From Collinsella sp. An268 (lineage in GTDB: Bacteria; Actinomycetota; Coriobacteriia; Coriobacteriales; Coriobacteriaceae): a DNA stretch of 64,000 bases. The DNA lies in contig NZ_NFJH01000004.1 in NCBI RefSeq assembly GCF_002159765.1, positions 124,001 to 188,000 on the forward strand. The letters run 5' to 3'. The notes beneath the pieces are model-generated. The model was not told where the DNA came from. It worked only from the letters and a program-made list of their open reading frames with translations, and ran no database searches. How positions within the stretch are numbered: the stretch's first letter is position 1; each line of letters opens with the position of its first letter. Below are positions 1 to 64,000 of this stretch, piece after piece. Both the position numbers and the translations under genes were made by a program.

Positions 1-2831
1 CCCACAACCACCCGACCGAGATCGAGCCCTTCGGCGGCGCGGCCACCTGCATCGGCGGCGCCATCCGCGACCCGCTCTCCGGCCGCAGCTACGTCTACCA
101 GGCCATGCGGGTCACCGGTGCGGCTGACCCCACCGTCCCCGTCTCTGAGACGCTTGCCGGCAAGCTCCCCCAGCGCAAGATCGTGACCACCGCGGCCGCC
201 GGCTACTCGAGCTACGGCAACCAAATCGGACTGGCCACCGGGCAGGTCTCGGAGCTCTATCACCCCGGCTATGTGGCCAAGCGCATGGAGATCGGCGCCG
301 TCGTGGGCGCCACGCCCGCGAGCCACGTGCGCCGCGAAGAGCCGCAGCCCGGCGACAAGATCATCCTGCTCGGCGGTCGCACCGGTCGCGACGGCATCGG
401 CGGCGCCACGGGTAGCTCCAAGGCGCACAACGTCGAGTCCATCGAGAAGGACGGCGCCGAGGTGCAGAAGGGCAACGCCCCCATGGAGCGCAAGCTGCAG
501 CGCCTCTTCCGCCGCGGCGACGCGTGCCGGCTCATCAAGCGCTGCAACGACTTTGGCGCGGGCGGCGTCTCGGTTGCCGTGGGCGAGCTCGCCGACGGCC
601 TCTACATCGACCTCGACCAGGTGACCAAGAAGTACGAGGGCCTCGACGGCACTGAGCTTGCGATTAGCGAGAGCCAGGAGCGCATGGCGGTTGCCGTAGC
701 CGAGGACGACGTGGACGAGTTTATGGGCTACGCTGAGGAGGAGAACCTCGAGGCGACGGTCATCGCCGAGGTCACGCACGAGAAGCGCGTCCGCATGGCC
801 TGGGACGGCGACGTGATCGTCGACCTCAGCCGCGCGTTTTTGGCGAGCAACGGCGCGCCCAAGCACCAGAGCGTCCACATCGAGGAGCAGGGCGCAGACG
901 GCCTTCCCAAGATCCCCGGCGAGGACGAGGCGACGTTCGCCGACGCCATGCGCGCCCTCGTCACCAACCTGAACGTCGCCTCCAACAAGGGACTCGCCGA
1001 GCGCTTCGACTCCACCATCGGCGCCGCGACCGTCCTCATGCCCTACGGCGGCAGGACGCAGCTCACCCCGGCGCAGGCGATGGTCGCCAAATTCCCGGTC
1101 GACGGCGAGACCACCACGGTCTCGGGCATGGCATGGGGCTTCAACCCCTACCTCATGAGCGCCGATCAGTATCGCGGCGCCTACCTCTCCGTGGTGGAGA
1201 GCGTCTCCAAGCTCGTGGCGACGGGCTTCGACCATACCCGCGCCTACCTCTCGTTCCAGGAGTACTTCGAGCGCCTGCGCGACGTGCCCGAGCGCTGGGG
1301 CAAGCCCGCCGCAGCCGTGCTCGGCGCCCTCATGGCGCAGGTCGACCTCGGCATCGGCGCCATCGGCGGCAAGGACTCCATGTCCGGCTCGTTCGAGGAC
1401 CTCGACGTGCCGCCCACCCTCGTCTCGTTCGCCGTGGCGACGGGCTCGCTCGACCGCATCGTCTCCCCCGAGTTCAAAGGCGCCGGTCACCGCGTGGCGC
1501 TCATCGCCCCCGCCTACGAGTGGGCGGGCATCCTGCCCGAGCCGCAGAGCCTGAAGGCGGTCTTCGGCTATGTGGAGGAGCTCATCCGCTCGGGCAGCGC
1601 GCTCTCGGTGTCCACTCCGGGCTTCGGCAGCGTGGCGGAGTCCGTGTTCAAGGCGTGCGTGGGCAACCGCATCGGTTTTGCGTACACCCCGGGCATCGAG
1701 GACGAGAACGGGCTCGACCTTCTCGATTACTACTACGGCAGCTTTGTGGTCGAGCTCGCCGACACGGCTGAGCTCGCACCGTACGGCGACGCCTTCGCCA
1801 TCTACGAGCTGGGCGAGACCACCGAGGGCTACACCATGACGTACGAGGGCGAGAAGGCCGAGAGCATCGATCTCGCCGAGCTGCAGGAGCTGTGGGAGGG
1901 CGCCATCGAGAGCGTCTTCCCCTACCGCACGCCCGCATCTGAGGCCGCCCATCTGCCTGCGGTGGAACCCGTGAGCTATCGCTGCGCCGACACCGGGCGC
2001 ATCCGCGCGGTCTACGCCGGCGAGAAGTTCGCGCGCCCGCGCGTGATCATCCCCGTCTTCCCGGGCAACAACTGCGAGTACGACACGGCGCGCGCCTTCC
2101 GTGCCGCCGGCGCCGTGGCAGACACCTTCGTCATCAACAACCTCACGCCCGAGGCCGTCGCCGAGAGCACCCGCGAGCTCGCACGGCGCATCCGCGAGAG
2201 CCAGATCGTCATGATCCCCGGCGGCTTCTCCGGCGGCGACGAGCCGGACGGCTCCGCCAAGTTCATCACGGCGTTCTTCCGCGCCCCCGAGGTGACCGAG
2301 GCGGTGCGCGACCTCCTGCAGGCGCGCGACGGCCTTATGCTCGGTATCTGCAACGGCTTCCAGGCGCTCGTGAAGCTCGGCCTCGTGCCGTACGGCGACA
2401 TCGTGGACGCCACGGCAGACGCCCCCACGCTCACGTTCAACACCATCGGCCGCCACCAGAGCCGCCTCGTGCGCACGCGCATCGCCAGCGACCTCTCGCC
2501 CTGGCTCTCCCGCTGCGCCGTGGACGAGGCCTACACCGTGGCCATCTCTCACGGCGAGGGCCGCTTCGTCGCCAACGACGAGGTGCTCGGTCAGCTCGTC
2601 GCAGGCGGCCAGATCGCCACGCAGTATGTGGACGAGGCCGGCGCGCCGAGCATGGACCTCGACGTCAACCCCAACGGCTCCGTCATGGCCATCGAGGGTA
2701 TCACCTCTCCGGACGGGCGCGTCTTTGGCAAGATGGGCCATGCAGAGCGCCGCGGCGCGGGCCTGTACCAGAACGTGCCGGGCGAGACGTTCATGCCGCT
2801 TTTCGAGGGCGGCGTGAGCTACTTCGCCTAA
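1..2831 (+). CDS. purL: Phosphoribosylformylglycinamidine synthase, PurL with fused PurQ glutaminase (5' truncated)
   Basis: This enzyme makes FGAM from FGAR, ATP and glutamine in de novo purine synthesis. The reading frame is open from base 3, and an HNHPTEIEPFGGAATC segment there is typical of the interior of the synthase, so the start lies left of the window. The last 260 residues or so form a class I glutaminase domain, with the nucleophile cysteine in GICNGFQ and the histidine in SHGEGRF. The protein is therefore the large single-chain form rather than separate PurL, PurQ and PurS. About 942 residues are visible. A strong hairpin follows the stop codon. Confidence 0.95.
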   Translation, partial: HNHPTEIEPFGGAATCIGGAIRDPLSGRSYVYQAMRVTGAADPTVPVSETLAGKLPQRKIVTTAAAGYSSYGNQIGLATGQVSELYHPGYVAKRMEIGAVVGATPASHVRREEPQPGDKIILLGGRTGRDGIGGATGSSKAHNVESIEKDGAEVQKGNAPMERKLQRLFRRGDACRLIKRCNDFGAGGVSVAVGELADGLYIDLDQVTKKYEGLDGTELAISESQERMAVAVAEDDVDEFMGYAEEENLEATVIAEVTHEKRVRMAWDGDVIVDLSRAFLASNGAPKHQSVHIEEQGADGLPKIPGEDEATFADAMRALVTNLNVASNKGLAERFDSTIGAATVLMPYGGRTQLTPAQAMVAKFPVDGETTTVSGMAWGFNPYLMSADQYRGAYLSVVESVSKLVATGFDHTRAYLSFQEYFERLRDVPERWGKPAAAVLGALMAQVDLGIGAIGGKDSMSGSFEDLDVPPTLVSFAVATGSLDRIVSPEFKGAGHRVALIAPAYEWAGILPEPQSLKAVFGYVEELIRSGSALSVSTPGFGSVAESVFKACVGNRIGFAYTPGIEDENGLDLLDYYYGSFVVELADTAELAPYGDAFAIYELGETTEGYTMTYEGEKAESIDLAELQELWEGAIESVFPYRTPASEAAHLPAVEPVSYRCADTGRIRAVYAGEKFARPRVIIPVFPGNNCEYDTARAFRAAGAVADTFVINNLTPEAVAESTRELARRIRESQIVMIPGGFSGGDEPDGSAKFITAFFRAPEVTEAVRDLLQARDGLMLGICNGFQALVKLGLVPYGDIVDATADAPTLTFNTIGRHQSRLVRTRIASDLSPWLSRCAVDEAYTVAISHGEGRFVANDEVLGQLVAGGQIATQYVDEAGAPSMDLDVNPNGSVMAIEGITSPDGRVFGKMGHAERRGAGLYQNVPGETFMPLFEGGVSYFA

Positions 2832-2854
2832 CCGCGCCCGCACAGAACGGCTGA

Positions 2855-2912
2855 GCGCCCCCGGGAACGCCCGCGACCCCTCGTCCGCGGCGCCTTCCCG
2901 GGGGCGCCTGCT
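2855..2912 (+). terminator. Hairpin terminator after purL
   Basis: Two perfectly complementary 13-base arms lie at 2855-2867 and 2895-2907, beginning GCGCCCCC and ending GGGGGCGC, with a 27-base loop. They sit 24 bases after the purL stop codon. The downstream tract is only weakly T-rich (CTGCTTTA), so termination may be partial. Confidence 0.6.
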
Positions 2913-2994
2913 TTACGCCCTGTTCCTCCCGCGTCGCACAGCGAGCGTGCGAGGAACCGCCTGCCGCACTGCTACCGAGAAGGGTGGACAAAAG

Positions 2995-3426
2995 ATGACG
3001 ACCTTCGACATCGAGCGCTTCGTGCGCGCGCAAGACGGCGGCGTGTACGAGCGAGCGCTCGCCGAGATTCGCGCGGGGCGAAAGCTCGGACATTGGATCT
3101 GGTTCATCTTTCCGCAGCTCAAGGGGCTCGGCAGAAGCTCGACTGCCACCTACTACGGCATCGGGAGCCGCGCGGAGCTGGAGGCCTACCTCGCCCATCC
3201 CCTCCTGCACCGCCGCCTGCTTGAGATCGCGCATGCGCTGCTCGAGCTGCCAGGCAGCGATCCGGTTGCCATTTTGGGCGATGTCGACGCCCTCAAAGTC
3301 AGGTCCAGCATGACGCTCTTTGAGCTCACTGGGGCCGACCCCGTCTTTGGCCAGGTTCTCGACAAGTTCTACGCCGGGCGGCGCGATGCGCTCACCTTGC
3401 GCATCGTAGAGCGCACCTGGCTCTAG
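2995..3426 (+). CDS. DUF1810 family protein
   Basis: A 143-residue soluble protein matching the DUF1810 family, whose function is not established. The recognisable family core is the segment around KLGHWIWFIFPQ, then a YYGI stretch and the C-terminal DALTL region. The start at 2995 is preferred over the in-frame upstream start at 2947 because AGAAGGGTGG precedes it at ribosome-binding distance and because the family motif begins right after it (FDIERFVRAQ). It stands alone between the purL terminator and the serpin gene and carries no signal peptide. Confidence 0.8.
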   Translation: MTTFDIERFVRAQDGGVYERALAEIRAGRKLGHWIWFIFPQLKGLGRSSTATYYGIGSRAELEAYLAHPLLHRRLLEIAHALLELPGSDPVAILGDVDALKVRSSMTLFELTGADPVFGQVLDKFYAGRRDALTLRIVERTWL

Positions 3427-3523
3427 CCGCCCCTTGCCTTTGCCCCACGCGCGATGCGCCCCTCGCATACGCAGCGTTGACGGGTATGATGAGAGCGTGC
3501 ACCGTTGCTCCCAAGGAGGCCCC

Positions 3524-4921
3524 ATGCGCGCGTTTCCTTCTTGCCCCCGCGTCTCCGCACCCGCCATAGGCCGACGCCGCCTCGTGCAGCTCGCCGCGCT
3601 GGCGGGAGGGGCCGCCGTGCTGCCCGCCTGGCTTGCCGGATGCGGGGGCGCGCCGACGCTCGCCCTCACCGCGACCGACCTGACCGCCTCCGCCCGCGAG
3701 GCGTCCCGCTCCGTATCTGCTGAAGACGCTTTCGAGACCCTCGGCAACGACGATGCGCGCGCCGCGTCGTTCACCCTCACGGCGCGCCTCATCCAAGCGT
3801 GCTCGGCTAAGGACCGCTCCCGGGACCCCGGCGCCAACACCTTCATCTCCCCGCTTTCGATCGCCTACGCCCTCGCCCTCGCCCAAAACGGCGCGACGGG
3901 CACCACCCTCGATGAGATCGAGCGGGTAACCGGCCTTGCGACCGACGAGCTCAACGCCTTCTTGGGCGCCTATGCGCGCTACCTCCAAACGGGCGACCTA
4001 TGGGGAGACGAGAGCAGCGCCGCAAGCGACGGCGCCATGCCCCTCCATCTCGCGAACTCCGTCTGGATGCGGGAGTCGGACACGTTGGACGTGCGAGACG
4101 ACTACCTCACCACCTGTGCCCGCGAGCTCGACGCCTCCGTCTTCTCGGCGCCCTTCGACGGGTCCACCGTCGACGACATCAACGCCTGGGTGGACGAGCA
4201 CACCGCGCACATGATCGACCGGCTCATCAACGAGATTCCGGATGGCGCGCGCCTCTACCTTATCAACGCCCTCGCCTTTGAGGACGCCTGGGAGGACCCC
4301 TATGAGGATGCGGACGTCGAGGACGACACGTTTACCTGCGAGGACGGCCTCGAGCAGGACATCCGTCTCATGCGCTCGCGCGAGGGCGCATATCTAGAGA
4401 ACGAGCAGTTCCAAGGCTTCATCAAGCCCTATACGGACTATCGATTCGCCTTTGTGGGCCTCCTGCCTCGCGAGCGCGGCGCCCTCGCCGACGCGGTCGC
4501 CGCGCTCGACGGCCCCGCGCTCGAGGCGCTGCTGCAGCCCCTGGCTAACGCCGAGGCCAACGCCGGCCTGCCCAAATTCCGGCTCTCCTACGGCACCGAG
4601 CTCACCGACGCGCTGCGCGCGCTCGGCATGGACGCCGCCTTCGATGCCCTTCAAGCCGACTTCACTCCCATGGGCACCGATGAGGAGGGGCCGCTCTACA
4701 TCGGGCAGGTTTTGCACAAGACCTTCATCGACGTGAACGAGGAGGGGACGCGCGCCGCAGCGGCGACGTCCGTCGGCATAGAGACGAGCGCCGCAGCGCC
4801 GATGGAGGAGCCCGTGGTCTACGACGTCATCCTCGACCGGCCCTTCGCCTATCTCATCATCGACTACCAGCTCGGCATCCCCGTCTTCGCGGGCACCATG
4901 CAGGCGATACCGGACGCATAG
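3524..4921 (+). CDS. Serpin family lipoprotein (secreted protease inhibitor)
   Basis: A 465-residue serpin. The start at 3524 follows AAGGAGG at 3513-3519. The N-terminus has a twin-arginine-like run (GRRRLVQL), a hydrophobic stretch and a lipobox (LAGC near residue 40), so it is probably a lipid-anchored, exported protein. The serpin core starts with an NTFISPLSIAYALAL-type helix. The reactive-loop hinge EEGTRAAAAT fits an inhibitory serpin, and counting from it puts small residues (Thr-Ser-Ala) at the scissile bond. That suggests elastase-like or subtilisin-like targets, which is inference. In gut bacteria such serpins may protect against host or microbial proteases. Confidence 0.9.
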   Translation: MRAFPSCPRVSAPAIGRRRLVQLAALAGGAAVLPAWLAGCGGAPTLALTATDLTASAREASRSVSAEDAFETLGNDDARAASFTLTARLIQACSAKDRSRDPGANTFISPLSIAYALALAQNGATGTTLDEIERVTGLATDELNAFLGAYARYLQTGDLWGDESSAASDGAMPLHLANSVWMRESDTLDVRDDYLTTCARELDASVFSAPFDGSTVDDINAWVDEHTAHMIDRLINEIPDGARLYLINALAFEDAWEDPYEDADVEDDTFTCEDGLEQDIRLMRSREGAYLENEQFQGFIKPYTDYRFAFVGLLPRERGALADAVAALDGPALEALLQPLANAEANAGLPKFRLSYGTELTDALRALGMDAAFDALQADFTPMGTDEEGPLYIGQVLHKTFIDVNEEGTRAAAATSVGIETSAAAPMEEPVVYDVILDRPFAYLIIDYQLGIPVFAGTMQAIPDA

Positions 4922-5007
4922 CGCGCCCGGCACCCGCCCTAAGGCGCCACGGCGCGCCTGCTCGGGCCTTGCGCGCCGCCGCCCTGCGCGGCGGAGAGCA
5001 GAACCGA

Positions 5008-5013
5008 TACAAT
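5008..5013 (+). promoter_or_regulatory. Possible -10 element for the HD protein gene
   Basis: TACAAT matches five of six consensus -10 bases, 83 bases upstream of the start at 5096. No good -35 is seen at the usual spacing, so the call is tentative. Confidence 0.3.
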
Positions 5014-5095
5014 AGACGGCTAGCATGGGTACGGCATCGCGCGGACCGCCGCGCGCCGGCCAGATTTCGCTTGAGACAAGCTTTGAGGTGGTCCG

Positions 5096-6049
5096 ATGAC
5101 ACACAGCGAGGGGGCGGCCGAGGCCCCGGCCGCAATCGACCGCGCGCGGGCGCGCGCGACCTTCGACGCCTACGTGGCTCCGTACGATGCGGATAACCCG
5201 TGCATTGCGCTCAAGGTCGAGCACACCCTGCGCGTGGCCGAGCTCGCCCAGCGCATCGCGCAGGGGGCGGGCTTTACCCCGGTGGGTATCGATATCTGCT
5301 GGCTGGCAGGTCTTCTGCACGATATCGGGCGCTTTGAGCAGCTGAGGCGCTGGGACACCTTCCGCGATGACGACTCGGCAGACCATGCCGCCATCGGCGT
5401 CGACGTGCTCTTTGAGGGGGCGACGCACCTCGACGACCCGGCGCTCGTACACGCTGTACCCGCATCTCGGCCCGATGACGATGCCTTTGCCGCCCATGCG
5501 TACGAAGCGGGCGCGCTCGCCGCGTTTGCCCCCGGCACGGCGGCAGACCCCGCCGGCGCCGAAATCATCCGCGCGGCGGTGGGCTACCACAGCGCCTTTC
5601 GCCTACCCGATGCGCTCGATGTGCGCACCCGCGCCGTCTGCGATGTGGTGCGCGATGCGGACAAGATCGACATTCTGCGCGTGACCTGCACCGACGATGT
5701 CGAGACGGTACTCGGCATCACCGAGGACGAGCTGCTCGCGAGCGACGTCTCGCCCGCGGCCGAGGATGCGTTCTTCTCCCACCGCTGCGTGCGGCGCGAC
5801 GAGCGTCGCGAGCCGGCGGACTATCTTGTGGGTCTCGCGTGCTTCACCTACGAGCTCGTCTACCCTGCAAGCCTCGAGATCGCGCTCGACCAGGGCTTCA
5901 TCTTCCAACCGTTCGAGCGGCCCTTCGGCATCCGCCGCGCCTTCACCAACCGCGCGACGGCGCACCTCATGAACCGCATGGACGGCCACCTGCGCGCCTG
6001 GGTGGACGAGCGCACCGAGGCGAGCGGGGCGCGGACACCTGCATTGTAG
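5096..6049 (+). CDS. HD domain phosphohydrolase
   Basis: A 317-residue soluble protein with an HD-type metal-binding domain: a first histidine in KVEHTLRVAELA (near residue 42), the HD pair in LAGLLHDIGRFEQ (near residue 72), a further histidine in DHAAIG, and an aspartate in RDADKIDI. HD proteins usually cleave phosphomonoesters or phosphodiesters of nucleotides. The substrate here cannot be read from the sequence. The start follows TTGAGGTGG. The gene is a single cistron with no informative neighbours. Confidence 0.85.
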   Translation: MTHSEGAAEAPAAIDRARARATFDAYVAPYDADNPCIALKVEHTLRVAELAQRIAQGAGFTPVGIDICWLAGLLHDIGRFEQLRRWDTFRDDDSADHAAIGVDVLFEGATHLDDPALVHAVPASRPDDDAFAAHAYEAGALAAFAPGTAADPAGAEIIRAAVGYHSAFRLPDALDVRTRAVCDVVRDADKIDILRVTCTDDVETVLGITEDELLASDVSPAAEDAFFSHRCVRRDERREPADYLVGLACFTYELVYPASLEIALDQGFIFQPFERPFGIRRAFTNRATAHLMNRMDGHLRAWVDERTEASGARTPAL

Positions 6050-6275
6050 GCGCAACCGCAGCGCTTGCCCCAGGCGGCTCCGCAACCGGCTCCCATCGCC
6101 ATGGAAACGGCTTTATCCTTGGACGTTACCTTTGATCAGCCATCGGACGAGGCAATGGGAGAAACGTCAGAACTGCGTAAGATATCCCGTGCGATCCGGT
6201 TTTCCGCACCCCCAAGACATACCATGGACAGAGGGCAACGAAACCCATCTGGGGGCTAGAGTGAAAGGACGCAAG

Positions 6276-7355
6276 ATGGCGGAGATGATCGAGCTGGTCA
6301 AACTCGAGCTGTCCCTCGTGACGCCCTCGTCGTACCTCGCGCTCGCGCCCGTCATCGTCTACATAGCGCTCAGCATCCTCTTTCGGATCAGGAGCATGGC
6401 GACGAGGCCCGCTCCGGCGGTGAGCGCCGACGCCTCCCGCCTCGACCCGTCCGTGCACCCCGCTGTGATCGGCTCGGTCGCCCTGGACCAGGGCTACGGC
6501 AGGGACAACACCCTGAACCGCGGCCTCTTCGACCAGGCGGCGGCATCGCTGCTTCACATGGCGGAGCAGGGCATCGTCGAGCTCAGGTTCTTCGATGACG
6601 ACCCGATCGACGCGAACGGCTCCACGGGAGCGCTGCTCAACTCCCTGAGAAGGAGGCATTATCGCTTCCGCTACACGCGCGAGCCCGACCTTCCCCTGGA
6701 CCAGGCCGCGCGGCGCATGCTCTATCCCCTGGACTTCGGGGAATGGGCGGACACCGAGAAGGACCCCCGGGCAAAGCGGCAGAGGGGCGCGTCCTTCCAA
6801 CAGGAGCGGAAGGCCTTCGACGAGGCGCTGCTTGAGGAGGCGATTGCCCTCGACCTCGTGGAGCGCGAGCCCGCGCTCTGCGGCCACATGAGGGGCTGGA
6901 TCTTCTACGCCCTCGAGATATGGCTCTTCATCGGGATCATGCCGCGCCTGGGCTTCTTCATCCTGATCGCCTCCTTCATCGCGCTCTTGATCGCGTGCCT
7001 GGGGATCCTACCCAGGGCGACACGCCTCACGGCGGCGGGCGAGGAGCTCAAGGCGGCGGCATGGGCGGATCGCAGGCGGATCGCGGACCTCGCCCAGCTC
7101 GGGCGGGCGCCGCGTGACCAGGAGGCGTGGGCGCATGCGCTCAAGGCCCTGGTGGCGATGAAGGGCGCTGAGTGCGCCGGCAACATCGTGGAGGAGGCGG
7201 CGGAGGCGGCCTCCACGGCCGAAGCGAGGCGTAACCGATCCCTCGATGCGCTGCTCGCGTGGTGCAGGCCTCCCGAGGGACTCTCCGGCGCCCCCGCGGC
7301 GATAACGACGCTCTGCCAGGCGGGCGAGCGGTCGCGCAACGCCGAGCACGACTGA
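6276..7355 (+). CDS. Membrane protein resembling the C-terminal part of DUF2207 proteins
   Basis: A 359-residue protein with one N-terminal membrane segment (about residues 12-32) and a pair of segments around residues 210-250. The region between them (GYGRDNTLNRGLFDQAAAS and the following MAEQGIVEL) resembles the cytosolic part of DUF2207/YciQ-type membrane proteins, which often read as a small winged-helix-like domain. The long extracytoplasmic domain usual in that family is missing. The start at 6276 is chosen for the GAAAGGA motif ahead of it; the in-frame start at 6132 would add residues of no recognisable character. Function unknown. Confidence 0.6.
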   Translation: MAEMIELVKLELSLVTPSSYLALAPVIVYIALSILFRIRSMATRPAPAVSADASRLDPSVHPAVIGSVALDQGYGRDNTLNRGLFDQAAASLLHMAEQGIVELRFFDDDPIDANGSTGALLNSLRRRHYRFRYTREPDLPLDQAARRMLYPLDFGEWADTEKDPRAKRQRGASFQQERKAFDEALLEEAIALDLVEREPALCGHMRGWIFYALEIWLFIGIMPRLGFFILIASFIALLIACLGILPRATRLTAAGEELKAAAWADRRRIADLAQLGRAPRDQEAWAHALKALVAMKGAECAGNIVEEAAEAASTAEARRNRSLDALLAWCRPPEGLSGAPAAITTLCQAGERSRNAEHD

Positions 7356-7445
7356 CGCGGCGCACCTCCCTTTGACGCGCATCGACCCGGTGCCGTACCA
7401 TGAAAAGCACTGGCACGAACGCCGACGCGAGAGAAAGGGATTGCG

Positions 7446-8198
7446 ATGAGCCTTTGGCCCGAACTCGAGAACCTGAAGCGCTGCACCTGGGTCGACCTTA
7501 CCCATCCGCTCACCAACGAGAGCCCGTATTGGGCGGGCATTCCGGAGGGGTCGGTCGAACTCTGCCGCACCGTCTTTGACTACGACGAGGAGATGCTCTC
7601 CTGCCGCATCCACACCTACAAGTTCCCCGGACAGTTCGGCACGCACGTCGACTTCCCGAGCCACTTCACGCCGGGCAAGCCGGGCTCCGAGGCCTACGGC
7701 GTCGACAAGATGGCCATGCCGCTCTGCGTTATCGACCTCACGCCTAAGATTGCGGCCGAGGGCCCGGACACGGCCGTCACGGTCGAGGACATCGAGGCCT
7801 GGGAGTCCGAGCACGGGCGCATCCCCGGAGGCGCCTTTGTGGCGCTCCGCACCGACTGGTACACCCGCTGGCCGGACAACGACGCCCTCAACAACTTCGA
7901 TGCCGAGGGCGGCGAGCACTGCCCCGGCTGGTCGCTGCCCGCGCTCCAGTTCCTGTATGAGGAGCGCCGCATCCAGATGAACGGCCACGAGACGTTCGAC
8001 ACCGACGCCTCGTTCCTCGCGGCAGAGGCTGATGACCTCGCCTGCGAGCGCTGGGTGCTCGATCACGGCCACCTCCAGGTGGAGGTCATGGCAAACCTCG
8101 ACAAGGTCCCCGCGACGGGCGCTATCGTCTTCGTATCGTGGCCGCACATCGAGGGCGCGACGGGCCTGCCCGCGCGCGTCGCGGCCGTCTTTGCCTAA
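7446..8198 (+). CDS. Cyclase family (kynurenine formamidase-like) metal-dependent hydrolase
   Basis: A 250-residue protein of the 'putative cyclase' family, which includes bacterial kynurenine formamidase and isatin hydrolase. The metal-binding signature FGTHVDFPSHF is present near residue 60, and VDLTHPLTNESPYW at the N-terminus matches the family's opening strand. Substrates in this family are amides or cyclic imides of small aromatic or aliphatic acids; which one applies here is unknown. AAAGGG lies just upstream of the start. A strong terminator separates it from azlC. Confidence 0.85.
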   Translation: MSLWPELENLKRCTWVDLTHPLTNESPYWAGIPEGSVELCRTVFDYDEEMLSCRIHTYKFPGQFGTHVDFPSHFTPGKPGSEAYGVDKMAMPLCVIDLTPKIAAEGPDTAVTVEDIEAWESEHGRIPGGAFVALRTDWYTRWPDNDALNNFDAEGGEHCPGWSLPALQFLYEERRIQMNGHETFDTDASFLAAEADDLACERWVLDHGHLQVEVMANLDKVPATGAIVFVSWPHIEGATGLPARVAAVFA

Positions 8199-8221
8199 CG
8201 CACCCCTATCCCCGCCCGTTG

Positions 8222-8252
8222 AGCGGAGCGCCGCGTGCGCTCCGCTTTCTCT
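8222..8252 (+). terminator. Rho-independent terminator
   Basis: A 10-base stem (AGCGGAGCGC with GCGCTCCGCT) with a 5-base loop is followed by TTTCTCTT. It lies between the cyclase-family gene and azlC, indicating separate transcription. Confidence 0.75.
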
Positions 8253-8274
8253 TGCCTGCCCCCGGAAGCCGCCC

Positions 8275-9039
8275 GTGACTGAAACGACCGATACGACCGG
8301 CGCTGCGCCCGGTGCGCGCCTCGCAGCGCTGCGCGCCGCTTTCCCCTTAACCATCCCCATCCTCGCCGGGTTCGTCTTCCTCGGCATCACCTGCGGCATC
8401 TATGCCGGATCGCTCGGGCTCCCCTGGTGGGTGCCTGTGCTCATGAGCATCGTGATCTTTGCGGGGTCGGCTGAGTTCGTGGTGGCGTCGCAGCTCGCCG
8501 GGGCGTTTGACCCGCTCACCACGTTCGCCGTCGTCCTCATCATCAACGCGCGCCATCTGTTCTACGGCCTCTCCATGCTCGAGCGCTTCCGCGGGCTCGG
8601 CCGCAAGCGCCCCTACCTCATCTTCGGTATGTGCGACGAGACGTTCTCCATCAACTACGCCACCGAGCCGCCCGAGGGCATCGACCGCGGCTGGTTCATG
8701 ACGTGGGTGACGGCGCTCAACCAGCTCTACTGGGTTGCTGGCTGTACGCTCGGCGGGCTGTTTGGAACGCTGGTCGCCACCACGGTCGAGGGGGTGTCGT
8801 TTGCCATGACGTCCCTGTTTGTCGTGATCTTTCTCGACCAATGGGAGAAGGACCATCAGCACTTGAGCGCCGTCATCGGAATCGCTGCCGCCGCCGTAGC
8901 GCTATGCATCATGGGGGCGGACAACTTTATGATTCCCGCCATGGCGCTCATCCTCATCGGCATCGCGTGCACGAGGCGTCGCATCGAGCCCGCCTACGCC
9001 AAGAGCGCGACAGAAGACGACGGGGAGGGCCGCGCATGA
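8275..9039 (+). CDS. azlC: AzlC family branched-chain amino acid exporter, large subunit
   Basis: A 254-residue polytopic membrane protein of the AzlC/YgaZ family, which pairs with AzlD/YgaH to export branched-chain amino acids or analogues. Family landmarks include the GITCGIYAGSLGLPWW region, FAGSAEFV and INARHLFYGLSM. A GTG start at 8275 is preferred because GGAAG lies six bases upstream and the hydrophobic core begins soon after; the upstream in-frame ATG at 8032 lies inside the previous gene and on the far side of a terminator. The stop overlaps the azlD start (ATGA). Confidence 0.88.
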   Translation: MTETTDTTGAAPGARLAALRAAFPLTIPILAGFVFLGITCGIYAGSLGLPWWVPVLMSIVIFAGSAEFVVASQLAGAFDPLTTFAVVLIINARHLFYGLSMLERFRGLGRKRPYLIFGMCDETFSINYATEPPEGIDRGWFMTWVTALNQLYWVAGCTLGGLFGTLVATTVEGVSFAMTSLFVVIFLDQWEKDHQHLSAVIGIAAAAVALCIMGADNFMIPAMALILIGIACTRRRIEPAYAKSATEDDGEGRA

Positions 9040-9362
9040 CGACCCTGCAGATGCTCATCACCATCGGCGCCGCGGGCGCCGCCACCGTCCTCACCCGCGC
9101 CGCGGCCTTTATCGCGTTTCCCGCCGGGCGCGAGACGCCGGCCTTCGTGCGCTACCTCGGCAACGCCCTGCCGGGCGCCGTGTTTGGACTCCTCGTGGTC
9201 TACTGCCTCAAGGACGTCAGCATCTTCTCAGAAAGCCACGGCATCCCCGAGGCGGTGGGCGTCCTCATCGCCGGCGGCCTCTATCTGAAGCGCCACAACA
9301 TGCTGCTCTCCATCGTGGCGAGCACCGTGGTCTACATGCTCCTGGTAAACCTCGCGTTTTAG
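9036..9362 (+). CDS. azlD: AzlD family branched-chain amino acid exporter, small subunit
   Basis: A 108-residue hydrophobic protein with about four membrane segments and the LTRAAAFIAFP and RYLGNALPGAVFGLLVVYCL landmarks of the AzlD family. It overlaps azlC by four bases, so the two subunits are translationally coupled. Together they would form the exporter in the cytoplasmic membrane. Confidence 0.9.
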   Translation: MTTLQMLITIGAAGAATVLTRAAAFIAFPAGRETPAFVRYLGNALPGAVFGLLVVYCLKDVSIFSESHGIPEAVGVLIAGGLYLKRHNMLLSIVASTVVYMLLVNLAF

Positions 9363-9410
9363 GACCGCGCGGGCCGCAGACCAACCGCGACGCCCCGTGG
9401 AGGGGCCTCC

Positions 9411-10613
9411 CTAACGAGCGGCAGCATCCGCCTCGAGGCGCTCCACAAGGGCGCGCACGACGGCGATGGCGTCGCCCACCACCCGGTAGTGCGCCGCCCC
9501 AAAGATGGGGGCGCCCGCGTCCTCGTTGATGGCGATGACCGTCTTGGCGCCGCCGATGCCCGCTAGATGCTGGACCGCACCCGATACGCCCACGCTCACC
9601 AAGAGCTCCGGGGCCACGGAAACGCCCGTCTGCCCGATCTGGTGCGGATAGTCGAGCCAGCCCGCCTCGACAAGCGGACGCGTGCAGCCGAGCTGCGCCC
9701 CCAGAAGCTCTGCCAGGCGCCGCATCAAGGGAAGGTTTTTCTGCGACCCGATACCGCGCCCCACCACCACGAGCCGCCGCGCCTGCACAAGGGACGCGCC
9801 GACAGACGTCGGCGCGAGCGCGCGCAGGCGCACGCGCGACGCGGCACCGGGGGCCAGCGGGGCGGCGACCACCGCTCCCATACGCGACGGGTCGGGCTCG
9901 GGCGCCGCAAAGACACCGGGGCGCACCGTCGCCATCTGCGGGCGATGCGTCGGGCAGACGATGGTCGCCATGAGGTTGCCGCCAAAGGCGGGGCGCGTCT
10001 GCTGGAGAAGGCCCGTTTGGGGATCGATGGCGAGAACGGTGCAATCGGCGGTAAGGCCCGTCTGAAGCGTCACGGCCACGCGCGGTGCGAGCTCGCGGCC
10101 GAGGGGCGTCGCACCAAAGAGCACGATCTCGGGGCGCCCGGCGCGCACCTCGGCGCACACCCAACCAGCCAAGAGCTCCGGGTCGGCAGATGCGAAGCGC
10201 TCATCGCGGGCGAGCCGCACCTCATCCGCCCCACAGGCGATAAGGGTGGAGGCGAGGGCGCCGGGTTCGGACTCGGCAGCAGCCAAAAGCGCGACCACGC
10301 GGCACCCGCGCGCGCAGGCGAGCTCGCGCGCCTTGCCCACGAGCTCTATCGCAACCGGTGCAAGACCGCCCTCCCGCTCAACCTGTGCGAACACCCACAC
10401 ATCGTGCCACGAGGCGAGGTCCGCCGCATCCACCTGGGAGTGCTCGATGGCGATCGCGCCCACCGGGCAGGCGTCCACGCACGCCCCGCACAAGAGACAG
10501 CCATCGGTCGGATATGCCAGACGATCCCGCACCTCGATCCCCGCATTGCCGCAGGCGCGCACGCAGCGGCCGCATCCCACACAGCGCGCCGCATCGACCA
10601 CCAAACCCGCCAT
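9411..10613 (-). CDS. etfA: EtfA with N-terminal two-[4Fe-4S] ferredoxin domain (LctC-like)
   Basis: A 400-residue electron-transfer flavoprotein alpha subunit. The first 60 residues hold two cysteine clusters, CVGCGRCVRAC and CLLCGACVDACP, enough for two [4Fe-4S] centres; the C-terminal third has the FAD-binding GRGIGSQKN, GQTG and SGAVQH motifs. An EtfA carrying a ferredoxin domain is a feature of the electron-bifurcating lactate dehydrogenase complex (LctBCD) of Acetobacterium woodii. The ATG at 10613 is chosen because GGAGG lies six bases upstream and the ferredoxin motif follows immediately; the open frame continues upstream only as a shadow of etfB. It shares one base with the etfB stop. 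Confidence 0.9.
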   Translation of the reverse strand: MAGLVVDAARCVGCGRCVRACGNAGIEVRDRLAYPTDGCLLCGACVDACPVGAIAIEHSQVDAADLASWHDVWVFAQVEREGGLAPVAIELVGKARELACARGCRVVALLAAAESEPGALASTLIACGADEVRLARDERFASADPELLAGWVCAEVRAGRPEIVLFGATPLGRELAPRVAVTLQTGLTADCTVLAIDPQTGLLQQTRPAFGGNLMATIVCPTHRPQMATVRPGVFAAPEPDPSRMGAVVAAPLAPGAASRVRLRALAPTSVGASLVQARRLVVVGRGIGSQKNLPLMRRLAELLGAQLGCTRPLVEAGWLDYPHQIGQTGVSVAPELLVSVGVSGAVQHLAGIGGAKTVIAINEDAGAPIFGAAHYRVVGDAIAVVRALVERLEADAAAR

Positions 10614-11419
10614 CAGGACACCTCCGCTATGATCTGGACGAGGCGCGCCGCCTGCTCTGCCGGCGCACCGACCACCGGCACGGCGCGCGAGCGCTGCTCG
10701 GGGACAAACGAGCGCACCACCTGCGTGGGCGAGCCGGCAAGGCCGATACGCGTCGTATCCGCCCCCACCGCTTGAGCGGTAGCGACCGGCACCGGCGCCG
10801 TGGCAGCGGCGCGCACCCCCGCGATGCTCGGCATGCGCAGCTGCGCCGCCTCTTTGGCGACCGTGAGCACCGCGGGCAACGGCAGCTCGAGTTCCGCCAT
10901 CCCCCCATCTACCGCGGCGCGCACCAACACGGCTTTTTCGTCGCACGCCAGAATCTCCCGCACATCGGTCGCACAGGCGGCGCCGAGCGCCCCGGCAAGC
11001 TCCGGCCCGATCTGCGCCGTGTCCCCGTCGACCGCCATCTTGCCGCAGAGCACGAGCGCAGGCTCGCCCGCGCCCTTTGCCAACCGCGCAATCCCGCAGG
11101 TGAGGGCATAGGTGGTCGCCAGCGTGTCCGCCCCGGCGAACGCCCGGTCGGAAAGCAGCAGCGCCTCGTCCGCCCCGCGCGCCATGCAGTCGCGCAGCAG
11201 CGCCTCCGTCGCCGGAATCCCCATAGAGAGCACGCTCACCCGGCTCGGCTCGCCCGCCGCAACGCGGGCGTCGCACAGGCGGAGCGCGAGCTCGAGCGCC
11301 GTCGCATCGAACGGATTCACCACCGCCGCGCCGCCGTCGCGCACGATCGTGTGGGTCTTGGGGTCCATCTTGACCTCGGTGGAACCCGGCACCGCCTTTA
11401 CGCAGACCACGATATGCAT
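10613..11419 (-). CDS. etfB: EtfB, electron transfer flavoprotein beta subunit (LctB-like)
   Basis: A 268-residue beta subunit beginning MHIVVCVKAVPGS, the usual EtfB opening. The NPFDATALELAL segment and the DGDTAQIGPELA nucleotide-binding segment are the forms seen in bifurcating Etf proteins rather than in the mitochondrial type; this distinction rests on my recall of family alignments. The start is four bases after the stop of the dehydrogenase gene and the end overlaps etfA, so the three genes form one operon in the order dehydrogenase-etfB-etfA. Confidence 0.9.
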   Translation of the reverse strand: MHIVVCVKAVPGSTEVKMDPKTHTIVRDGGAAVVNPFDATALELALRLCDARVAAGEPSRVSVLSMGIPATEALLRDCMARGADEALLLSDRAFAGADTLATTYALTCGIARLAKGAGEPALVLCGKMAVDGDTAQIGPELAGALGAACATDVREILACDEKAVLVRAAVDGGMAELELPLPAVLTVAKEAAQLRMPSIAGVRAAATAPVPVATAQAVGADTTRIGLAGSPTQVVRSFVPEQRSRAVPVVGAPAEQAARLVQIIAEVS

Positions 11420-11423
11420 GATG

Positions 11424-13076
11424 CTAGGCACCCCCTTCGCCCGCAGCCGCACCGGCCCTCGCGCCCGGCACCGCGGGCACGCCCGCGAGCAAGGCCTCGT
11501 CAAACAGGTTGCCGCGGCCCAACTGACCCTGCGGGTCAAACACCTGCTTGACGCGCGCCATCTCCACCAGCGCCCGCCTCCCGTACATCTCCCGCAGAAA
11601 GTCCCGCTTCAGCTTGCCGACACCGTGCTCGGCGGAAACCGCCCCGCCCATGGCGGCCACCTCGCGCGCCCACCGGGCAAACAGGCGCTTGCCCGCCGCG
11701 TAATCCGACGCATCGCGCGGCAACACGTTGACATGCAGATGGTTGTTGCCGATGTGCCCCCACGCCGCGGCTTCGAGCCCGGCCTCGGCCAGCGTCGTGC
11801 GGTACAGAGCCACCACATCGTGCAGACGCTCGTCGGGAACCGCCATGTCGCTCCCCAGCTTGGTGACAGACGGGTCGATCCGCCGGCGCTCGTCGATAAG
11901 CATGTTGACGCTCTCCGGCACCGCGTGGCGGAAGAACGTGAGCGCCTCGCGATCCACATCGGTGCGCGCCACCCACGTCGACCGCTCGCTCGCGCCCACC
12001 TCCTCGAGCGCGGCGCCCACGCGCGCGAGGTCCTCCATGGCCTCGTCCTCCGTATCGCAGGCGAGCTCGACGTACAGGCAGGCGCGCGCCCCTGCGGGCG
12101 GCTCCACCAGCGAGGCAAACGCCGCACCGGCCGCGCGCTGGGCGCGCAGGATCCTGAGCGCCGCCTCGTCAAAGTATTCGAGCGCGCTCGCATGCGCCAA
12201 GCTGCGACGCAGAAGGCAGGTGGCATCGAGCACCTGACGCTCGTCGGCAAGAAAACAGCTCACCGCCCACGTGATCGCCGGCGCGGGCATGAGGGCGAGC
12301 TCGATCTCGGTGATGATGCCGAGGGTCCCGTCCGAGCCGATGATGAGGTCGAGGGCATCCATGTCGTCCGCCGCATAATAGCCCGAGGCGTTCTTGCATG
12401 CGGGCATCTCGTACGTCGGCAGGTCGATGGCAAGCGCGCGCCCGCCCTCGGTGGTAAGCGCGAGCGCACGGCCGCGGGCACGCGCCTCGCCGCGGCGAAG
12501 GGCCAGCACATCGCCGTCGGCGAGCACGAGGCGCAGCGCGCTCACGTGCCCGCGCATGGGGCCGTAGCGAAAGCTCCGCGCGCCCGAGGCGTTGCAGGCG
12601 GCCATGCCGCCCAAGCAGGCCGAGGTCTCAGTGGGATCGGTGGGAAACATCTGCAGGGGCGCGGCGGAGAGCGCCTCGAGCGCGCGAAGCGAGGCGTCGT
12701 CCCAACCGGCCGCGGGGATATCGCGGGCGGCGAGGTGACGGCGCAGGTCGAGCAGGACCACGCCCGGCTGCACGCGTAGGTAGAAGCGGCCCTCCTCATC
12801 CTGCCGGAGCCCGAGGTAGCGATTCATGCGCGACAGGTTCATCACGTGGCCGCCCGCGGGCACCGCGCCCGCCGCCAAGCCCGTGCGCGCGCCCTGGACC
12901 GTTACCGGCACCGCTTCCGGGGCAAGGGCGCGCAAGGCCTCGCGCACCTCCTCCTCAGACGTGGGAAACGAGATGGACTCGGCATGCCCGCGGCTGCGCG
13001 ATTCATCGCGCACGTAGTCCTCATACTCCGCCTCAAACGGGCGGATGAGCCCCTCTGCGACCGCGCCTCTCGCCAT
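11424..13076 (-). CDS. FAD-linked 2-hydroxyacid (lactate/glycolate-type) dehydrogenase, LctD-like
   Basis: A 550-residue oxidase of the GlcD/D-lactate dehydrogenase family, with a PCMH-type FAD domain at the N-terminus (the PVTVQGARTGLAAGAVP pyrophosphate loop; IIGSDGTLGIITEIEL) and an FAD-oxidase C-terminal domain with the metal-binding GHIGNNHLHVNVLP and the EHGVGKLK motif. It is the first gene of the operon with etfB and etfA. This suggests electrons from lactate pass to the Etf pair, which could drive NAD reduction at the cost of reduced ferredoxin (confurcation). Glycolate or 2-hydroxyglutarate are alternative substrates. No lactate permease is adjacent. Confidence 0.88.
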   Translation of the reverse strand: MARGAVAEGLIRPFEAEYEDYVRDESRSRGHAESISFPTSEEEVREALRALAPEAVPVTVQGARTGLAAGAVPAGGHVMNLSRMNRYLGLRQDEEGRFYLRVQPGVVLLDLRRHLAARDIPAAGWDDASLRALEALSAAPLQMFPTDPTETSACLGGMAACNASGARSFRYGPMRGHVSALRLVLADGDVLALRRGEARARGRALALTTEGGRALAIDLPTYEMPACKNASGYYAADDMDALDLIIGSDGTLGIITEIELALMPAPAITWAVSCFLADERQVLDATCLLRRSLAHASALEYFDEAALRILRAQRAAGAAFASLVEPPAGARACLYVELACDTEDEAMEDLARVGAALEEVGASERSTWVARTDVDREALTFFRHAVPESVNMLIDERRRIDPSVTKLGSDMAVPDERLHDVVALYRTTLAEAGLEAAAWGHIGNNHLHVNVLPRDASDYAAGKRLFARWAREVAAMGGAVSAEHGVGKLKRDFLREMYGRRALVEMARVKQVFDPQGQLGRGNLFDEALLAGVPAVPGARAGAAAGEGGA

Positions 13077-13431
13077 CGCACGCCCTCCTCTGCCGATTCG
13101 GTTTCAGCCACTGCTCAGAAGCGATTCATGGCTGCGCTTTAGTACACAAAAGTGCGTGCTGCCCATTTTACGGTCTTAACCGTTCTTGTCGAGCCCCATG
13201 CGCGCCTCGTAACGCTCCCGAAAGAATACGGCCCGCGCAAGATACCGCGCGGCACCTCGGTGCGCAGACCATGCTGCCGCCCCGCTGGCACCGCAACAAT
13301 TTTGACCCTTCTCCCGACACCCGTAAGCTGCCCGAATGAGACGCCCTTCAGGCGGCTGTCAGGGGACGGTAAGACGGCCGCGCTACGCTTCCCCCATCAA
13401 GCGCATTCCGCGCAGAGGATGGGAGGAGAGC
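13077..13431. other. Intergenic region between the lactate operon and a small divergent gene
   Basis: A 355-base gap holding the start regions of both flanking transcripts. A short inverted repeat, ACGGT-CTTA-ACCGT, lies near 13169-13182 in a T-rich patch and could be an operator for the dehydrogenase-etfBA operon. A weak plus-strand promoter-like pair (TTGACC, then TAAGCT 16 bases on) lies near 13301-13328. No open frame here looks coding, and there is no RNA gene that I recognise. Confidence 0.3.
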
Positions 13432-13707
13432 ATGGCACTGTATTGGCCCCACAGCAATGTTGCACTCGACGTTACGGACGACCCGCACAGCATGCCCGTC
13501 GACACAGACGCGTTTCCCCATATCCGCGTGGTTTCCGCCACGTGCGCCGAACTCCGCAACCCCGCGCTGCGCCGTCAGGTGGCAGAGCGCCTCGCCCGGG
13601 AGGCCCGCGGCTCGCACGCGCCGGGGGCCTTGAGCTCCCTTACGGCGCAGGCGCAGCTCCAGCGGTTCCTCGCCACGGCGTACCCGCCCTCAAGCGACGC
13701 CGCCTAG
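13432..13707 (+). CDS. Small hypothetical protein
   Basis: A 91-residue protein beginning MALYWPHSNVAL, preceded by GGGAGGAGAG at good spacing, which supports real translation. It is soluble and has no cysteine pair, membrane segment or motif that I recognise; the C-terminal half looks helical (RRQVAERLAREARG). It lies 90 bases upstream of the LytTR regulator on the same strand and may be cotranscribed with it. An in-frame start at 13336 exists but lacks a binding site. Confidence 0.5.
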   Translation: MALYWPHSNVALDVTDDPHSMPVDTDAFPHIRVVSATCAELRNPALRRQVAERLAREARGSHAPGALSSLTAQAQLQRFLATAYPPSSDAA

Positions 13708-13797
13708 ACGCGCACATGCGCTTCATGGCAAGGTGCTAAGATGCAGGGGCGCCGTTCGCGCGGCGCCCCTGCCAGCATGCGACGGAGAGGAGTCGTC

Positions 13798-14652
13798 ATG
13801 GACGCGAACAGCATCGATACGCCAACCCCCGTCGGCCTTGACGGCCCCACCGAAGACGAGCTTCTCGACCTCGTCGGCCGCATGGTCGCCGGGTCCTTCC
13901 ACCACGATTACTCCCTTTTGTTCTCGCACGCGACGGATGACTGCACGCTCATCAGCGCCTGCGGCCCCCTCTTTTCCGGTCTTGCGGACATGCGTGCGAA
14001 CCTCGGCAACAATCCCGACCTTCCCGATTTTCTCATCCGCGACGCCAGCTTTCGCATCGCCAGCGTGACGGCGCCCGATAACGTGATGGTGGTCGGCTCG
14101 TTCGCGATCTACTCGGATTTCTCCACTACAGAGGCCGTTGCCGCCGAGCATCTCAACGCCAGCTTTGGCCTGCGACGCGACGGGGGCGTCTGGCGCTTCT
14201 ACTTGGTTCACTTCTCCAAAGACGACGTTCAGCCCGACGGCAGCTACCACTTCCCCTTTGAGGTAAGCAAGCAGACCTATCAATACGTGCGCGCAATCAT
14301 CAAGGCGGGCACGGGCAAGCAGGCCGCGGGCGAGCGTATCGAGATCCCCTCGGGCAGCTCCACCGTCTACCTGGATCCGCAGCAGCTTATCTATGCCGAG
14401 GCGGACGGTAAGGCGACAAAGCTGCACCTCGTCGAAGAAACGGTCGAGGTGCGTCAGCTGCTCGCCGCCCTCGAGAAACTCCTGCCGCCCACGTTCCTCC
14501 GCATCTCGCGCAAGCACCTCATCAATTGCGACTACGTGATCAGCGTGTCGCCCGACGCCGTCGAGCTCGCCGGCGACGTGCGGCTGCCGCTCCCCAAGCG
14601 CACCACGGCGGCCATACGTCAGGAGATATCGCGGCGCACCCGCCGCCCCTAA
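13798..14652 (+). CDS. SnoaL-like sensor domain fused to LytTR DNA-binding domain
   Basis: A 284-residue protein. Residues 15-150 look like an NTF2/SnoaL-type cone fold (a 'ketosteroid isomerase-like' ligand pocket: EDELLDLVGRMVAGSF at the start, then alternating strands ending VWRFYLVHFSK). Residues 180-280 are a LytTR domain, with the strand YLDPQQLIYAEADG and the FLRISRKHLIN DNA-contacting segment. LytTR domains normally follow a response-regulator receiver; here a small-molecule-type domain takes that place, suggesting a one-component regulator. The start at 13798 follows GGAGAGGAG. It lies just upstream of the TerB/BrxD/helicase genes but ends 126 bases before them. Confidence 0.75.
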   Translation: MDANSIDTPTPVGLDGPTEDELLDLVGRMVAGSFHHDYSLLFSHATDDCTLISACGPLFSGLADMRANLGNNPDLPDFLIRDASFRIASVTAPDNVMVVGSFAIYSDFSTTEAVAAEHLNASFGLRRDGGVWRFYLVHFSKDDVQPDGSYHFPFEVSKQTYQYVRAIIKAGTGKQAAGERIEIPSGSSTVYLDPQQLIYAEADGKATKLHLVEETVEVRQLLAALEKLLPPTFLRISRKHLINCDYVISVSPDAVELAGDVRLPLPKRTTAAIRQEISRRTRRP

Positions 14653-14737
14653 CCGCCAAACCCGCCTTCCCGGGTCTCCCCCTTTGACGGCGCCGTCACC
14701 GTACCTCCTCATTACGAACATCTGTTTGTTACTGTGG

Positions 14738-14743
14738 TATGAT
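14738..14743 (+). promoter_or_regulatory. Extended -10 promoter element ahead of the TerB-domain gene
   Basis: TATGAT preceded by TGG forms an extended -10, which would partly excuse the poor -35. It lies 36 bases before the start at 14779, in a locally AT-rich patch. Confidence 0.35.
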
Positions 14744-14778
14744 GTATGGCTACCCCTACCGCAGAAGGAGGTGCGCGC

Positions 14779-16596
14779 ATGGCGGGACACGACGTCGATA
14801 TCCACGAGCTCATCGCTCGGCTCAACGCCAACGAGCGTATTCGCCAGAGCGCGCACTTCTCTTGCGGCGTCTACCGCGACGAGCCCATCGTGCGCACCGG
14901 GCGCCAGATGGCAACCTACCTGCCCGATCGATACCGCAAGATGCGCGCCATCTCGCGCTGGCAGGATCAGCCGGGCGGCGCGCGCGGTCGCTGGCTCTCC
15001 GAGGCGGAGCTCTTCTACCGCCAGGCGCGCTATATGGAGGATTTTGAAGACGACTGCCCGTACCGGGGCAATTTCGTCTCCTATTACCCCACGTACAACA
15101 ACATGAGCGACCGCCAGCTGCGCGGCTACTTCACCTGGCGCGCCGCGGTGCGCCGGGGCGAGGTCGCCCAAACGTCCACCTCGTTCGCCTACGTCTACCT
15201 CTACGAGCTCATCAACGGCATCGGCGTGGCGGACCCCTTGGACGGCTACCGCAAGCTGCGCGCGTTCTGGGATGCCTACCGCGCCTTCGCACCCGAGATC
15301 GACCGCAATGTCCGCACCTGGCTCCACGACTACGTCATCTACCACGGCCTCGACGCCGAGCTGTTGGCGGACGACCCGGTCCGCACCCTCGACCTCGAGC
15401 TTATCGCCATCGCCCGCACCTTCATGCCCTTCGACCCCGCCCTCGCCACCTGGCTCGGGCTCGACGAGGGTCCCGCGTCGCACACGGGCGGCGCCGTCGG
15501 CGTCCCCCCAACCGGCACCCGTCCCCCTGCCGCGCGCCCCGCACCCTGCGCGGAGCGCTCGACGGAGCGGGCGCTCCCCTTACCGCCCGACGCCGCCGGC
15601 GAGGAGCGCATCCTGGACGCCATCGAGCGCCACGCCTCGTATCGGCCCCGGTCCTCGCGCCTCTACCACGCGCACCCCGACGACCTCCGCCACGTGACCG
15701 CCGCCGTCTTTGTCCGCATGCTCGCCTATTATCGCAAGCACCGTTCGCGCGGCTTGGTTGAAAGCTCGTTTGGCGAGGAGGCGGAGATGGGCTACACGAT
15801 GTTTGGGTCGGCGGTCTTCTATGAGGAGCACGCGCACGCTGACGCCGACTACGCGCTCGACCCCATCCACCGCTACCGCTGCCGCCGCGGCCTCTGGACC
15901 TGCCGGCGCATCTACGGCGGACAGGGGCGCAGCAAAGCCTGGGGCGAGATCGCCCGGGCGACCGACTACCGCCTGCGCGCCGCCCTCTCGTTCGAGCCGC
16001 AGCTCAAGGAACCCAAGTGCCCCAAATACCTCGCTAAGATCATCGACCGCGAGATAGCGTCCTGGCTCGATTGGAAACGCGCCCACGCCCCGCGCGTCAT
16101 CGACATCGACCTCTCCAAGCTCTCGGGCATCCGCAGCGCGGCGGCCGAGACGCGGGAGGCCCTGCTCATCGACGAGGAGCGGGACGAGGGGCCGGTCGAG
16201 GCCTCCCCGACCGCCCGGGGCGAGGCAAAAGGGGCGGGAGCCCCGCTATCCGCTTCGGGCGGCACTGCCCTGCGCGAGACGCAGCCGTCGCCCCCCGTTC
16301 GTGCAGGGCTCGCGGACGGAGAGGCTCCCGTCCGTGCCGCAGCACCCGCTCAAGCGGCGGCGCGGCAAACGGCGACGGGCGGCCCGCTCACGGCTGAGGA
16401 GACCGCTTATATTGCCGCCCTTCTCGAGGGGAAACCGGAAAAGGCGCCTGCGGGCGCATCCGAGGACCTGATGGTCGACACCATCAACGAGAAGCTCTTC
16501 GACCTGCTCGGCGACACGGCCATCGAGTTCGGTGCCGCCGGGCCGTGCCTCATCGAAGACTACCGAGACGATATCCGGGAGTTGATTTGCCCATGA
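14779..16596 (+). CDS. TerB-N / TerB-C domain protein
   Basis: A 605-residue soluble protein. Residues 35-230 match the TerB-N domain (RYRKMRAISRWQDQPGG, then the helical SFAYVYLYELINGIG region). A proline- and alanine-rich linker follows at about 235-275, then a second helical domain with RLYHAHPDDLRHVTAAVF. The last 70 residues (LTAEETAYIAALLEG and INEKLFDLLGDTAIEF, ending LIEDYRDDIREL) match TerB-C. Such proteins are known from tellurite-resistance-like stress and defence loci, where they lie beside ATPases and helicases. It overlaps the next gene by four bases (ATGA), so the two products are likely made together. The start follows AAGGAGG. Confidence 0.82.
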   Translation: MAGHDVDIHELIARLNANERIRQSAHFSCGVYRDEPIVRTGRQMATYLPDRYRKMRAISRWQDQPGGARGRWLSEAELFYRQARYMEDFEDDCPYRGNFVSYYPTYNNMSDRQLRGYFTWRAAVRRGEVAQTSTSFAYVYLYELINGIGVADPLDGYRKLRAFWDAYRAFAPEIDRNVRTWLHDYVIYHGLDAELLADDPVRTLDLELIAIARTFMPFDPALATWLGLDEGPASHTGGAVGVPPTGTRPPAARPAPCAERSTERALPLPPDAAGEERILDAIERHASYRPRSSRLYHAHPDDLRHVTAAVFVRMLAYYRKHRSRGLVESSFGEEAEMGYTMFGSAVFYEEHAHADADYALDPIHRYRCRRGLWTCRRIYGGQGRSKAWGEIARATDYRLRAALSFEPQLKEPKCPKYLAKIIDREIASWLDWKRAHAPRVIDIDLSKLSGIRSAAAETREALLIDEERDEGPVEASPTARGEAKGAGAPLSASGGTALRETQPSPPVRAGLADGEAPVRAAAPAQAAARQTATGGPLTAEETAYIAALLEGKPEKAPAGASEDLMVDTINEKLFDLLGDTAIEFGAAGPCLIEDYRDDIRELICP

Positions 16597-18023
16597 CCGC
16601 CACCGCACCCGCGCCCCGCGTACCCAAGCGTGTCGCCGCCGTCATCTTAAACTCGCTCAAGGGCGGCGTCGTGCCGCGCATCGGCCTCCCCTACATCACC
16701 GTCGGGCGCGAGGTGGAGATTCGCGCGCTGCTGACCGACCTCGACCTCATCGCCGACGGCGGCGCCTCGTTCCGCTTCCTCGTGGGCCGCTACGGCGCGG
16801 GCAAGAGCTTCCTGCTGCAGACCATCCGCACCCATGCCATGGGTGAGAACTTCGTCGTCGCAGATGCCGACCTCTCGCCCGAGCGGCGCCTGCAGGGCGG
16901 TCAGGGGCAGGGCCTCGCCACCTACCGCGAGCTCATCCGCAACCTCTCCACCAAGACGCGGCCCGAGGGCGGCGGGCTCACGCTCGTGCTCGACCGCTGG
17001 GTCGCCGCCATGGACGAGGCGGACGAGGGCGCCCTCACCGCAGAGCTCGCCCCTCTCGAGGAGCTCGTCCACGGCTTCGACTTCGCCCGCATGCTCCGCC
17101 GCTACCGCACCGCCTGCCGCGAGGGCGACGACGAGACCAGAAGCTGCGTCATCAAATGGCTCCGCGGCGAGTACCGCACCAAGACGGAGGCGCGCAGCGA
17201 GCTCGGCACCACGACCATCATCACCGACGATGACTGGTACGACTACGTGAAGCTCTTCGCGCAGTTCCTCGTGGGCGCGGGCTACAAGGGGCTCCTCGTC
17301 CTCATCGACGAGCTCGTCAACCTCTTCAAAATCCCCAACACCGTCACGCGGCAGTACAACTACGAGAAGATCCTCACGATGTACAACGACACGCTGCAGG
17401 GCAAGGCGCACCACCTCGGCATCATCATGGGCGGCACGCCGCAGTCCATCGAGGACCGGCGCCGCGGCGTCTTCAGCTACGAGGCGCTGCGCAGCCGCCT
17501 CACGCAGGGACGCTTCGCCCGCGAGGACATGCGCGACATGCTCGCGCCCATCATCACCCTGCATCCGCTCACCTATGAGGAGCTGCTCGTCCTCATCGAG
17601 AAGCTGCAGCAGATCCACTCCGGTTACTTCGCCTACGAACCGCGCCTCACCGAGGCGGACCTCGTCTCGTTCCTCAAGATCGAGTTCGGGCGCGTGGGAG
17701 CCGACACGCACCTCACGCCGCGCGAGGTCATCCGCGACTTCATCGAGCTTCTGGACATCGCCTACCAAAACCCCGCGCTGCCGACAGGCGAGCTGTTGAG
17801 CGAGGTGGGCGCGAACCCCGCCTCCGCGGGCGCGGCGCCGCAACCCGTCTCTCCCATGTGCGGGAATGCCGCTTTCGGCCCCTCGGCAACCCCAAAGAGC
17901 GGAGATCTCGCACACGGGAACCAAAGTGCCGCCCCCCGCGCGAGCGCAGCGGACGGCACAGCCCGCGTCGCGCCGGGCGCCGTCCCGCACGACGCCGCGG
18001 AGTTCGCTGAGTTCACCATCTAG
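16593..18023 (+). CDS. BrxD-like P-loop ATPase (DUF2791 / 'BREX system ATP-binding' family)
   Basis: A 476-residue AAA-type ATPase with Walker A GRYGAGKSF near residue 70 and Walker B LLVLIDELVNLF near residue 240, followed by an arginine-bearing sensor region (GVFSYEALRSRL). This is the family of BrxD in type 2 BREX, where it accompanies a helicase. The last 65 residues are low-complexity and include a segment encoded by an imperfect DNA palindrome at 17853-17918. The start at 16593 overlaps the TerB-domain gene. No PglZ, PglX or BrxL gene is present in the window, so this is not a full BREX locus. Confidence 0.83.
   Translation: MTATAPAPRVPKRVAAVILNSLKGGVVPRIGLPYITVGREVEIRALLTDLDLIADGGASFRFLVGRYGAGKSFLLQTIRTHAMGENFVVADADLSPERRLQGGQGQGLATYRELIRNLSTKTRPEGGGLTLVLDRWVAAMDEADEGALTAELAPLEELVHGFDFARMLRRYRTACREGDDETRSCVIKWLRGEYRTKTEARSELGTTTIITDDDWYDYVKLFAQFLVGAGYKGLLVLIDELVNLFKIPNTVTRQYNYEKILTMYNDTLQGKAHHLGIIMGGTPQSIEDRRRGVFSYEALRSRLTQGRFAREDMRDMLAPIITLHPLTYEELLVLIEKLQQIHSGYFAYEPRLTEADLVSFLKIEFGRVGADTHLTPREVIRDFIELLDIAYQNPALPTGELLSEVGANPASAGAAPQPVSPMCGNAAFGPSATPKSGDLAHGNQSAAPRASAADGTARVAPGAVPHDAAEFAEFTI
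17853..17918. repeat. Imperfect palindrome inside the ATPase coding sequence
   Basis: The left arm begins CCCATGTGCGGGAATGCC and the right arm, read on the other strand, begins CCCGTGTGCGAGATCTCC; the arms stay similar for about 26 bases and share the run up to CCGCTTT/CCGCTCT. It encodes part of the low-complexity tail of the ATPase, beyond the conserved domain. It looks like an in-frame palindromic (REP-like) insertion. Confidence 0.5.
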
Positions 18024-18116
18024 CACCCGCCGCCGCGCTCGATGCGCGCAGGCGCCGCCGCAGCCTCGAGCATCCTGCCCGCCCCGACGCGCCGGCCCCA
18101 TCACGAGGAGACCCGC

Positions 18117-18710
18117 ATGAACCAGACCGCGCCCTTCCGCCCCCTGCGCCGCAGACGCCAGGAACTCAGCTATGCCGCGTGCGCCGAGATACTCGAGCGC
18201 AACACCTCTGGGGTGCTCGCACTTGCCGGCGACGGAGGCTACCCCTATGCCGTCCCGCTGAGCTACGTCTACGTCCCGGCGGGGCCCGTCGCCTCCGGCG
18301 GGGACGCGCCGCTGCAGCACGACCTCCCCTGCGGCACCCCCGCCCAACAGGAGCCCCCGCTCGGACGCCTCCTCTTCCATAGCGCACGCGAGGGCCACAA
18401 GATCGACGCGATCCTCCGCGACGGACGGGCATCGTTTTGCGTCGTCGACCAGGACAGGGTCGTCCCCGAGGAGTTCACCACCTACTTTCGCAGCGTCATC
18501 GCCTTCGGGCGCGTGCGCGTCATCGAGCGGGACGCCGAGAAGCGCGCTGCCGCCGAGCTCCTCTCCCAGCGTTTCGCGCCCGAGGTGCCCCTCGAGCGCC
18601 ACGAGGCGGAGATCGACCGGTTCTGGCAGACCCTCACCATGTTGGAGCTGGCGGTCGAGCACCTGAGCGGCAAAGAGGCCATCGAGCTCGTGCGCGGCCG
18701 CGCCCAGTAG
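18117..18710 (+). CDS. Pyridoxamine 5'-phosphate oxidase / NimA-family flavin-binding protein
   Basis: A 197-residue member of the split-barrel PNPOx-like family, closest in pattern to NimA-like proteins: the barrel strand TSGVLALAGDGGYPYAVPLSYVY, then LLFHSAREGHKID and the FRSVIAFGRVRVIE strand. NimA homologues bind FMN or haem and reduce nitro groups; the role here is unknown. About 25 extra residues (roughly 61-86, rich in Pro, Gly and Gln) interrupt the barrel between strands where homologues have a short turn. The gene lies between the ATPase (93-base gap) and the helicase (17-base gap), so it is probably cotranscribed with them. Confidence 0.8.
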   Translation: MNQTAPFRPLRRRRQELSYAACAEILERNTSGVLALAGDGGYPYAVPLSYVYVPAGPVASGGDAPLQHDLPCGTPAQQEPPLGRLLFHSAREGHKIDAILRDGRASFCVVDQDRVVPEEFTTYFRSVIAFGRVRVIERDAEKRAAAELLSQRFAPEVPLERHEAEIDRFWQTLTMLELAVEHLSGKEAIELVRGRAQ

Positions 18711-18727
18711 CATCCAGGAGGTATGCG

Positions 18728-21085
18728 ATGAGCGTCTTCGACCGTTACGCGCCGTTTATCCAGGACTTCATCTACGACCACGACTGGGAGGGTCTGCGCT
18801 CCATCCAGGTTGCGGCCGCAGACGCCGTCTTCAACACCGATGACCACGTGCTCCTCACCGCATCGACGGCCTCGGGCAAGACCGAAGCGGCGTTCTTCCC
18901 CATCCTCACGCTTTTTGACGAGGACCCACCCGCGAGCATCGGCGCTCTCTACATCGGCCCCTTAAAGGCGCTCATCAACGACCAGTTCCTGCGCTTGGGC
19001 GACCTCTGCGAGGAGGCCCACATCCCCGTCTGGCACTGGCACGGAGACGTCGCCGCCTCCCACAAGCGCAAGCTTATGAAGGAGCCGAGCGGCATCCTCC
19101 AGATCACGCCCGAATCACTCGAGGCGCTCCTCATGCACAAGCATGCGGCCGTGCCCCGGCTCTTCGGCGACCTCCGCTTCGTGGTGATCGACGAGGTCCA
19201 TTCCCTTCTGCGCGGCGACCGCGGCGGGCAGACGCTCTGCCTCATCGAGCGGCTCTCGCGCATGGCGGGCGTCGACCCCCGTCGCATCGGTCTTTCGGCC
19301 ACCATCGGCGACCCGGAGCACGTGGGTTCCTTCCTCGCCTCCGGCACCGGGCGGGGCTGCATCATCCCGCGCTTCGAGGAGCCGCGCCGCACCTGGCGCC
19401 TCTCCATGGAGCACTTCTACATCACGGGCCCGCAGGCAACAGAGCGCGCCCGCGACGAGTTCTCGCAGGGCGGCGCGCCAGGGGCCCTGCGCGCCGACGG
19501 CACCATCGCAGCCGACGTGGTGGCGGTGGAGCGGGTCGATCGCGCGGGCCATGGCGGAACGGACGACGCCGTCACGATCCCGCGCGTCGACGAACGGGCG
19601 CTCCTCGCTGCAGACGACCGCGCACCCGCCGACGCCGACCCCGGCATCGGCTACATCTTCGAGCGCACGCGCGGCGCCAAGTGCCTCGTCTTCGTCAACT
19701 CCCGCGAGGAGGCCGAGGCCGTCTGCACCATGCTCCGCGCCTACTGCGAGGCGGTGCACGAACCGGACCGCTTCCTCATCCACCACGGCAACCTCTCCTC
19801 CGCCATCCGCGAGACGGCCGAGGAGGTCATGCGCGATGACGAGCGGCTCGACACCACCGTCACCACCGCGACGCTCGAGCTCGGCATCGACATCGGCCGC
19901 CTCGAGCGCGCCTTTCAGATCGACGCGCCCTTTACGGTGTCGAGCTTCCTGCAGCGCATGGGGCGCACGGGCCGACGCGGCAGCCCGCCCGAGATGCATT
20001 TCGTCATGCGCGAGGAGCAGCCGGAGCCCCGCACCACCATGCCCGAGACCATCCCCTGGAAGCTCCTGCAGGGCATCGCGCTCGTAGAGCTCTACCGTGA
20101 GGAGAAGTGGGTCGAGCCCCCGCGCCTCGATCGGCTCCCCTACAGCCTGCTCTACCATCAGACCATGGCGACGCTCGCATCGACGGGCGAGCTCAGCCCG
20201 GCGGCCCTCGCGAGCCGCGTGCTCACGCTCTCCTACTTCCATCGCGTCTCGGCGGACGACTTCCGCGTGCTGCTCCGCCACCTCATCAAGACCGACCACA
20301 TCGAGCAGACCGAGGGCGGCGGCCTCATCGTGGGACTTGCCGGCGAGCGCTACACCACGAGCTTCAAGTTCTACGCCGTCTTCCAGGAGAACGAGGAGTT
20401 CACGGTGCGCTCCGAATCCGCCGAGCTCGGCACGATCGTCAACCCGCCGCCCCCGGGCGAGCGCATCGCCATCGCCGGCGCGTGCTGGGTGGTGGAGGAG
20501 GTCGACTGGAAGCGGCACCTCGTCTACTGCACGCAGGTGAAGGGGCGCGTGCCCGCCTATTTTGGCGACTGCCCGGGGGATATCCACACGCACGTGCTCG
20601 AGCGCATGCGCCGCGTGCTCGCCACGCACGAGACCTATCCGTACCTGCTCGCCAACGCGCGGGCGCGCCTCGCGCAGGCGCGGCGCACGGCCGAGCTCTC
20701 GGGTGCGGCGGCAGAGCCCCTCATCAACCTAGGCGGCGACACCTGGGTCCTCATCCCCTGGCTCGGGAGCTACGCCTTCCTCGCGCTCGAGCGCCTCATC
20801 AAGATCAAGTGCGCCAAGGAGCTCGGCATCTCGGGCGTGGACGCATCGCGCCCGTACTTCCTGCAGTTCAAGATGAAGGCTGACGCCGAGACGTTCTTCC
20901 GCGTGCTCGCCGACGAGGCCGACGCCCTCGAGAACCCCATCGAACTCGTCTACCCCAGCGAGGTGCCGTACTTCGACAAGTACGACGAACTGCTGCCCGC
21001 CGAGCTCGTGCGCAAGGGCTTCGCCGAGGGCGTGCTCGACGTCGAGGGCATGCGCCGCCGCGTGCGGGAGTGGAGACTCCGCTAG
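18728..21085 (+). CDS. BrxHI/Lhr-like superfamily 2 DEAD/DEAH helicase
   Basis: A 785-residue SF2 helicase. Motif I is TASTASGKTEAAFF (near residue 40), motif II VIDEVHSLL, motif III LSATIG, and motif VI FLQRMGRTGRRGS. An insert of about 70 residues (GALRADGTIAADVV and following) separates the two RecA domains. The C-terminal 300 residues form an Lhr-like extension. This type accompanies BrxD in type 2 BREX and TerB-N proteins in stress loci. AGGAGG lies just ahead of the start at 18728. It is the last gene of the four-gene unit. Confidence 0.85.
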   Translation: MSVFDRYAPFIQDFIYDHDWEGLRSIQVAAADAVFNTDDHVLLTASTASGKTEAAFFPILTLFDEDPPASIGALYIGPLKALINDQFLRLGDLCEEAHIPVWHWHGDVAASHKRKLMKEPSGILQITPESLEALLMHKHAAVPRLFGDLRFVVIDEVHSLLRGDRGGQTLCLIERLSRMAGVDPRRIGLSATIGDPEHVGSFLASGTGRGCIIPRFEEPRRTWRLSMEHFYITGPQATERARDEFSQGGAPGALRADGTIAADVVAVERVDRAGHGGTDDAVTIPRVDERALLAADDRAPADADPGIGYIFERTRGAKCLVFVNSREEAEAVCTMLRAYCEAVHEPDRFLIHHGNLSSAIRETAEEVMRDDERLDTTVTTATLELGIDIGRLERAFQIDAPFTVSSFLQRMGRTGRRGSPPEMHFVMREEQPEPRTTMPETIPWKLLQGIALVELYREEKWVEPPRLDRLPYSLLYHQTMATLASTGELSPAALASRVLTLSYFHRVSADDFRVLLRHLIKTDHIEQTEGGGLIVGLAGERYTTSFKFYAVFQENEEFTVRSESAELGTIVNPPPPGERIAIAGACWVVEEVDWKRHLVYCTQVKGRVPAYFGDCPGDIHTHVLERMRRVLATHETYPYLLANARARLAQARRTAELSGAAAEPLINLGGDTWVLIPWLGSYAFLALERLIKIKCAKELGISGVDASRPYFLQFKMKADAETFFRVLADEADALENPIELVYPSEVPYFDKYDELLPAELVRKGFAEGVLDVEGMRRRVREWRLR

Positions 21086-21163
21086 AAAGGGTTGATTGGG
21101 GACGTGCGCCGTTCAGCCCATTCCCACGTCAAATGACTCTTAGGGTTTTCAGCATGCCAAGGG

Positions 21164-21658
21164 CTACAACGTCGACAGCATCACATATTTGAGCGCATCC
21201 GCCGCGTCCATTGCATTCACCGGGCTGTGCCGCAAGAAGCGCTCGTCGTTCGTGACGAGCGCTTCGGCATGGCAGCGCGATGCTGCCGCCGCTATGAGCG
21301 CGTCCTCGAAGTCATGCACCTGATTGCGGAACTTCCCCGCAAGCCACACGTCCGAGACATCTACCGCGACGGGCGTTGCGATCTCCTGCATGTTCTGGAC
21401 GCACGCCCATGCATATACTTCCGCCGATCGCGCGTCTTCCTCACTCAGCACTCCATGTACCGCTCGGCTCTGGCGCTTCAAGGCACTCGAGAGCGCATAG
21501 TAGACGTCTTTCAAGCTGCTCACAGCGAACGCCAACGATACACCGTGCTCAAACGCGGTGTCGAGCAAGGCGTGAGCGCGCATATGCTGCTCCCGACCCC
21601 CATCAAAAGCGTCGATCCAGACATTCGTATCGAGAAGGAGTGTCAGCGGGTTCTTCAT
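21164..21658 (-). CDS. PIN domain toxin
   Basis: A 164-residue PIN-fold RNase. Acidic residues expected at the active site are visible: LLLDTNVWIDAF at the N-terminus, DFEDALIAAAA in the middle and VTNDERFL near the end. PIN toxins cleave tRNA, rRNA or mRNA unless held by an antitoxin. The start overlaps the stop of the upstream antitoxin gene by four bases (ATGA at 21655-21658), the classic toxin-antitoxin arrangement. Confidence 0.85.
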   Translation of the reverse strand: MKNPLTLLLDTNVWIDAFDGGREQHMRAHALLDTAFEHGVSLAFAVSSLKDVYYALSSALKRQSRAVHGVLSEEDARSAEVYAWACVQNMQEIATPVAVDVSDVWLAGKFRNQVHDFEDALIAAAASRCHAEALVTNDERFLRHSPVNAMDAADALKYVMLSTL

Positions 21659-22185
21659 AGCAGATAGCCCTTCTCCCGGAAATGCTCCCCCCTAAGGAGG
21701 TCGGTATACTCCTGATCGGACAACCCCTCCCGATCCGGATCCACCCCGGTTATGCCCAATGCAGCCCGAACGTTTTGCCCCTGCGAAAGGCATGAATGGT
21801 ATGCCTCAACCTTGTGCTGCCGTTCGGCACGTTCGTCTTCAGACGGCTCGGCAGAATCCGGATCAAGCGCTGCGCGGAGCTTCTCCGGCTCCCCCTGACA
21901 GCGGACGGCGAGCGTCCACAGCATGCGCACGGCCTGCGTGGGCGTGAACCCTGCCGAAGCGAGAGCGGCATCACCCTCCGCCTTCAATTTTGCGTCGATG
22001 CGCGCATTTACCTGAGATTGGGCGGGTTTATGCTTACTCTTCGCCGCATGCTCCCCCTGCGGGCGCTCCGAATACGCGGAGCGTGCCGTCCGGAGACTCG
22101 CCGTCGCATCCGCAACCGCCTTCGCGCTCGCGCTCGCCGCGCTCTTCTGCATCGGCCTCTTTACCGCGACGCCCGTTTGAGTCAT
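21655..22185 (-). CDS. RelB/DinJ-like antitoxin with long extensions
   Basis: A 176-residue protein. The central segment QVNARIDAKLKAEGDAALAS followed by GFTPTQAVRMLWTLAVR is a RelB/DinJ-type ribbon-helix-helix DNA-binding domain. It has an unusual basic, alanine-rich N-terminal extension of about 55 residues and a charged C-terminal tail of about 75 residues that would wrap the toxin. RelB/DinJ proteins usually partner RelE/YafQ toxins, so a PIN partner makes a hybrid pair. The start follows GAGGAGG. Confidence 0.78.
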   Translation of the reverse strand: MTQTGVAVKRPMQKSAASASAKAVADATASLRTARSAYSERPQGEHAAKSKHKPAQSQVNARIDAKLKAEGDAALASAGFTPTQAVRMLWTLAVRCQGEPEKLRAALDPDSAEPSEDERAERQHKVEAYHSCLSQGQNVRAALGITGVDPDREGLSDQEYTDLLRGEHFREKGYLL

Positions 22186-22212
22186 AGCCGCCTCCTCGAA
22201 TCGCTTTCTTCC

Positions 22213-22253
22213 ATGGTAACGAAACAGCTAGAAGGTGTAAAGCATGTAAAGCA
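22213..22253 (-). promoter_or_regulatory. Toxin-antitoxin promoter with tandem repeat operator
   Basis: On the minus strand a -35 TTTACA (22236-22241) and a -10 TACCAT (22213-22218) are 17 bases apart, ahead of the antitoxin start at 22185. A tandem 9-base direct repeat, TGTAAAGCA twice on the plus strand (22236-22244 and 22245-22253), overlaps the -35. A ribbon-helix-helix antitoxin would be expected to bind such a repeat and repress its own operon. Confidence 0.5.
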
Positions 22254-22399
22254 TCATAGGAGGCAACCTGACTGATAGGCGTCAGGATCCGAATCAGGTA
22301 TCTGGCAACGTTCGACGCGAAACACACGGGAAATCGCGTTAGGCCTCGCTGCGCGCACAACGGGTGCAACGCAGCAGGAGGGAGGTCGCCAAACGCTAT

Positions 22400-23683
22400 C
22401 TACATCGTGAGACGGTAGACGCCGGCGGCGGCATCGTAGCCGTCGCCGAGCACCCTGCGGCAGAAGTCGTGGCACCAGCTCAAGCTGAAGTCCTCGCAGC
22501 CGGGCTCGCTGCGCACGGCGTTGGCGCGGGCGAGGTCCTCAGTATAGCCGGCGATGGGGTACGCGGACATCTGCGGACTCAGCGCCAGGTGCGAGACGAC
22601 CGGCGTGAGGCGCGCGGACGTCACCCGCACCGCTCCGTCCGCCGGCTTCTCGAACGCGAGCTCCGCCATACCGCCCACCATGGTGTCCTTGCGGTTCTGC
22701 CACGAGATGAAGTTTCCCAGCGACCAGAACACCGGGATCCGCCGGCCGTCGGCGCCATAGAGCAGCTCGACCGGCTCGATCACATGCGTGTGCGTGCCGA
22801 TGATGGCGTCGGCGCCCAACTCGCAAAACACCTGCGCCCACGCGCGCTGCGCCGCATTGGGCTCCAAGGCGTATTCGCTTCCCCAGTGCGGGCAGACGAC
22901 GGTGATGTCGGCACCCGCCGCGCGCGCCGCCGCGAAGTCCGCCTCCACCTTCGCCCGGTCGAGCAGGCGCACGCAATACGGCGCGGCGGCCGGCACGGGG
23001 ATGCCGTTGGTGCTCTCGGTGAAGTTGAGGACCGCCACCTTGATGCCGTTGCGCTCCAACATGGCGACGCTGTCGTAGTCCGCCTGGCTGTCGGCGATGC
23101 CCGTGCACACGACCTCGGGATGGTGTTCGCGCCAGTAGGCGAGCTCTGCCTGGATACCCGCGAATCCCATGTCCAGCGCGTGGTTGGTCGCCGCCAGGGC
23201 GACGTCCACACCTGCCGCTACCTCGGCATCGGCGATCTCCACCGGCCCGTTGAACGTAGGGTAGCCGGAGAGATCGAACGCGGTGCTCGCAAGTATCGTC
23301 TCCTGGTTGACGATGGCGATGTCCGCCGCTCGCAGGTGCGGCTTCACCTGGGCGAAAAGATGGTCGTAGCTGCGCCGCCCATCGGACTCCCCGCTCATCC
23401 ACACGCCCTCGTGCACCAGGATATCGCCCACCATGCACAGCGTGAGCGACCGGGGCGCGGCTTCGGCGTCGAACACGGTGGCGAGCCCGGATGGCGACGT
23501 TACGCCCGGTTGCCGCGCATCGGCAGCCCGCCCCGCATCGGCCTTGCCCGCGGGCGCGCATCCTGAGAGCGCCTGCGCGCCGAACAGCCCCAGGGCGCCC
23601 GCCGCCGCCAGCAGCGCCCGACGCGAAACCACCGGCGCGGACGCCGCGCACGGCGGCGCGCCGTCGCCTCGCTGCTGCAGCAT
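22400..23683 (-). CDS. CapA family (poly-gamma-glutamate-type) lipoprotein
   Basis: A 427-residue protein with a lipoprotein signal (SRRALLAAAGALGLFG, lipobox LSGC near residue 40) and a CapA/metallophosphatase-like domain: MVGDILVH for the first metal site, IVNQETILAS, ALAATNHALDMG, VVCPHWGSEY and IIGTHTHVIEP. CapA proteins act in poly-gamma-glutamate capsule or related cell-surface work, though many members have unproven roles. The start at 23683 is chosen for the GGGAGGGTG ahead of it; an in-frame GTG at 23767 lacks a good site. No capB or capC genes are nearby. Confidence 0.85.
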   Translation of the reverse strand: MLQQRGDGAPPCAASAPVVSRRALLAAAGALGLFGAQALSGCAPAGKADAGRAADARQPGVTSPSGLATVFDAEAAPRSLTLCMVGDILVHEGVWMSGESDGRRSYDHLFAQVKPHLRAADIAIVNQETILASTAFDLSGYPTFNGPVEIADAEVAAGVDVALAATNHALDMGFAGIQAELAYWREHHPEVVCTGIADSQADYDSVAMLERNGIKVAVLNFTESTNGIPVPAAAPYCVRLLDRAKVEADFAAARAAGADITVVCPHWGSEYALEPNAAQRAWAQVFCELGADAIIGTHTHVIEPVELLYGADGRRIPVFWSLGNFISWQNRKDTMVGGMAELAFEKPADGAVRVTSARLTPVVSHLALSPQMSAYPIAGYTEDLARANAVRSEPGCEDFSLSWCHDFCRRVLGDGYDAAAGVYRLTM

Positions 23684-24015
23684 ATGCACCCTCCCTGTCG
23701 CACTCCCCGTCCCCACAAGATGGTGCCATCTGCCCCGGCGCAAACGCTGCGAGAGCGGCCCCGTCACGGGCTAACGGTATGGTTGCGCCAGCAAACGGTC
23801 AAAGCGACAAGCCTTTTGCCGCGGCACCCCGGACGGTATCGGTAACGCAAACCACCGTCACTCGGCACATTTTGCCGCTCAGAGCGCCCTGGCAACCACT
23901 TACTTATTACTAATCGATAATCAGAATGTTTCCCTTCACCCCGACGTAGAAATACAGTAGCGTAGTCATTATGCTGTGTATTTACTAACCGAAGTCGACA
24001 GAAGGAGTTGACCTC
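23684..24015. other. Intergenic region between the divergent capA-like gene and oppA
   Basis: A 332-base divergent control region. The oppA-proximal part, about 23898-23990, is clearly AT-richer than its surroundings and must hold the oppA promoter, but no convincing -35/-10 pair stands out (TATGCT at 23970-23975 is the best -10). GAAGGAG at 24001-24007 is the oppA ribosome binding site. No small gene or RNA is recognised. Confidence 0.3.
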
Positions 24016-25722
24016 ATGGTACTCGACAGAAGGACGTTTTTGGCATCCCTCCCCGTGGCGGCGGGAGCGTTTGCGCTCGCCGGCTGCACCGGCGGCGACA
24101 GCGCGCCGGCGGGTTCGGGCCCCGTCGAGGGCGACACCCAGAACCTCAACGTCTGCGTGGCCAGCTTTGGCAACAACTACGACGTGCAGGACATGGGCTG
24201 GCGCTGGATGATGGCAGCCTGCTATGCGGGCATCTACCGTGACGTGGCCGACGAGGAGAACGGCGAGCAGTTCATTCTCGACGGCGCCGAGAGCATCGAT
24301 ATCTCGGACGACCAGACGGTCTACACCTTCCACCTGCGCCAGGACGCCAAATGGTCCGACGGCGAGCCCGTGACCGCCCATGACTACGTCTACGGCTGGA
24401 AGCGCCTCGTCAACCCCGAGTACGGCTACAGCTACAGCTGGTACATCGACAACGTGGTTGGCGTGACCGAGTACAAGGCGGGCACCGGCTCGGCAGACGA
24501 CATCGCGCTCGTCGCGCTTGACGACTACACCTTCCAAGTCACCCTCACCGAGCCCGACGCCACCTTTGAGGCCAAGCTCGTGGCGACCCCGCTCTACCCC
24601 ACCCGTCAGGACATCGCCGAGGCGGCGGGCGACCAATGGGGCAAGGACTGGAGCCTGTGCGTCTACAACGGCCCGTTCTGCATGAGCGAGCTCGTTGAGG
24701 ACAACCGCATGGTCTGGACCAAGAACCCCGAGTACTGGGACGCCGACAACGTAAAGCTCGAGAGCGTCACCTGGAACCTCATCGACGAGGACTCCACGGC
24801 AGCCGGCATGTTCGACAACGGCGAGCTCGACGTCCTGCAGACCTCCGGCGACTACTCCGTGCAGTACGCGGAGAAGGCGGAGGCCGGCGAGATCCAGCGG
24901 CTCGTCACCGACTACCCCGGCACCCAGTGGCTCGTCTTCGACAACAAGAACGGCGGCAAGTCCGGCGTGATCGGCAACGCCAAGGTGCGCAAGGCCCTCT
25001 CCTACGCCCTCGACCGCGACGACATCATCGAGGTCGTCTTCGGCCGCTACAAGCCCGCCTACTCCATCATCTCCCCCGCCATCCAGTTTGACGGCAGCTC
25101 CTACCGCGACCAGGTCGACGAGCCGCTCAAGGATGAGTACGACAAGTACGTGGGCGATGCCGAGGCGCTGCAGGAGCTCTTCCAGGAGGGCCTCTCCGAG
25201 CTCGGCATGGACACCGACCTCTCGCAGGTGACCATCACCCTTCTGACCCAGGGCAGCACCACCGAGGTCAACTCCCTGCGCGAGTACGTGCAGCAGATGT
25301 GGCAGCAGGTCCTCGGCATCACCGTCGAGCTCAACACCGTGGGCGACTACACGCTGTTCGAGGCCGAGCGCGAGGCCGGCAACTACGATGCGTACTACAA
25401 CGGCTGGTACAGCGACTACAACGATCCGCTGGACTACCTGAACTGCTTCTACACCGGCGAGTTTGAGAGCGTGAGCGGCGGCTACAGCAACGCCGAGTTC
25501 GACGGCTACATCGACGCGCTCGAGGGCGAGACGGACAACGCCGTTCGCCTGGACCTCTACACCAAGGCGGAGACGCTGCTTATGGAGGACGCCGCCGTCG
25601 TCCCGATTTACTTTGCCGAGAAGGAGTACTTCCTCCAGAACTGGGTCAAGGGTTTCTGCTGGTCCTCGTTTGGCGCGAGCCAGGAGTTCTATCACACCTC
25701 CATCGAGGGCCGCGGTAACTGA
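24016..25722 (+). CDS. oppA: Oligopeptide ABC transporter substrate-binding lipoprotein
   Basis: A 568-residue solute-binding protein of the extracellular peptide-binding family 5. The signal ends in the lipobox LAGC (near residue 23) after an RRTFLASLPVAAGAFAL stretch. The mature part has family landmarks such as YTFHLRQDAKWSDGEPVTAHDYVYGWKR and NAKVRKALSYALDRDDI (given here as separate segments). It captures peptides outside the membrane for the permease encoded downstream. The gene leads the opp operon and is followed by hairpins that may keep its mRNA more abundant than that of the permease genes. Confidence 0.93.
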   Translation: MVLDRRTFLASLPVAAGAFALAGCTGGDSAPAGSGPVEGDTQNLNVCVASFGNNYDVQDMGWRWMMAACYAGIYRDVADEENGEQFILDGAESIDISDDQTVYTFHLRQDAKWSDGEPVTAHDYVYGWKRLVNPEYGYSYSWYIDNVVGVTEYKAGTGSADDIALVALDDYTFQVTLTEPDATFEAKLVATPLYPTRQDIAEAAGDQWGKDWSLCVYNGPFCMSELVEDNRMVWTKNPEYWDADNVKLESVTWNLIDEDSTAAGMFDNGELDVLQTSGDYSVQYAEKAEAGEIQRLVTDYPGTQWLVFDNKNGGKSGVIGNAKVRKALSYALDRDDIIEVVFGRYKPAYSIISPAIQFDGSSYRDQVDEPLKDEYDKYVGDAEALQELFQEGLSELGMDTDLSQVTITLLTQGSTTEVNSLREYVQQMWQQVLGITVELNTVGDYTLFEAEREAGNYDAYYNGWYSDYNDPLDYLNCFYTGEFESVSGGYSNAEFDGYIDALEGETDNAVRLDLYTKAETLLMEDAAVVPIYFAEKEYFLQNWVKGFCWSSFGASQEFYHTSIEGRGN

Positions 25723-25731
25723 GGCACCCAC

Positions 25732-25841
25732 CGGGGGCGCACGCACGCCCCCGACTGAGAGGGGTGGCCGCGCCGATAGCGCTGCGGTATGCTTCTCCTA
25801 CATGCCCGTCTCACTGGGAAGGAGCCCTCGGGCTCCTTCCC
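25732..25841 (+). other. Two intercistronic hairpins between oppA and oppB
   Basis: A stem of 8 bases (CGGGGGCG with CGCCCCCG, 25732-25753) and a second, perfect 12-base stem (GGGAAGGAGCCC with GGGCTCCTTCCC, 25816-25841, 2-base gap) lie between the genes. Neither is followed by a T run, so they are more likely mRNA-stabilising or processing structures, or weak attenuators, than full terminators. Confidence 0.5.
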
Positions 25842-25860
25842 CGCCTATGGAGGCAGTCTT

Positions 25861-26820
25861 ATGGTCAAGTACACCATTCGCCGGTTCTTCGAGATGATCC
25901 TCACGCTCTTCCTCATCGCGACGGCAACGTTTTTCCTGCTCGAGGCGGTTCCCGGCGATCCTTTGACCGAGCGCGCCAACAAGCTCCCCGTCGAAACCCG
26001 CGCCCAGCTCTACGAGCGCTACGGCCTCGACCGGCCCATGATGGAGCGCTACGTCACGCAGATGGTCAACATGGCGCAGGGCGACTTCGGCGAGTCCTTC
26101 GTCTACGCCGGCCAGACCGTCGAGGGCCTTCTGCACGACCGCCTGCCCGTATCGGCGCGGCTCGGCATCCAGCAGATGCTGCTCGGCGTGACCGTGGGCC
26201 TCGGCCTCGGCATCCTCGCCGCGACGAAGCGCGGCAGGCTCCCCGACTACCTCGTGGTGGGATTGTCGGTGCTCCTGATATCCATCCCCCACTTCGTCTT
26301 GGGCCTGCTGCTGCAGAAGGTGTTCGCCGGCGAGCTCCGCATCTTCCCGAGCATCGGCTGGCCCTCCGGCTCCCAGCTGTGGTTCGGCGGCTGGCAGTAC
26401 ACGGTGCTCCCCACGCTCACCGGCTGCTTCACGTATGTGGCGACCTATTCGCGCCTGCTCAAGTCCTCGATGCTCGACGTGGTGAACCAGGACTACGTCC
26501 TCACCGCCGAGTCCAAGGGGCTCAGCCGCGCGCAGGTGGTGCGCCGCCATATCCTGCGCAACTCCTTCATCCCCGTGATGACGCAGCTGCCCATGTCGGT
26601 CGCCATGTGCATCACCGGCTCGTTCTTCATCGAGAGCATCTTCGCCATCCCGGGCATCGGCCAGTATTTCGTCACCTCGGTCAACAATCAGGACCTCTCG
26701 ATCGTGTTGGGCCTCACGGTATTCCTCTCGCTCATCTACATCGTGGTCCTCTTTATCACCGACATCCTGTACGCCTTGGTTGACCCGCGCATCTCCATGC
26801 CGGGCTCCGAAAGCCGCTAG
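25861..26820 (+). CDS. oppB: Oligopeptide ABC transporter permease
   Basis: A 319-residue inner-membrane permease of the DppB/OppB type: N-terminal MVKYTIRRFFEMILTLFLI, the GDFGESFVYAG extracytoplasmic loop, and the EAA-type loop YVLTAESKGLSRAQV that contacts the ATPase. The start at 25861 follows GGAGG; an in-frame ATG at 25789 lies within the intercistronic hairpin region. Forms the channel with OppC. Confidence 0.92.
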   Translation: MVKYTIRRFFEMILTLFLIATATFFLLEAVPGDPLTERANKLPVETRAQLYERYGLDRPMMERYVTQMVNMAQGDFGESFVYAGQTVEGLLHDRLPVSARLGIQQMLLGVTVGLGLGILAATKRGRLPDYLVVGLSVLLISIPHFVLGLLLQKVFAGELRIFPSIGWPSGSQLWFGGWQYTVLPTLTGCFTYVATYSRLLKSSMLDVVNQDYVLTAESKGLSRAQVVRRHILRNSFIPVMTQLPMSVAMCITGSFFIESIFAIPGIGQYFVTSVNNQDLSIVLGLTVFLSLIYIVVLFITDILYALVDPRISMPGSESR

Positions 26821-26832
26821 GGAGGGACACCG

Positions 26833-27792
26833 ATGGCAGATTGCAACGTCGCCGCTACAACCGCCGCCGGCGCTCAAGCCGAGCTCACGCCCGATGACTT
26901 CCGCGTCGTGGGCTTCACGCAGGAGGAGGCGAACCGCATCGACCGCCCCACCATCTCGTACTGGGCCGATGCCTGGCGCCGCCTGCGCAAGAACCCCGTC
27001 GCCATGGGGGCGCTCGTCGTCCTCGGCCTCCTGTGCGTCATGGTGATCGTGGGCCCCTATATGCGCGGCTACTCGCTTCTCGACATGAACACCGCCGACC
27101 GCAACCTCGGCCCGAGCGCTGAGTACTGGTTTGGCACCGACAGCCTCGGGCGCGACCTGTTCAGCCGCGTGTGGATGGGCGCCCGCGCCTCGGTCATCAT
27201 CGCGCTCGTGGCCACCGCGGTGAAGCTCGTCTTCGGCACGCTCTACGGCGCGATCATGGCGCACTTCGGCGGCTGGGTGGACGACCTCATGATGCGCTTC
27301 ATCGAGGTCATCAACTCGCTGCCCAACCTCCTGCTCGTGATCCTCATCATGATGGTTCTGGGCAACAACCTCTTCGCACTGCTCGTCGCCCTGAGCATCA
27401 CGGCATGGTGCAACACCGCCCGCCAGGTGCGCGGCATGATCAAGCAGCTCAAGGAATCCGAGTACGTCTACGCTGCCGAGGTGCTGGGCGCGAGCCCTTT
27501 GCGCATCATCCTCAAGCACTACGTGCCCAACATGATCAGCATCCTCATCCTCGACGCATCGACGGCCATCCCCAACTTCATCTTCACCGAGGCGGGCCTG
27601 AGCTTCCTCGGCATCGGCCTCACCTCGCCCGAGATCAGCCTGGGCGTGCTCATCTCGATGGGCCAGCAGACGCTCGACTTCTACCCGTCGCAGCTGCTGT
27701 TCCCCTGCCTCATCCTGTGCATCATCGTCATGGCCTTCAACCTGCTGGGCGACGGTCTGCGTGACGCCCTCGACCCGAAGCTGCGCGACTAG
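26833..27792 (+). CDS. oppC: Oligopeptide ABC transporter permease
   Basis: A 319-residue permease with the OppC N-terminal cytosolic segment (about 45 residues before the first membrane helix), the FGTDSLGRDLFSRV motif, and an EAA-type loop YVYAAEVLGASPLRI. It follows oppB by 12 bases with GGGAGGG as ribosome binding site. Confidence 0.92.
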   Translation: MADCNVAATTAAGAQAELTPDDFRVVGFTQEEANRIDRPTISYWADAWRRLRKNPVAMGALVVLGLLCVMVIVGPYMRGYSLLDMNTADRNLGPSAEYWFGTDSLGRDLFSRVWMGARASVIIALVATAVKLVFGTLYGAIMAHFGGWVDDLMMRFIEVINSLPNLLLVILIMMVLGNNLFALLVALSITAWCNTARQVRGMIKQLKESEYVYAAEVLGASPLRIILKHYVPNMISILILDASTAIPNFIFTEAGLSFLGIGLTSPEISLGVLISMGQQTLDFYPSQLLFPCLILCIIVMAFNLLGDGLRDALDPKLRD

Positions 27793-27816
27793 CCGGCACG
27801 AAAGAAAGGGTGCATC

Positions 27817-28910
<1,094 letters not shown>

Positions 28911-28914
<4 letters not shown>

Positions 28915-29903
28915 GCGCTGACAAGGAGGTGCTGCTCTCGGTGCGGCACCTGAAGAAGTACTTCAACGTGGGCCGCGGCTCCATCCTCAAAGCCGTGGAC
29001 GACGTGTCGTTCGACATCTACAAGGGCGAGACGCTCGGCATGGTGGGCGAATCCGGCTGCGGCAAGACCACCTGCGGCCGCACCTGCATCGGCCTGTATG
29101 ACAAGACGGACGGCGAGGTGCGCTACAAGGGCAAGGACGTGCACGCGCTTTCCGGGCGCGACCGCCAGGCGTTCAAGCGCGAGGTGCAGATGGTCTTCCA
29201 GGACCCCTACGGCTCGCTCGACCCGCGCATGACCGTGGCGGACATCGTGGCCGAGGGCATCGACATCCACGGGCTCTGCAAGACCAAGCAAGAGCGCCAA
29301 GACAAGATCTTCCGCTGCCTCGAGATGGTCGGTTTGAACCGCGAGCACGCCAACCGGTTTGTGCACGAGTTCTCCGGCGGACAGCGCCAGCGCATCGGCA
29401 TCGCCCGCGCGCTCGCCGTTGACCCCGAGTTCATCGTGCTCGACGAGCCCATCTCCGCCCTCGACGTCTCCATCCAGGCGCAGGTGGTCAACCTGCTCAT
29501 CCAGCTGCAGCGCCAGATGGGCCTCACCTACCTCTTCGTCGCGCACGACCTCTCGATGGTGAAGCACATCTCAGACCGCATCGCCGTCCTGTACCTCGGC
29601 ACGCTCGTGGAGCTCGCACCCTCCGAGGAGCTCTTCGCCAACCCGCTGCACCCCTACACCAAGGCGCTGCTCTCCGCCATCCCCGTCCCCGACCCGGAGG
29701 TGGAGCGCGAGCGCGAGAAGAAGAAGATCAAGCTCGAGGGCGACGTTCCGAGCCCCATCAACACGCCGCCGGGATGCCGCTTCAAGGGCCGCTGCAAGTA
29801 CCATGAGGGCGCGTGCGACGCACAGCCGCCGCTCACCGAGGTCACGCCCGGGCACTTTGTCGCCTGCCCGCGCGCGCTCGCGCTCGCCGGAACGGCACGA
29901 TGA
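28911..29903 (+). CDS. oppF: Oligopeptide ABC transporter ATP-binding protein
   Basis: A 330-residue ABC ATPase: Walker A GESGCGKTT, signature FSGGQRQRI, Walker B FIVLDEPISALD, and a C-terminal oligopeptide domain with GCRFKGRCKYHEGACDAQPP cysteines. It pairs with OppD to power peptide import. Both ends overlap neighbouring genes by four bases. Confidence 0.93.
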
Positions 29904-30340
29904 GCAAGAAGCGGGGGACCGAGCGCGCGGGCGGCGGCGCCGTCTCGCAAAATACCGCCGCCGCGACCGCGCCCCGTGAGACCGCGGGGAAGGCGGCCGG
30001 CGCCCGCGACGTCCTCAAGGCCCTCGGCCTCGGGATGGCCGGCGGCATCCTTCTCGGTCTTGTCGCCGGCATCTTGGGCGCCCTCTTGGGGGGAGCCGGC
30101 CTCTCCTCGGGCCTCGAGGCGGCCAAGGACGCACTCCTTTTCGTAGCGGCCCTCATGCTCTTCGTACTCGCCGGCATGCTGCTGCTCAAGGGGAAGAAGG
30201 GCGAGCGGCCCCTCGCCGATATGGAGGGATGGCGCCGCCACTTTGCCGTCATCGGCCCCAAAAGCGTGCTCGGCGCGATGGCCGCCGGCGTGGTGATCGC
30301 CGCCATCGCCGTCGATTACCTGCAGTTCGCGCTTCGCTAG
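29900..30340 (+). CDS. Small membrane protein at the end of the opp operon
   Basis: A 146-residue protein with three predicted membrane segments (about residues 42-66, 76-97 and 118-138) after a hydrophilic, alanine-rich N-terminus of 35 residues. A short polar loop (KGKKGERPLADMEGWRRHF) separates the second and third helices. It starts inside the oppF stop codon (ATGA), so it is translationally coupled to the transporter, but no function is known. The terminator downstream marks the operon end. Confidence 0.7.
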   Translation: MSKKRGTERAGGGAVSQNTAAATAPRETAGKAAGARDVLKALGLGMAGGILLGLVAGILGALLGGAGLSSGLEAAKDALLFVAALMLFVLAGMLLLKGKKGERPLADMEGWRRHFAVIGPKSVLGAMAAGVVIAAIAVDYLQFALR

Positions 30341-30363
30341 CGCGCGTCGCACCCGCTGAGCCT

Positions 30364-30401
30364 CGGCCCGCCCGCGCTGTGTCCCGTGCGCGGGCGGGCC
30401 G
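30364..30401. terminator. Strong bidirectional hairpin between convergent units
   Basis: A perfect 14-base stem (CGGCCCGCCCGCGC with its complement at 30388-30401) with a 10-base loop lies between the end of the opp operon and the end of the convergent minus-strand gene. There is no T run, so efficiency is uncertain. Confidence 0.55.
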
Positions 30402-30424
30402 TTCCCGTTGAGGGCAATCGGTCC

Positions 30425-31408
30425 CTACGTCGCGTCGTCTCTGAGCGGCGTGCCGAGGAAGTCCTCGTCGAAGGGGATCGACCCCGAGAAGGTGTAGGGA
30501 CCGTCCGTCGCGATCACAAGGTAGTTGTCCTCGCCGCCCCAGTCCTCGTCGGTCGCGGGGATGATGTGCACGTGCGCGAACACCGCGGAGAGCGTCGCCA
30601 CCTCATCGCGCAGAAAAGCGAGGTCCCTCCCCTCGTCGCGGGATACCACGTTGGTGAGATACACGCCGCCGGGGTTGAGCGCCGCGCGCATCGAGCGGGC
30701 CGCCTCCACCGTGGCGAGGGAGTGCGCCGGCTCGCTCCCAGCAAACGTATCGTTCACGATGGCATCGTAGGGTGCGCGGCTGTGCACGGCCAAGGGCGTC
30801 GAAGCGTTTTCCATACCGTCGGCGAGCTCGTCGATGAGCTCACGGCCGTCGACCTCCATAACCTGCAGGCGCCCGTCGACGCGCGCAGCGAGGTCGTCCA
30901 GATAGAACCAGCGCCGCGCCGCCTCGATGACGTCCGGGTCGCGCTCGACCACATCGAGCGCGAGGTCCTTATGACGCAGGAGCGTGTACTTGGGCCAGGC
31001 GAAGCCGCCCCCGCCCAGGGCGAGCGCGCGCTCGATGCCGTGCCCGCATGCCGCCCGCATGGGCCCATCGGCGTCAAACAGCACCTCGAAGGCGCGCTGG
31101 TAGGCGAAAACCGGCTCGAAGCGCCGCTCCCCCACATAGGTCGCCGACTGGTACACGCCGCCGCTCTCGAGCACGCGCACCTCCTCGCCCGTGGGCGCCG
31201 TGAGCGTACGGACCCGCACGTCGCTCGTCGGGCGCGCTTGGGCGCGAGCGCGGCGGCGGCTCGCGAACAGCGCCGCGAACACGACGGCCACCACCACAAG
31301 AACGAGCGCGATGCCCGCCGGAGGGAGCGTCGCCAGCTGCAGGGCGAACGCGATAACGAGGATGAGGGCGACGATGCCGAGCATCCGGTAGGCATCACGC
31401 ATGTTCAT
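30425..31408 (-). CDS. Membrane-anchored spermidine synthase-like (polyamine aminopropyltransferase fold) protein
   Basis: A 327-residue protein with two membrane helices in the first 50 residues and then a spermidine-synthase-type Rossmann fold: ALALGGGGFAWPKY for the nucleotide loop, DVVERDPDVIEAARRWF, and YDAIVNDTFAG where the synthases have their catalytic aspartate region. Proteins like this are often annotated as fused or orphan spermidine synthases; whether it makes polyamines is unproven. The start at 31408 follows GGAGGGGAG and overlaps the elp3 end by 14 bases, so it is coupled to elp3. Confidence 0.78.
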   Translation of the reverse strand: MNMRDAYRMLGIVALILVIAFALQLATLPPAGIALVLVVVAVVFAALFASRRRARAQARPTSDVRVRTLTAPTGEEVRVLESGGVYQSATYVGERRFEPVFAYQRAFEVLFDADGPMRAACGHGIERALALGGGGFAWPKYTLLRHKDLALDVVERDPDVIEAARRWFYLDDLAARVDGRLQVMEVDGRELIDELADGMENASTPLAVHSRAPYDAIVNDTFAGSEPAHSLATVEAARSMRAALNPGGVYLTNVVSRDEGRDLAFLRDEVATLSAVFAHVHIIPATDEDWGGEDNYLVIATDGPYTFSGSIPFDEDFLGTPLRDDAT

Positions 31409-33422
31409 GGGAATCTCCCCTCCGCTCCGGCGCAACGGCAAGGTCGCGACACTGGTAGAGATCGCCGTCGACAAAACCCAACCGACGATAATAGGCCCGC
31501 GTACCCACCGCGCTGATGACGTTTACCCGCATATACCCCGCGGCGCGGGCGATGGTGCAGGCGCGCTCGACCAGGCGGCGCCCCAGCCCGTGGTGCTGCG
31601 CCTCGCCGCCCGCCTCGCCCACGCGCGCCGCCATGCCGTACACGTGCACCTCGCGGATCATGGCCTCACCGGGCGCTATGGGGCAGGCGAGCCCTGCGGC
31701 GGCCATCTCCTCTGCGAGGGCAGCGACCGCGGCGGGATCGGGAAGCGACAGGCGCAGGAAACCCGCGATGCGCCCCGCGGGCGTCACCCACTGCAGGAAT
31801 CGCTCGTTGGAGACGGAGGTGCGCTGCGCGACCTCGTCCAGGCTGAGCGTCGCGAGGTCGACGTCGTCGGTTGCGATCTCGCGGAAGCGTATCTCGCGGA
31901 CGGGCTCGCCGGCCAGGCGCTGCTCGACGAGCTGACGCAGGTTGGGCTTCTTGTTGCCCGCCACGATGTCGCCCGTCGAGAAGTCGCGGATCATGCGCGA
32001 CACGCGGCAGAACGCGGGCGTCGCCGCGACATCGGCGCAGAGCACGTCGACGAGCTCGGCCTCCGTATAGGGCCGCCACCTGCCGGCGCGCCAATCGCGC
32101 GCGAGCGGCGTGCCGTCGATCAGGGCGCAGGGGTAGAGCTTGATCTCGTCGGGGCAGAAGGCGGGGTCCTCCACCAGGCGCCGATAGTCCGCCTTGTCGG
32201 ACACCGGGTCCGCACCCAGCAGGTTCACCATCGCATGGGCATGGATCTTGAACCCAAAGAGCCTGAGCAGCGCGAACGCCCGCTCGATATCCGCAACCCG
32301 CGTGCGCCGCCCGTTGACGTCGAGGACGTGCTGGCAGGTGCTCTGCACGCCCATCTGGATCTTGGTGGCGCCCATGCGGCGGATGAGGTCGAGGCGCCGG
32401 GGCGTGATGGCATCCGGACGCGTCTCGACCACGAGCCCCACCACGCGGTGGCGCGCGTCCTCGTTGCGGCGCTGCTCGCGCACGAGATCTGCCATAGCGG
32501 CCGTCTGCGTTGCGGCGAGACGGCGCCAGGGATCGCGCGTGCCGAAGAGCTTCGTCACGGCCGCGTTATAGCTGAGGGTACCCGCTGCGACCGCGCCCTG
32601 CGACCGCGCGAGGTCGCTCGCGTCGATACCGAGAAACGCATCGGAGGCCGCGCCGGCGGGCAGGATGCCGAGCGCCGCGAGCTCCGCCCGGCGAGCGCGC
32701 ACGCCCGGTGGCACGGGGTCGGCCGCAGCGGGGGCGCACCCCGCCGCGTCGGCTCCGCCCGGAGCATCCCTGCCCGCCGCACCGCCGACTCCGCCCGCAG
32801 GGCTGCCGCCCTCATCCGCAAATCCGCGCAGGAGCGGATTTGCGGCCACACCGGCAACGGCGTCGTCGTTGAGGGCACGGAACAGCTCGGTCATGAACCA
32901 CGTCTGGTAGCCCTCGGGGTAGTCGCTCCACGTGCCGCCGAGCACGATCAGCTCGATCTTGTCGGTCGCATGCCCCATCTGCGCAAGCGCGGTGAGCCGT
33001 GCCGAGACCTGGAGATACGGGTCGAAGGCGTTCTGCACCGCACGCTCGCAGGCGGGCTCGTCCGCCAGATAGCTCTTGGGGCAGCGCAGGTCGCTCGGGC
33101 AGAACCTGCATGCGCCCGAGCACGGCCAGGGCTTGGTGATGACCGTGATGGTGGCGACGCCCGAGGCGGAGCGGCGCGGCTTCATGCGGAGTACCCCGAG
33201 CAGCCGCTGCTCAAGCGCGGGGGTCACGCCCCATGTGCGCCAACGCTCGGGCTCCTCGCGCTTCACGCGCTGGTAGAAAGGCAGTAGGCGCCGCTTGGCA
33301 AAGGCCCGCTTGTCCCCGCCCGCACGCTTCGCCGCAGCATGGATGAGCTTGACGAGCGCACGGTCGTTCACCGCCTCGCCCGCCCGCAGGCGCCGCAAAA
33401 TCTCTGTGATGATCTCTTCCAT
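31395..33422 (-). CDS. elp3: Elp3-family tRNA uridine-34 carboxymethyltransferase (radical SAM / GNAT)
   Basis: A 675-residue Elp3 homologue, which adds a carboxymethyl group to U34 of some tRNAs. The radical SAM cysteines are in CSGACRFC (near residue 90; CxxxCxxC), and the C-terminal third is a GNAT acetyl-CoA domain (GLGRRLVERACTIARAAGY; YYRRLGF). About 50 extra residues rich in Gly, Ala and Pro interrupt the protein near residues 195-245; their DNA includes a perfect 12-base palindrome. The start at 33422 is chosen because MEEIITEILRRL is the family opening. A divergent Trm9-like methyltransferase lies 188 bases away. Confidence 0.9.
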   Translation of the reverse strand: MEEIITEILRRLRAGEAVNDRALVKLIHAAAKRAGGDKRAFAKRRLLPFYQRVKREEPERWRTWGVTPALEQRLLGVLRMKPRRSASGVATITVITKPWPCSGACRFCPSDLRCPKSYLADEPACERAVQNAFDPYLQVSARLTALAQMGHATDKIELIVLGGTWSDYPEGYQTWFMTELFRALNDDAVAGVAANPLLRGFADEGGSPAGGVGGAAGRDAPGGADAAGCAPAAADPVPPGVRARRAELAALGILPAGAASDAFLGIDASDLARSQGAVAAGTLSYNAAVTKLFGTRDPWRRLAATQTAAMADLVREQRRNEDARHRVVGLVVETRPDAITPRRLDLIRRMGATKIQMGVQSTCQHVLDVNGRRTRVADIERAFALLRLFGFKIHAHAMVNLLGADPVSDKADYRRLVEDPAFCPDEIKLYPCALIDGTPLARDWRAGRWRPYTEAELVDVLCADVAATPAFCRVSRMIRDFSTGDIVAGNKKPNLRQLVEQRLAGEPVREIRFREIATDDVDLATLSLDEVAQRTSVSNERFLQWVTPAGRIAGFLRLSLPDPAAVAALAEEMAAAGLACPIAPGEAMIREVHVYGMAARVGEAGGEAQHHGLGRRLVERACTIARAAGYMRVNVISAVGTRAYYRRLGFVDGDLYQCRDLAVAPERRGDSHEHA
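32816..32845. repeat. Perfect 12-base inverted repeat inside elp3
   Basis: CCGCAAATCCGC and GCGGATTTGCGG are separated by six bases (32828-32833). The hairpin lies at the edge of the Gly/Ala-rich insert of Elp3. Confidence 0.6.
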
Positions 33423-33610
33423 GCCTCGATTGTAGCCGAGTCGCCGCAGGGCGGCTCCCCCGGGCGCGCACACGTCCGGCGAAGCCTCACACCGTGCGCG
33501 CACGATAGACCTCAATCGGCCCGGCGCGCTGCAAACAGCAAGTGCGCACGCGAGAAATAAGCCCCGCGCTCGCTGCAAGGGTTCGCTAGACTGAAACGGA
33601 GGAGGAACCT

Positions 33611-34438
33611 ATGGACCAAGCCGTTGCACGCAAGCTCATTGCCCTCAACAACCGCTTCTACCGCTCGCACGCGGCATCCTTCTCCGCCACCCGCTCGACC
33701 CCGTGGACGGGCTGGGAGAAGGTCGCGCGGCTGGTAGAGGCGGCACGTGGGAAGACGGACGGCGCAGCGGCTTTCCCTACATCGCTGCACGTGCTCGACG
33801 TCGCCTGCGGCAACATGCGCCTCGCACGGTTCCTCGCACAGGCTCTTTCCCAAGAGCGCATCGCCTATCACGGGATCGACCGCTGTGCGCCGCTCGCGCA
33901 GTCCGCCGAGACCCCGGACGCGACCGATCGGCTGTCCATCGCCTTCCACGAGGCCGATATCCTAGAGCGCCTGCTCGCCCCCGGCACCCGGACCCTCTCG
34001 CCAACAGGACGCGAGCTCCCCGCCGGCGAGCTCGTCGCCTGCTTCGGTTTCATGCACCACGTCCCCGGGGAGGCCCTGCGCGCCGCCCTGCTCCGCGAAC
34101 TCGTGGCGCAGGCCGCGCCCGGCGGCATCGTCGCCGTGTCGTTCTGGCGCTTTATGGACGATGCGCGCCTTGCGGGAAAGGCGGCGGTTTCCGACCATGG
34201 TGCCGTCGCGGCACCTCCCTGGGAGGGCTATGACCCCGTCGACCTCGAGGTGGGGGATCACTTTCTCGGATGGCAGGATGAGGGCGGCGCGCTTCGCTTC
34301 TGCCATCACACCGACGAGGCGGAGCTCGACCGCCTCGTGGCGTCCGTCCCCGCCAGGCACGCTGAAGAATGTGCGCGCTTTTCCGCTGACGGCCGGAGCG
34401 GCGAGCTGAACCGCTATCTTGTTCTCCGCAAGCGCTAG
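33611..34438 (+). CDS. Class I SAM methyltransferase resembling Trm9/ALKBH8 tRNA methyltransferases
   Basis: A 275-residue SAM-dependent methyltransferase: motif I LHVLDVACGNMRLARF, acidic motif II YHGIDR, and CFGFMHHVPGE with the paired histidines. The N-terminal stretch SFSATRSTPW closely resembles the F-S-x-T-R-x-x-P-W signature that opens eukaryotic Trm9 and the ALKBH8 methyltransferase domain, which methylate carboxymethyl-U34 made by Elongator. Its neighbour is elp3, so a joint role in wobble-uridine modification is plausible; this is inference. Ribosome binding site GGAGGA. A generic small-molecule methyltransferase is the alternative. Confidence 0.7.
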   Translation: MDQAVARKLIALNNRFYRSHAASFSATRSTPWTGWEKVARLVEAARGKTDGAAAFPTSLHVLDVACGNMRLARFLAQALSQERIAYHGIDRCAPLAQSAETPDATDRLSIAFHEADILERLLAPGTRTLSPTGRELPAGELVACFGFMHHVPGEALRAALLRELVAQAAPGGIVAVSFWRFMDDARLAGKAAVSDHGAVAAPPWEGYDPVDLEVGDHFLGWQDEGGALRFCHHTDEAELDRLVASVPARHAEECARFSADGRSGELNRYLVLRKR

Positions 34439-34484
34439 CAACCCAGCAGCGCACCCGACCGCCCGCAACCCGCAAGGACCGCCC

Positions 34485-35333
34485 ATGGGACTCACGCACA
34501 TCCGCACACCCAAGAACTTCGTGCTCGAGGAGCGCCTCGCGCGCTTCGGCACCGCCATCGAGGAGCGCCCCGAGGCCTATGCCGGGCGCTGGGCGGAGGC
34601 GTGCTGGCCGCTGGGGTCCGGACATGCGGGCGGGGCACACTTTGACGCGGTCCACCTCGACCTCGGCTGCGGCAAGGGCGCCTTTCTCGCCGAGAGCGCT
34701 CGTCGCGCGCCGCAGGACCTCTTCATCGGTATGGACATCGAGCCCATCTGCATCGCCTACGCGGCGCAGCGCATCGTCGAGGACGGTCTGACCAACGCGC
34801 TCGTCCTGCCGCGCGGCGCCGGTGCGCTCGGACGCATCTTCGCCCCCGGCGAGATCGCGGCCATAACGCTCAACTTCCCCACGCCCTATCCCAAGCGGCA
34901 CTTCGCCCCGAGGCGCACCACCACCGTCGACCATCTCCTCGCCTACCGGCGCATCATCGCCGCAGGCGGGACCCTTACCCTTCGCACCGACAGCCAGCCG
35001 CTGCGCGATTACACGCTCATCCAGCTCGCCGCCGCGGGCTACGAGGTTCTCTGGTCTTCAGACGACGTGCGCCGCGAGCACCCGGACACCCCCGCATCGG
35101 AGTACGAGAGCCGACTCGCCGCCCAGGGCGCCACGGTCTGGGGCGTCTGCGCCACCCCGGGGGCCGAGCCCACACGAGATCAGATCGCCCAAGGGCGCGC
35201 GGCGGAGCAGAGCCTCATGGCCTATCTCCCCGATGACCTCGAGAGCCTCCCCTATGTTCCGCTCGGCATGGAGGCGGCCGTCACCAACCTCATCAACCGC
35301 CGCCGGCGCGAGGCCGCCAGAGAGCGCGCGTAA
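34485..35333 (+). CDS. trmB: TrmB-family tRNA (guanine-N7)-methyltransferase
   Basis: A 282-residue methyltransferase of the TrmB family, which makes m7G46 in tRNA. Landmarks are RTPKNFVLEERL at the N-terminus, the SAM loop HLDLGCGKGAFLAESA, FIGMDIEP, and LNFPTPYPKRHFAPRR where TrmB proteins usually have NFPDPWPKKRHxKRR. The D-to-T and W-to-Y changes in that catalytic loop are unusual. The start follows AAGGA. It is downstream of the Trm9-like gene by 46 bases and probably shares its transcript. Confidence 0.82.
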   Translation: MGLTHIRTPKNFVLEERLARFGTAIEERPEAYAGRWAEACWPLGSGHAGGAHFDAVHLDLGCGKGAFLAESARRAPQDLFIGMDIEPICIAYAAQRIVEDGLTNALVLPRGAGALGRIFAPGEIAAITLNFPTPYPKRHFAPRRTTTVDHLLAYRRIIAAGGTLTLRTDSQPLRDYTLIQLAAAGYEVLWSSDDVRREHPDTPASEYESRLAAQGATVWGVCATPGAEPTRDQIAQGRAAEQSLMAYLPDDLESLPYVPLGMEAAVTNLINRRRREAARERA

Positions 35334-35398
35334 TACCGCCGTGGCGCGGCGGTCTGCCATAATGGACCCGACACACCATCTCGATTGGAGCCCCGCGC

Positions 35399-38083
35399 AT
35401 GCCAGAAACCCCCGCTCCGCACCTCGATACCATCTGCGGCGACAACGCCCGCGCCGCCGCGAGCTCGTTTGCCGCCGGCGCCACCGCGCCCGCCGCACCC
35501 GGCTCGCTCGGCGCGCTCTCGCCCAGCTGGTTCGAACCCGATGACGGCTCGGAGCCCGAGCCCTGGCTCACGGCCGACGAGGCCTTCGAGCGGTTCCTCG
35601 CGTGGTGCGAGGGGCGCGGCATCGACCTGTGGCCGCATCAGGAGGAGGCGCTGATGGACCTCGCCGCGGGTGACCACGTTATCCTGGGCACGCCCACCGG
35701 CTCGGGTAAGTCGCTGGTGGCGCTCGGCCAGCTCTTTATGGCGATGGCGCAGGGACACCGCGCCTACTACACCGCCCCCATCAAGGCGCTCGTCTCCGAG
35801 AAGTTCTTCGACCTGGTCGCGGTGCTCGGCCGCGAGAACGTCGGCATGATCACGGGTGACACGCACATCAACACCGCCGCGCCCGTCATCTGCTGCACGG
35901 CCGAGATTCTCGCCAACCAAGCGCTCCGCGAGGGCGACGAGGCGGACGTGGGCACCGTCGCCATGGACGAGTTCCACTACTTCGCCGACCCCGACCGCGG
36001 ATGGGCCTGGCAGGTGCCGCTGCTCACCCTGCCCCATACGCAGTTCATGCTCATGAGCGCCACGCTCGGCGACACCTCCGTCATCGCCGCCGCGCTCGAG
36101 GAGAAGACCGACCGCGCCGTCGACACCGTGGCCGACGCGCCCCGCCCCGTGCCCCTCGCCTTCGAGTACGTCGACACCGCGCTCGAGGGAACGGTCGAGC
36201 TCGCCCTCCGCCGCGGGGAGGCGCCGCTCTACATCGTGCACTTCTCACAGGACGCCGCCCTCGCCTCGGCAACGGCGCTCGCAAACTTCGGCGTCGCCAC
36301 CAAGGAGCAGCGCGAGCGCATCAAGGAGGTCAGTCGCGGCACCCGCTTCTCCACCGCCTTCGGCAAGATCTTGAAGCGCCTCATCTCCTGCGGCGTCGGC
36401 GTGCACCACGCGGGCATGCTCCCCCGCTACCGCCTGCTCGTCGAGAAACTCGCCCAGCAGGGGCTCCTCCCGGTTATCTGTGGCACCGACACGCTCGGTG
36501 TCGGCATCAACGTGCCCATCCACACGGTGGTCTTAACGGCGCTCACCAAGTACGACGGCCATAAAATGCGCCGCCTCCGCGCCCGCGAGTTCCACCAGAT
36601 CGCGGGGCGCGCCGGCCGCGCGGGCTTCGACACCGAGGGGCTCGTCATCGCCGAGGCGCCCGAGCACGAGATCGAGAACGCCAAGCTCGTCGCCAAAGCG
36701 GGCGACGACCCCAAAAAGCTCCGCAAGATCAAGCGCAAGAAGCCGCCCGAGGGCTTCGTCACCTGGAACAAGCAGACGTTCGAGCGCCTGTGCGAGGCGG
36801 CGTCCGAAACGCTAAAGCCCCGTCTCGCCATCACGCACTCGATGGTGCTCTCGATGGTGGAGCGCGGAGGAGATGCCCGGCGGCGCGTGTCCGAGCTCAT
36901 CGCGGGCAGCCTTCAGTCCCCGGAGGAAAAGGTGCGGCTCGAGGCCCGGGCCGACGAGATCTTCGCCACGCTTATCGATTCCGGCGTCGTCGTGGTGGCG
37001 GACGTCCCTCCCGCGCCGGGCGCCCCGGCGGACGCCGAGCCCGAGCGCGACTACGCTCTCACCGTGGACCTGCCGGAGGACTTCGCCCTCGACCAGCCGC
37101 TCTCGCCGTTCCTGCTCGCCGCTCTCGAGCTCCTCGACCCCGAGAGCGAGACCTACATGCTCGACCTCATCTCGATGGTCGAGGCAACCCTCGAGGACCC
37201 CAAGCAGGTACTGCGCGCCCAAGAGCGCGCCGCGCGCGATGCCGCCATGGCGGCCATGAAGGCCGAGGGCGTGGACTATGAGGAGCGCCTCGAGCGCATC
37301 GCCGAGGTCTCGTACCCCAAACCGCTCGAGGATCTGCTTGCAGCCGCCTTTGCCCAATACTGCCAGAAGGTGCCGTGGGCAAACGACTACGAGCTCAGCC
37401 CCAAGTCGGTCCTGCGCGACATGCTCGAGACGGCATCGGACTTCAAGGGATACATCCAGCGCTACAAGATTGCCCGCTCCGAGGGAATCCTCCTGCGCTA
37501 TCTGGCGGAAGCGTTCCGCGCGCTCGACCGCACCGTCCCCACATCCAAGCGCACGCCCGAGCTCGACGAGGTCATCAGCTGGCTCGGCTTCATGGTGCGC
37601 TCCATCGATTCCAGCCTCGTGGACGAGTGGGCCGCCGCCGGCGACCCCGCAGCCCTAGACGCCGCACCGCCGGCGGCCGCCGACCAGGTGGTTGCCGACC
37701 GCCGCGGCGTCACGCTGCTCGTGCGCAACGCCCTCTTCCAGCGCGTCCGCCTGGCGGCGCGCGGGCATGTGCGCGAGCTCGGCGAGCTGGACGAGGCCTG
37801 GGGCATGGGCGAGATGCGCTGGCAGCGCGCGCTCGATTCCTACCATGCGGCGCACGAGGAGATTCTCACCGATGCCGACGCCCGCTCAACGGCATTTCTC
37901 ACCATCGATGAGACCGATGAGCAGGCCGAGCACATCTGGCACGTGCACCAGATCTTCTCGGACGATGCCGGCGACCGTGACTTCGGCATCATGGCCGACG
38001 TCGACCTCGATGCCACTCAGGACGAGGGCGCAGCGGTCTTCACCAACTACCGCGTCGGCTTTATCGAGGATCTCCTCGCATAG
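35399..38083 (+). CDS. Ski2-like DEAD/DEAH helicase with DUF3516 C-terminal region
   Basis: An 894-residue SF2 helicase: motif I LGTPTGSGKSLVA (near residue 100), motif II as MDEFHYF (a DEFH box), motif III LMSATLGDT, and motif VI FHQIAGRAGRAGFD. The long C-terminal half matches the DUF3516 extension of actinobacterial Ski2-like helicases, an RNA-helicase group related to HelY. The first 40 residues are a low-complexity Ala/Pro-rich tail. It is a single gene between trmB and the convergent DUF2130 gene. Confidence 0.88.
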   Translation: MPETPAPHLDTICGDNARAAASSFAAGATAPAAPGSLGALSPSWFEPDDGSEPEPWLTADEAFERFLAWCEGRGIDLWPHQEEALMDLAAGDHVILGTPTGSGKSLVALGQLFMAMAQGHRAYYTAPIKALVSEKFFDLVAVLGRENVGMITGDTHINTAAPVICCTAEILANQALREGDEADVGTVAMDEFHYFADPDRGWAWQVPLLTLPHTQFMLMSATLGDTSVIAAALEEKTDRAVDTVADAPRPVPLAFEYVDTALEGTVELALRRGEAPLYIVHFSQDAALASATALANFGVATKEQRERIKEVSRGTRFSTAFGKILKRLISCGVGVHHAGMLPRYRLLVEKLAQQGLLPVICGTDTLGVGINVPIHTVVLTALTKYDGHKMRRLRAREFHQIAGRAGRAGFDTEGLVIAEAPEHEIENAKLVAKAGDDPKKLRKIKRKKPPEGFVTWNKQTFERLCEAASETLKPRLAITHSMVLSMVERGGDARRRVSELIAGSLQSPEEKVRLEARADEIFATLIDSGVVVVADVPPAPGAPADAEPERDYALTVDLPEDFALDQPLSPFLLAALELLDPESETYMLDLISMVEATLEDPKQVLRAQERAARDAAMAAMKAEGVDYEERLERIAEVSYPKPLEDLLAAAFAQYCQKVPWANDYELSPKSVLRDMLETASDFKGYIQRYKIARSEGILLRYLAEAFRALDRTVPTSKRTPELDEVISWLGFMVRSIDSSLVDEWAAAGDPAALDAAPPAAADQVVADRRGVTLLVRNALFQRVRLAARGHVRELGELDEAWGMGEMRWQRALDSYHAAHEEILTDADARSTAFLTIDETDEQAEHIWHVHQIFSDDAGDRDFGIMADVDLDATQDEGAAVFTNYRVGFIEDLLA

Positions 38084-38139
38084 CGCTACGAGGGAGGGCG
38101 CTTCTCCATGCGTCAACACGCGGCGAAGCGCCCCGCCCA

Positions 38140-39744
38140 TCACTCCCCCTGCTCCCGCGCCGCCTCAAACGCCGCCTTCATGGTCGCGTTGCCGCGCGTG
38201 AGCTTGCGTATGGTGAGGTCCTGCGCCTTATCGTTGGCAAGTCGCAGGTTGTTCTCACTCGAGATCAGGTTCTCCTTCACCTTCTGCAGATGCGAGATGG
38301 TCTTGTCGATCTCGTCGATAGCCGTGTTGAACTTATCGCTCGCGATGCGATAGTTGCGCTGGAACTTACCCTGGAAATCCTCGAGCTTCGCCTCGAAATT
38401 GGTCACATCGATGTTCTGCTGCCGCACGAGCGCGAGCTCCTGCTTGTACGCGAGGGCGTTCATCGCGGCATTGCGCAACAGCGTGATGAGCGGGATGAAG
38501 AACTGCGGGCGGATGACGTACATCTTGGGGTACCGGTAGGAGACGTCGACGATACCCGTGTTGTAGAGCTCGCTCTCGGGCTCCAGCAGCGTCACCAGCA
38601 CGGCGTACTCGCAGCCCTTCTTGGTGCGGTCCTGGTCGAGCTTCTTGAAGAAGTCCTCGTTCTTGTGCTTGGTCGCCGTCTCGTCGTTCTCGTTTTTCAT
38701 CTCGAACATGATGGAGACGACCTCGTTGCCCGCCTCATCGCACTCGCGGAAGATGAAGTCCCCCTTGGTGCCCTCGCTCGCATCGTTATCCTTCTCGAAG
38801 TACGCGCGCGGAAACGCCGTCATGCGAAGACGGTTGAACTCCGTCTCGCAGTGCTGCTCGAGTGTCTCGCCCACCATCTTGGTGGAGAGGCGCGCCTTCA
38901 TGTCGCGCAGGCGCTCGATTTCCTCGTCCTTGTAGCGAATGAGCTCTGTTGCGGTCTTCTTGGCCTCCTCGAGCTCCAGGCTATGCGTCGCCTCGATCTG
39001 CTGCCGCTCTGCCTGATACAGGGCCTTCTCGTGCACGAGGGCGCTTCTCGCCTCGTCGCGCTCCCGCCTGACGGCCTCGACCGCTTGGGTGACGGCCAGC
39101 TCGCGCGCCGCGCCCTCGCCGGCAAGCTTCTCCTTGAGCGCCGCGATCTCCGCATCCTTCGCCGCCACGCTCTCGTGAAGCTCAACCTTGGCGCGCGCAG
39201 ACGCTTCGGCAAGCACAGACTGCTGCCTCTGGGCAGCCGCCTCGGATTCCGCCGTCAGCGTCGCAATCTTCTGGTCGCGGGCAGCGACCTCCCGCTCAAG
39301 CTCCTGTCGGGCAGACGCCGCCGCCAGCGCCGCCGCATCATCCCGCTGCTTGAGTTCCGCCGTCAGACGATCGATTTCGCGCTGCAGGTCGACAACGCCC
39401 TTCGCGGCCTCCTCGCGCGCGGCGGCGGCAGCGCTCTCCTGCGCGAGCGCGCGCTCGCGGTCCGCGGCGTCGAGCTTTGCCGTCAGCTCGCGAATCTCTG
39501 CCTCACGCGCAGCCAGCGCGCTCTCGCTCTCCTGTCGTGCAGACGCCAGGGCACGCTCGCTCTCGCTGCGCGCCTTCGTCTCTGCCAGCGCAACCGCCTG
39601 CGCCTTCTCGCGCTCAAACGCCTCGGCGCGCTCATGCAGCTCGGCAGCGAACTGCTCATCGCGCACTTGACGCACGATGTCCGCGTACCCCGACTCATCA
39701 ACCGTAAAAACCGTCCCGCACTTGGGGCACTTGATCTCGTTCAT
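38140..39744 (-). CDS. DUF2130 family coiled-coil protein
   Basis: A 534-residue protein. Residues 1-12 contain a CPKCGTVF half zinc ribbon; residues 30-290 are a long, charged, alanine-rich coiled coil; the remaining 240 residues are the DUF2130 domain ([49 protein letters not shown]). The DFxF...FEMKNE pattern resembles a PD-(D/E)xK nuclease core, so a DNA-related role has been suspected, but function is unproven. No partner gene is evident. Confidence 0.87.
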
Positions 39745-39764
39745 CGCTCACGCTCCTCGCCGCG

Positions 39765-40700
39765 CTACCGCGCCTCGTCTTCACCTGTCAGAAGCTTACG
39801 ACATCGTGCGGACAAAAAAGTGCGCCATCTCCCCACAAGAGCGCGCAGGTCGTCCTCATAGATGCTCCCCCTCTGCCAGATGCCGCAGATATCGTGGCTC
39901 ACGGCGAAACCATCCGGCGTCACGTCCTCGAGCTCACCACATGCGAGCTCGTCGGCAACCGCCATGCGGTAGATGAAGGTTACGGCATCGCTCGCGCGCA
40001 CCACCGCCTTGATTGCCGGAATGCCGCCGAGCTCCGTCACACGGGCGAAATCCCCAATACGGCGATCGCGCGCCGCGAGCAACCGTTCCAGGATCTCACG
40101 CGTACCAGAACCCCGCTCGCGCACCACGAGCTCGCATCGCAGCAGGTCCTCCAGCGTACGCGCCCCCGGGGAGAGGGCGCCGTTGCCCGCACGCGCCACG
40201 GCGACGAACGGCTCCCGAGCCACCACCTCCGCCTCAAACAGCGCGCGGTCGAAAAACCCTTCCACCAGTGCGAGATCGAGCTCCCCCGCGGTGAGGGCGC
40301 GCGTTAGCTCGGCGGTATTCCCCACGGTCAACGCGACATCTACCAGCGCGCCGGCGCCTCGCTCCCGCGTGAGCAGAAGGGGCGCCAGGTAGTCGGCCAC
40401 CGTGCGCGTGCATCCGAGCCGGAGCTCCCGCTCGGGCTCGCCTTGAGCGGAGCGAAGCTCGGACCCCAGACGCGCCTCATCGTTGGCAAACGCCCCCAAT
40501 CGCCGATACGCGACCTCGCCCGCAGCCGTAAGCCGCATCGCCCTTCCCTCGCGCTCAAACAGAGCGCAGCCATAATGGGACTCCAGCGCACGTACGTGCT
40601 GCGTAACAGCCGGCTGCGTGATGTGCAGCTCATCGGCGGCGCGCGTAAAGCTGCCCGTCCGGCACACGGCCAAGAAGCTCTTCACGCGATAATCGAGCAT
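39765..40700 (-). CDS. LysR family regulator, divergent from yeiH
   Basis: A 311-residue LysR-type regulator: N-terminal winged helix ([26 protein letters not shown]) and a two-lobed effector domain ([30 protein letters not shown]). It is transcribed away from yeiH with a 111-base gap holding an inverted repeat, the usual setup for LysR control of an adjacent transporter. By analogy with YeiE/CysB-type pairs the effector may be a sulphur compound, which is inference. Confidence 0.9.
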
Positions 40701-40711
40701 GCAGCACCTCT

Positions 40712-40745
40712 CATAACAGATTGTGATGTGTATATAAGTGTTATG
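40712..40745. promoter_or_regulatory. Inverted-repeat operator in the LysR-yeiH divergent promoter
   Basis: CATAACA (40712-40718) and TGTTATG (40739-40745) form perfect 7-base arms around a 20-base AT-rich spacer containing TATATAA. The position between the divergent starts fits a LysR-type binding site overlapping a promoter. Confidence 0.55.
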
Positions 40746-40811
40746 TGGCTATTCATTATGACTCATGCGCTTTACGATGTCACCATTGCCACTCAGTATG
40801 AGGAGATCGAC

Positions 40812-41861
40812 ATGACCGCACTCGAACGCATCAAAGATAACGGCGCCGGCATCGCTCTTTGCCTCGCCATCGCATTGCCTGCCTGGCTTCTCGGTAGGCA
40901 GTTTGACATCATCGGCGGCCCGGTCTTCGCCATCCTCATCGGCATGGCAGCCGCCGCCATGCTCCGCTCCCGCAATACGTCCGCGTTTGCATCCGGCATT
41001 GCCTACACCTCAAAGAAAGTGCTTCAATACGCCGTCATCCTGTTGGGCTTCGGTCTTAACCTTGCACAGATAGCCCAGGTTGGCGCTACGTCGCTCCCCA
41101 TCATCATCTCCACCATCACCACCTCGCTGGTTATCGCGTTCGTTCTCAGCCGAGCCCTCAAGATCCCCGCGAAGATCTCGACGCTCGTCGGTGTGGGCTC
41201 CTCCATCTGCGGTGGTTCCGCCATCGCCGCAACCGCGCCCGTGATCGATGCCGATGATGAGGAGATCGCTCAGGCTATCTCGGTCATCTTCCTCTTCAAC
41301 ATCGTCGCCGCCCTCATCTTCCCCGCCCTCGGGGGCATGCTTGGCCTCACGAACGAGGGCTTTGGGCTCTTTGCCGGCACCGCCGTGAACGACACGTCAT
41401 CGGTGACTGCGGCCGCGGCGGCTTGGGACGGTATGCACCCCGGCGCCAACACGCTCGATACCGCCACCATCGTCAAGCTGACGCGCACGCTCGCCATCAT
41501 CCCCATCACGCTTGTCCTCGCATTCCTGCAGGTGCGCAGCGCTCGCAAGGCGGCAGCGGCGGGAGAGAGCACCGAGGGCGCCGGCTCGTTCAACCTGGCA
41601 AAGATCTTCCCCGTCTTCATCCTCTTCTTCGTGCTCGCAAGCGTCATTACCACCGTGTTTGCGCTGCCCGCCGAAGTCACTGCACCCGTGAAGGAGCTCT
41701 CGAAGTTCCTTATCGTAATGGCGATGGCGGCCATCGGCCTCAATACCGACCTCGTAAAGCTCGTCCGCACGGGTGGAAAGCCCATCCTCATGGGATTCTG
41801 CTGCTGGGTCGGCATCGCAGCCGTGAGCCTGGGCATGCAGCACCTGTTGGGCATCTGGTAA
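40812..41861 (+). CDS. yeiH: YeiH family putative sulphate exporter
   Basis: A 349-residue polytopic membrane protein of the YeiH/UPF0324 family. Landmarks are [17 protein letters not shown], the [16 protein letters not shown] segment, the [19 protein letters not shown] motif and [16 protein letters not shown]. About ten membrane helices can be drawn. The family has been linked to sulphite/taurine or sulphate export, without firm proof. The start at 40812 follows AGGAG; upstream in-frame starts lie in the divergent promoter and lysR gene. Confidence 0.88.
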
Positions 41862-41908
41862 GAAAGCATGCCCGTCACACCGCTACGAGCAACTTTATGA
41901 ACCCCTTG

Positions 41909-41948
41909 AAGGTGTGCTGAGAACACCGCCTCGTTTTCAGCACACCTT
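41909..41948. terminator. Bidirectional hairpin between yeiH and the restriction gene
   Basis: A perfect 12-base stem, AAGGTGTGCTGA with TCAGCACACCTT, and a 16-base loop that includes GTTT. The right arm overlaps the stop codon of the convergent restriction gene. It marks the left edge of the low-GC island. Confidence 0.6.
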
Positions 41949-43148
41949 ATTCTGTTTGCCTTCAACAAGGGCGCAGAAATCGGCCACGTCCATGAGCCAA
42001 TGTTGCTGGACTGCCGTAAAGGTTGCAAAGAGAGACCTGGGCACCACCAATTGCAGGTGGTCTTTCTGCATCGCCTTGGTATATGCCTCGCTCACCGCAG
42101 GTTCTAGCGTAATGAGATGCTTTTCCGCAATTCGGTCTGCCTCATCCAGAACTTGCCGCCATCTCTCTTTGATGGTTGTCTTGGCACCCAACATGGTAAG
42201 AGCCTCTACAGGAAACGCGGTGTCGTGATACGCCTCTATTGAAGGGAAAATAAAATCGGGTTTAGATTTTCCCTCCGTATAACTCTGGGCAGAGTAGCTA
42301 ATCCGCCTTGCATCGAATAGCATGCGTAGCTGATTCTCAAAAGCTGAGCCGGCGCGCGATTTGCGACGCTGGAATGTCGACATGGCAATGCGCAAAATCC
42401 CATCGATATCGTCCGTCCTTATAAACGGCTCGAGCTCACCGGCAACAAGATAGCGCTCGAAGAGACGGAAGAGCATCTCCTCCCGTTCATAGCAGGCAAG
42501 CAGAGATTCATCTGGATGACTGTGCCAGTCAAGCTCACCCAGTGTCTCAGCAGCGTAGCGAGAGAATTCCGCGCTTCGGGGAAAATGATTCCCAAACGTC
42601 TCGATAAGTCCGTCAAGGTATGCATCGGCAGCAATGGGCAGATCGATCTTTACGCCCATGCATTCAAGCAAGTCGGCAGCAAGTGAGCCAACACGGGCTT
42701 CATCAGCCTGTGAGAGTGCAAACGACGTGGTAGCACCATCAAGCCCAAAGAGCCAGCATACCTGAGATGCCATATTGCTCTCCGCACGGGTAATCGCAAC
42801 GAGGACTTCTCCGCGCCCCGTGAGGGCAACTACCATCAAATCACCCTCACGCGCCTGCTCGATAACGGCGTTGTCCTTGTAGTACAGACGGTATTCGGTT
42901 CGATTGGGTATGTTCCTGCGAGCGTCGTACCAAGTCATTAACCCGCTGTCAAAAAGCGGATCCGCGTCATCGGTTAAGTACACAAACCTCGCGGGCATAT
43001 CTTTGATGTCGTCGTCACCAAACAGGGAGCGCAAGACGGAGACCCCATTGAACTCGTGCTGGTTGCTCTTCTTTGGATCGACGTCTACGGCGGCGAGCCG
43101 CTTTGCTGCCACGCCGTCGAAGTACTTATTCAGCGTTCCGTAATCCAT
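41937..43148 (-). CDS. EcoRII-like type II restriction endonuclease
   Basis: A 403-residue endonuclease with the two-part layout of EcoRII: an N-terminal effector/DNA-binding domain (about residues 1-190) and a C-terminal PD-(D/E)xK nuclease domain (AFENQLRMLFDARRISYSAQ; the aspartate in KPDFIFPS; the catalytic lysine in LGAKTTIKERWRQVL, very like EcoRII). EcoRII cuts CCWGG and needs more than one site to be active; the same target is inferred here. The start at 43148 follows GGAGG and lies within the methyltransferase gene, giving a 23-base overlap, so the nuclease is made after the methyltransferase. Confidence 0.85.
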   Translation of the reverse strand: MDYGTLNKYFDGVAAKRLAAVDVDPKKSNQHEFNGVSVLRSLFGDDDIKDMPARFVYLTDDADPLFDSGLMTWYDARRNIPNRTEYRLYYKDNAVIEQAREGDLMVVALTGRGEVLVAITRAESNMASQVCWLFGLDGATTSFALSQADEARVGSLAADLLECMGVKIDLPIAADAYLDGLIETFGNHFPRSAEFSRYAAETLGELDWHSHPDESLLACYEREEMLFRLFERYLVAGELEPFIRTDDIDGILRIAMSTFQRRKSRAGSAFENQLRMLFDARRISYSAQSYTEGKSKPDFIFPSIEAYHDTAFPVEALTMLGAKTTIKERWRQVLDEADRIAEKHLITLEPAVSEAYTKAMQKDHLQLVVPRSLFATFTAVQQHWLMDVADFCALVEGKQNKVC

Positions 43149-44301
43149 CGTGAAGCGCCTCCAACATGAGTTTTGCAACAGATCGAACGACCGGAACCGT
43201 AACGGAATTGCCAAATTGGTGATATGCCTGCGTATCAGACACGGGAATGATGAAGCGCTCCGGGAATCCCTGGAGCCGAGCGCACTCGCGCGGTGTCAGC
43301 TTGCGCGGGTTCTCCCCCTCTCCGCGTGAGACGAGAATCTCACTGCCGTCCTTGTGATAGCGAGCTGACAACGTGCGTGTGGTGTCCCCCGGGCCGATAA
43401 CGCTATAGCCAAATCCGTTGCCGGCGGCTTCGTGCTTGGCTTTGTAAGCTTTAAGATATGACCAAAGCTTATCCGAAAGCGTATAACGGTCGTCAACCTC
43501 GGCTTCCAATATTTCCGCCGCCGTATGTTCGACATCTTGTATCTCGAGGTCATCCCAAGAGAAGTCTGTCGGCTCCCTAAACCCCACAATGTAGATGCGC
43601 TCACGATGTTGACAGGTCCATCGCTTCGAATCGAGGACCTTGTAATGGACATCATAGCCCAACTCATCCTGCAGCGTCTGCATAATGATACGGAACGTCT
43701 TCCCTTTGTCGTGACTTGTCAAGTTCTTGACGTTCTCCAGTAGAAAGGCGCGCGGTCTTTTGTCCCTAATGATGCGGGCAACTTCAAAGAAAAGCGTACC
43801 TTGGGTTTTATCTTCGAAACCCGTTGCCCTACCTAGGGAGCGCTTTTTTGAAACGCCCGCTAGAGAAAACGGCTGGCAGGGAAAGCCTGCAAGCAGGATA
43901 TCGAAATCCGGAATATCCCGTGAAGAGACGCTTCGAATATCGCCTGCGGGTATTTCACCGAAATTCATGCGATAGGTCTTCTGAGCGAACTTGTCCCACT
44001 CACACGAAAAGACGCAACGGCCACCGAGCTCCTGAAAAGGAAGGCGGATGCCCCCAATGCCCGCAAACAAATCGATAAACGTAAAAGCTGCGTCATCAGA
44101 GCAGTCCGATGCAAAGGGAGCCGTGTAGCCAAGTGACCTTATCAGCTTCAAGTCTGCAGCGGTCGGCCTGCACTCGCCAAGCTCCCAGCGACGCACTGTA
44201 CGGTCCCCATGCGGCCCCAGCCCCAGTGCAGCGGCAAACTCTTTTTGCGTAAGGCCAAGCTCGATGCGTTTCGCCTTAATCTCATTCGAATCTTCTGCCA
44301 T
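43126..44301 (-). CDS. EcoRII/SsoII-type DNA cytosine-5 methyltransferase with N-terminal HTH
   Basis: A 391-residue methyltransferase. Residues 1-60 are an XRE-like helix-turn-helix (RIELGLTQKEFAAALGL) and the rest carries the C5-methyltransferase motifs in order: FIDLFAGIGGIR (I), GFPCQPFS (IV), LLENVKNL (VI), QHRERIYIVGF (VIII), RECARLQGFP (IX) and YHQFGNSVTVPV (X). The HTH form resembles SsoII-type and EcoRII methyltransferases, which repress their own promoters. A palindrome lies 26 bases upstream of the start. Protects DNA against the endonuclease encoded next. Confidence 0.9.
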   Translation of the reverse strand: MAEDSNEIKAKRIELGLTQKEFAAALGLGPHGDRTVRRWELGECRPTAADLKLIRSLGYTAPFASDCSDDAAFTFIDLFAGIGGIRLPFQELGGRCVFSCEWDKFAQKTYRMNFGEIPAGDIRSVSSRDIPDFDILLAGFPCQPFSLAGVSKKRSLGRATGFEDKTQGTLFFEVARIIRDKRPRAFLLENVKNLTSHDKGKTFRIIMQTLQDELGYDVHYKVLDSKRWTCQHRERIYIVGFREPTDFSWDDLEIQDVEHTAAEILEAEVDDRYTLSDKLWSYLKAYKAKHEAAGNGFGYSVIGPGDTTRTLSARYHKDGSEILVSRGEGENPRKLTPRECARLQGFPERFIIPVSDTQAYHQFGNSVTVPVVRSVAKLMLEALHDGLRNAE

Positions 44302-44326
44302 GGTCCTCAGTCTCTGGAACGATTGC

Positions 44327-44341
44327 AGGACATTATGTCCT
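44327..44341. promoter_or_regulatory. Palindromic operator and -10 of the methyltransferase gene
   Basis: AGGACATTATGTCCT is a perfect palindrome about a central T, holding the half-sites GGACA and TGTCC. The minus-strand -10 candidate CATAAT (44332-44337) lies within it, so a bound protein would block transcription. GGACA half-sites are, to my recall, those bound by the regulatory HTH of SsoII-type methyltransferases. Confidence 0.55.
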
Positions 44342-44462
44342 CCTATTAACCCAGAGAGTAGTGTATCGTGCGGCGAAATAGGCGGCAAGACCGCTGCAGA
44401 AATGCCCGTACTCAAAACCATCACCCCAAGGAACGCAATCAGAAACGAGGTGGTCTTTTGGA

Positions 44463-44804
44463 TTATCGTCCGGTGGACGAACGCGAGTCGGCGACATACA
44501 CAGCAGCGCGCACCTGATGCCATGGGCTCCGCTCCGGCGCAACTTGTTGTACGACGCACTCGAACGCATCTGCATGCCCGTAATGCATCATAACGGCGAA
44601 CAGCTCGTTATGGTCTGCCGGAATATAGCCGAGACGCTTTCCCTCGAAATACAATGCGATAGCCGAGGAATCGTGCGGGTTGTCAGGCTCGGCGACCATC
44701 TGAAGGCGCATCCCGGGCTTGAGTGCGTCAAGCACAAGAGCACCCTCGCCAAACTGGAACCCTGCGATATAAAACGTTGCCAACACGCGCGACGGTTCAT
44801 ACAT
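44463..44804 (-). CDS. HIRAN domain protein
   Basis: A 113-residue protein that is essentially one HIRAN domain: FYIAGFQFGEGALVLDALKPG, then LVAEPDNPHDSSAIALYF-like residues and KRLGYIPADHNELFAVMM. HIRAN domains bind DNA 3' ends or damaged DNA in eukaryotic HLTF and occur as small stand-alone proteins in bacterial defence loci. The start at 44804 follows GAGGAGG. It lies 161 bases upstream of the methyltransferase gene on the same strand. Confidence 0.85.
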   Translation of the reverse strand: MYEPSRVLATFYIAGFQFGEGALVLDALKPGMRLQMVAEPDNPHDSSAIALYFEGKRLGYIPADHNELFAVMMHYGHADAFECVVQQVAPERSPWHQVRAAVYVADSRSSTGR

Positions 44805-44973
44805 AGCTGCCTCCTCGTAATTCCAGCGCGGCTTTTGCCGCGCCTTCCTGCCTATAAACAGCATATGGCGTCGTGCGGACAAAGAATGTGCACCCAGAAT
44901 ATGTCGTTTGGCCATTGTTCACTTGATCAGGAAACACAGCCGTGATCTAATGAAAGAGTCGTTGGGAGCGTAT

Positions 44974-46017
44974 ATGACTATTCAGTTTTTTCAAGGCCCC
45001 ACTCTCAGTCTAGAGAGAGCAAAGCGTATCGCCCCAACTGACTACTCTAAGGCCTACGACTGGTTCATGAAGCATGCCGGCGAGATAGGACCACGCCCCT
45101 ATGGGACTAACGCCCCAAAAGATGTGGGCATCACCTTGTGCGCTCAACGCGGCATACACAAACCGAAAGGTCAATTTCGCTATGCTCTATCGATAACCTC
45201 AACTGCCAATCCGTTCTACAGCACCGATAGGATCCATCGGCTCGATGGCGACACTTGGGTGGTTTCCTATAGTGAACAGCGTCAAAACGATGGAAGCAGC
45301 GACACCAATACGGTATATAACGAAGCACTGCACAATTGCCTGCACGACGGGCTTCCCGTCGGGATCTTCATCAAGCAGAACTATGGGTCATTCCTCTGCC
45401 TTGGACTGGCATTCGTTGAACATTACGACAACGAGGCGAGAGCGTTTCTGCTACATGGTCCCGTAACCACCGAAACCGGCAAAGCACTATCGCCCATCGT
45501 TTCCGAATCGATCAATAGACCCACAATCGAACATGTTCTGATTGCGTATAACGGAAGCGTCAACGGAGTACTTGCCGATGAGATAGATCGAGCTCTCACT
45601 ACCGGCCAGCTTAACGATGACAAGGGCGATCTCATACCGCTCGTTCGCGCCGCTCGCCAACGCCAGTATCGCGATGCACTCTTTGAAACATATCAAAGCC
45701 GCTGCGCAATCACAGGATGCTGCGAGGGCAATGCGCTGCAGGCGGGACGCATCGTATCCTATTTGGGGGCAGCCAGTAACCGCCCCTCAAACGGTCTCTG
45801 CCTGCGCGCTGATATTCGACAGCTCTTTGACCGCCACCTTCTTTCAATCAATCCCGAGCACCTAACCGTACGGGTCTCTTTGCCTCTCATGCAAAGCGAA
45901 TATCGAAACCTCAACGGAAGGTCGCTGCTCCTTCCCGCCGACAAAAAGAAGCTACCCTCATACTCTAGACTCGCTGCGCACTACGCTGAGTTCCTAGAAC
46001 GAGACGGCACCCCATAA
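44974..46017 (+). CDS. SRA-like / degenerate HNH protein
   Basis: A 347-residue protein. The N-terminal 190 residues (DVGITLCAQRGIHKPKGQFRY; a DGDTWVVSYSEQ strand; GLPVGIFIKQN) resemble the SRA-like domains that read modified cytosine in McrA-type enzymes. The C-terminal part follows the HNH_2 pattern: RDALFETYQSRCAITGC, then AGRIVSYLG and NGLCLRADIRQLFD. In homologues these last two read AAHI and D-x-H-x-LFD; both histidines are arginine here (CGC and CGA codons), so nuclease activity is doubtful. The start at 44974 follows GGGAG. It is divergent from the HIRAN gene. The SRA call is moderate. Confidence 0.68.
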   Translation: MTIQFFQGPTLSLERAKRIAPTDYSKAYDWFMKHAGEIGPRPYGTNAPKDVGITLCAQRGIHKPKGQFRYALSITSTANPFYSTDRIHRLDGDTWVVSYSEQRQNDGSSDTNTVYNEALHNCLHDGLPVGIFIKQNYGSFLCLGLAFVEHYDNEARAFLLHGPVTTETGKALSPIVSESINRPTIEHVLIAYNGSVNGVLADEIDRALTTGQLNDDKGDLIPLVRAARQRQYRDALFETYQSRCAITGCCEGNALQAGRIVSYLGAASNRPSNGLCLRADIRQLFDRHLLSINPEHLTVRVSLPLMQSEYRNLNGRSLLLPADKKKLPSYSRLAAHYAEFLERDGTP

Positions 46018-46067
46018 GAACTGCGTTTTGCATCCACGAGGCAAAGACCACCGCATTTGAATGGGCT

Positions 46068-46282
46068 CTACAGTCGCCTAGCAATTGCCATGCCCACGCG
46101 ATGGGGAATGCCGACGATCAGCGCGTTGCCCATACAAAATGCTCGGTTGATATCTGACATCCCGGTATCCGTCCAGCCTTTCGGGAACCCCTGCAGCTGG
46201 TCGAGCTCGTCGGGAACCAGCCGGCGATACCTGCCGTCGGCAGTCCGCACGATATGCTTGCTCCGAGAAGCAGACCCCCCCC
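46068..46282 (-). other. Out-of-frame 3' end of the methyltransferase fusion (motifs IX and X)
   Basis: In the frame that starts just after the C9 tract the translation runs SASRSKHIVRTADGRYRR, then LVPDELDQLQGFPKGW (motif IX) and CMGNALIVGIPHRVGMAIA (motif X), ending at a stop at 46068. These are essential parts of a cytosine-5 methyltransferase and are lost from the main frame, which ends at 46118 after about 54 unrelated residues. Confidence 0.8.
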
Positions 46283-48733
46283 CTCACTTGTAAGGATTGT
46301 TCTTGCCGGCGCGTCTACGGGGTCGGGAAAAGCCATAGCACCTTCAGAATAGGTATAGGTGAAACCCGTGCTCCTGTTAACGCGCGGCTCATTTTTCCCG
46401 CCCTTGAGGTAACGCCATTTTTCGAGCTTCTCGTCCTCCACGTAGAAAGATTCCGGAACCTCCTCATCGGGAACGAGAACATCTCCCAGCACGTGATGCG
46501 CACCGACGTAACGTGGCAGAACTTCAGCCGTCAAAACCCGACAATCTTGCATCACACCGGCGCGCATGAAGGGGGATTTCTTTAGGCCGAGGCCAAAGTG
46601 TTCGGAGTTCTCGTAAGGATCTGCAAACAACGAGAACGACGAGGCGTCCTCCGTCACCTCAGCGGGGAACGCATCGGCAAAGATACCGTCCTCGAGACGC
46701 GTTTCAAGATCCCACTGCCCTTCAGTCTTCTCAGCAAAAATGTATACCCGTCGCCTTTTCTGAGGAAAACCGTAATCCGCACCGTTGATAACACGCCACT
46801 CGACCGCGTAGCCAAGCGCGGCCAGACAGGAAAGAATAATGGCGAAGTCGCGGCCGCGTTGGCTTGCCGGGCTCTTAAGTAACCGGTCCACATTCTCCAG
46901 TAGTACGTATTTGGGACAGTTCTTAAGCCGGAGAAACCGGTAAATATCCCACCAGAGCACGCCCTTCTTGCCCTCGATGCCATTTGCCTGGGCTAGCGGC
47001 TTTGCAACCGAGTAATCTTGGCACGGAAAGCCTCCGACCACCATATCAACGTCTGGAATGTCAATCTTTCCCGCCTCGTACTCATCCAGCACGCGGTGAA
47101 TGTCTTCATTAACCACTGAACCGTATCCGAAGCGCGTCTCGTAGCAGCGGGCGGCAAATTGCTTAGCAGGAGAACCCTGTGGCTCCCATTGATTAGCCCA
47201 AACCGTCACGAAAGGCCCCGCTGCCGGTAGAGAGAACTCGGGATGGTCCGCTCGGTTGTATCCCTCAAGACCCAAACGAAAACCACCCACACCGGCGAAC
47301 AGTTCTGCTACTCGAATTACGTTTCCCGACACGCTGCTCCGATCAATCTTTTCCTCAATCGCCCTCGACGTCGAGGCCCAAAGTTCCCGCTTTACTCTAT
47401 CGATCTCCTGACCGATGTAGCGCGCATTGAGCCAAAAACACTTTTTTGTTTCGAAGGATCCATACGGCGTAGGGAGGACATCGTTTTTGTTCCTTCCATG
47501 CGGTCTCACATGGCAGCAGCGATTCTCCGTCGATCTGACAGACCGATCGGCCCGCCCCGCTCGTACACGGCGCCGCATCTCCTCATAGCACCGCTTCGCC
47601 TCTAGAAGATCCTTGTCGGGCATTTGCCAAAACAGCACTTCAGCCAACTGATAGCGTCCGCGATGTTCGAACGACTCCCTAAATATGACAAACAGATACT
47701 TCTGGTGTAGATAGTCGTAGAAATCGCTCTCTTCAAATTCCTGTTGTGCTAACTCCATATAGCTAAAGGTGGGAAATGAGATGGACTCCTTCGGTATGCC
47801 GTCGTATTTCAACCGGATGGTCTTGGGTTTTATCCCTGCCTTTTCAAACTCGGCAATTTTGGATTTTTCATCAACGCCCAGGAGCGAACGAGTGATAAGG
47901 GCGCACAGGTTCTTCGGCTTCCTACCGTGAGCCACATGATATCCACAGCAGGATGCAAGCTCCTCCTCGGTAAGTCCGATATACGGTTCGAAGCGATGCC
48001 GCACAAGTTCCAACAAATCAAGTTGCGCCTCGCCACGCTTGCGCTGTATTCGCTGCGCATCGAGTAAATGATTGAACGTCGCTGTCATGTACGATGATTT
48101 GAGCGCCCACGCTCGTGGTTTTGCCGGAATGGTTGAATACGGCTGCGGTGTTCGCGCTTTTGAGGATGACGCCTTAGTTGCAGCCTCTAGATAGAGCGTG
48201 TCCGAACCGGAAAGCTCGTGCGCATGACCTGCGCGAATCTTACCAACAACGGTATCCCAATCCTTCTTGAACGTTGGAACGTCCTCTGGCGGAATATGCC
48301 AGAGCTCAACCAATTTGACCAGATAATCAACCGGATTGAGGTCCTTGTCGTACTGATAGGCAATAAGCAGAATCTTATGGAGCTTTTTGAGCAGAGAGCT
48401 GCTCTCCCACGTTTCATCAACCACCTTCATGTAGTTGATCATGCTGATAACGAGGCGCTCCTTGGCTGAATATCCACCGTTCTTCCGACGCTTAAGCGGC
48501 GTCGTCTTGAGCTCGGTCCCCACCTCTTCAAAATCCGGAGCGCTTTTTGAGTTGGGGGCATAATGGAAGAAGTACTGCTCGACCGCATTGCCGAAGGCGC
48601 CGCGCCGCACGTGAGGATCCGTCAATGCGTCGATGTGGCACGCATTACGCAGAGTCGTACCTTCCAGCTGCTTGGCGTACGCCGCAATTGACGCCAAAGA
48701 CGAGGCATCGTAATCACGTTGTTGAGCCGGCAT
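46118..48733 (-). CDS. Sau3AI-like endonuclease fused to DNA cytosine-5 methyltransferase (C-terminus frameshifted)
   Basis: An 871-residue single-chain restriction-modification protein. Residues 1-470 match Sau3AI: a MutH-like nuclease with APDFEEVGTELKTT (D...ExK) and the Sau3AI-type C-terminal half ending CFWLNARYIGQEI. Residues 480-817 are a C5 methyltransferase: FAGVGGFRLGL (I), GGFPCQDYS (IV), LLENVDRLL (VI), FPQKRRRVYIF (VIII). At residue 817 a G9 run shifts the frame, so motifs IX and X are lost. G10 or G7 would give about 888 or 887 residues ending at 46068. GATC is the inferred target. The start at 48733 follows GGGGAGGG. Confidence 0.85.
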   Translation of the reverse strand: MPAQQRDYDASSLASIAAYAKQLEGTTLRNACHIDALTDPHVRRGAFGNAVEQYFFHYAPNSKSAPDFEEVGTELKTTPLKRRKNGGYSAKERLVISMINYMKVVDETWESSSLLKKLHKILLIAYQYDKDLNPVDYLVKLVELWHIPPEDVPTFKKDWDTVVGKIRAGHAHELSGSDTLYLEAATKASSSKARTPQPYSTIPAKPRAWALKSSYMTATFNHLLDAQRIQRKRGEAQLDLLELVRHRFEPYIGLTEEELASCCGYHVAHGRKPKNLCALITRSLLGVDEKSKIAEFEKAGIKPKTIRLKYDGIPKESISFPTFSYMELAQQEFEESDFYDYLHQKYLFVIFRESFEHRGRYQLAEVLFWQMPDKDLLEAKRCYEEMRRRVRAGRADRSVRSTENRCCHVRPHGRNKNDVLPTPYGSFETKKCFWLNARYIGQEIDRVKRELWASTSRAIEEKIDRSSVSGNVIRVAELFAGVGGFRLGLEGYNRADHPEFSLPAAGPFVTVWANQWEPQGSPAKQFAARCYETRFGYGSVVNEDIHRVLDEYEAGKIDIPDVDMVVGGFPCQDYSVAKPLAQANGIEGKKGVLWWDIYRFLRLKNCPKYVLLENVDRLLKSPASQRGRDFAIILSCLAALGYAVEWRVINGADYGFPQKRRRVYIFAEKTEGQWDLETRLEDGIFADAFPAEVTEDASSFSLFADPYENSEHFGLGLKKSPFMRAGVMQDCRVLTAEVLPRYVGAHHVLGDVLVPDEEVPESFYVEDEKLEKWRYLKGGKNEPRVNRSTGFTYTYSEGAMAFPDPVDAPARTILTSEGGGLLLGASISCGLPTAGIAGWFPTSSTSCRGSRKAGRIPGCQISTEHFVWATR
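46275..46283. repeat. C9/G9 homopolymer, candidate phase-variation tract
   Basis: Nine consecutive C on the plus strand (G on the coding strand) within the methyltransferase part of the fusion gene. The reading frame is correct before it and one base out after it. Confidence 0.85.
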
Positions 48734-48760
48734 CGCGCCCTCCCCAAAGAACATGAGTTC

Positions 48761-48804
48761 GATCAGCGCGATTGTACCGATCGATCATATGTTCTCTGTG
48801 GATC
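48761..48804 (-). promoter_or_regulatory. Promoter region of the fusion gene with four GATC sites
   Basis: A minus-strand -10 TACAAT (48771-48776) lies 38 bases before the start. GATC occurs at 48761, 48779, 48783 and 48801, four times in 44 bases. Two of them fall between the -10 and the expected -35, which is itself poor. Methylation of these sites could report methyltransferase activity to the promoter. Confidence 0.4.
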
Positions 48805-48876
48805 ACGCGCCATATATCAAGCATCCGACGGAGCGACTTGCCATCGGCGTCATGCAGCACGAGCCCCCGTTGTCTC

Positions 48877-49413
48877 TCAGCTCTCGGAAGCTAGGTCCAC
48901 GCTGTAGAGCGGCTTGTAGGTTGCACCCTCCGCGGAAAGCGTGCTCTTGTAGAACGTCATGTACTGAGCCTGTGCGGGCGCGGGAAAATCGAGCGCTGGA
49001 AGGGCACCTCGCGGCAACTTGGCGCGGCGCACCAGCGTGATGTGGGGGCGGAACGGCTTTGTATCGAAGGCGATACCGCGCTCGGTGAGGGCACGGCGCA
49101 AGTCCGCTGCCGTCCCCATCAGCTCCGGTGCGGGCGATATGCCGAGCCAAACCGTGCAGTCGGCAGGCTTGCCGAACGTGCCCAAGCCCGTAGGAGCGAG
49201 CCCGAGGAGGCGCCCGTCCCCTGCCACCTCGTCCATCGCCTCGATGACAAGATGCGATTCCATCTCGCCTATCTCGCCCAGAAACGCAAGCGTGAGATGG
49301 TAGGTCTCCCGTCGCATGAAGCGCCCGGGGACCGTACAGGCCAGCTGCCGCGACAGGCGCGCCAGCTCGTCTCTAAAATCGCAAGGTACCTCGATGGCGA
49401 TAAAGGTTCTCAC
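48877..49413 (-). CDS. thpR: RNA 2',3'-cyclic phosphodiesterase (LigT/ThpR family)
   Basis: A 178-residue 2H phosphoesterase with both catalytic HxTx motifs, YHLTLAFLGEIGEM near residue 40 and PHITLVRR near residue 125. ThpR opens 2',3'-cyclic phosphates in RNA. A GTG start at 49413 is chosen because GGAGG lies just upstream and RTFIAIEVP is the family opening. It lies at the right edge of the restriction island and has ordinary high-GC codon use. Confidence 0.88.
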   Translation of the reverse strand: MRTFIAIEVPCDFRDELARLSRQLACTVPGRFMRRETYHLTLAFLGEIGEMESHLVIEAMDEVAGDGRLLGLAPTGLGTFGKPADCTVWLGISPAPELMGTAADLRRALTERGIAFDTKPFRPHITLVRRAKLPRGALPALDFPAPAQAQYMTFYKSTLSAEGATYKPLYSVDLASES

Positions 49414-49553
49414 AGGCCACCTCCACATAGACGATGACCCGATGATACCCGCTCCCCGCTCGTTTGGCACCGCTTGCCGAGCGAGGAATAGCCCGCGCGC
49501 AGCTGGGGCATATGCGAACACATGCACATCCGCCCTACGAACAGGAGGCACCC

Positions 49554-49868
49554 ATGAAATGCCCGGTTTGCAAAGACGTGACGCTGCTTATGACCGAGAA
49601 GAACGGCGTCGAGGTTGACTACTGCCCCGAATGCCGCGGCATCTGGCTCGACCGCGGCGAACTCGACAAGATCATCGAGCGCGCACAGGGCGCCCGCAGC
49701 GCCTACTATGAGGAAGAGCGCCGTGAGCACGCAGACGACCGTCGGCGCGAGGAGCGCTCCTACGACCGCAAGCGCGAGGAGGAGCGCTACTACAAGGAGC
49801 ATAAAAAGAAGAAGTCGAGCCCCATCTCCGCGCTGTCGGACATCATGGAGATCTTTGGCGGCGAATAG
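49554..49868 (+). CDS. Zinc-ribbon (zf-TFIIB type) protein
   Basis: A 104-residue protein. CPVCKDVTL at residue 3 and YCPECRGIWLDRGELDKIIE near residue 24 form the zf-TFIIB-like zinc ribbon seen in many bacteria. The rest is a highly charged helix rich in Arg, Glu and Lys ending in a short hydrophobic tail. Function unknown. The ribosome binding site is AGGAGG and a terminator follows. Confidence 0.85.
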   Translation: MKCPVCKDVTLLMTEKNGVEVDYCPECRGIWLDRGELDKIIERAQGARSAYYEEERREHADDRRREERSYDRKREEERYYKEHKKKKSSPISALSDIMEIFGGE

Positions 49869-49953
49869 CATGTAGCGCGGCGCCGCTCGCCCATGGCAGA
49901 GCGCTGCGTCGCGATGCAGTCCATCCGCCCGCACCGTATTCCGCGTATCATGC

Positions 49954-49985
49954 GAAAGGCGCCCCGTAAGGCGCCTTTCTTTTCC
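49954..49985 (+). terminator. Rho-independent terminator
   Basis: GAAAGGCGCC pairs with GGCGCCTTTC around a short loop, followed by TTTTCC. It ends the zinc-ribbon transcript and lies 50 bases past the stop of the convergent RGG-protein gene. Confidence 0.75.
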
Positions 49986-50033
49986 ATCTGGATGATGAGC
50001 GCGCTCATTGCGAGCGCTCGAGGTCTTGTGCGT

Positions 50034-50987
50034 TTAGCCGCGGAACCCACCGCGATCGCCGAAGCCGCCGCGGCCGCCGCGATCGTTGCCACGGCCACCG
50101 AAACCGCCGCGCGAACCGCCACGGTCGCCGAAGCCACCACGGCCACCGCGATCGCCGCCGCGACCGCCGAAGCCGCCGCGGTCGCCACCACGGCCGCCGC
50201 CGAAGCCGCCGCGGCCGCCGCGATCGCCGCTACGGCCACCGCCGAAGCCGCCGCGGCCGCCACGGTCGCCGCCGCGCCCGCCGCGGTCACCGAAGCCGCC
50301 ACGTCCGCCGCGGTCGCCACCGCGGCCGCCGCGGTCGCCGAAGCCGCCGCGCGGACCGCGATCCTCATCGAGGCCCATGCCCACGAGCGGGTCGATTACC
50401 TTATCGAGCATCTCGAGGAGCGCGATGGCGTCCTCAGAGGAGAGCGTGGGGATGTACTTCTTGCGCTTCTCGCCCTGCGCCTTGGCAAGCTCCTCGGCGT
50501 CCTCGCTCGCAAAGACCACCACGGCGCGCATATCGTTGTCCTCGGGCTCGATGCGGCCCACGATGTCGTGCTTCTCAGCCTCGGCGAGAATGCCGTTGAG
50601 CTCGCGCAGGCGCATGCCCATGAGGTCGGCCATCTCCTTCTGCTCCATACGGGGCTTGAGCTCCAGAAGCTTGAGGGCTCGCATGAGGTTGTCGTTGCGC
50701 TCGCGATCGACCTCGGCCTCCTGCTCGAGCGCGCTGCGACGGTTGCGCATCAGGCGCGCAGCGCGGTTGAGCTTATCGAGGAGCTGGCCGTCCAGGTCCT
50801 CGGGAACGTCCTTCTTATCCGCATCCTCGGCGGCATCATCGGCCTCGGCGTCATCCGCCTCGGCAACCACGGTCTCGGCAGCGACCTCAGCCGGGGCAGC
50901 CTCAACCTCGGTGGCCTCAACCTCGGCAGCCGGCGTCTCGATCGCTTCGTCTACGGTCTCGTTCATCGTCTCGTTCATCTCGTCCAT
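50034..50987 (-). CDS. Winged-helix protein with C-terminal RGG-repeat tail
   Basis: A 317-residue protein in three parts: an acidic N-terminus (residues 1-70, rich in Glu, Ala and Val); a helical and MarR-like winged-helix section (about 75-170, with MRALKLLELKPRMEQKEMADLM); and, after a short helix, about 110 residues made almost only of Arg, Gly, Asp and Phe in RGG/FGDRGG units. RGG tails bind RNA and drive condensate formation in other proteins. The domain order suggests a nucleic-acid-binding regulator; the exact role is unknown. The start at 50987 follows GGAAGG. Confidence 0.78.
   Translation of the reverse strand: MDEMNETMNETVDEAIETPAAEVEATEVEAAPAEVAAETVVAEADDAEADDAAEDADKKDVPEDLDGQLLDKLNRAARLMRNRRSALEQEAEVDRERNDNLMRALKLLELKPRMEQKEMADLMGMRLRELNGILAEAEKHDIVGRIEPEDNDMRAVVVFASEDAEELAKAQGEKRKKYIPTLSSEDAIALLEMLDKVIDPLVGMGLDEDRGPRGGFGDRGGRGGDRGGRGGFGDRGGRGGDRGGRGGFGGGRSGDRGGRGGFGGGRGGDRGGFGGRGGDRGGRGGFGDRGGSRGGFGGRGNDRGGRGGFGDRGGFRG
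50037..50370. repeat. RGG-coding repeat array
   Basis: Degenerate short direct repeats (units of 9 to 27 bases encoding FGDRGG, RGGDRGG and FGGGRGG) make up the 3' third of the gene. On the opposite strand they create long open frames of Ala and Pro that are not genes. Confidence 0.8.
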
Positions 50988-51140
50988 ACAGACCTTCCAC
51001 TTTCTGCGCCGCCTCGGCGCGTCATCTGGGCGCTTCCGCGCCATCGGGGCCTTCCGGCCTTCTCAAACAAGCCGCCTTCCGGCGGCGACCATTCAGTTTA
51101 GGGGCTTTAGCCGCGCCGGACCGCTAGAACTTCGGCGCGC

Positions 51141-51171
51141 ACAAAAGGCGCACGTCATGGGGACGTGCGCC
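51141..51171 (-). terminator. Rho-independent terminator
   Basis: On the minus strand GGCGCACGTC and GACGTGCGCC form a 10-base stem followed by TTTTGT. It ends the small membrane protein transcript. Confidence 0.75.
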
Positions 51172-51233
51172 CTCGCAACCATGCCCGGCAAGACACATGG
51201 CGGGAATTCGGGCCGTCACAGCCGCGCGATAGA

Positions 51234-51491
51234 TCACCCGCGCGAGGCGCCAACGCTCTGGCGGTCGCGCAGCCATGTCTTGAGGGGACGGATGATTACC
51301 GCGAGCACGAAGGAGATGCCGGCGGCTATGCGCAGGGGCACGGCCGCACCGGGGTACGCCTCGGCGAACGCCAGGAAGAAGAGGCCTACGAGTACGAGCG
51401 TGTAGGCGTTGCCCGCATACCGGAGGATGGCGCCCTTGAGCCCCGTGAACTCGCTCTCGCGCTCACCAACCAGATTATCGAACCAGCTCAT
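51234..51491 (-). CDS. Small two-helix membrane protein
   Basis: An 85-residue protein with a charged N-terminus (MSWFDNLVGERESEF) and two membrane helices (about residues 25-45 and 50-66) ending in a basic tail. The GAAGGAG site supports the start at 51491. No family that I recognise. Confidence 0.65.
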   Translation of the reverse strand: MSWFDNLVGERESEFTGLKGAILRYAGNAYTLVLVGLFFLAFAEAYPGAAVPLRIAAGISFVLAVIIRPLKTWLRDRQSVGASRG

Positions 51492-51673
51492 GGTCGCTCC
51501 TTCCCTCGGACGCGGCGCCCCGGGCGTCGCGGGCCTTCCAAGTAACCCCCTCTTTGGTATCAGGATTACCCCGCAACCCACCGGTTTGTGTGAGCGCACC
51601 ATCAGGATTGGGTAAGGTCGCCGCCATCCACCACGCCCGAGCAACCGTCCACCGCCGCTCAGGACCCGGCGGT

Positions 51674-51708
51674 GATGAAAAACGCGCCCGTCTAAGTGAC
51701 GGACGCGT
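51674..51708 (-). terminator. Terminator after the GH4 gene
   Basis: On the minus strand a hairpin ACGCGTCCGTC / GACGGGCGCGT with a 5-base loop is followed by TTTTT. It lies about 60 bases past the GH4 stop. Confidence 0.7.
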
Positions 51709-51765
51709 CCAGAAGAGGGATGCGCTATGTCGGGGCGCAGGGCACCAGCGTGCCCCGCGCAGCCG

Positions 51766-53166
51766 CTACTTGCCCTCGGCAACCAGACGGGCGGCGGTCT
51801 CGTCGGTGACCGTCACGCCAGCAGCCTTGAGCTCCGCGATCTTCTCGGCAAACTGCGGCAGGTACTTCTCATGCGCCACGAGGAGCTCGTTCAGGACGCA
51901 CTGGGCCTTCTTGCCATTCTCCACCTGCGGGTTCAGGCAGAACGCCTCGAGTGCCTTGCCGTAGTCGCCCGTGATGGCGGCCTCGATGACGCACTCCTCC
52001 ATAGCCTTCATGCACTGCAGCCAACCGCGCTCCTGGCTGGGCATGGGACCCCAGGCGAGCGGCTCGGCACCGTGGCGGCCGATGAGCGCGGAGACCTCGA
52101 CGATCGAATCGGGGGCGAGGTCCGGCACCGCGCCGTTGTTCTGCGTGGAGACGACCATGTGAGTGTTGGTGTCGCCGTAGATGGCGGCGATGGTCTCGCA
52201 GGCGGCATCGGAGTAGTGGGCGCCGCCGCGCTTGGCGAGCTGCTCGGGCTTGTGGTCGAGCTCCGGGTCCTTGTAGAGCTCAAAGAGCTCGTCCTCGGTC
52301 CTCTTCACGACCTCGGCGCGGCACTCGCCCTTGCCAAAGTCGCGAACCTCTTGGGCGAGCATCTCCTCGTGCATGTAGTAGTAACGGTGGTAGCCGCAAG
52401 GGATCATGCCCATGGAGTGGAGCATCTCAAGCGGCAGCTCGACCTCGTCGATGTTGGCGGGCATGCCGTTGTCGCGGTCGTTCAGGTGGCTGATGATGTC
52501 GTGGGTGACCTCACGGCCGTTCTCGTCCCACACGCGGTGCCAGTGGAAGTGGTTGAGGCCGGCAAAGCGGAAGGTGAGGCGCGGGTCGTTCTCCTCGTAG
52601 CCAATGAGCTTGGGCTCGTTAATCATGGAGCCCACGGGCACGTTGCAAAGGCCGATGGTCTTCTTCCAGCCAAAGTGCTTGATGGCGGCCTCGGTCACCA
52701 TGCCGGAGGGGTTGGTGAAGTTGATGAGCCAGGCATCCGGGCAGAGCTCGCGCATGTCGGCGATGATCTGGCCGATGACGGGAATGGTGCGGAAGGCCTT
52801 GAACATGCCGCCGGCGCCGTTGGTCTCCTGGCCGAGCATGCCGTAGGACAGCGGAATGCGCTCGTCCTTGATGCGAGCATACAGCAGACCCACGCGGAAC
52901 TGCGTGGTCACAAAGTCGGCGCCCGGCAGGGCCTCGCGGCGGTCGAAGGAGATGTGTACCTTGACGTCGTAGGGCGAGGCATCCCACATGCGCTGCGCCA
53001 TGGCGCCGACGGTCTCGACCTTCTCGCGGCCGTCCTCAATGTCAACGAGCCAGATCTCGCGCACCGGCAGGCGGTCGTAGCGCTTGATGAAGCCCTCCAT
53101 GAGCTCGGGCGTGTAGCTCGAGCCGCCGCCGATCGTTACGATCTTTACGCCTTGCTTGTCTGCCAT
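51766..53166 (-). CDS. GH4 6-phospho-beta-glucosidase
   Basis: A 466-residue NAD- and Mn-dependent family 4 glycosidase. The N-terminal NAD fold has VKIVTIGGGSSYTPEL; INFTNPSGMVTEA and GLCNVPVG hold the cysteine of the metal site, and FRFAGLNHFHWH the histidine. The NHFHW form fits 6-phospho-beta-glucosidases. It would hydrolyse phosphorylated cellobiose-type sugars delivered by a PTS, but no PTS gene is in the window. The RpiR regulator is divergent, across a 179-base control region. Confidence 0.9.
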   Translation of the reverse strand: MADKQGVKIVTIGGGSSYTPELMEGFIKRYDRLPVREIWLVDIEDGREKVETVGAMAQRMWDASPYDVKVHISFDRREALPGADFVTTQFRVGLLYARIKDERIPLSYGMLGQETNGAGGMFKAFRTIPVIGQIIADMRELCPDAWLINFTNPSGMVTEAAIKHFGWKKTIGLCNVPVGSMINEPKLIGYEENDPRLTFRFAGLNHFHWHRVWDENGREVTHDIISHLNDRDNGMPANIDEVELPLEMLHSMGMIPCGYHRYYYMHEEMLAQEVRDFGKGECRAEVVKRTEDELFELYKDPELDHKPEQLAKRGGAHYSDAACETIAAIYGDTNTHMVVSTQNNGAVPDLAPDSIVEVSALIGRHGAEPLAWGPMPSQERGWLQCMKAMEECVIEAAITGDYGKALEAFCLNPQVENGKKAQCVLNELLVAHEKYLPQFAEKIAELKAAGVTVTDETAARLVAEGK

Positions 53167-53299
53167 GTGGGTGTCCTTTCTGCCCCAGCGGCACCGTGTG
53201 GCGCCGCGCGTTTCCGAACATCTCCAGTGTGCCTGTCGCTCGCACGCGGCGCAGCAAGTCTGAGATGTTCTGCATCTTTTTAGGGCAGAATTGCCTTAG

Positions 53300-53305
53300 A
53301 TTATA
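53300..53305 (-). promoter_or_regulatory. -10 element for the GH4 gene
   Basis: TATAAT on the minus strand is a perfect -10 in an AT-rich patch between the divergent GH4 and rpiR-like genes. The implied leader is about 125 bases. The overlapping plus-strand TATACT at 53302 could serve the regulator gene. Confidence 0.45.
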
Positions 53306-53345
53306 CTCAGATTGAATCGTTTTGGTATTTCTGAGAGGGACGCCC

Positions 53346-54200
53346 ATGACCATCGAAGAGCGCATCGCCCAAGCGGAGAACCTCACCCCCACCGAGCTCC
53401 AGCTCGCCCACGCGGTGTTGGACCTGGGGGCACGCCTTGGTGGCTACACGCTGGAGGAGCTCGCGCAGGCGACCTCGACCTCAAAGGCAAGCATCCAGCG
53501 CCTCTGCAAGAAGCTCGGCCTCTCCGGCTTTAAGGCGCTCAAACTGGAGATGGGAAAGATTCAAGCCGCGCGACCCGAGCCCATTGCCACGGTCGACGTG
53601 AACTTCCCCTTTGCCCCGGGCGATACGCAGCGCACCATCGTCGCCAACATGTCCACGCTCTACGAGACCACGGTTGCCGACACGGTAAAGCTCCTGGAGC
53701 CCAGCGAGCTCGAGCGGGCCGCTCGCCTTGTCTCCCAGGCAAAGAGCGTAGAGATGTACACCGGCTCGCACAATGTCTACCCGGCGCAGATGTTTGAGGA
53801 ACGGCTGCTCTCGGCCGGCAAACGCGCCGTCTGCCCGCTTTCGGGTGAGCGTATGAGCAGGCTCGCCCTCGCCTCAGATAAGACGCATGCGGCCATCATC
53901 ATCAGTTACTCGGGCCTGCAGGCGAGCTATCGGCGCATCATCTCGGTGCTGAGGGAACAGGGCACGCCCATCATCCTCGTGGGCTCGCAGCGGGCTCGCC
54001 GGGCGCTGCCGAGCCTCGACGCCTATCTCATGGTGAGCGATCGCGAGAGCCTGCAGCACCGCATCACGCAGTTTGCGAGCCATATCGCCGTGCAGTTTGT
54101 ACTCGACTCGCTCTTTTGCTGCGTGTTTGCGCGAGACTACCGCAAGAACATGGCGTTTCTGCAACGCTCGCTCCCCTATACGGCGCTGCGCTCCCGTTAA
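53346..54200 (+). CDS. MurR/RpiR family regulator
   Basis: A 284-residue regulator with an N-terminal HTH_6 domain (LEELAQATSTSKASIQRLCKKLGLSGFK) and a C-terminal SIS sugar-phosphate domain (VEMYTGSHNVYPAQMF; AAIIISYSGLQASYRRI; GTPIILVGSQRA). It is divergent from the GH4 gene and probably controls it in response to a sugar phosphate. The start follows GAGAGGGA. Confidence 0.88.
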   Translation: MTIEERIAQAENLTPTELQLAHAVLDLGARLGGYTLEELAQATSTSKASIQRLCKKLGLSGFKALKLEMGKIQAARPEPIATVDVNFPFAPGDTQRTIVANMSTLYETTVADTVKLLEPSELERAARLVSQAKSVEMYTGSHNVYPAQMFEERLLSAGKRAVCPLSGERMSRLALASDKTHAAIIISYSGLQASYRRIISVLREQGTPIILVGSQRARRALPSLDAYLMVSDRESLQHRITQFASHIAVQFVLDSLFCCVFARDYRKNMAFLQRSLPYTALRSR

Positions 54201-54264
54201 CCGCGCGGGGGTGCGCATGCATAAAACGACCCCGTCCCCAAATGTGCGTTCGCTCGGCAGCAGA

Positions 54265-54296
54265 AAGGGGCCGAAGGCAATCGCCTTCGGCCCCTT
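54265..54296. terminator. Terminator after rplL
   Basis: AAGGGGCCGAAGGC and GCCTTCGGCCCCTT form a perfect 14-base stem with a 4-base loop; on the minus strand it is followed by TCTG. It serves the rplJL operon and possibly the convergent regulator gene. Confidence 0.75.
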
Positions 54297-54350
54297 GTAT
54301 ACGACCGCCGGTGTTATGCGGCCGCGAGCAGGTACCAGACCCGCAAGAAG

Positions 54351-54731
54351 TTACTTGATGGAGACGGCAGCGCCGGCAGCCTCGAGCTTCTCCTTGGCAG
54401 CGTCGGCGTCCTCCTTCTTGACACCCTCGAGAACGGCCTTCGGAGCGCTCTCGACGACCTCCTTGGCCTCCTTGAGGCCAAGGCTGGTGAGCTCGCGGAC
54501 GACCTTGATGACCTGGATCTTGTTGTCGCCGAAGCCCTCGAGCACGACGTCAAACTCGGTCTTCTCCTCCTCCTCGGCGGCGCCGGCAGCCGGGCCAGCG
54601 GCCACGACGGCAGCCGGAGCAGCAGCGGACACGCCGAAGGTGTCCTCGATCATCTTGACGAGCTCGGAAGCCTCGAGAAGGGTCATTTCCTTGAGGGCCT
54701 CAATGATCTCCTCATTGGTAAGCTTAGCCAT
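54351..54731 (-). CDS. rplL: Ribosomal protein bL12 (L7/L12)
   Basis: A 126-residue stalk protein: N-terminal dimer domain ([27 protein letters not shown]), an alanine-rich hinge, and the C-terminal factor-binding domain ([36 protein letters not shown] region). Second gene of the rplJL operon. Confidence 0.97.
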
Positions 54732-54831
54732 GGTGCAAATCCTTTCGGTTCCCGCGCCTCCGTGGCGCGGAGCTTAAAAACTACGGTGCGGCACGAATGC
54801 CACGTGCGCGGTCGCCCGCGCGGGACGCCTG

Positions 54832-55353
54832 TTAGGCGGCCTTCTGCTCGGAGATCTGGGAAATCTGGCGAGCAAGACCCGAAGAGACGCCGTTGACGCA
54901 CACGGCGATGTCGCGGGCGAAGCCGTTGATGAGACCGGCGATCTGACCGAGCAGCTGGTCCTTGGTCGGCAGGTCGGCGATAGCGCTGACCTCCTCGGCC
55001 GTGACAGCCTTACCCTCGGAGATACCACCGCGGATCTCGAGAACACCCTTGGACTTCTGCGCAAACTCCTTGAGGACCTTGGCAGACTCCACCGGCTCGT
55101 TCTCATAGAACACATAGGCGACGGGGCCGACGAGGATATCGTCGATCTCCGGCTGCTCCTGGTTCTTGAGGGCAAGACGGACGAGGTTGTTCTTGTAGAC
55201 CTTCATCTCGGCGCCGGCCTCACGGAGCTTGTGGCGCAGGTCCTCGGACTGCTTGACCGTAAGACCACGGTAGTTCACCACAAACACGCCGTTGTTGGCC
55301 TCGACACGCTGCTCGATCTCGGCAACCTTCTCGATTTTGTATGCTGCGGGCAT
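54832..55353 (-). CDS. rplJ: Ribosomal protein uL10
   Basis: A 173-residue stalk-base protein: the RNA-binding domain NNGVFVVNYRGLTVKQSEDLRHKLRE region, then VYKNNLVRLAL, and a C-terminal helix (DQLLGQIAGLINGFARDIA) that binds L12 dimers. The start at 55353 follows GGAGGTG. rplK and rplA are not upstream, so rplJL is its own transcription unit with an attenuated leader. Confidence 0.96.
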   Translation of the reverse strand: MPAAYKIEKVAEIEQRVEANNGVFVVNYRGLTVKQSEDLRHKLREAGAEMKVYKNNLVRLALKNQEQPEIDDILVGPVAYVFYENEPVESAKVLKEFAQKSKGVLEIRGGISEGKAVTAEEVSAIADLPTKDQLLGQIAGLINGFARDIAVCVNGVSSGLARQISQISEQKAA

Positions 55354-55566
55354 GGGTACACCTCCTTCTCGTTCTTTTCCGGGCACGACCCGTGCAGGAC
55401 GTGACGGGGATGCCTCGAAAAAAGAAACCCCCGTGCTGCAAGAGCGACGGGGGCGAGAAGCAAGTCTTGGCTCTCAACCACCTCGGCTGGCGGGTTGCCC
55501 CTTTGAGCGTTGGAACCTTGCGGCCCCGCGGCACCGGCTGTCTCTGGCAGCGGAATCGTGCGTTAA
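55354..55566 (-). ncRNA. L10 leader of the rplJL transcript
   Basis: The about 210-base leader between the promoter and rplJ is conserved-looking and structured: GGGGCCGCAAGG and CCAACGCTCAAAG segments followed by an attenuator hairpin. L10 (with L12) binding to such leaders controls its own operon in many bacteria. I identify it from position and hairpins, not from a covariance search. Confidence 0.55.
55418..55453 (-). terminator. Attenuator hairpin in the rplJL leader
   Basis: On the minus strand CCCCCGT and ACGGGGG (extended by inner GCT/AGC pairs) are followed by TTTCTTTTTT. The hairpin lies between the promoter and the rplJ ribosome binding site, so it can end transcription early. Confidence 0.7.
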
Positions 55567-55572
55567 CGCGAC

Positions 55573-55603
55573 ATAGTATCGGAAATGACGCGGGCCGTGT
55601 CAA
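55573..55603 (-). promoter_or_regulatory. rplJL promoter
   Basis: A perfect -35 TTGACA (55598-55603) is followed by GATACT at 17 bases or TACTAT at 19 bases as -10. Transcription would begin near 55566. Confidence 0.65.
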
Positions 55604-55659
55604 GGGCCGCACGGGGTGCACACATCTCCACGGGAGTGCGGGCGAGCCAAAAAACGCGG

Positions 55660-56244
55660 CTAGCGCCGGCAGCCGGGGCGCGCGCCGCCGGGCCCGTCGG
55701 ACACCGCGAGCGCCGCCGTCCAGCGCTCTACCAGACGCTCGGTGCTCCAGCTCGCGTTGGCAGGGCTCGTCGAGGGCAGCACCTCTGCCGCGAGCCCCGT
55801 CCGCCCCTCCAGATACCTGTGCCAGAGACGGCCCGCCGTCGCGCCGTTGGCAAACACGCGCTCGATGGGCGCCGCCCGGGTTATGCGCTCGATGCGCGCG
55901 GGCACCACGTTTTTGATGCTCGCATCGGACGAGCCCTTGATGTCGCAGCTCTCGATCACGTCCCACAGCGCTATGCCGTGCTCGATAAGAAGCCTGCGCT
56001 TGGCCCCGATGGATTCCGCGAGCGTCGACGGCGTGCCCTTTGGCCCCTGCGGCTCCCCCTCGCGGGGCGGCACCGGCTCCCCCACAACCGCCGCGATCAC
56101 ACGCCAGAAGCGGTTCTGCGGATTGCCGTAATAGAAGCTGTTCGCACGGGAGAGCACCGATGGAAACGAGCCCACGATGAGGATGCGCGCACGCGCGTCG
56201 AACACCGGCTCGAAACCGTGCTCGATGTGCTGATACACCGCCAT
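55660..56244 (-). CDS. DNA-deoxyinosine (hypoxanthine/uracil) glycosylase
   Basis: A 194-residue member of the uracil-DNA glycosylase superfamily, HDG/SMUG2-like: LIVGSFPSVLSRANSFYYGNPQNRFWRV holds the water-activating region and LPSTSPANASW the DNA-binding loop. This family removes hypoxanthine from deaminated DNA. The start at 56244 follows GGGAGGGG. It is upstream of rplJL but separated by the rplJL promoter. Confidence 0.83.
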   Translation of the reverse strand: MAVYQHIEHGFEPVFDARARILIVGSFPSVLSRANSFYYGNPQNRFWRVIAAVVGEPVPPREGEPQGPKGTPSTLAESIGAKRRLLIEHGIALWDVIESCDIKGSSDASIKNVVPARIERITRAAPIERVFANGATAGRLWHRYLEGRTGLAAEVLPSTSPANASWSTERLVERWTAALAVSDGPGGARPGCRR

Positions 56245-56454
56245 GCCGCCCCTCCCTCGCCCTCGTTCGCCGCACACGGCGCACCGGCGCCGCATGCGCG
56301 CCAGCCTTTCCGGTTACCGCCGCTTTGCCATGCCGCCATCTTAGCGCGAAGTGTCCCGCGGTACCGTAGAATGGCGGTAACGGCCGCGCTCGGCGGCATC
56401 AATTCACGGGATGCGCATCGGCCGCGGCGCGCTCCCCCGTCTTTGGAGGACCTT

Positions 56455-56985
56455 ATGGCCAACCGGTATCTCATCGTTATCGATATGCAGAACGACTTTG
56501 TGGACGGTGCCCTCGGCACACCCGAGGCGGCCTCGATCGCCGACGCCGTGGTCGAGAAGGCCCGTGCCTTCGACGGCGAGGTCGTCTTTACCTACGACAC
56601 GCACGGGCAGGACTACCTTGACACGCAGGAGGGCGCGAACCTGCCCGTCCCCCACTGCATCAAGGGCACACGGGGCTGGGAGCTCATCCCCGCCCTCGAC
56701 ACCGTCCGGCGCGAACGGGAGGCGCGGTCCTTTGAGAAGCCGACGTTTGGCTCGACGGAGCTCGCGCGCTGGCTCGCCGCGCAAAACGAGGCGGACCCCA
56801 TCGAGAGCATCGAGCTCGTCGGCGTGTGCACCGACATCTGCGTCGTCTCCAACGCGCTTCTCATCAAGGCGGTCCTCCCCGAGGTGCCCGTGAGCGTGGA
56901 TGCGGCGCTCTGCGCGGGCGTGACACCGGCGGCGCACGACGCAGCGCTCGCAACCATGCGAAGCTGTCAGGTCGCCGTCAAGTAG
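56455..56985 (+). CDS. Isochorismatase-family cysteine hydrolase (nicotinamidase-like)
   Basis: A 176-residue cysteine hydrolase with the catalytic triad: Asp in LIVIDMQNDFVDGALG, Lys in FEKPTFGST, and Cys in VGVCTDICVVSN. The CIKGTRGWEL segment fits nicotinamidase-like members, so a role in NAD salvage is possible. The start follows GGAGG. Confidence 0.86.
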   Translation: MANRYLIVIDMQNDFVDGALGTPEAASIADAVVEKARAFDGEVVFTYDTHGQDYLDTQEGANLPVPHCIKGTRGWELIPALDTVRREREARSFEKPTFGSTELARWLAAQNEADPIESIELVGVCTDICVVSNALLIKAVLPEVPVSVDAALCAGVTPAAHDAALATMRSCQVAVK

Positions 56986-57006
56986 GCGATCACGGGCCAG
57001 AGGGGG

Positions 57007-57378
57007 CTATGCGGTGAGGAGCTCGCGGCCATCGAGCCCGCCGTCCGCCGCCAGGGCGCGCGCGTAGTGGCGCAGCGCATGGACGAGCCGGTAGGAGCGG
57101 GCGACGAGCCACGCGTGCATGCCGTGCATCTGCGGCGATACCACTATCTGCGAAATGGCCATAGGGTCATCGGCGTCCTCGGGGTTCTGCGCGTGCAGCG
57201 AGATGAACCCCCAGACCCGCCCCTCGGCATCCTCGGCCACGAGATTGACATCGCGCGCCGAGCCGAGAAGCGCCCCGTAGGCACGCTCGAAAGTCGGGTA
57301 CGGGCATTGTGTCCCCTTGGCACAGCACACCAGTCGGAACACACGAGCGCCATCGGCAGAAGTAGCAAGACGAATCAT
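57007..57378 (-). CDS. Small GNAT-like protein
   Basis: A 123-residue protein beginning MIRLATSADGARVFRLV, an opening common in GNAT acetyltransferases, with a central strand NLVAEDAEGRVWGFISL and ISQIVVSPQM. The acetyl-CoA loop expected after that strand (R/Q-x-x-G-x-G/A) reads QMHGMHAW and is poor, and the domain is short, so it may be inactive or belong to a different fold. The start follows AAAGGAGGG. Confidence 0.45.
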   Translation of the reverse strand: MIRLATSADGARVFRLVCCAKGTQCPYPTFERAYGALLGSARDVNLVAEDAEGRVWGFISLHAQNPEDADDPMAISQIVVSPQMHGMHAWLVARSYRLVHALRHYARALAADGGLDGRELLTA

Positions 57379-57605
57379 GATTGCCCTCCTTTCGAGCACA
57401 CCGCCCACGGCGGCCCGCATCGGCGAACATGCACCGCAGGCTTGTATCTATCGTTACCGCCCTTTATTTCCAACAGAGAACCGGTGTGTAACGACCGTGC
57501 AAACGGTAGGAGATACTCCGTGAACGGCAGGAAGAGGACATCTGCCTTGGGGCACGGACACGCGGGGCATCGGGCGCGCCGGTGCCCCTGAGGCGAGGGG
57601 CGCGC

Positions 57606-59963
57606 CTACGCGAGGCCGAGCGCCATCCCGACGAGGCGGACCAGAAGCGCGACCACCCACGCCACACCGCACTGCATGGCTATGACCGCCCACATCATCT
57701 TGGTGCCGAGCTCGTTCTTTACCGCCGAAACCGCCGCCACGCACGGCGTGTAGAGCAGGGTGAACGTGAGGAAGCCAAACGCGGTGAGCGGCGTGAACAG
57801 CCCCACGAGCGCCGCCGTCGAGCCGCCCATGAGGACGGTAAGCGTCGCAACGACGTTCTCCTTCGCACCAAAACCGGCCGCAAGCGCCGCCGCAGCCATC
57901 CAGTTGCCAAAGCCGAGCGGGGCGAAGACGGGGGCGAGCAGCGCCCCCACGCCGGCGAGCATGCTATCCGCCTGGTCTGCCACCACGTTGAAGCGGATGT
58001 CGAAGGTCTGGAGAACCCAGATGACCACGCTCGCCACAAAGATGATGGTAAACGCCTTGGTGGCGAAGCCCTTAGCCTTGTCCCACGCCAAACGAAGCGT
58101 CGTCTTGGCGCTCGGCAGGCGGTAGTTGGGGAGCTCCATCACAAAGGGCACCGGATCGCCGCGGAAGGCCGTCCCCTTGAGCACGAGCGCCACCACCACG
58201 CCCACGACCATGCCCATGACATACATCGCGAGCATGACGGCGGGCGCCGCCTCGGGGAAGAACGCCCCTGCGAAGAGGGCGTAGACCGGGAGCTTTGCCG
58301 AACAGCTCATAAAGGGCGTCAGCATGACCGTCATCTTGCGGTCGTGCTCGGAGGGCAGGGTGCGCGTGGCCATGATGGCGGGCACCGAGCAGCCGAACCC
58401 GATGAGCATGGGCACGAAACTCCTGCCGGAAAGGCCGATCTTGCGCAGCAGCTTGTCCATCACAAACGCGACGCGGGCCATATACCCCGAGTCCTCGAGG
58501 ATGGAGAGCAGCAGGAACAGCACGACGATGATGGGCAGAAACGAGAGCACGCTCCCCACGCCGGCAAAGACGCCGTCTATCACGAGGGCGTGCACCACCG
58601 GGTTGGTCCCAAAATCGGTGAGCGCCACGTCGACCACGCCGGTAAACCAGTCAATCCCCGCGGCGAGCAGGTCGGATAGGCGCTGGCCGATGACGTCGAA
58701 CGTAAGCCAGAACACGAGCGCCATGATACCGAGGAAGACGGGAATAGCGGTGTACTTGCCGGTGAGGATACGGTCGGCAGCGACGCTGCGCTTGTGCTCG
58801 CGGCTCTCGCGCGGCTTCACCACACAGCGCTCGCAGACGCTCTCGATAAAGGAGAAGCGCATGTCCGCGAGTGCCGCCAGACGGTCGACGCCCGCCTCGT
58901 CCTCCATCTGGGAAATGATGTGCTCGATCGCATCGAGCTCGTTTTCATCGAGCGCAAGCGCCTCGGTGACGAGCCGGTCGCCCTCGATGAGCTTGGTTGC
59001 GGCAAAGCGCGCCGGAATCTTTGCGGCCGCCGCATGGTCGTAGATGAGGTGGATAAGACCGTGGATGCAGCGGTGGAGCGCGCCGCCGTCGGGTCCGTCC
59101 TCGGCGCAGAAATCGATGCGGCCCGGGTGCTCGCGAAAGCGCGCAACGTGAAGGGCGTGCTCGACAAGCTCGTCGATACCCTGGTTCTTGGCGGCCGAGA
59201 TGGGCACGACGGGAATGCCCAGCGCCGCCTCGAGCGCATTCACGTCGACGGTGCCGCCGTTGGCCGAGACCTCGTCCATCATGTTGAGCGCGAGCACCAT
59301 GGGACAATCGAGCTCCATGAGCTGGAGCGTCAGGTAGAGGTTGCGCTCTATATTGGTGGCGTCAACGATGTTGATGATCGCGTTGGGATGCTCCTCCAAG
59401 ATGAACCGGCGGCTCACCACCTCCTCGCTCGTATACGGCGAGAGCGAGTAGATGCCGGGCAGGTCGGTCACCGTGGCGTTGGTGTGCCCGCGGATCTGGC
59501 CGTCCTTGCGGTCGACGGTGACGCCGGGAAAGTTGCCCACGTGCTGGTTGGAGCCGGTGAGCTGGTTGAAAAGCGTGGTTTTGCCGCAGTTCTGGTTGCC
59601 GGCGAGCGCAAAGCTGAGCGGAGCGCCCTCGGCGAGCGCCGCGCCCTCGCGCCGCGGGCGCGCCGGCTCCTCGCCAAGCGCCGGATGCGCGGTCTGCGCA
59701 GGCGCGGCTCCCCGGGCGGGCAGGTCGTGTGCATCGTGAACGTCGCGCAGGCTGATGCGGGCGGCGTCGTCGCGCCGGAGCGTGAGCTCGTAGCCCCTCA
59801 AGCGAATCTCCATGGGATCGCCCATAGGGGCAAGCTTGATCATGGTGACCTCGATACCAGGCGTAAGGCCCATATCGAAGATATGCTGTCGAAGCGACGG
59901 GTCGTCACAGTCCACGGACGCAACGATGGCATCCTTGCCAATCTCGAGTTCATCGAGCGTCAT
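57606..59963 (-). CDS. feoB: Ferrous iron transporter, FeoA-FeoB fusion
   Basis: A 785-residue protein with an N-terminal FeoA (SH3-like) domain (residues 1-80), a proline-rich linker, the FeoB GTPase domain (G1 GNQNCGKTTLFNQL, G2 NFPGVTVD, G3 DLPGIYSLSP, G4 LNMMDE), and the FeoB membrane domain with Gate motifs such as GFGCSVPAIMATR. It imports Fe2+ across the cytoplasmic membrane. FeoA and FeoB are usually separate; fusions are known in some Gram-positive bacteria. The start at 59963 is where FeoA begins; a weak GGGGGA lies upstream. A low-oxygen gut habitat fits Fe2+ uptake. Confidence 0.93.
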   Translation of the reverse strand: MTLDELEIGKDAIVASVDCDDPSLRQHIFDMGLTPGIEVTMIKLAPMGDPMEIRLRGYELTLRRDDAARISLRDVHDAHDLPARGAAPAQTAHPALGEEPARPRREGAALAEGAPLSFALAGNQNCGKTTLFNQLTGSNQHVGNFPGVTVDRKDGQIRGHTNATVTDLPGIYSLSPYTSEEVVSRRFILEEHPNAIINIVDATNIERNLYLTLQLMELDCPMVLALNMMDEVSANGGTVDVNALEAALGIPVVPISAAKNQGIDELVEHALHVARFREHPGRIDFCAEDGPDGGALHRCIHGLIHLIYDHAAAAKIPARFAATKLIEGDRLVTEALALDENELDAIEHIISQMEDEAGVDRLAALADMRFSFIESVCERCVVKPRESREHKRSVAADRILTGKYTAIPVFLGIMALVFWLTFDVIGQRLSDLLAAGIDWFTGVVDVALTDFGTNPVVHALVIDGVFAGVGSVLSFLPIIVVLFLLLSILEDSGYMARVAFVMDKLLRKIGLSGRSFVPMLIGFGCSVPAIMATRTLPSEHDRKMTVMLTPFMSCSAKLPVYALFAGAFFPEAAPAVMLAMYVMGMVVGVVVALVLKGTAFRGDPVPFVMELPNYRLPSAKTTLRLAWDKAKGFATKAFTIIFVASVVIWVLQTFDIRFNVVADQADSMLAGVGALLAPVFAPLGFGNWMAAAALAAGFGAKENVVATLTVLMGGSTAALVGLFTPLTAFGFLTFTLLYTPCVAAVSAVKNELGTKMMWAVIAMQCGVAWVVALLVRLVGMALGLA

Positions 59964-60125
59964 GCTCGGTCCCCCATCCCTATTAATTGCCCCAGCCGCG
60001 TGTGCGCCGGGTATCAGTATCACGTGATTCCGCCTTACTATACACACCTAGGCAAACTTTCGCGACGGCGCTCGCCAATCGTTATCATATTTTTGTACGG
60101 GACAACACGCCCTCAGGAGGAGCCC

Positions 60126-60749
60126 ATGAACGCAGCCGCTCGCCCCATCAAAAACATCGTCTTTGACATGGGCAACGTGCTCATGACCTTCAACGGGCCG
60201 CACTTTGCGACGCGCTTCTCTGATAACGACCAGGACGCCGCGCTCTTGCAGGCGGCATACTTTGGCCGCGGCGAATGGGCGCTCCTCGACGCGGGTGTCA
60301 TCGGCTACCCCACCATGATGCGCATCGCCGAGGCGCACCTGCCGGAGCGGCTCTGGCCCAACCTGCACGATATGGCGGCGCACTGGGCACGCTACTCCGA
60401 ACCTATCCCTGAGGTAAACGACCTTGCCCGGCGCCTCTACGAGCAAGGCTATGACCTCTACCTGCTTTCGAATGCTGGCACCCGTATCGATGAGCAGCTC
60501 GACCACTGCCCCGCCTACCCTCTCATGAAAGGGCGTGTGGTCTCCGCCGAGGAAAAGCTCATGAAGCCGGACCCCGCCATTTACGAGCTGCTTTGCAAGC
60601 GCTACGGGCTCGTACCGGCGGAATGCCTCTTTGTCGACGACAACGCGGACAATTGTGTGGGCGCCAAGGTGGTGGGCATGCAGGCGTTCCACTTCACGGG
60701 CGATGTCGCGGCGCTCGCTGCGGCGATCGGCGTGTCACCGCAACGATAA
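60126..60749 (+). CDS. HAD family phosphatase
   Basis: A 207-residue HAD hydrolase with DMGNV as motif I (N-terminal IKNIVFDMGNVLM), LLSNAG for motif II, KPDPAIYELL with the lysine of motif III, and LFVDDNADNCVGAK as motif IV. The second aspartate of the usual DxD motif is absent (DMG), as in some YihX/epoxide-hydrolase-N-type members. Substrate unknown; sugar phosphates are likely. The start follows AGGAGGAG. Confidence 0.86.
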   Translation: MNAAARPIKNIVFDMGNVLMTFNGPHFATRFSDNDQDAALLQAAYFGRGEWALLDAGVIGYPTMMRIAEAHLPERLWPNLHDMAAHWARYSEPIPEVNDLARRLYEQGYDLYLLSNAGTRIDEQLDHCPAYPLMKGRVVSAEEKLMKPDPAIYELLCKRYGLVPAECLFVDDNADNCVGAKVVGMQAFHFTGDVAALAAAIGVSPQR

Positions 60750-60789
60750 AACCTTCAAACGAGGCTTGGCGCGCGGTGGGCCGTGGTCG

Positions 60790-60968
60790 CTCTGCGCAAA
60801 AATTGATTTGCTGACCCTTTTGAAGGCTCTATCTATAAAATAACCCCCTGCTTATCTGGGCTTTTGTTACCCAAAAGAGTGCCCTTTGCCCACCGGGGCG
60901 AAAGGGCACTAAAGAAATCCCAGCTCATTGGGGCTCACGGGAGGTCAGCAAACGCATTTTGCGCAGAG
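60790..60968. repeat. 179-bp nested inverted-repeat element
   Basis: The ends are near-perfect inverted repeats: the left arm at 60790-60816 (CTCTGCGCAAAAATTGATTT...) matches the complement of 60943-60968 at about 22 of 27 positions. Further pairs nest inside: CCCC with GGGG, CTGGG with CCCAG, and AGTGCCCTTT (60878-60887) with AAAGGGCACT (60901-60910). The inner part is AT-rich. No coding frame crosses it. It lies between convergent genes and could be a MITE, a structured RNA or a terminator array. Confidence 0.65.
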
Positions 60969-61017
60969 GGGTGTCATTCGCTCCGCGCGGCACATCCTAC
61001 CCCGATCGCGAACGCCC

Positions 61018-62232
61018 CTACGCGTTGAACACGTAGCGGTCGAGGCGCTCGAACGCCTCCTGCACGCGCGAAAGCGGCAGCGCGAGGTTCACGCGGATAT
61101 GGCAGGGGCCGTGGAAGGGGCGACCGTCCTGATAGTCGACGCCCACGCGCCAGCCCTCGGTAAGCAGCCAGTCGACGTCGCGCTCATGTGCGGCGCACCA
61201 TTCGGTGCAGTCGAGGAAAAGCATGTAGGTGCCCTCGGGCTTGGTTACGCGCACGCCCTCGAAGTGCTCGTCGATATAGCGGCACGCCCAGTCAACGTTT
61301 TTGCCCAACACCTCGCACAGCTCATCGACCCACTCGTAGCCCTCCGGCTTGTAGGCGCCAATGAGGGCGTGCATGGAGAGCACGTTCATCTCGTTGTAGT
61401 GCGCCTTGGACGAGGCGGCGACCACGCGATCGCGCAGGTAGTCGTTGTAGATGATGTGGTAGCTTCCCACAAGTCCCGCGAGGTTGAAGGTCTTGCTCGG
61501 CGCATAGAGGGCAACCGTGCGCTGGAGTGCGTCTTCGGAGACCGACTGGGTGGGCGTGTGGGTGTGCCCGGGAAGAATGATGTCGGACCAAATCTCGTCC
61601 GAAATGACCACGCAGTCGTACTTGCGGTAGAGCTCCATCGCCTGCTCGAGCTCGGTGCGCTCCCATACGCGTCCGCAGGGGTTGTGCGGCGAGCACATCA
61701 CCGCGACGTGAATCTTGTGCTCGGCGAGCTTGCGCTCCATGTCGGCGTAGTCCATGCGCCAAACGCCCGCTTCGTCCTGCACGAGCGGCGAGTGCACGAT
61801 CTTGAAGCCGGCGTTCTCGATGCTGCCGGTAAAGCCGATGTAGGTGGGGCTATGCAGCAGCACCGCATCGCCCGGACGTGCGAACGCCTGGAGCGTCGAC
61901 ACCACACCGCCGAGCACGCCGTTCTCGTAGCCGATATGCTCAGGGCGTAGGCCGGTGACGCCGTTGCGGGTCTCGTGCCAGCGGATAATGGACTGGAAGT
62001 ACTCGTCACGCGGCTCGAAGTAGCCGAAGTGCGGCTGACGGGCGCGCTCGATAAGCGCCTCGGGCACGGTAGGAACCACAGGGAAGTTCATGTCGGCGAC
62101 CCACATGGGGATGGCGTCGAAGCCCTCGGCGGGCTTGGTGGGTGCCATGCCGGCCGGCGTGTCGGTCAGGCCGTCCACCGCAACGGCATCCTGCCCGCGG
62201 CGGTCCATGATGGTCGTGAAATCGTACTTCAT
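61018..62232 (-). CDS. patB: MalY/PatB family pyridoxal-phosphate C-S lyase
   Basis: A 404-residue fold-type I PLP enzyme: IPMWVADMNFPVVPTV at the substrate pocket, CSPHNPCGRVW, ISDEIWSDIIL, and the PLP lysine in YAPSKTFNLAGL. MalY/PatB enzymes cleave cystathionine or cysteine to give ammonia, pyruvate and a thiol or H2S. The role may be cysteine catabolism. It ends next to the nested repeat element, whose inner hairpin followed by CTTTT could serve as terminator. Confidence 0.9.
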   Translation of the reverse strand: MKYDFTTIMDRRGQDAVAVDGLTDTPAGMAPTKPAEGFDAIPMWVADMNFPVVPTVPEALIERARQPHFGYFEPRDEYFQSIIRWHETRNGVTGLRPEHIGYENGVLGGVVSTLQAFARPGDAVLLHSPTYIGFTGSIENAGFKIVHSPLVQDEAGVWRMDYADMERKLAEHKIHVAVMCSPHNPCGRVWERTELEQAMELYRKYDCVVISDEIWSDIILPGHTHTPTQSVSEDALQRTVALYAPSKTFNLAGLVGSYHIIYNDYLRDRVVAASSKAHYNEMNVLSMHALIGAYKPEGYEWVDELCEVLGKNVDWACRYIDEHFEGVRVTKPEGTYMLFLDCTEWCAAHERDVDWLLTEGWRVGVDYQDGRPFHGPCHIRVNLALPLSRVQEAFERLDRYVFNA

Positions 62233-62393
62233 GCGCTCCCTCTTCCGTACCTAGCCGCACCGGGCGGCAAGTCTTCGTGCGACACAAACGCTATTTTTGC
62301 CAGCCAGTGATGCAAAGTCAACGCCTTCAAGAAAGCAGCCGCAGGGGCGTCGGTGACCCACCGAGCGCCAGCCGTTTGCCGGGCGTCCTCTAT

Positions 62394-63368
62394 CTACCTG
62401 CCGCCGGCAACCTGCAGGGTACCGGTCGCGTCCGCCTCATCCGGCACCGCAAGCGTGTCCTCCACGCGCAATCTGCCGACCTCGATTGCCTGGTAATGCT
62501 CGTGGTTCGCCCGGTAGCTCCCGAGCACCGTCTTACGGTACCGCTGGGGCGAGACCTCCTTGAACTCCTTGAATTTCTTGATGAAGTAGCTCGTGGACTG
62601 GAACCCGCACGAAAGGCCGATATCGATAATCGAGCGGTCGGTATCCAACAGCTCGTCGCAGGCTCGCTCGATGCGATAGCGGTTGATAAAGGCCGTGGGA
62701 GTGAGACCGGTCGCACGCTTGAAGAAGCGCGAGAAGTACTGCGGCTGGTAACCGCTCACCTGGGCGAGCGTGGCGCTTGATATCTGCTCGGCGTAATGGT
62801 CCTGCACGTAGCGAACCGCCCGCTCCGCTGCCGCGAGGCTGTGACGGTCGCGCTCGTTTTCCACGAGGCTCCCGGTGCGGACGATTTCCTGGAAGATGCG
62901 CAGCAGGCAAATCCGCACGTCAAGCGTAAAACACGGGGGTAGATCGCGGCAGTCGGAGAGAATCTGCTCAAACGCCGCGCCGATGGCGCCGCCCTCGTCG
63001 CGCACCGGGTTTCTCACCGTCAGGGTACCAGCGCGGTACGGGTCGATATAACGGCGCGATGCAACGTCTGCCTGCGCAAACTCCAAAAGCCCACCGTCAA
63101 ATACAATCACAAAGAGGTGGCAGTCGCTCACGGCGCTGTAGCGGTGAAGGGTGCGGGGCTCAACGGCAAAGAGCTCGCGGGCGCCCACGCGGCGCGTGCT
63201 GCCGTCCTCAAACACGTCAATCGCACCCTCGGCTACATAGACCCACTCCACCTCATCGTGCCAGTGGATGTAGCCGATGTCGCACCCCGCTTGGGCACGC
63301 TGGTCAAAGGTATCAAGCGGAAAAAGGTCCGACCCGTGTTCCCTACCCTCTTTGAGGCGAGCGAGCAT
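62394..63368 (-). CDS. AraC family regulator
   Basis: A 324-residue regulator with an N-terminal cupin ligand domain (GYIHWHDEVEWVYVAEGAIDV) and a C-terminal AraC double HTH (SATLAQVSGYQPQYFSRFFKRATGLTP and IIDIGLSCGFQSTSYFIKKFKE). It is divergent from the GH31 gene and likely controls it. The start at 63368 follows GGAGG; earlier in-frame starts lack a site. Confidence 0.87.
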   Translation of the reverse strand: MLARLKEGREHGSDLFPLDTFDQRAQAGCDIGYIHWHDEVEWVYVAEGAIDVFEDGSTRRVGARELFAVEPRTLHRYSAVSDCHLFVIVFDGGLLEFAQADVASRRYIDPYRAGTLTVRNPVRDEGGAIGAAFEQILSDCRDLPPCFTLDVRICLLRIFQEIVRTGSLVENERDRHSLAAAERAVRYVQDHYAEQISSATLAQVSGYQPQYFSRFFKRATGLTPTAFINRYRIERACDELLDTDRSIIDIGLSCGFQSTSYFIKKFKEFKEVSPQRYRKTVLGSYRANHEHYQAIEVGRLRVEDTLAVPDEADATGTLQVAGGR

Positions 63369-63526
63369 ATGCACCGTCCTCCATGCCAAAAAGTCATAAT
63401 CGTTATAGTTATACCGCCGAATCACGCAAGAATCCACCCGGCTCTCTGGGGTATCTTGTGGCGCAACATCCCACGTACAGCCAAGGCGCATCGCCGAGGC
63501 GCAGAGACAAGAAAGGTGTGGCGGCC

Positions 63527-64000
63527 ATGATCGTTCGCTATCGTTTTGGACAACCCATCGAGACAGATGCCGTGCTTACAAAGCCTGCGGCCGAGACAGG
63601 CGAGGTGCGCCGCTTCACCGTGCATCGCCCCGGCGAGCCCGTCGAGCACGAGCACGACCGCTCAACCGAGGTAAGCAACCCCGGCGAGGTGGAGGGAAAC
63701 CCGCTCGACGCCAGCAACCTCACCGATCTGCTCTTCTTCACCTACACGATGGATCCCGATGACATCGTCTACGGTCTTGGCGAGCAGGTGCGCGGCATCA
63801 ACAAGCGCAACTTTACCTACGTTTCGCGCTGCATGGACAACGCGCGCCACACCGAGGACCGCCACAGCCTCTACAGCGCCCACAACTTCTTTATCGTGAG
63901 CGGGCGCGAGACCTTCGGCGCCTTCTTTGACACCGCGGGCATCATCTCCTTCGACATGGGCGAGACCGACATTGATCGCATCCAGGTCGCGCTCGAATAC
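63527..64000 (+). CDS. Glycoside hydrolase family 31 (alpha-glucosidase-type), 3' truncated
   Basis: The first 158 residues of a GH31 protein: the N-terminal beta-sandwich with VYGLGEQVRGINKRNFTY, the DNARHTEDRHSLYSAHNFFI segment and FGAFFDTAG are typical of the region before the catalytic barrel. The gene runs past the right edge, so the catalytic aspartates are not seen. Substrate unknown (alpha-glucosides or xylosides). Likely controlled by the divergent AraC protein. Confidence 0.85.
   Translation, partial: MIVRYRFGQPIETDAVLTKPAAETGEVRRFTVHRPGEPVEHEHDRSTEVSNPGEVEGNPLDASNLTDLLFFTYTMDPDDIVYGLGEQVRGINKRNFTYVSRCMDNARHTEDRHSLYSAHNFFIVSGRETFGAFFDTAGIISFDMGETDIDRIQVALEY

What the first reader, a model, noticed from the sequence alone, without database searches (positions are those of the whole stretch)
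46068..48733. Single-chain Sau3AI-methyltransferase fusion with a poly-G frameshift
Endonuclease and methyltransferase are fused in one protein. A G9 run puts motifs IX and X out of frame, although they are intact in another frame; G10 or G7 would restore them. Homopolymer slippage would switch the enzyme between a complete and a truncated form. The state read here would leave the nuclease domain without a full methyltransferase, which should be dangerous unless the fusion also loses cutting activity or another methyltransferase protects GATC.
Basis: partly seen in the sequence, partly recalled or inferred. Interest (0 to 1): 0.7.

Follow-up and report, generated by a model that had tools for sequence, protein, structure and literature searches.

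The report
Slippage-switched single-chain Sau3AI restriction-modification enzyme
Gut bacteria of the Collinsella/Enorma family carry a DNA-cutting enzyme fused to the DNA-marking enzyme that should protect the cell from it, and a run of G's that changes length from species to species repeatedly puts the last, essential part of the protective half in or out of frame, which looks like an on/off switch that I did not find described for this enzyme family.

Summary
Window 46068-48754(-) encodes a complete Sau3AI-type endonuclease fused to an M.Sau3AI-type m5C methyltransferase. A G9 run (46275-46283) shifts the frame about 68 codons before the true end, dropping motifs IX and X. Fourteen orthologous fusions were found, all in Coriobacteriaceae (Collinsella/Enorma), forming one clade. 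All 14 keep a poly-G run at this site (G7, G8, nine G9, two G10, G13): 4 in frame, 10 out, in both wrong registers, needing at least 7 register changes on the tree. Among the 10 out-of-frame genomes the post-tract codons are still under purifying selection in the in-frame register (pN/pS 0.18, against 0.17 in in-frame genomes). 51 of 52 un-fused relatives lack the run, and all 52 are in frame. The family lacks MutS, so runs should slip freely. Best reading: a hypermutable ON/OFF contingency locus. Whether switching happens within one strain, and why the OFF form (predicted intact nuclease, no methyltransferase, no second GATC m5C methyltransferase of this family seen) is not lethal, remain unshown. 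This is a new variant of a known kind (phase-variable R-M).

The parts
46068..48754 (-). single-chain Sau3AI-type REase / m5C MTase gene, extent in the ON register (stop 46068-46070); a second candidate start lies at 48733
   Evidence: orthologue G003 is in frame over this whole length
46118..48754 (-). the ORF as assembled (G9, OFF register), 878 aa, with a tail of about 50 unconserved residues
47402..48691 (-). Sau3AI endonuclease domain (residues 22-451: MutH-like catalytic part plus C-terminal effector part)
   Evidence: NF040973 410 bits; PF02976 in two stretches; 4pxg matched by sequence and by Foldseek on the ON orthologue model
48506..48538 (-). catalytic D74 / E81 / K83 segment (PDFEEVGTELK)
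   Evidence: D, E and K invariant in all 14 fusions, ON and OFF
47321..47428 (-). linker, a long predicted helix joining REase to MTase
   Evidence: least constrained stretch, pN/pS 0.5-0.7
46277..47320 (-). m5C methyltransferase domain before the tract: motif I 47264-47305, IV with PCQ 47006-47035, VI 46877-46903, VIII 46733-46765, then the target recognition region
46275..46283 (-). poly-G tract (G9) at the codons after TSE; the slippage site
46071..46268 (-). C-terminal 66 codons in the ON register with motif IX (46182-46226) and motif X (46083-46130), out of frame here
   Evidence: pN/pS 0.18 among OFF genomes

Best explanation
It is a contingency (phase-variable) locus. A GATC-type Type II restriction-modification system, made as one polypeptide with Sau3AI nuclease first and m5C methyltransferase second, carries a hypermutable G7-G13 run just before methyltransferase motifs IX and X. 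Replication slippage in a lineage without MutS/MutL changes the run by single G's. One length in three restores the C-terminus, giving a full enzyme that methylates GATC (m5C) and restricts unmethylated DNA (ON). The other two give a truncated, methyltransferase-dead protein (OFF). Shown: the fusion; the conserved tract; all three registers among relatives; repeated register changes on the tree; purifying selection on the ON register in genomes assembled OFF; absence of MutS/MutL. Inferred from family membership: GATC specificity and m5C activity. Inferred from the viability of 10 OFF genomes in which no second methyltransferase of this family was seen: the nuclease must also be silent in OFF cells, most likely because the truncated chain is unstable or its nuclease needs a complete methyltransferase partner. 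Not shown: switching within a strain.
For: Fusion. Tract at the same site in 14 of 14 orthologues, lengths 7, 8, 9 (nine), 10 (two), 13; 4 ON, 4 in one wrong register, 6 in the other. Sister species G003 (G10, ON) and G006 (G9, OFF) are about 98% identical before the tract; after it they show 13 synonymous and 0 non-synonymous differences. Post-tract ON-register pN/pS 0.184 in OFF genomes, 0.173 in ON genomes; the other two frames are above 1.5. REase and pre-tract MTase are equally constrained in OFF and ON genomes (0.257/0.243 and 0.230/0.222). Tree: one origin of fusion plus tract (SH-aLRT 99), at least 7 register changes and at least 4 ON/OFF changes over 14 tips. 51 of 52 un-fused relatives lack the run and all 52 are in frame. 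No MutS, MutL or NucS match in this genome, and none of 65 family genomes reaches the MutS cut-off. Lack of MutS/L is the proposed reason for frequent frameshifts in homopolymer runs of mycobacteria (PMC10159617). Fused R-M phase variation by poly-G is established in Campylobacter jejuni cj0031 (PMC4889913).
Against: One genome per species was available, so all length variation seen is between species. Homopolymer lengths are consensus calls; some records may come from error-prone methods, and one (G042, G13) comes from a contig named with coverage 4.9. The ON and OFF models together suggest the nuclease domain still folds in OFF (most blocks pLDDT 85-95) and its catalytic residues are conserved, so nuclease silence in OFF is an inference from viability only. 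Transcriptional slippage on G9 could supply some full-length protein in OFF genomes and would explain the same conservation. No methylation, cleavage or expression data.
Confidence: 0.78

Rival explanations
1. Transcriptional (or ribosomal) slippage on the G run makes a mixture of full-length and truncated protein from any tract length, so the tract sets a dose or an R:M balance rather than a heritable on/off state.
For: Explains why OFF genomes stay alive and why the post-tract codons stay conserved in all registers.
Against: A fixed programmed frameshift would keep one register, but all three registers occur. I know of no established poly-G slippage of this kind in these bacteria. The tract length varies between species, as expected for a mutable DNA tract, though this rival does not forbid that.
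Confidence: 0.2
2. Assembly or sequencing error: the true tract is in frame in all strains.
For: Homopolymers of 9-10 are error-prone; read data were not available.
Against: Ten of 14 assemblies, from many different projects, are OFF, including a complete chromosome (C. stercoris FDAARGOS_1572). The length clusters at 9 whichever length is in frame for that species. A true long G run would still be an unusual, conserved and mutable feature.
Confidence: 0.08
3. Plain decay: out-of-frame copies are dying pseudogenes.
For: 10 of 14 copies are out of frame.
Against: No other disruption upstream of the tract in these copies; nuclease, methyltransferase and post-tract codons are as constrained in OFF as in ON genomes.
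Confidence: 0.04
4. The OFF state is a deliberate nuclease-only form, for example attack on unmethylated invaders or self-killing under stress, rather than silence.
For: Nuclease active-site residues conserved; nuclease fold predicted intact without the methyltransferase C-terminus.
Against: GATC is frequent (231 sites in the 64-kb window) and no second GATC m5C methyltransferase was seen, so an active nuclease would cut the host; the OFF tails are not conserved.
Confidence: 0.05

Closest known systems
Sau3AI R-M system (R.Sau3AI plus M.Sau3AI; NF040973)
   Same: Both halves match: REase 410 bits, fold match to 4pxg at 28% identity, MutH-like D/E/K; the MTase resembles the m5C MTases that stand next to Sau3AI-type genes in many phyla.
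   Different: The relatives examined are two genes, in R-M, M-R or divergent order; here one chain, R first, with a poly-G run before motif IX.
Campylobacter jejuni Cj0031 (Type IIG, poly-G phase variable; PMC4889913)
   Same: Single-chain R-M switched by a poly-G run inside the gene; not all homologues carry the run.
   Different: Type IIG enzymes methylate one strand and cut 14-21 bp away. Here the nuclease is a self-contained Sau3AI and the methyltransferase is m5C, so OFF does not obviously disarm the nuclease.
Helicobacter pylori phase-variable R-M genes (e.g. HP1471 G13, HP1522 G10, HP0464 C9; PMC4209511)
   Same: G/C homopolymer runs of similar length inside R-M genes, ON or OFF by strain.
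   Different: Other R-M types; none listed is a Sau3AI-methyltransferase fusion.
Metamycoplasma hominis DCM8/DAM3 (PMC10305163)
   Same: Fusion protein of R-M origin with repeat-length variation within one strain.
   Different: Two methyltransferases, TA repeat, no nuclease in the chain.

Membership tests
Sau3AI family type II restriction endonuclease (NF040973) | Whole-protein score above curated cut-off | tested here: met
   410 bits against 300
Sau3AI family type II restriction endonuclease (NF040973) | MutH-like catalytic D...E.K and two-part fold | tested here: met
   D74, E81, K83, invariant in 14; 4pxg and 7xm0/2reu fold matches for the ON orthologue
Sau3AI family type II restriction endonuclease (NF040973) | Cuts GATC, blocked by GATm5C | not testable with these tools
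   Needs biochemistry; sensitivity of Sau3AI to GATm5C is in PMC10305163
m5C DNA methyltransferase (PF00145) | Motifs I, IV, VI, VIII in frame | tested here: met
m5C DNA methyltransferase (PF00145) | Motifs IX and X in frame | tested here: not met
   Out of frame in this assembly; in frame in 4 of 14 orthologues
Type IIG R-M enzyme | Single chain, cleavage at a distance, one strand methylated | tested here: inconclusive
   Single chain is met, but both domains belong to classes that act within a palindrome (Sau3AI, m5C MTase); not filed as IIG
Phase-variable (contingency) locus | Repeat tract in the coding frame whose length decides full-length translation | tested here: met
Phase-variable (contingency) locus | Tract length varies among relatives while the gene stays under selection | tested here: met
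   (between species)
Phase-variable (contingency) locus | Reversible switching within a strain or culture | not testable with these tools
   One genome per species; no reads
Phasevarion | Methylation state alters expression of a set of genes | not testable with these tools
   No methylome or transcriptome

The most novel reading that the evidence does not exclude
Fusing the nuclease to its methyltransferase is what made phase variation of a Sau3AI-type system survivable: the nuclease works only as part of a chain with a complete methyltransferase C-terminus, so one slippage event disarms or re-arms both activities together. Fusion and a slippage-prone tract arose on the same branch, and among 66 systems compared they part company only once (an un-fused G8, in frame).
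Probability: 0.35. Interest if true: 0.75.

Novelty: new variant of a known kind. Interest (0 to 1): 0.62.

Why it matters
Restriction systems are usually thought unsafe to lose from the methyltransferase side first, because the nuclease then cuts the host. Here that side is the one placed on a mutable tract, and the arrangement has been kept across a family of gut commensals. Working out why OFF cells survive would test how nuclease and methyltransferase are coupled in single-chain enzymes. It would also add common gut actinobacteria without MutS to the bacteria whose phage defence and DNA methylation may flicker between states, which affects transformability, phage sensitivity and methylome comparisons.

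Tried and rejected
Chance run: rejected by 14 of 14 against 1 of 52. Fixed programmed frameshift: rejected, three registers occur. Decay: rejected on pN/pS. A protecting second methyltransferase: the only other PF00145 gene in this genome is the EcoRII/Dcm-like neighbour, there is no Dam-type gene, one N6/N4-type gene of unknown specificity exists on another contig, and no second M.Sau3AI-like match was listed in OFF genomes. Viral contigs gave no relative. The phage and plasmid records opened held only two-gene relatives near 40% identity. The convergent HNH gene was considered as a partner, but it was found beside only 5 of the 14 fusions (some contigs end close by). Searches failed on coordinates or script error and were repeated. 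The fusM marker was cut in the wrong frame and was not used. Paper searches for a Collinsella phase-variable R-M found nothing relevant.

Full report
OBSERVATION. The minus-strand ORF 46118-48754 (878 aa) joins a complete Sau3AI-type endonuclease (residues 22-451; NF040973, 410 bits against a cut-off of 300) to an m5C methyltransferase (from residue 479; TIGR00675, PF00145, PADLOC MTase_II). A G9 run (C9 on the + strand, 46275-46283) lies after the codons for T-S-E. In the frame as assembled the protein runs into an unrelated tail.

ORTHOLOGUES. Every one of the 14 has a G run at this site. Lengths are 7, 8, 9 (nine genomes), 10 (two) and 13. Four are in frame (G003 = Collinsella sp. An307, G032 = C. 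tanakaei An791, G040 = an uncultured Coriobacteriaceae bacterium, G025 = C. bouchesdurhonensis) and ten are out of frame, four in one wrong register and six in the other. The in-frame length differs between species (7/10 for most, 9/6 for those with an extra base after the run), yet 9 is the commonest length in both groups, as expected if the tract drifts around a mutational equilibrium and not around a selected frame.

SELECTION. In the 10 out-of-frame genomes the 64 codons after the run, read in the ON register, have pN/pS 0.184; in the 4 in-frame genomes 0.173; in the other two frames the ratio is above 1.5. Synonymous sites are near saturation, so these are ratios of raw proportions and not formal omega estimates, but the contrast between frames does not depend on that. 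The endonuclease domain (0.257 OFF, 0.243 ON) and the pre-tract methyltransferase (0.230, 0.222) are likewise equally constrained. Sister species G003 (G10, ON) and G006 (G9, OFF) differ by 13 synonymous and no non-synonymous changes after the run. Lineages now OFF have therefore been ON for much of their history, or make some ON product while OFF.

PHYLOGENY AND CONTROLS. On a tree of the pre-tract methyltransferase region the 14 fused genes are one side of a branch (SH-aLRT 99), with 34 un-fused relatives outside; the register needs at least 7 changes and ON/OFF at least 4 over 14 tips. Un-fused relatives in the same order are mostly tandem R-then-M genes with stop codons between them, so the fusion most simply arose by reading through. 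Of 52 un-fused relatives only one has a G run of 7 or more at the site (G8, in frame), and all 52 are in frame. The Fisher p-values printed there (1e-11 or lower) ignore shared ancestry: fusion and tract arose once together, so the association is one event, but its retention in 14 species that differ by up to a third of their residues is not.

WHY THE RUN SHOULD SLIP. This genome (99.96% complete) has no match to MutS_V, MutL_C or NucS_C, while each of these families was found in 7 to 11 of 14 control genomes. None of the 65 family genomes reaches the MutS cut-off. Absence of MutS/L is the proposed explanation for frequent frameshifts in homopolymer runs of mycobacteria (PMC10159617), and NucS does not repair small indels (PMC11551767). 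The application to Collinsella is inference.

MECHANISM AND THE PARADOX. An AlphaFold2 model of the in-frame An307 orthologue (mean pLDDT 85, pTM 0.71) matches Sau3AI (4pxg) and HhaI-type methyltransferases. The model of this window's own OFF protein (mean 77.7) has a disordered tail (residues 822-878, pLDDT under 50) and lower confidence around motif I (blocks near 60 against near 90), while the nuclease domain is little changed (most blocks 85-95). The two jobs used different first sequences and slightly different alignments, so this is an indication only. It agrees with the known packing of motif X beside motif I (general knowledge of m5C methyltransferases). OFF should thus be methyltransferase-dead with a foldable nuclease. 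GATC is common (231 in 64 kb), no second methyltransferase of this family was listed in the OFF genomes, and in this genome the only other m5C gene is an EcoRII/Dcm-type neighbour. A nuclease active on GATC should therefore be lethal. Since ten such genomes exist, either the OFF chain is degraded or inactive, or expression slippage supplies some full-length enzyme. I favour silence of both activities in OFF, but this step is inferred from viability and not shown.

WHAT IT IS LIKE AND WHETHER IT IS NEW. It works like the poly-G-switched single-chain R-M enzyme Cj0031 of Campylobacter jejuni (PMC4889913) and the G/C-run R-M genes of H. pylori (PMC4209511). By family it is a Sau3AI-type endonuclease joined to an m5C methyltransferase, not a Type IIG enzyme. 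No paper found in the searchable library describes a phase-variable Sau3AI fusion or any phase-variable R-M in Collinsella; most subscription literature and REBASE could not be searched. I rate it a new variant of a known kind.

LIMITS. One genome per species, no reads, no methylome, no expression. Variation is between species. GATC specificity is taken from the family.

Noticed in passing
41937-44559: A second R-M system next door: EcoRII-C-type endonuclease (PF09019) and Dcm-like m5C methyltransferase with an N-terminal helix-turn-helix. The syntenic loci of G003 and G006 lack it between the HIRAN gene and the YeiH-like gene.
   Followed up: partly
44908-46017: HNH endonuclease ORF convergent with the fusion. 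Copies 63% identical stand in the same place in G003 and G006; more distant copies (41-42%) flank the fusions of G040 and G051; none was seen beside the other nine, some of whose contigs end close by.
   Followed up: partly
44463-44915: Small HIRAN-domain protein; HIRAN copies lie within about 10 kb of the fusion in several relatives (G025, G040, G050, G057, G058, G059) as well as in G003 and G006.
   Followed up: no
G000 outside the window (L110-L139): The genome holds about 20 further G runs of 8 or more, some with a shared context (TGTCCATGGGGGGGGGTTA in L112 and L139), and contigs C11 and C20 begin inside G runs. There may be more contingency loci.
   Followed up: partly
L025 / G051: C. 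tanakaei YIT 12063 carries roughly 100 extra bases in the linker between nuclease and methyltransferase, still open.
   Followed up: no
L068 / L147 (G115): An un-fused relative outside the order has a G8 run at the same site, in frame; a possible independent beginning of such a tract.
   Followed up: no
50040-50380: Glycine/arginine-rich low-complexity C-terminus (GGRGGDRGG repeats) of the ORF at 50034-51044(-).
   Followed up: no
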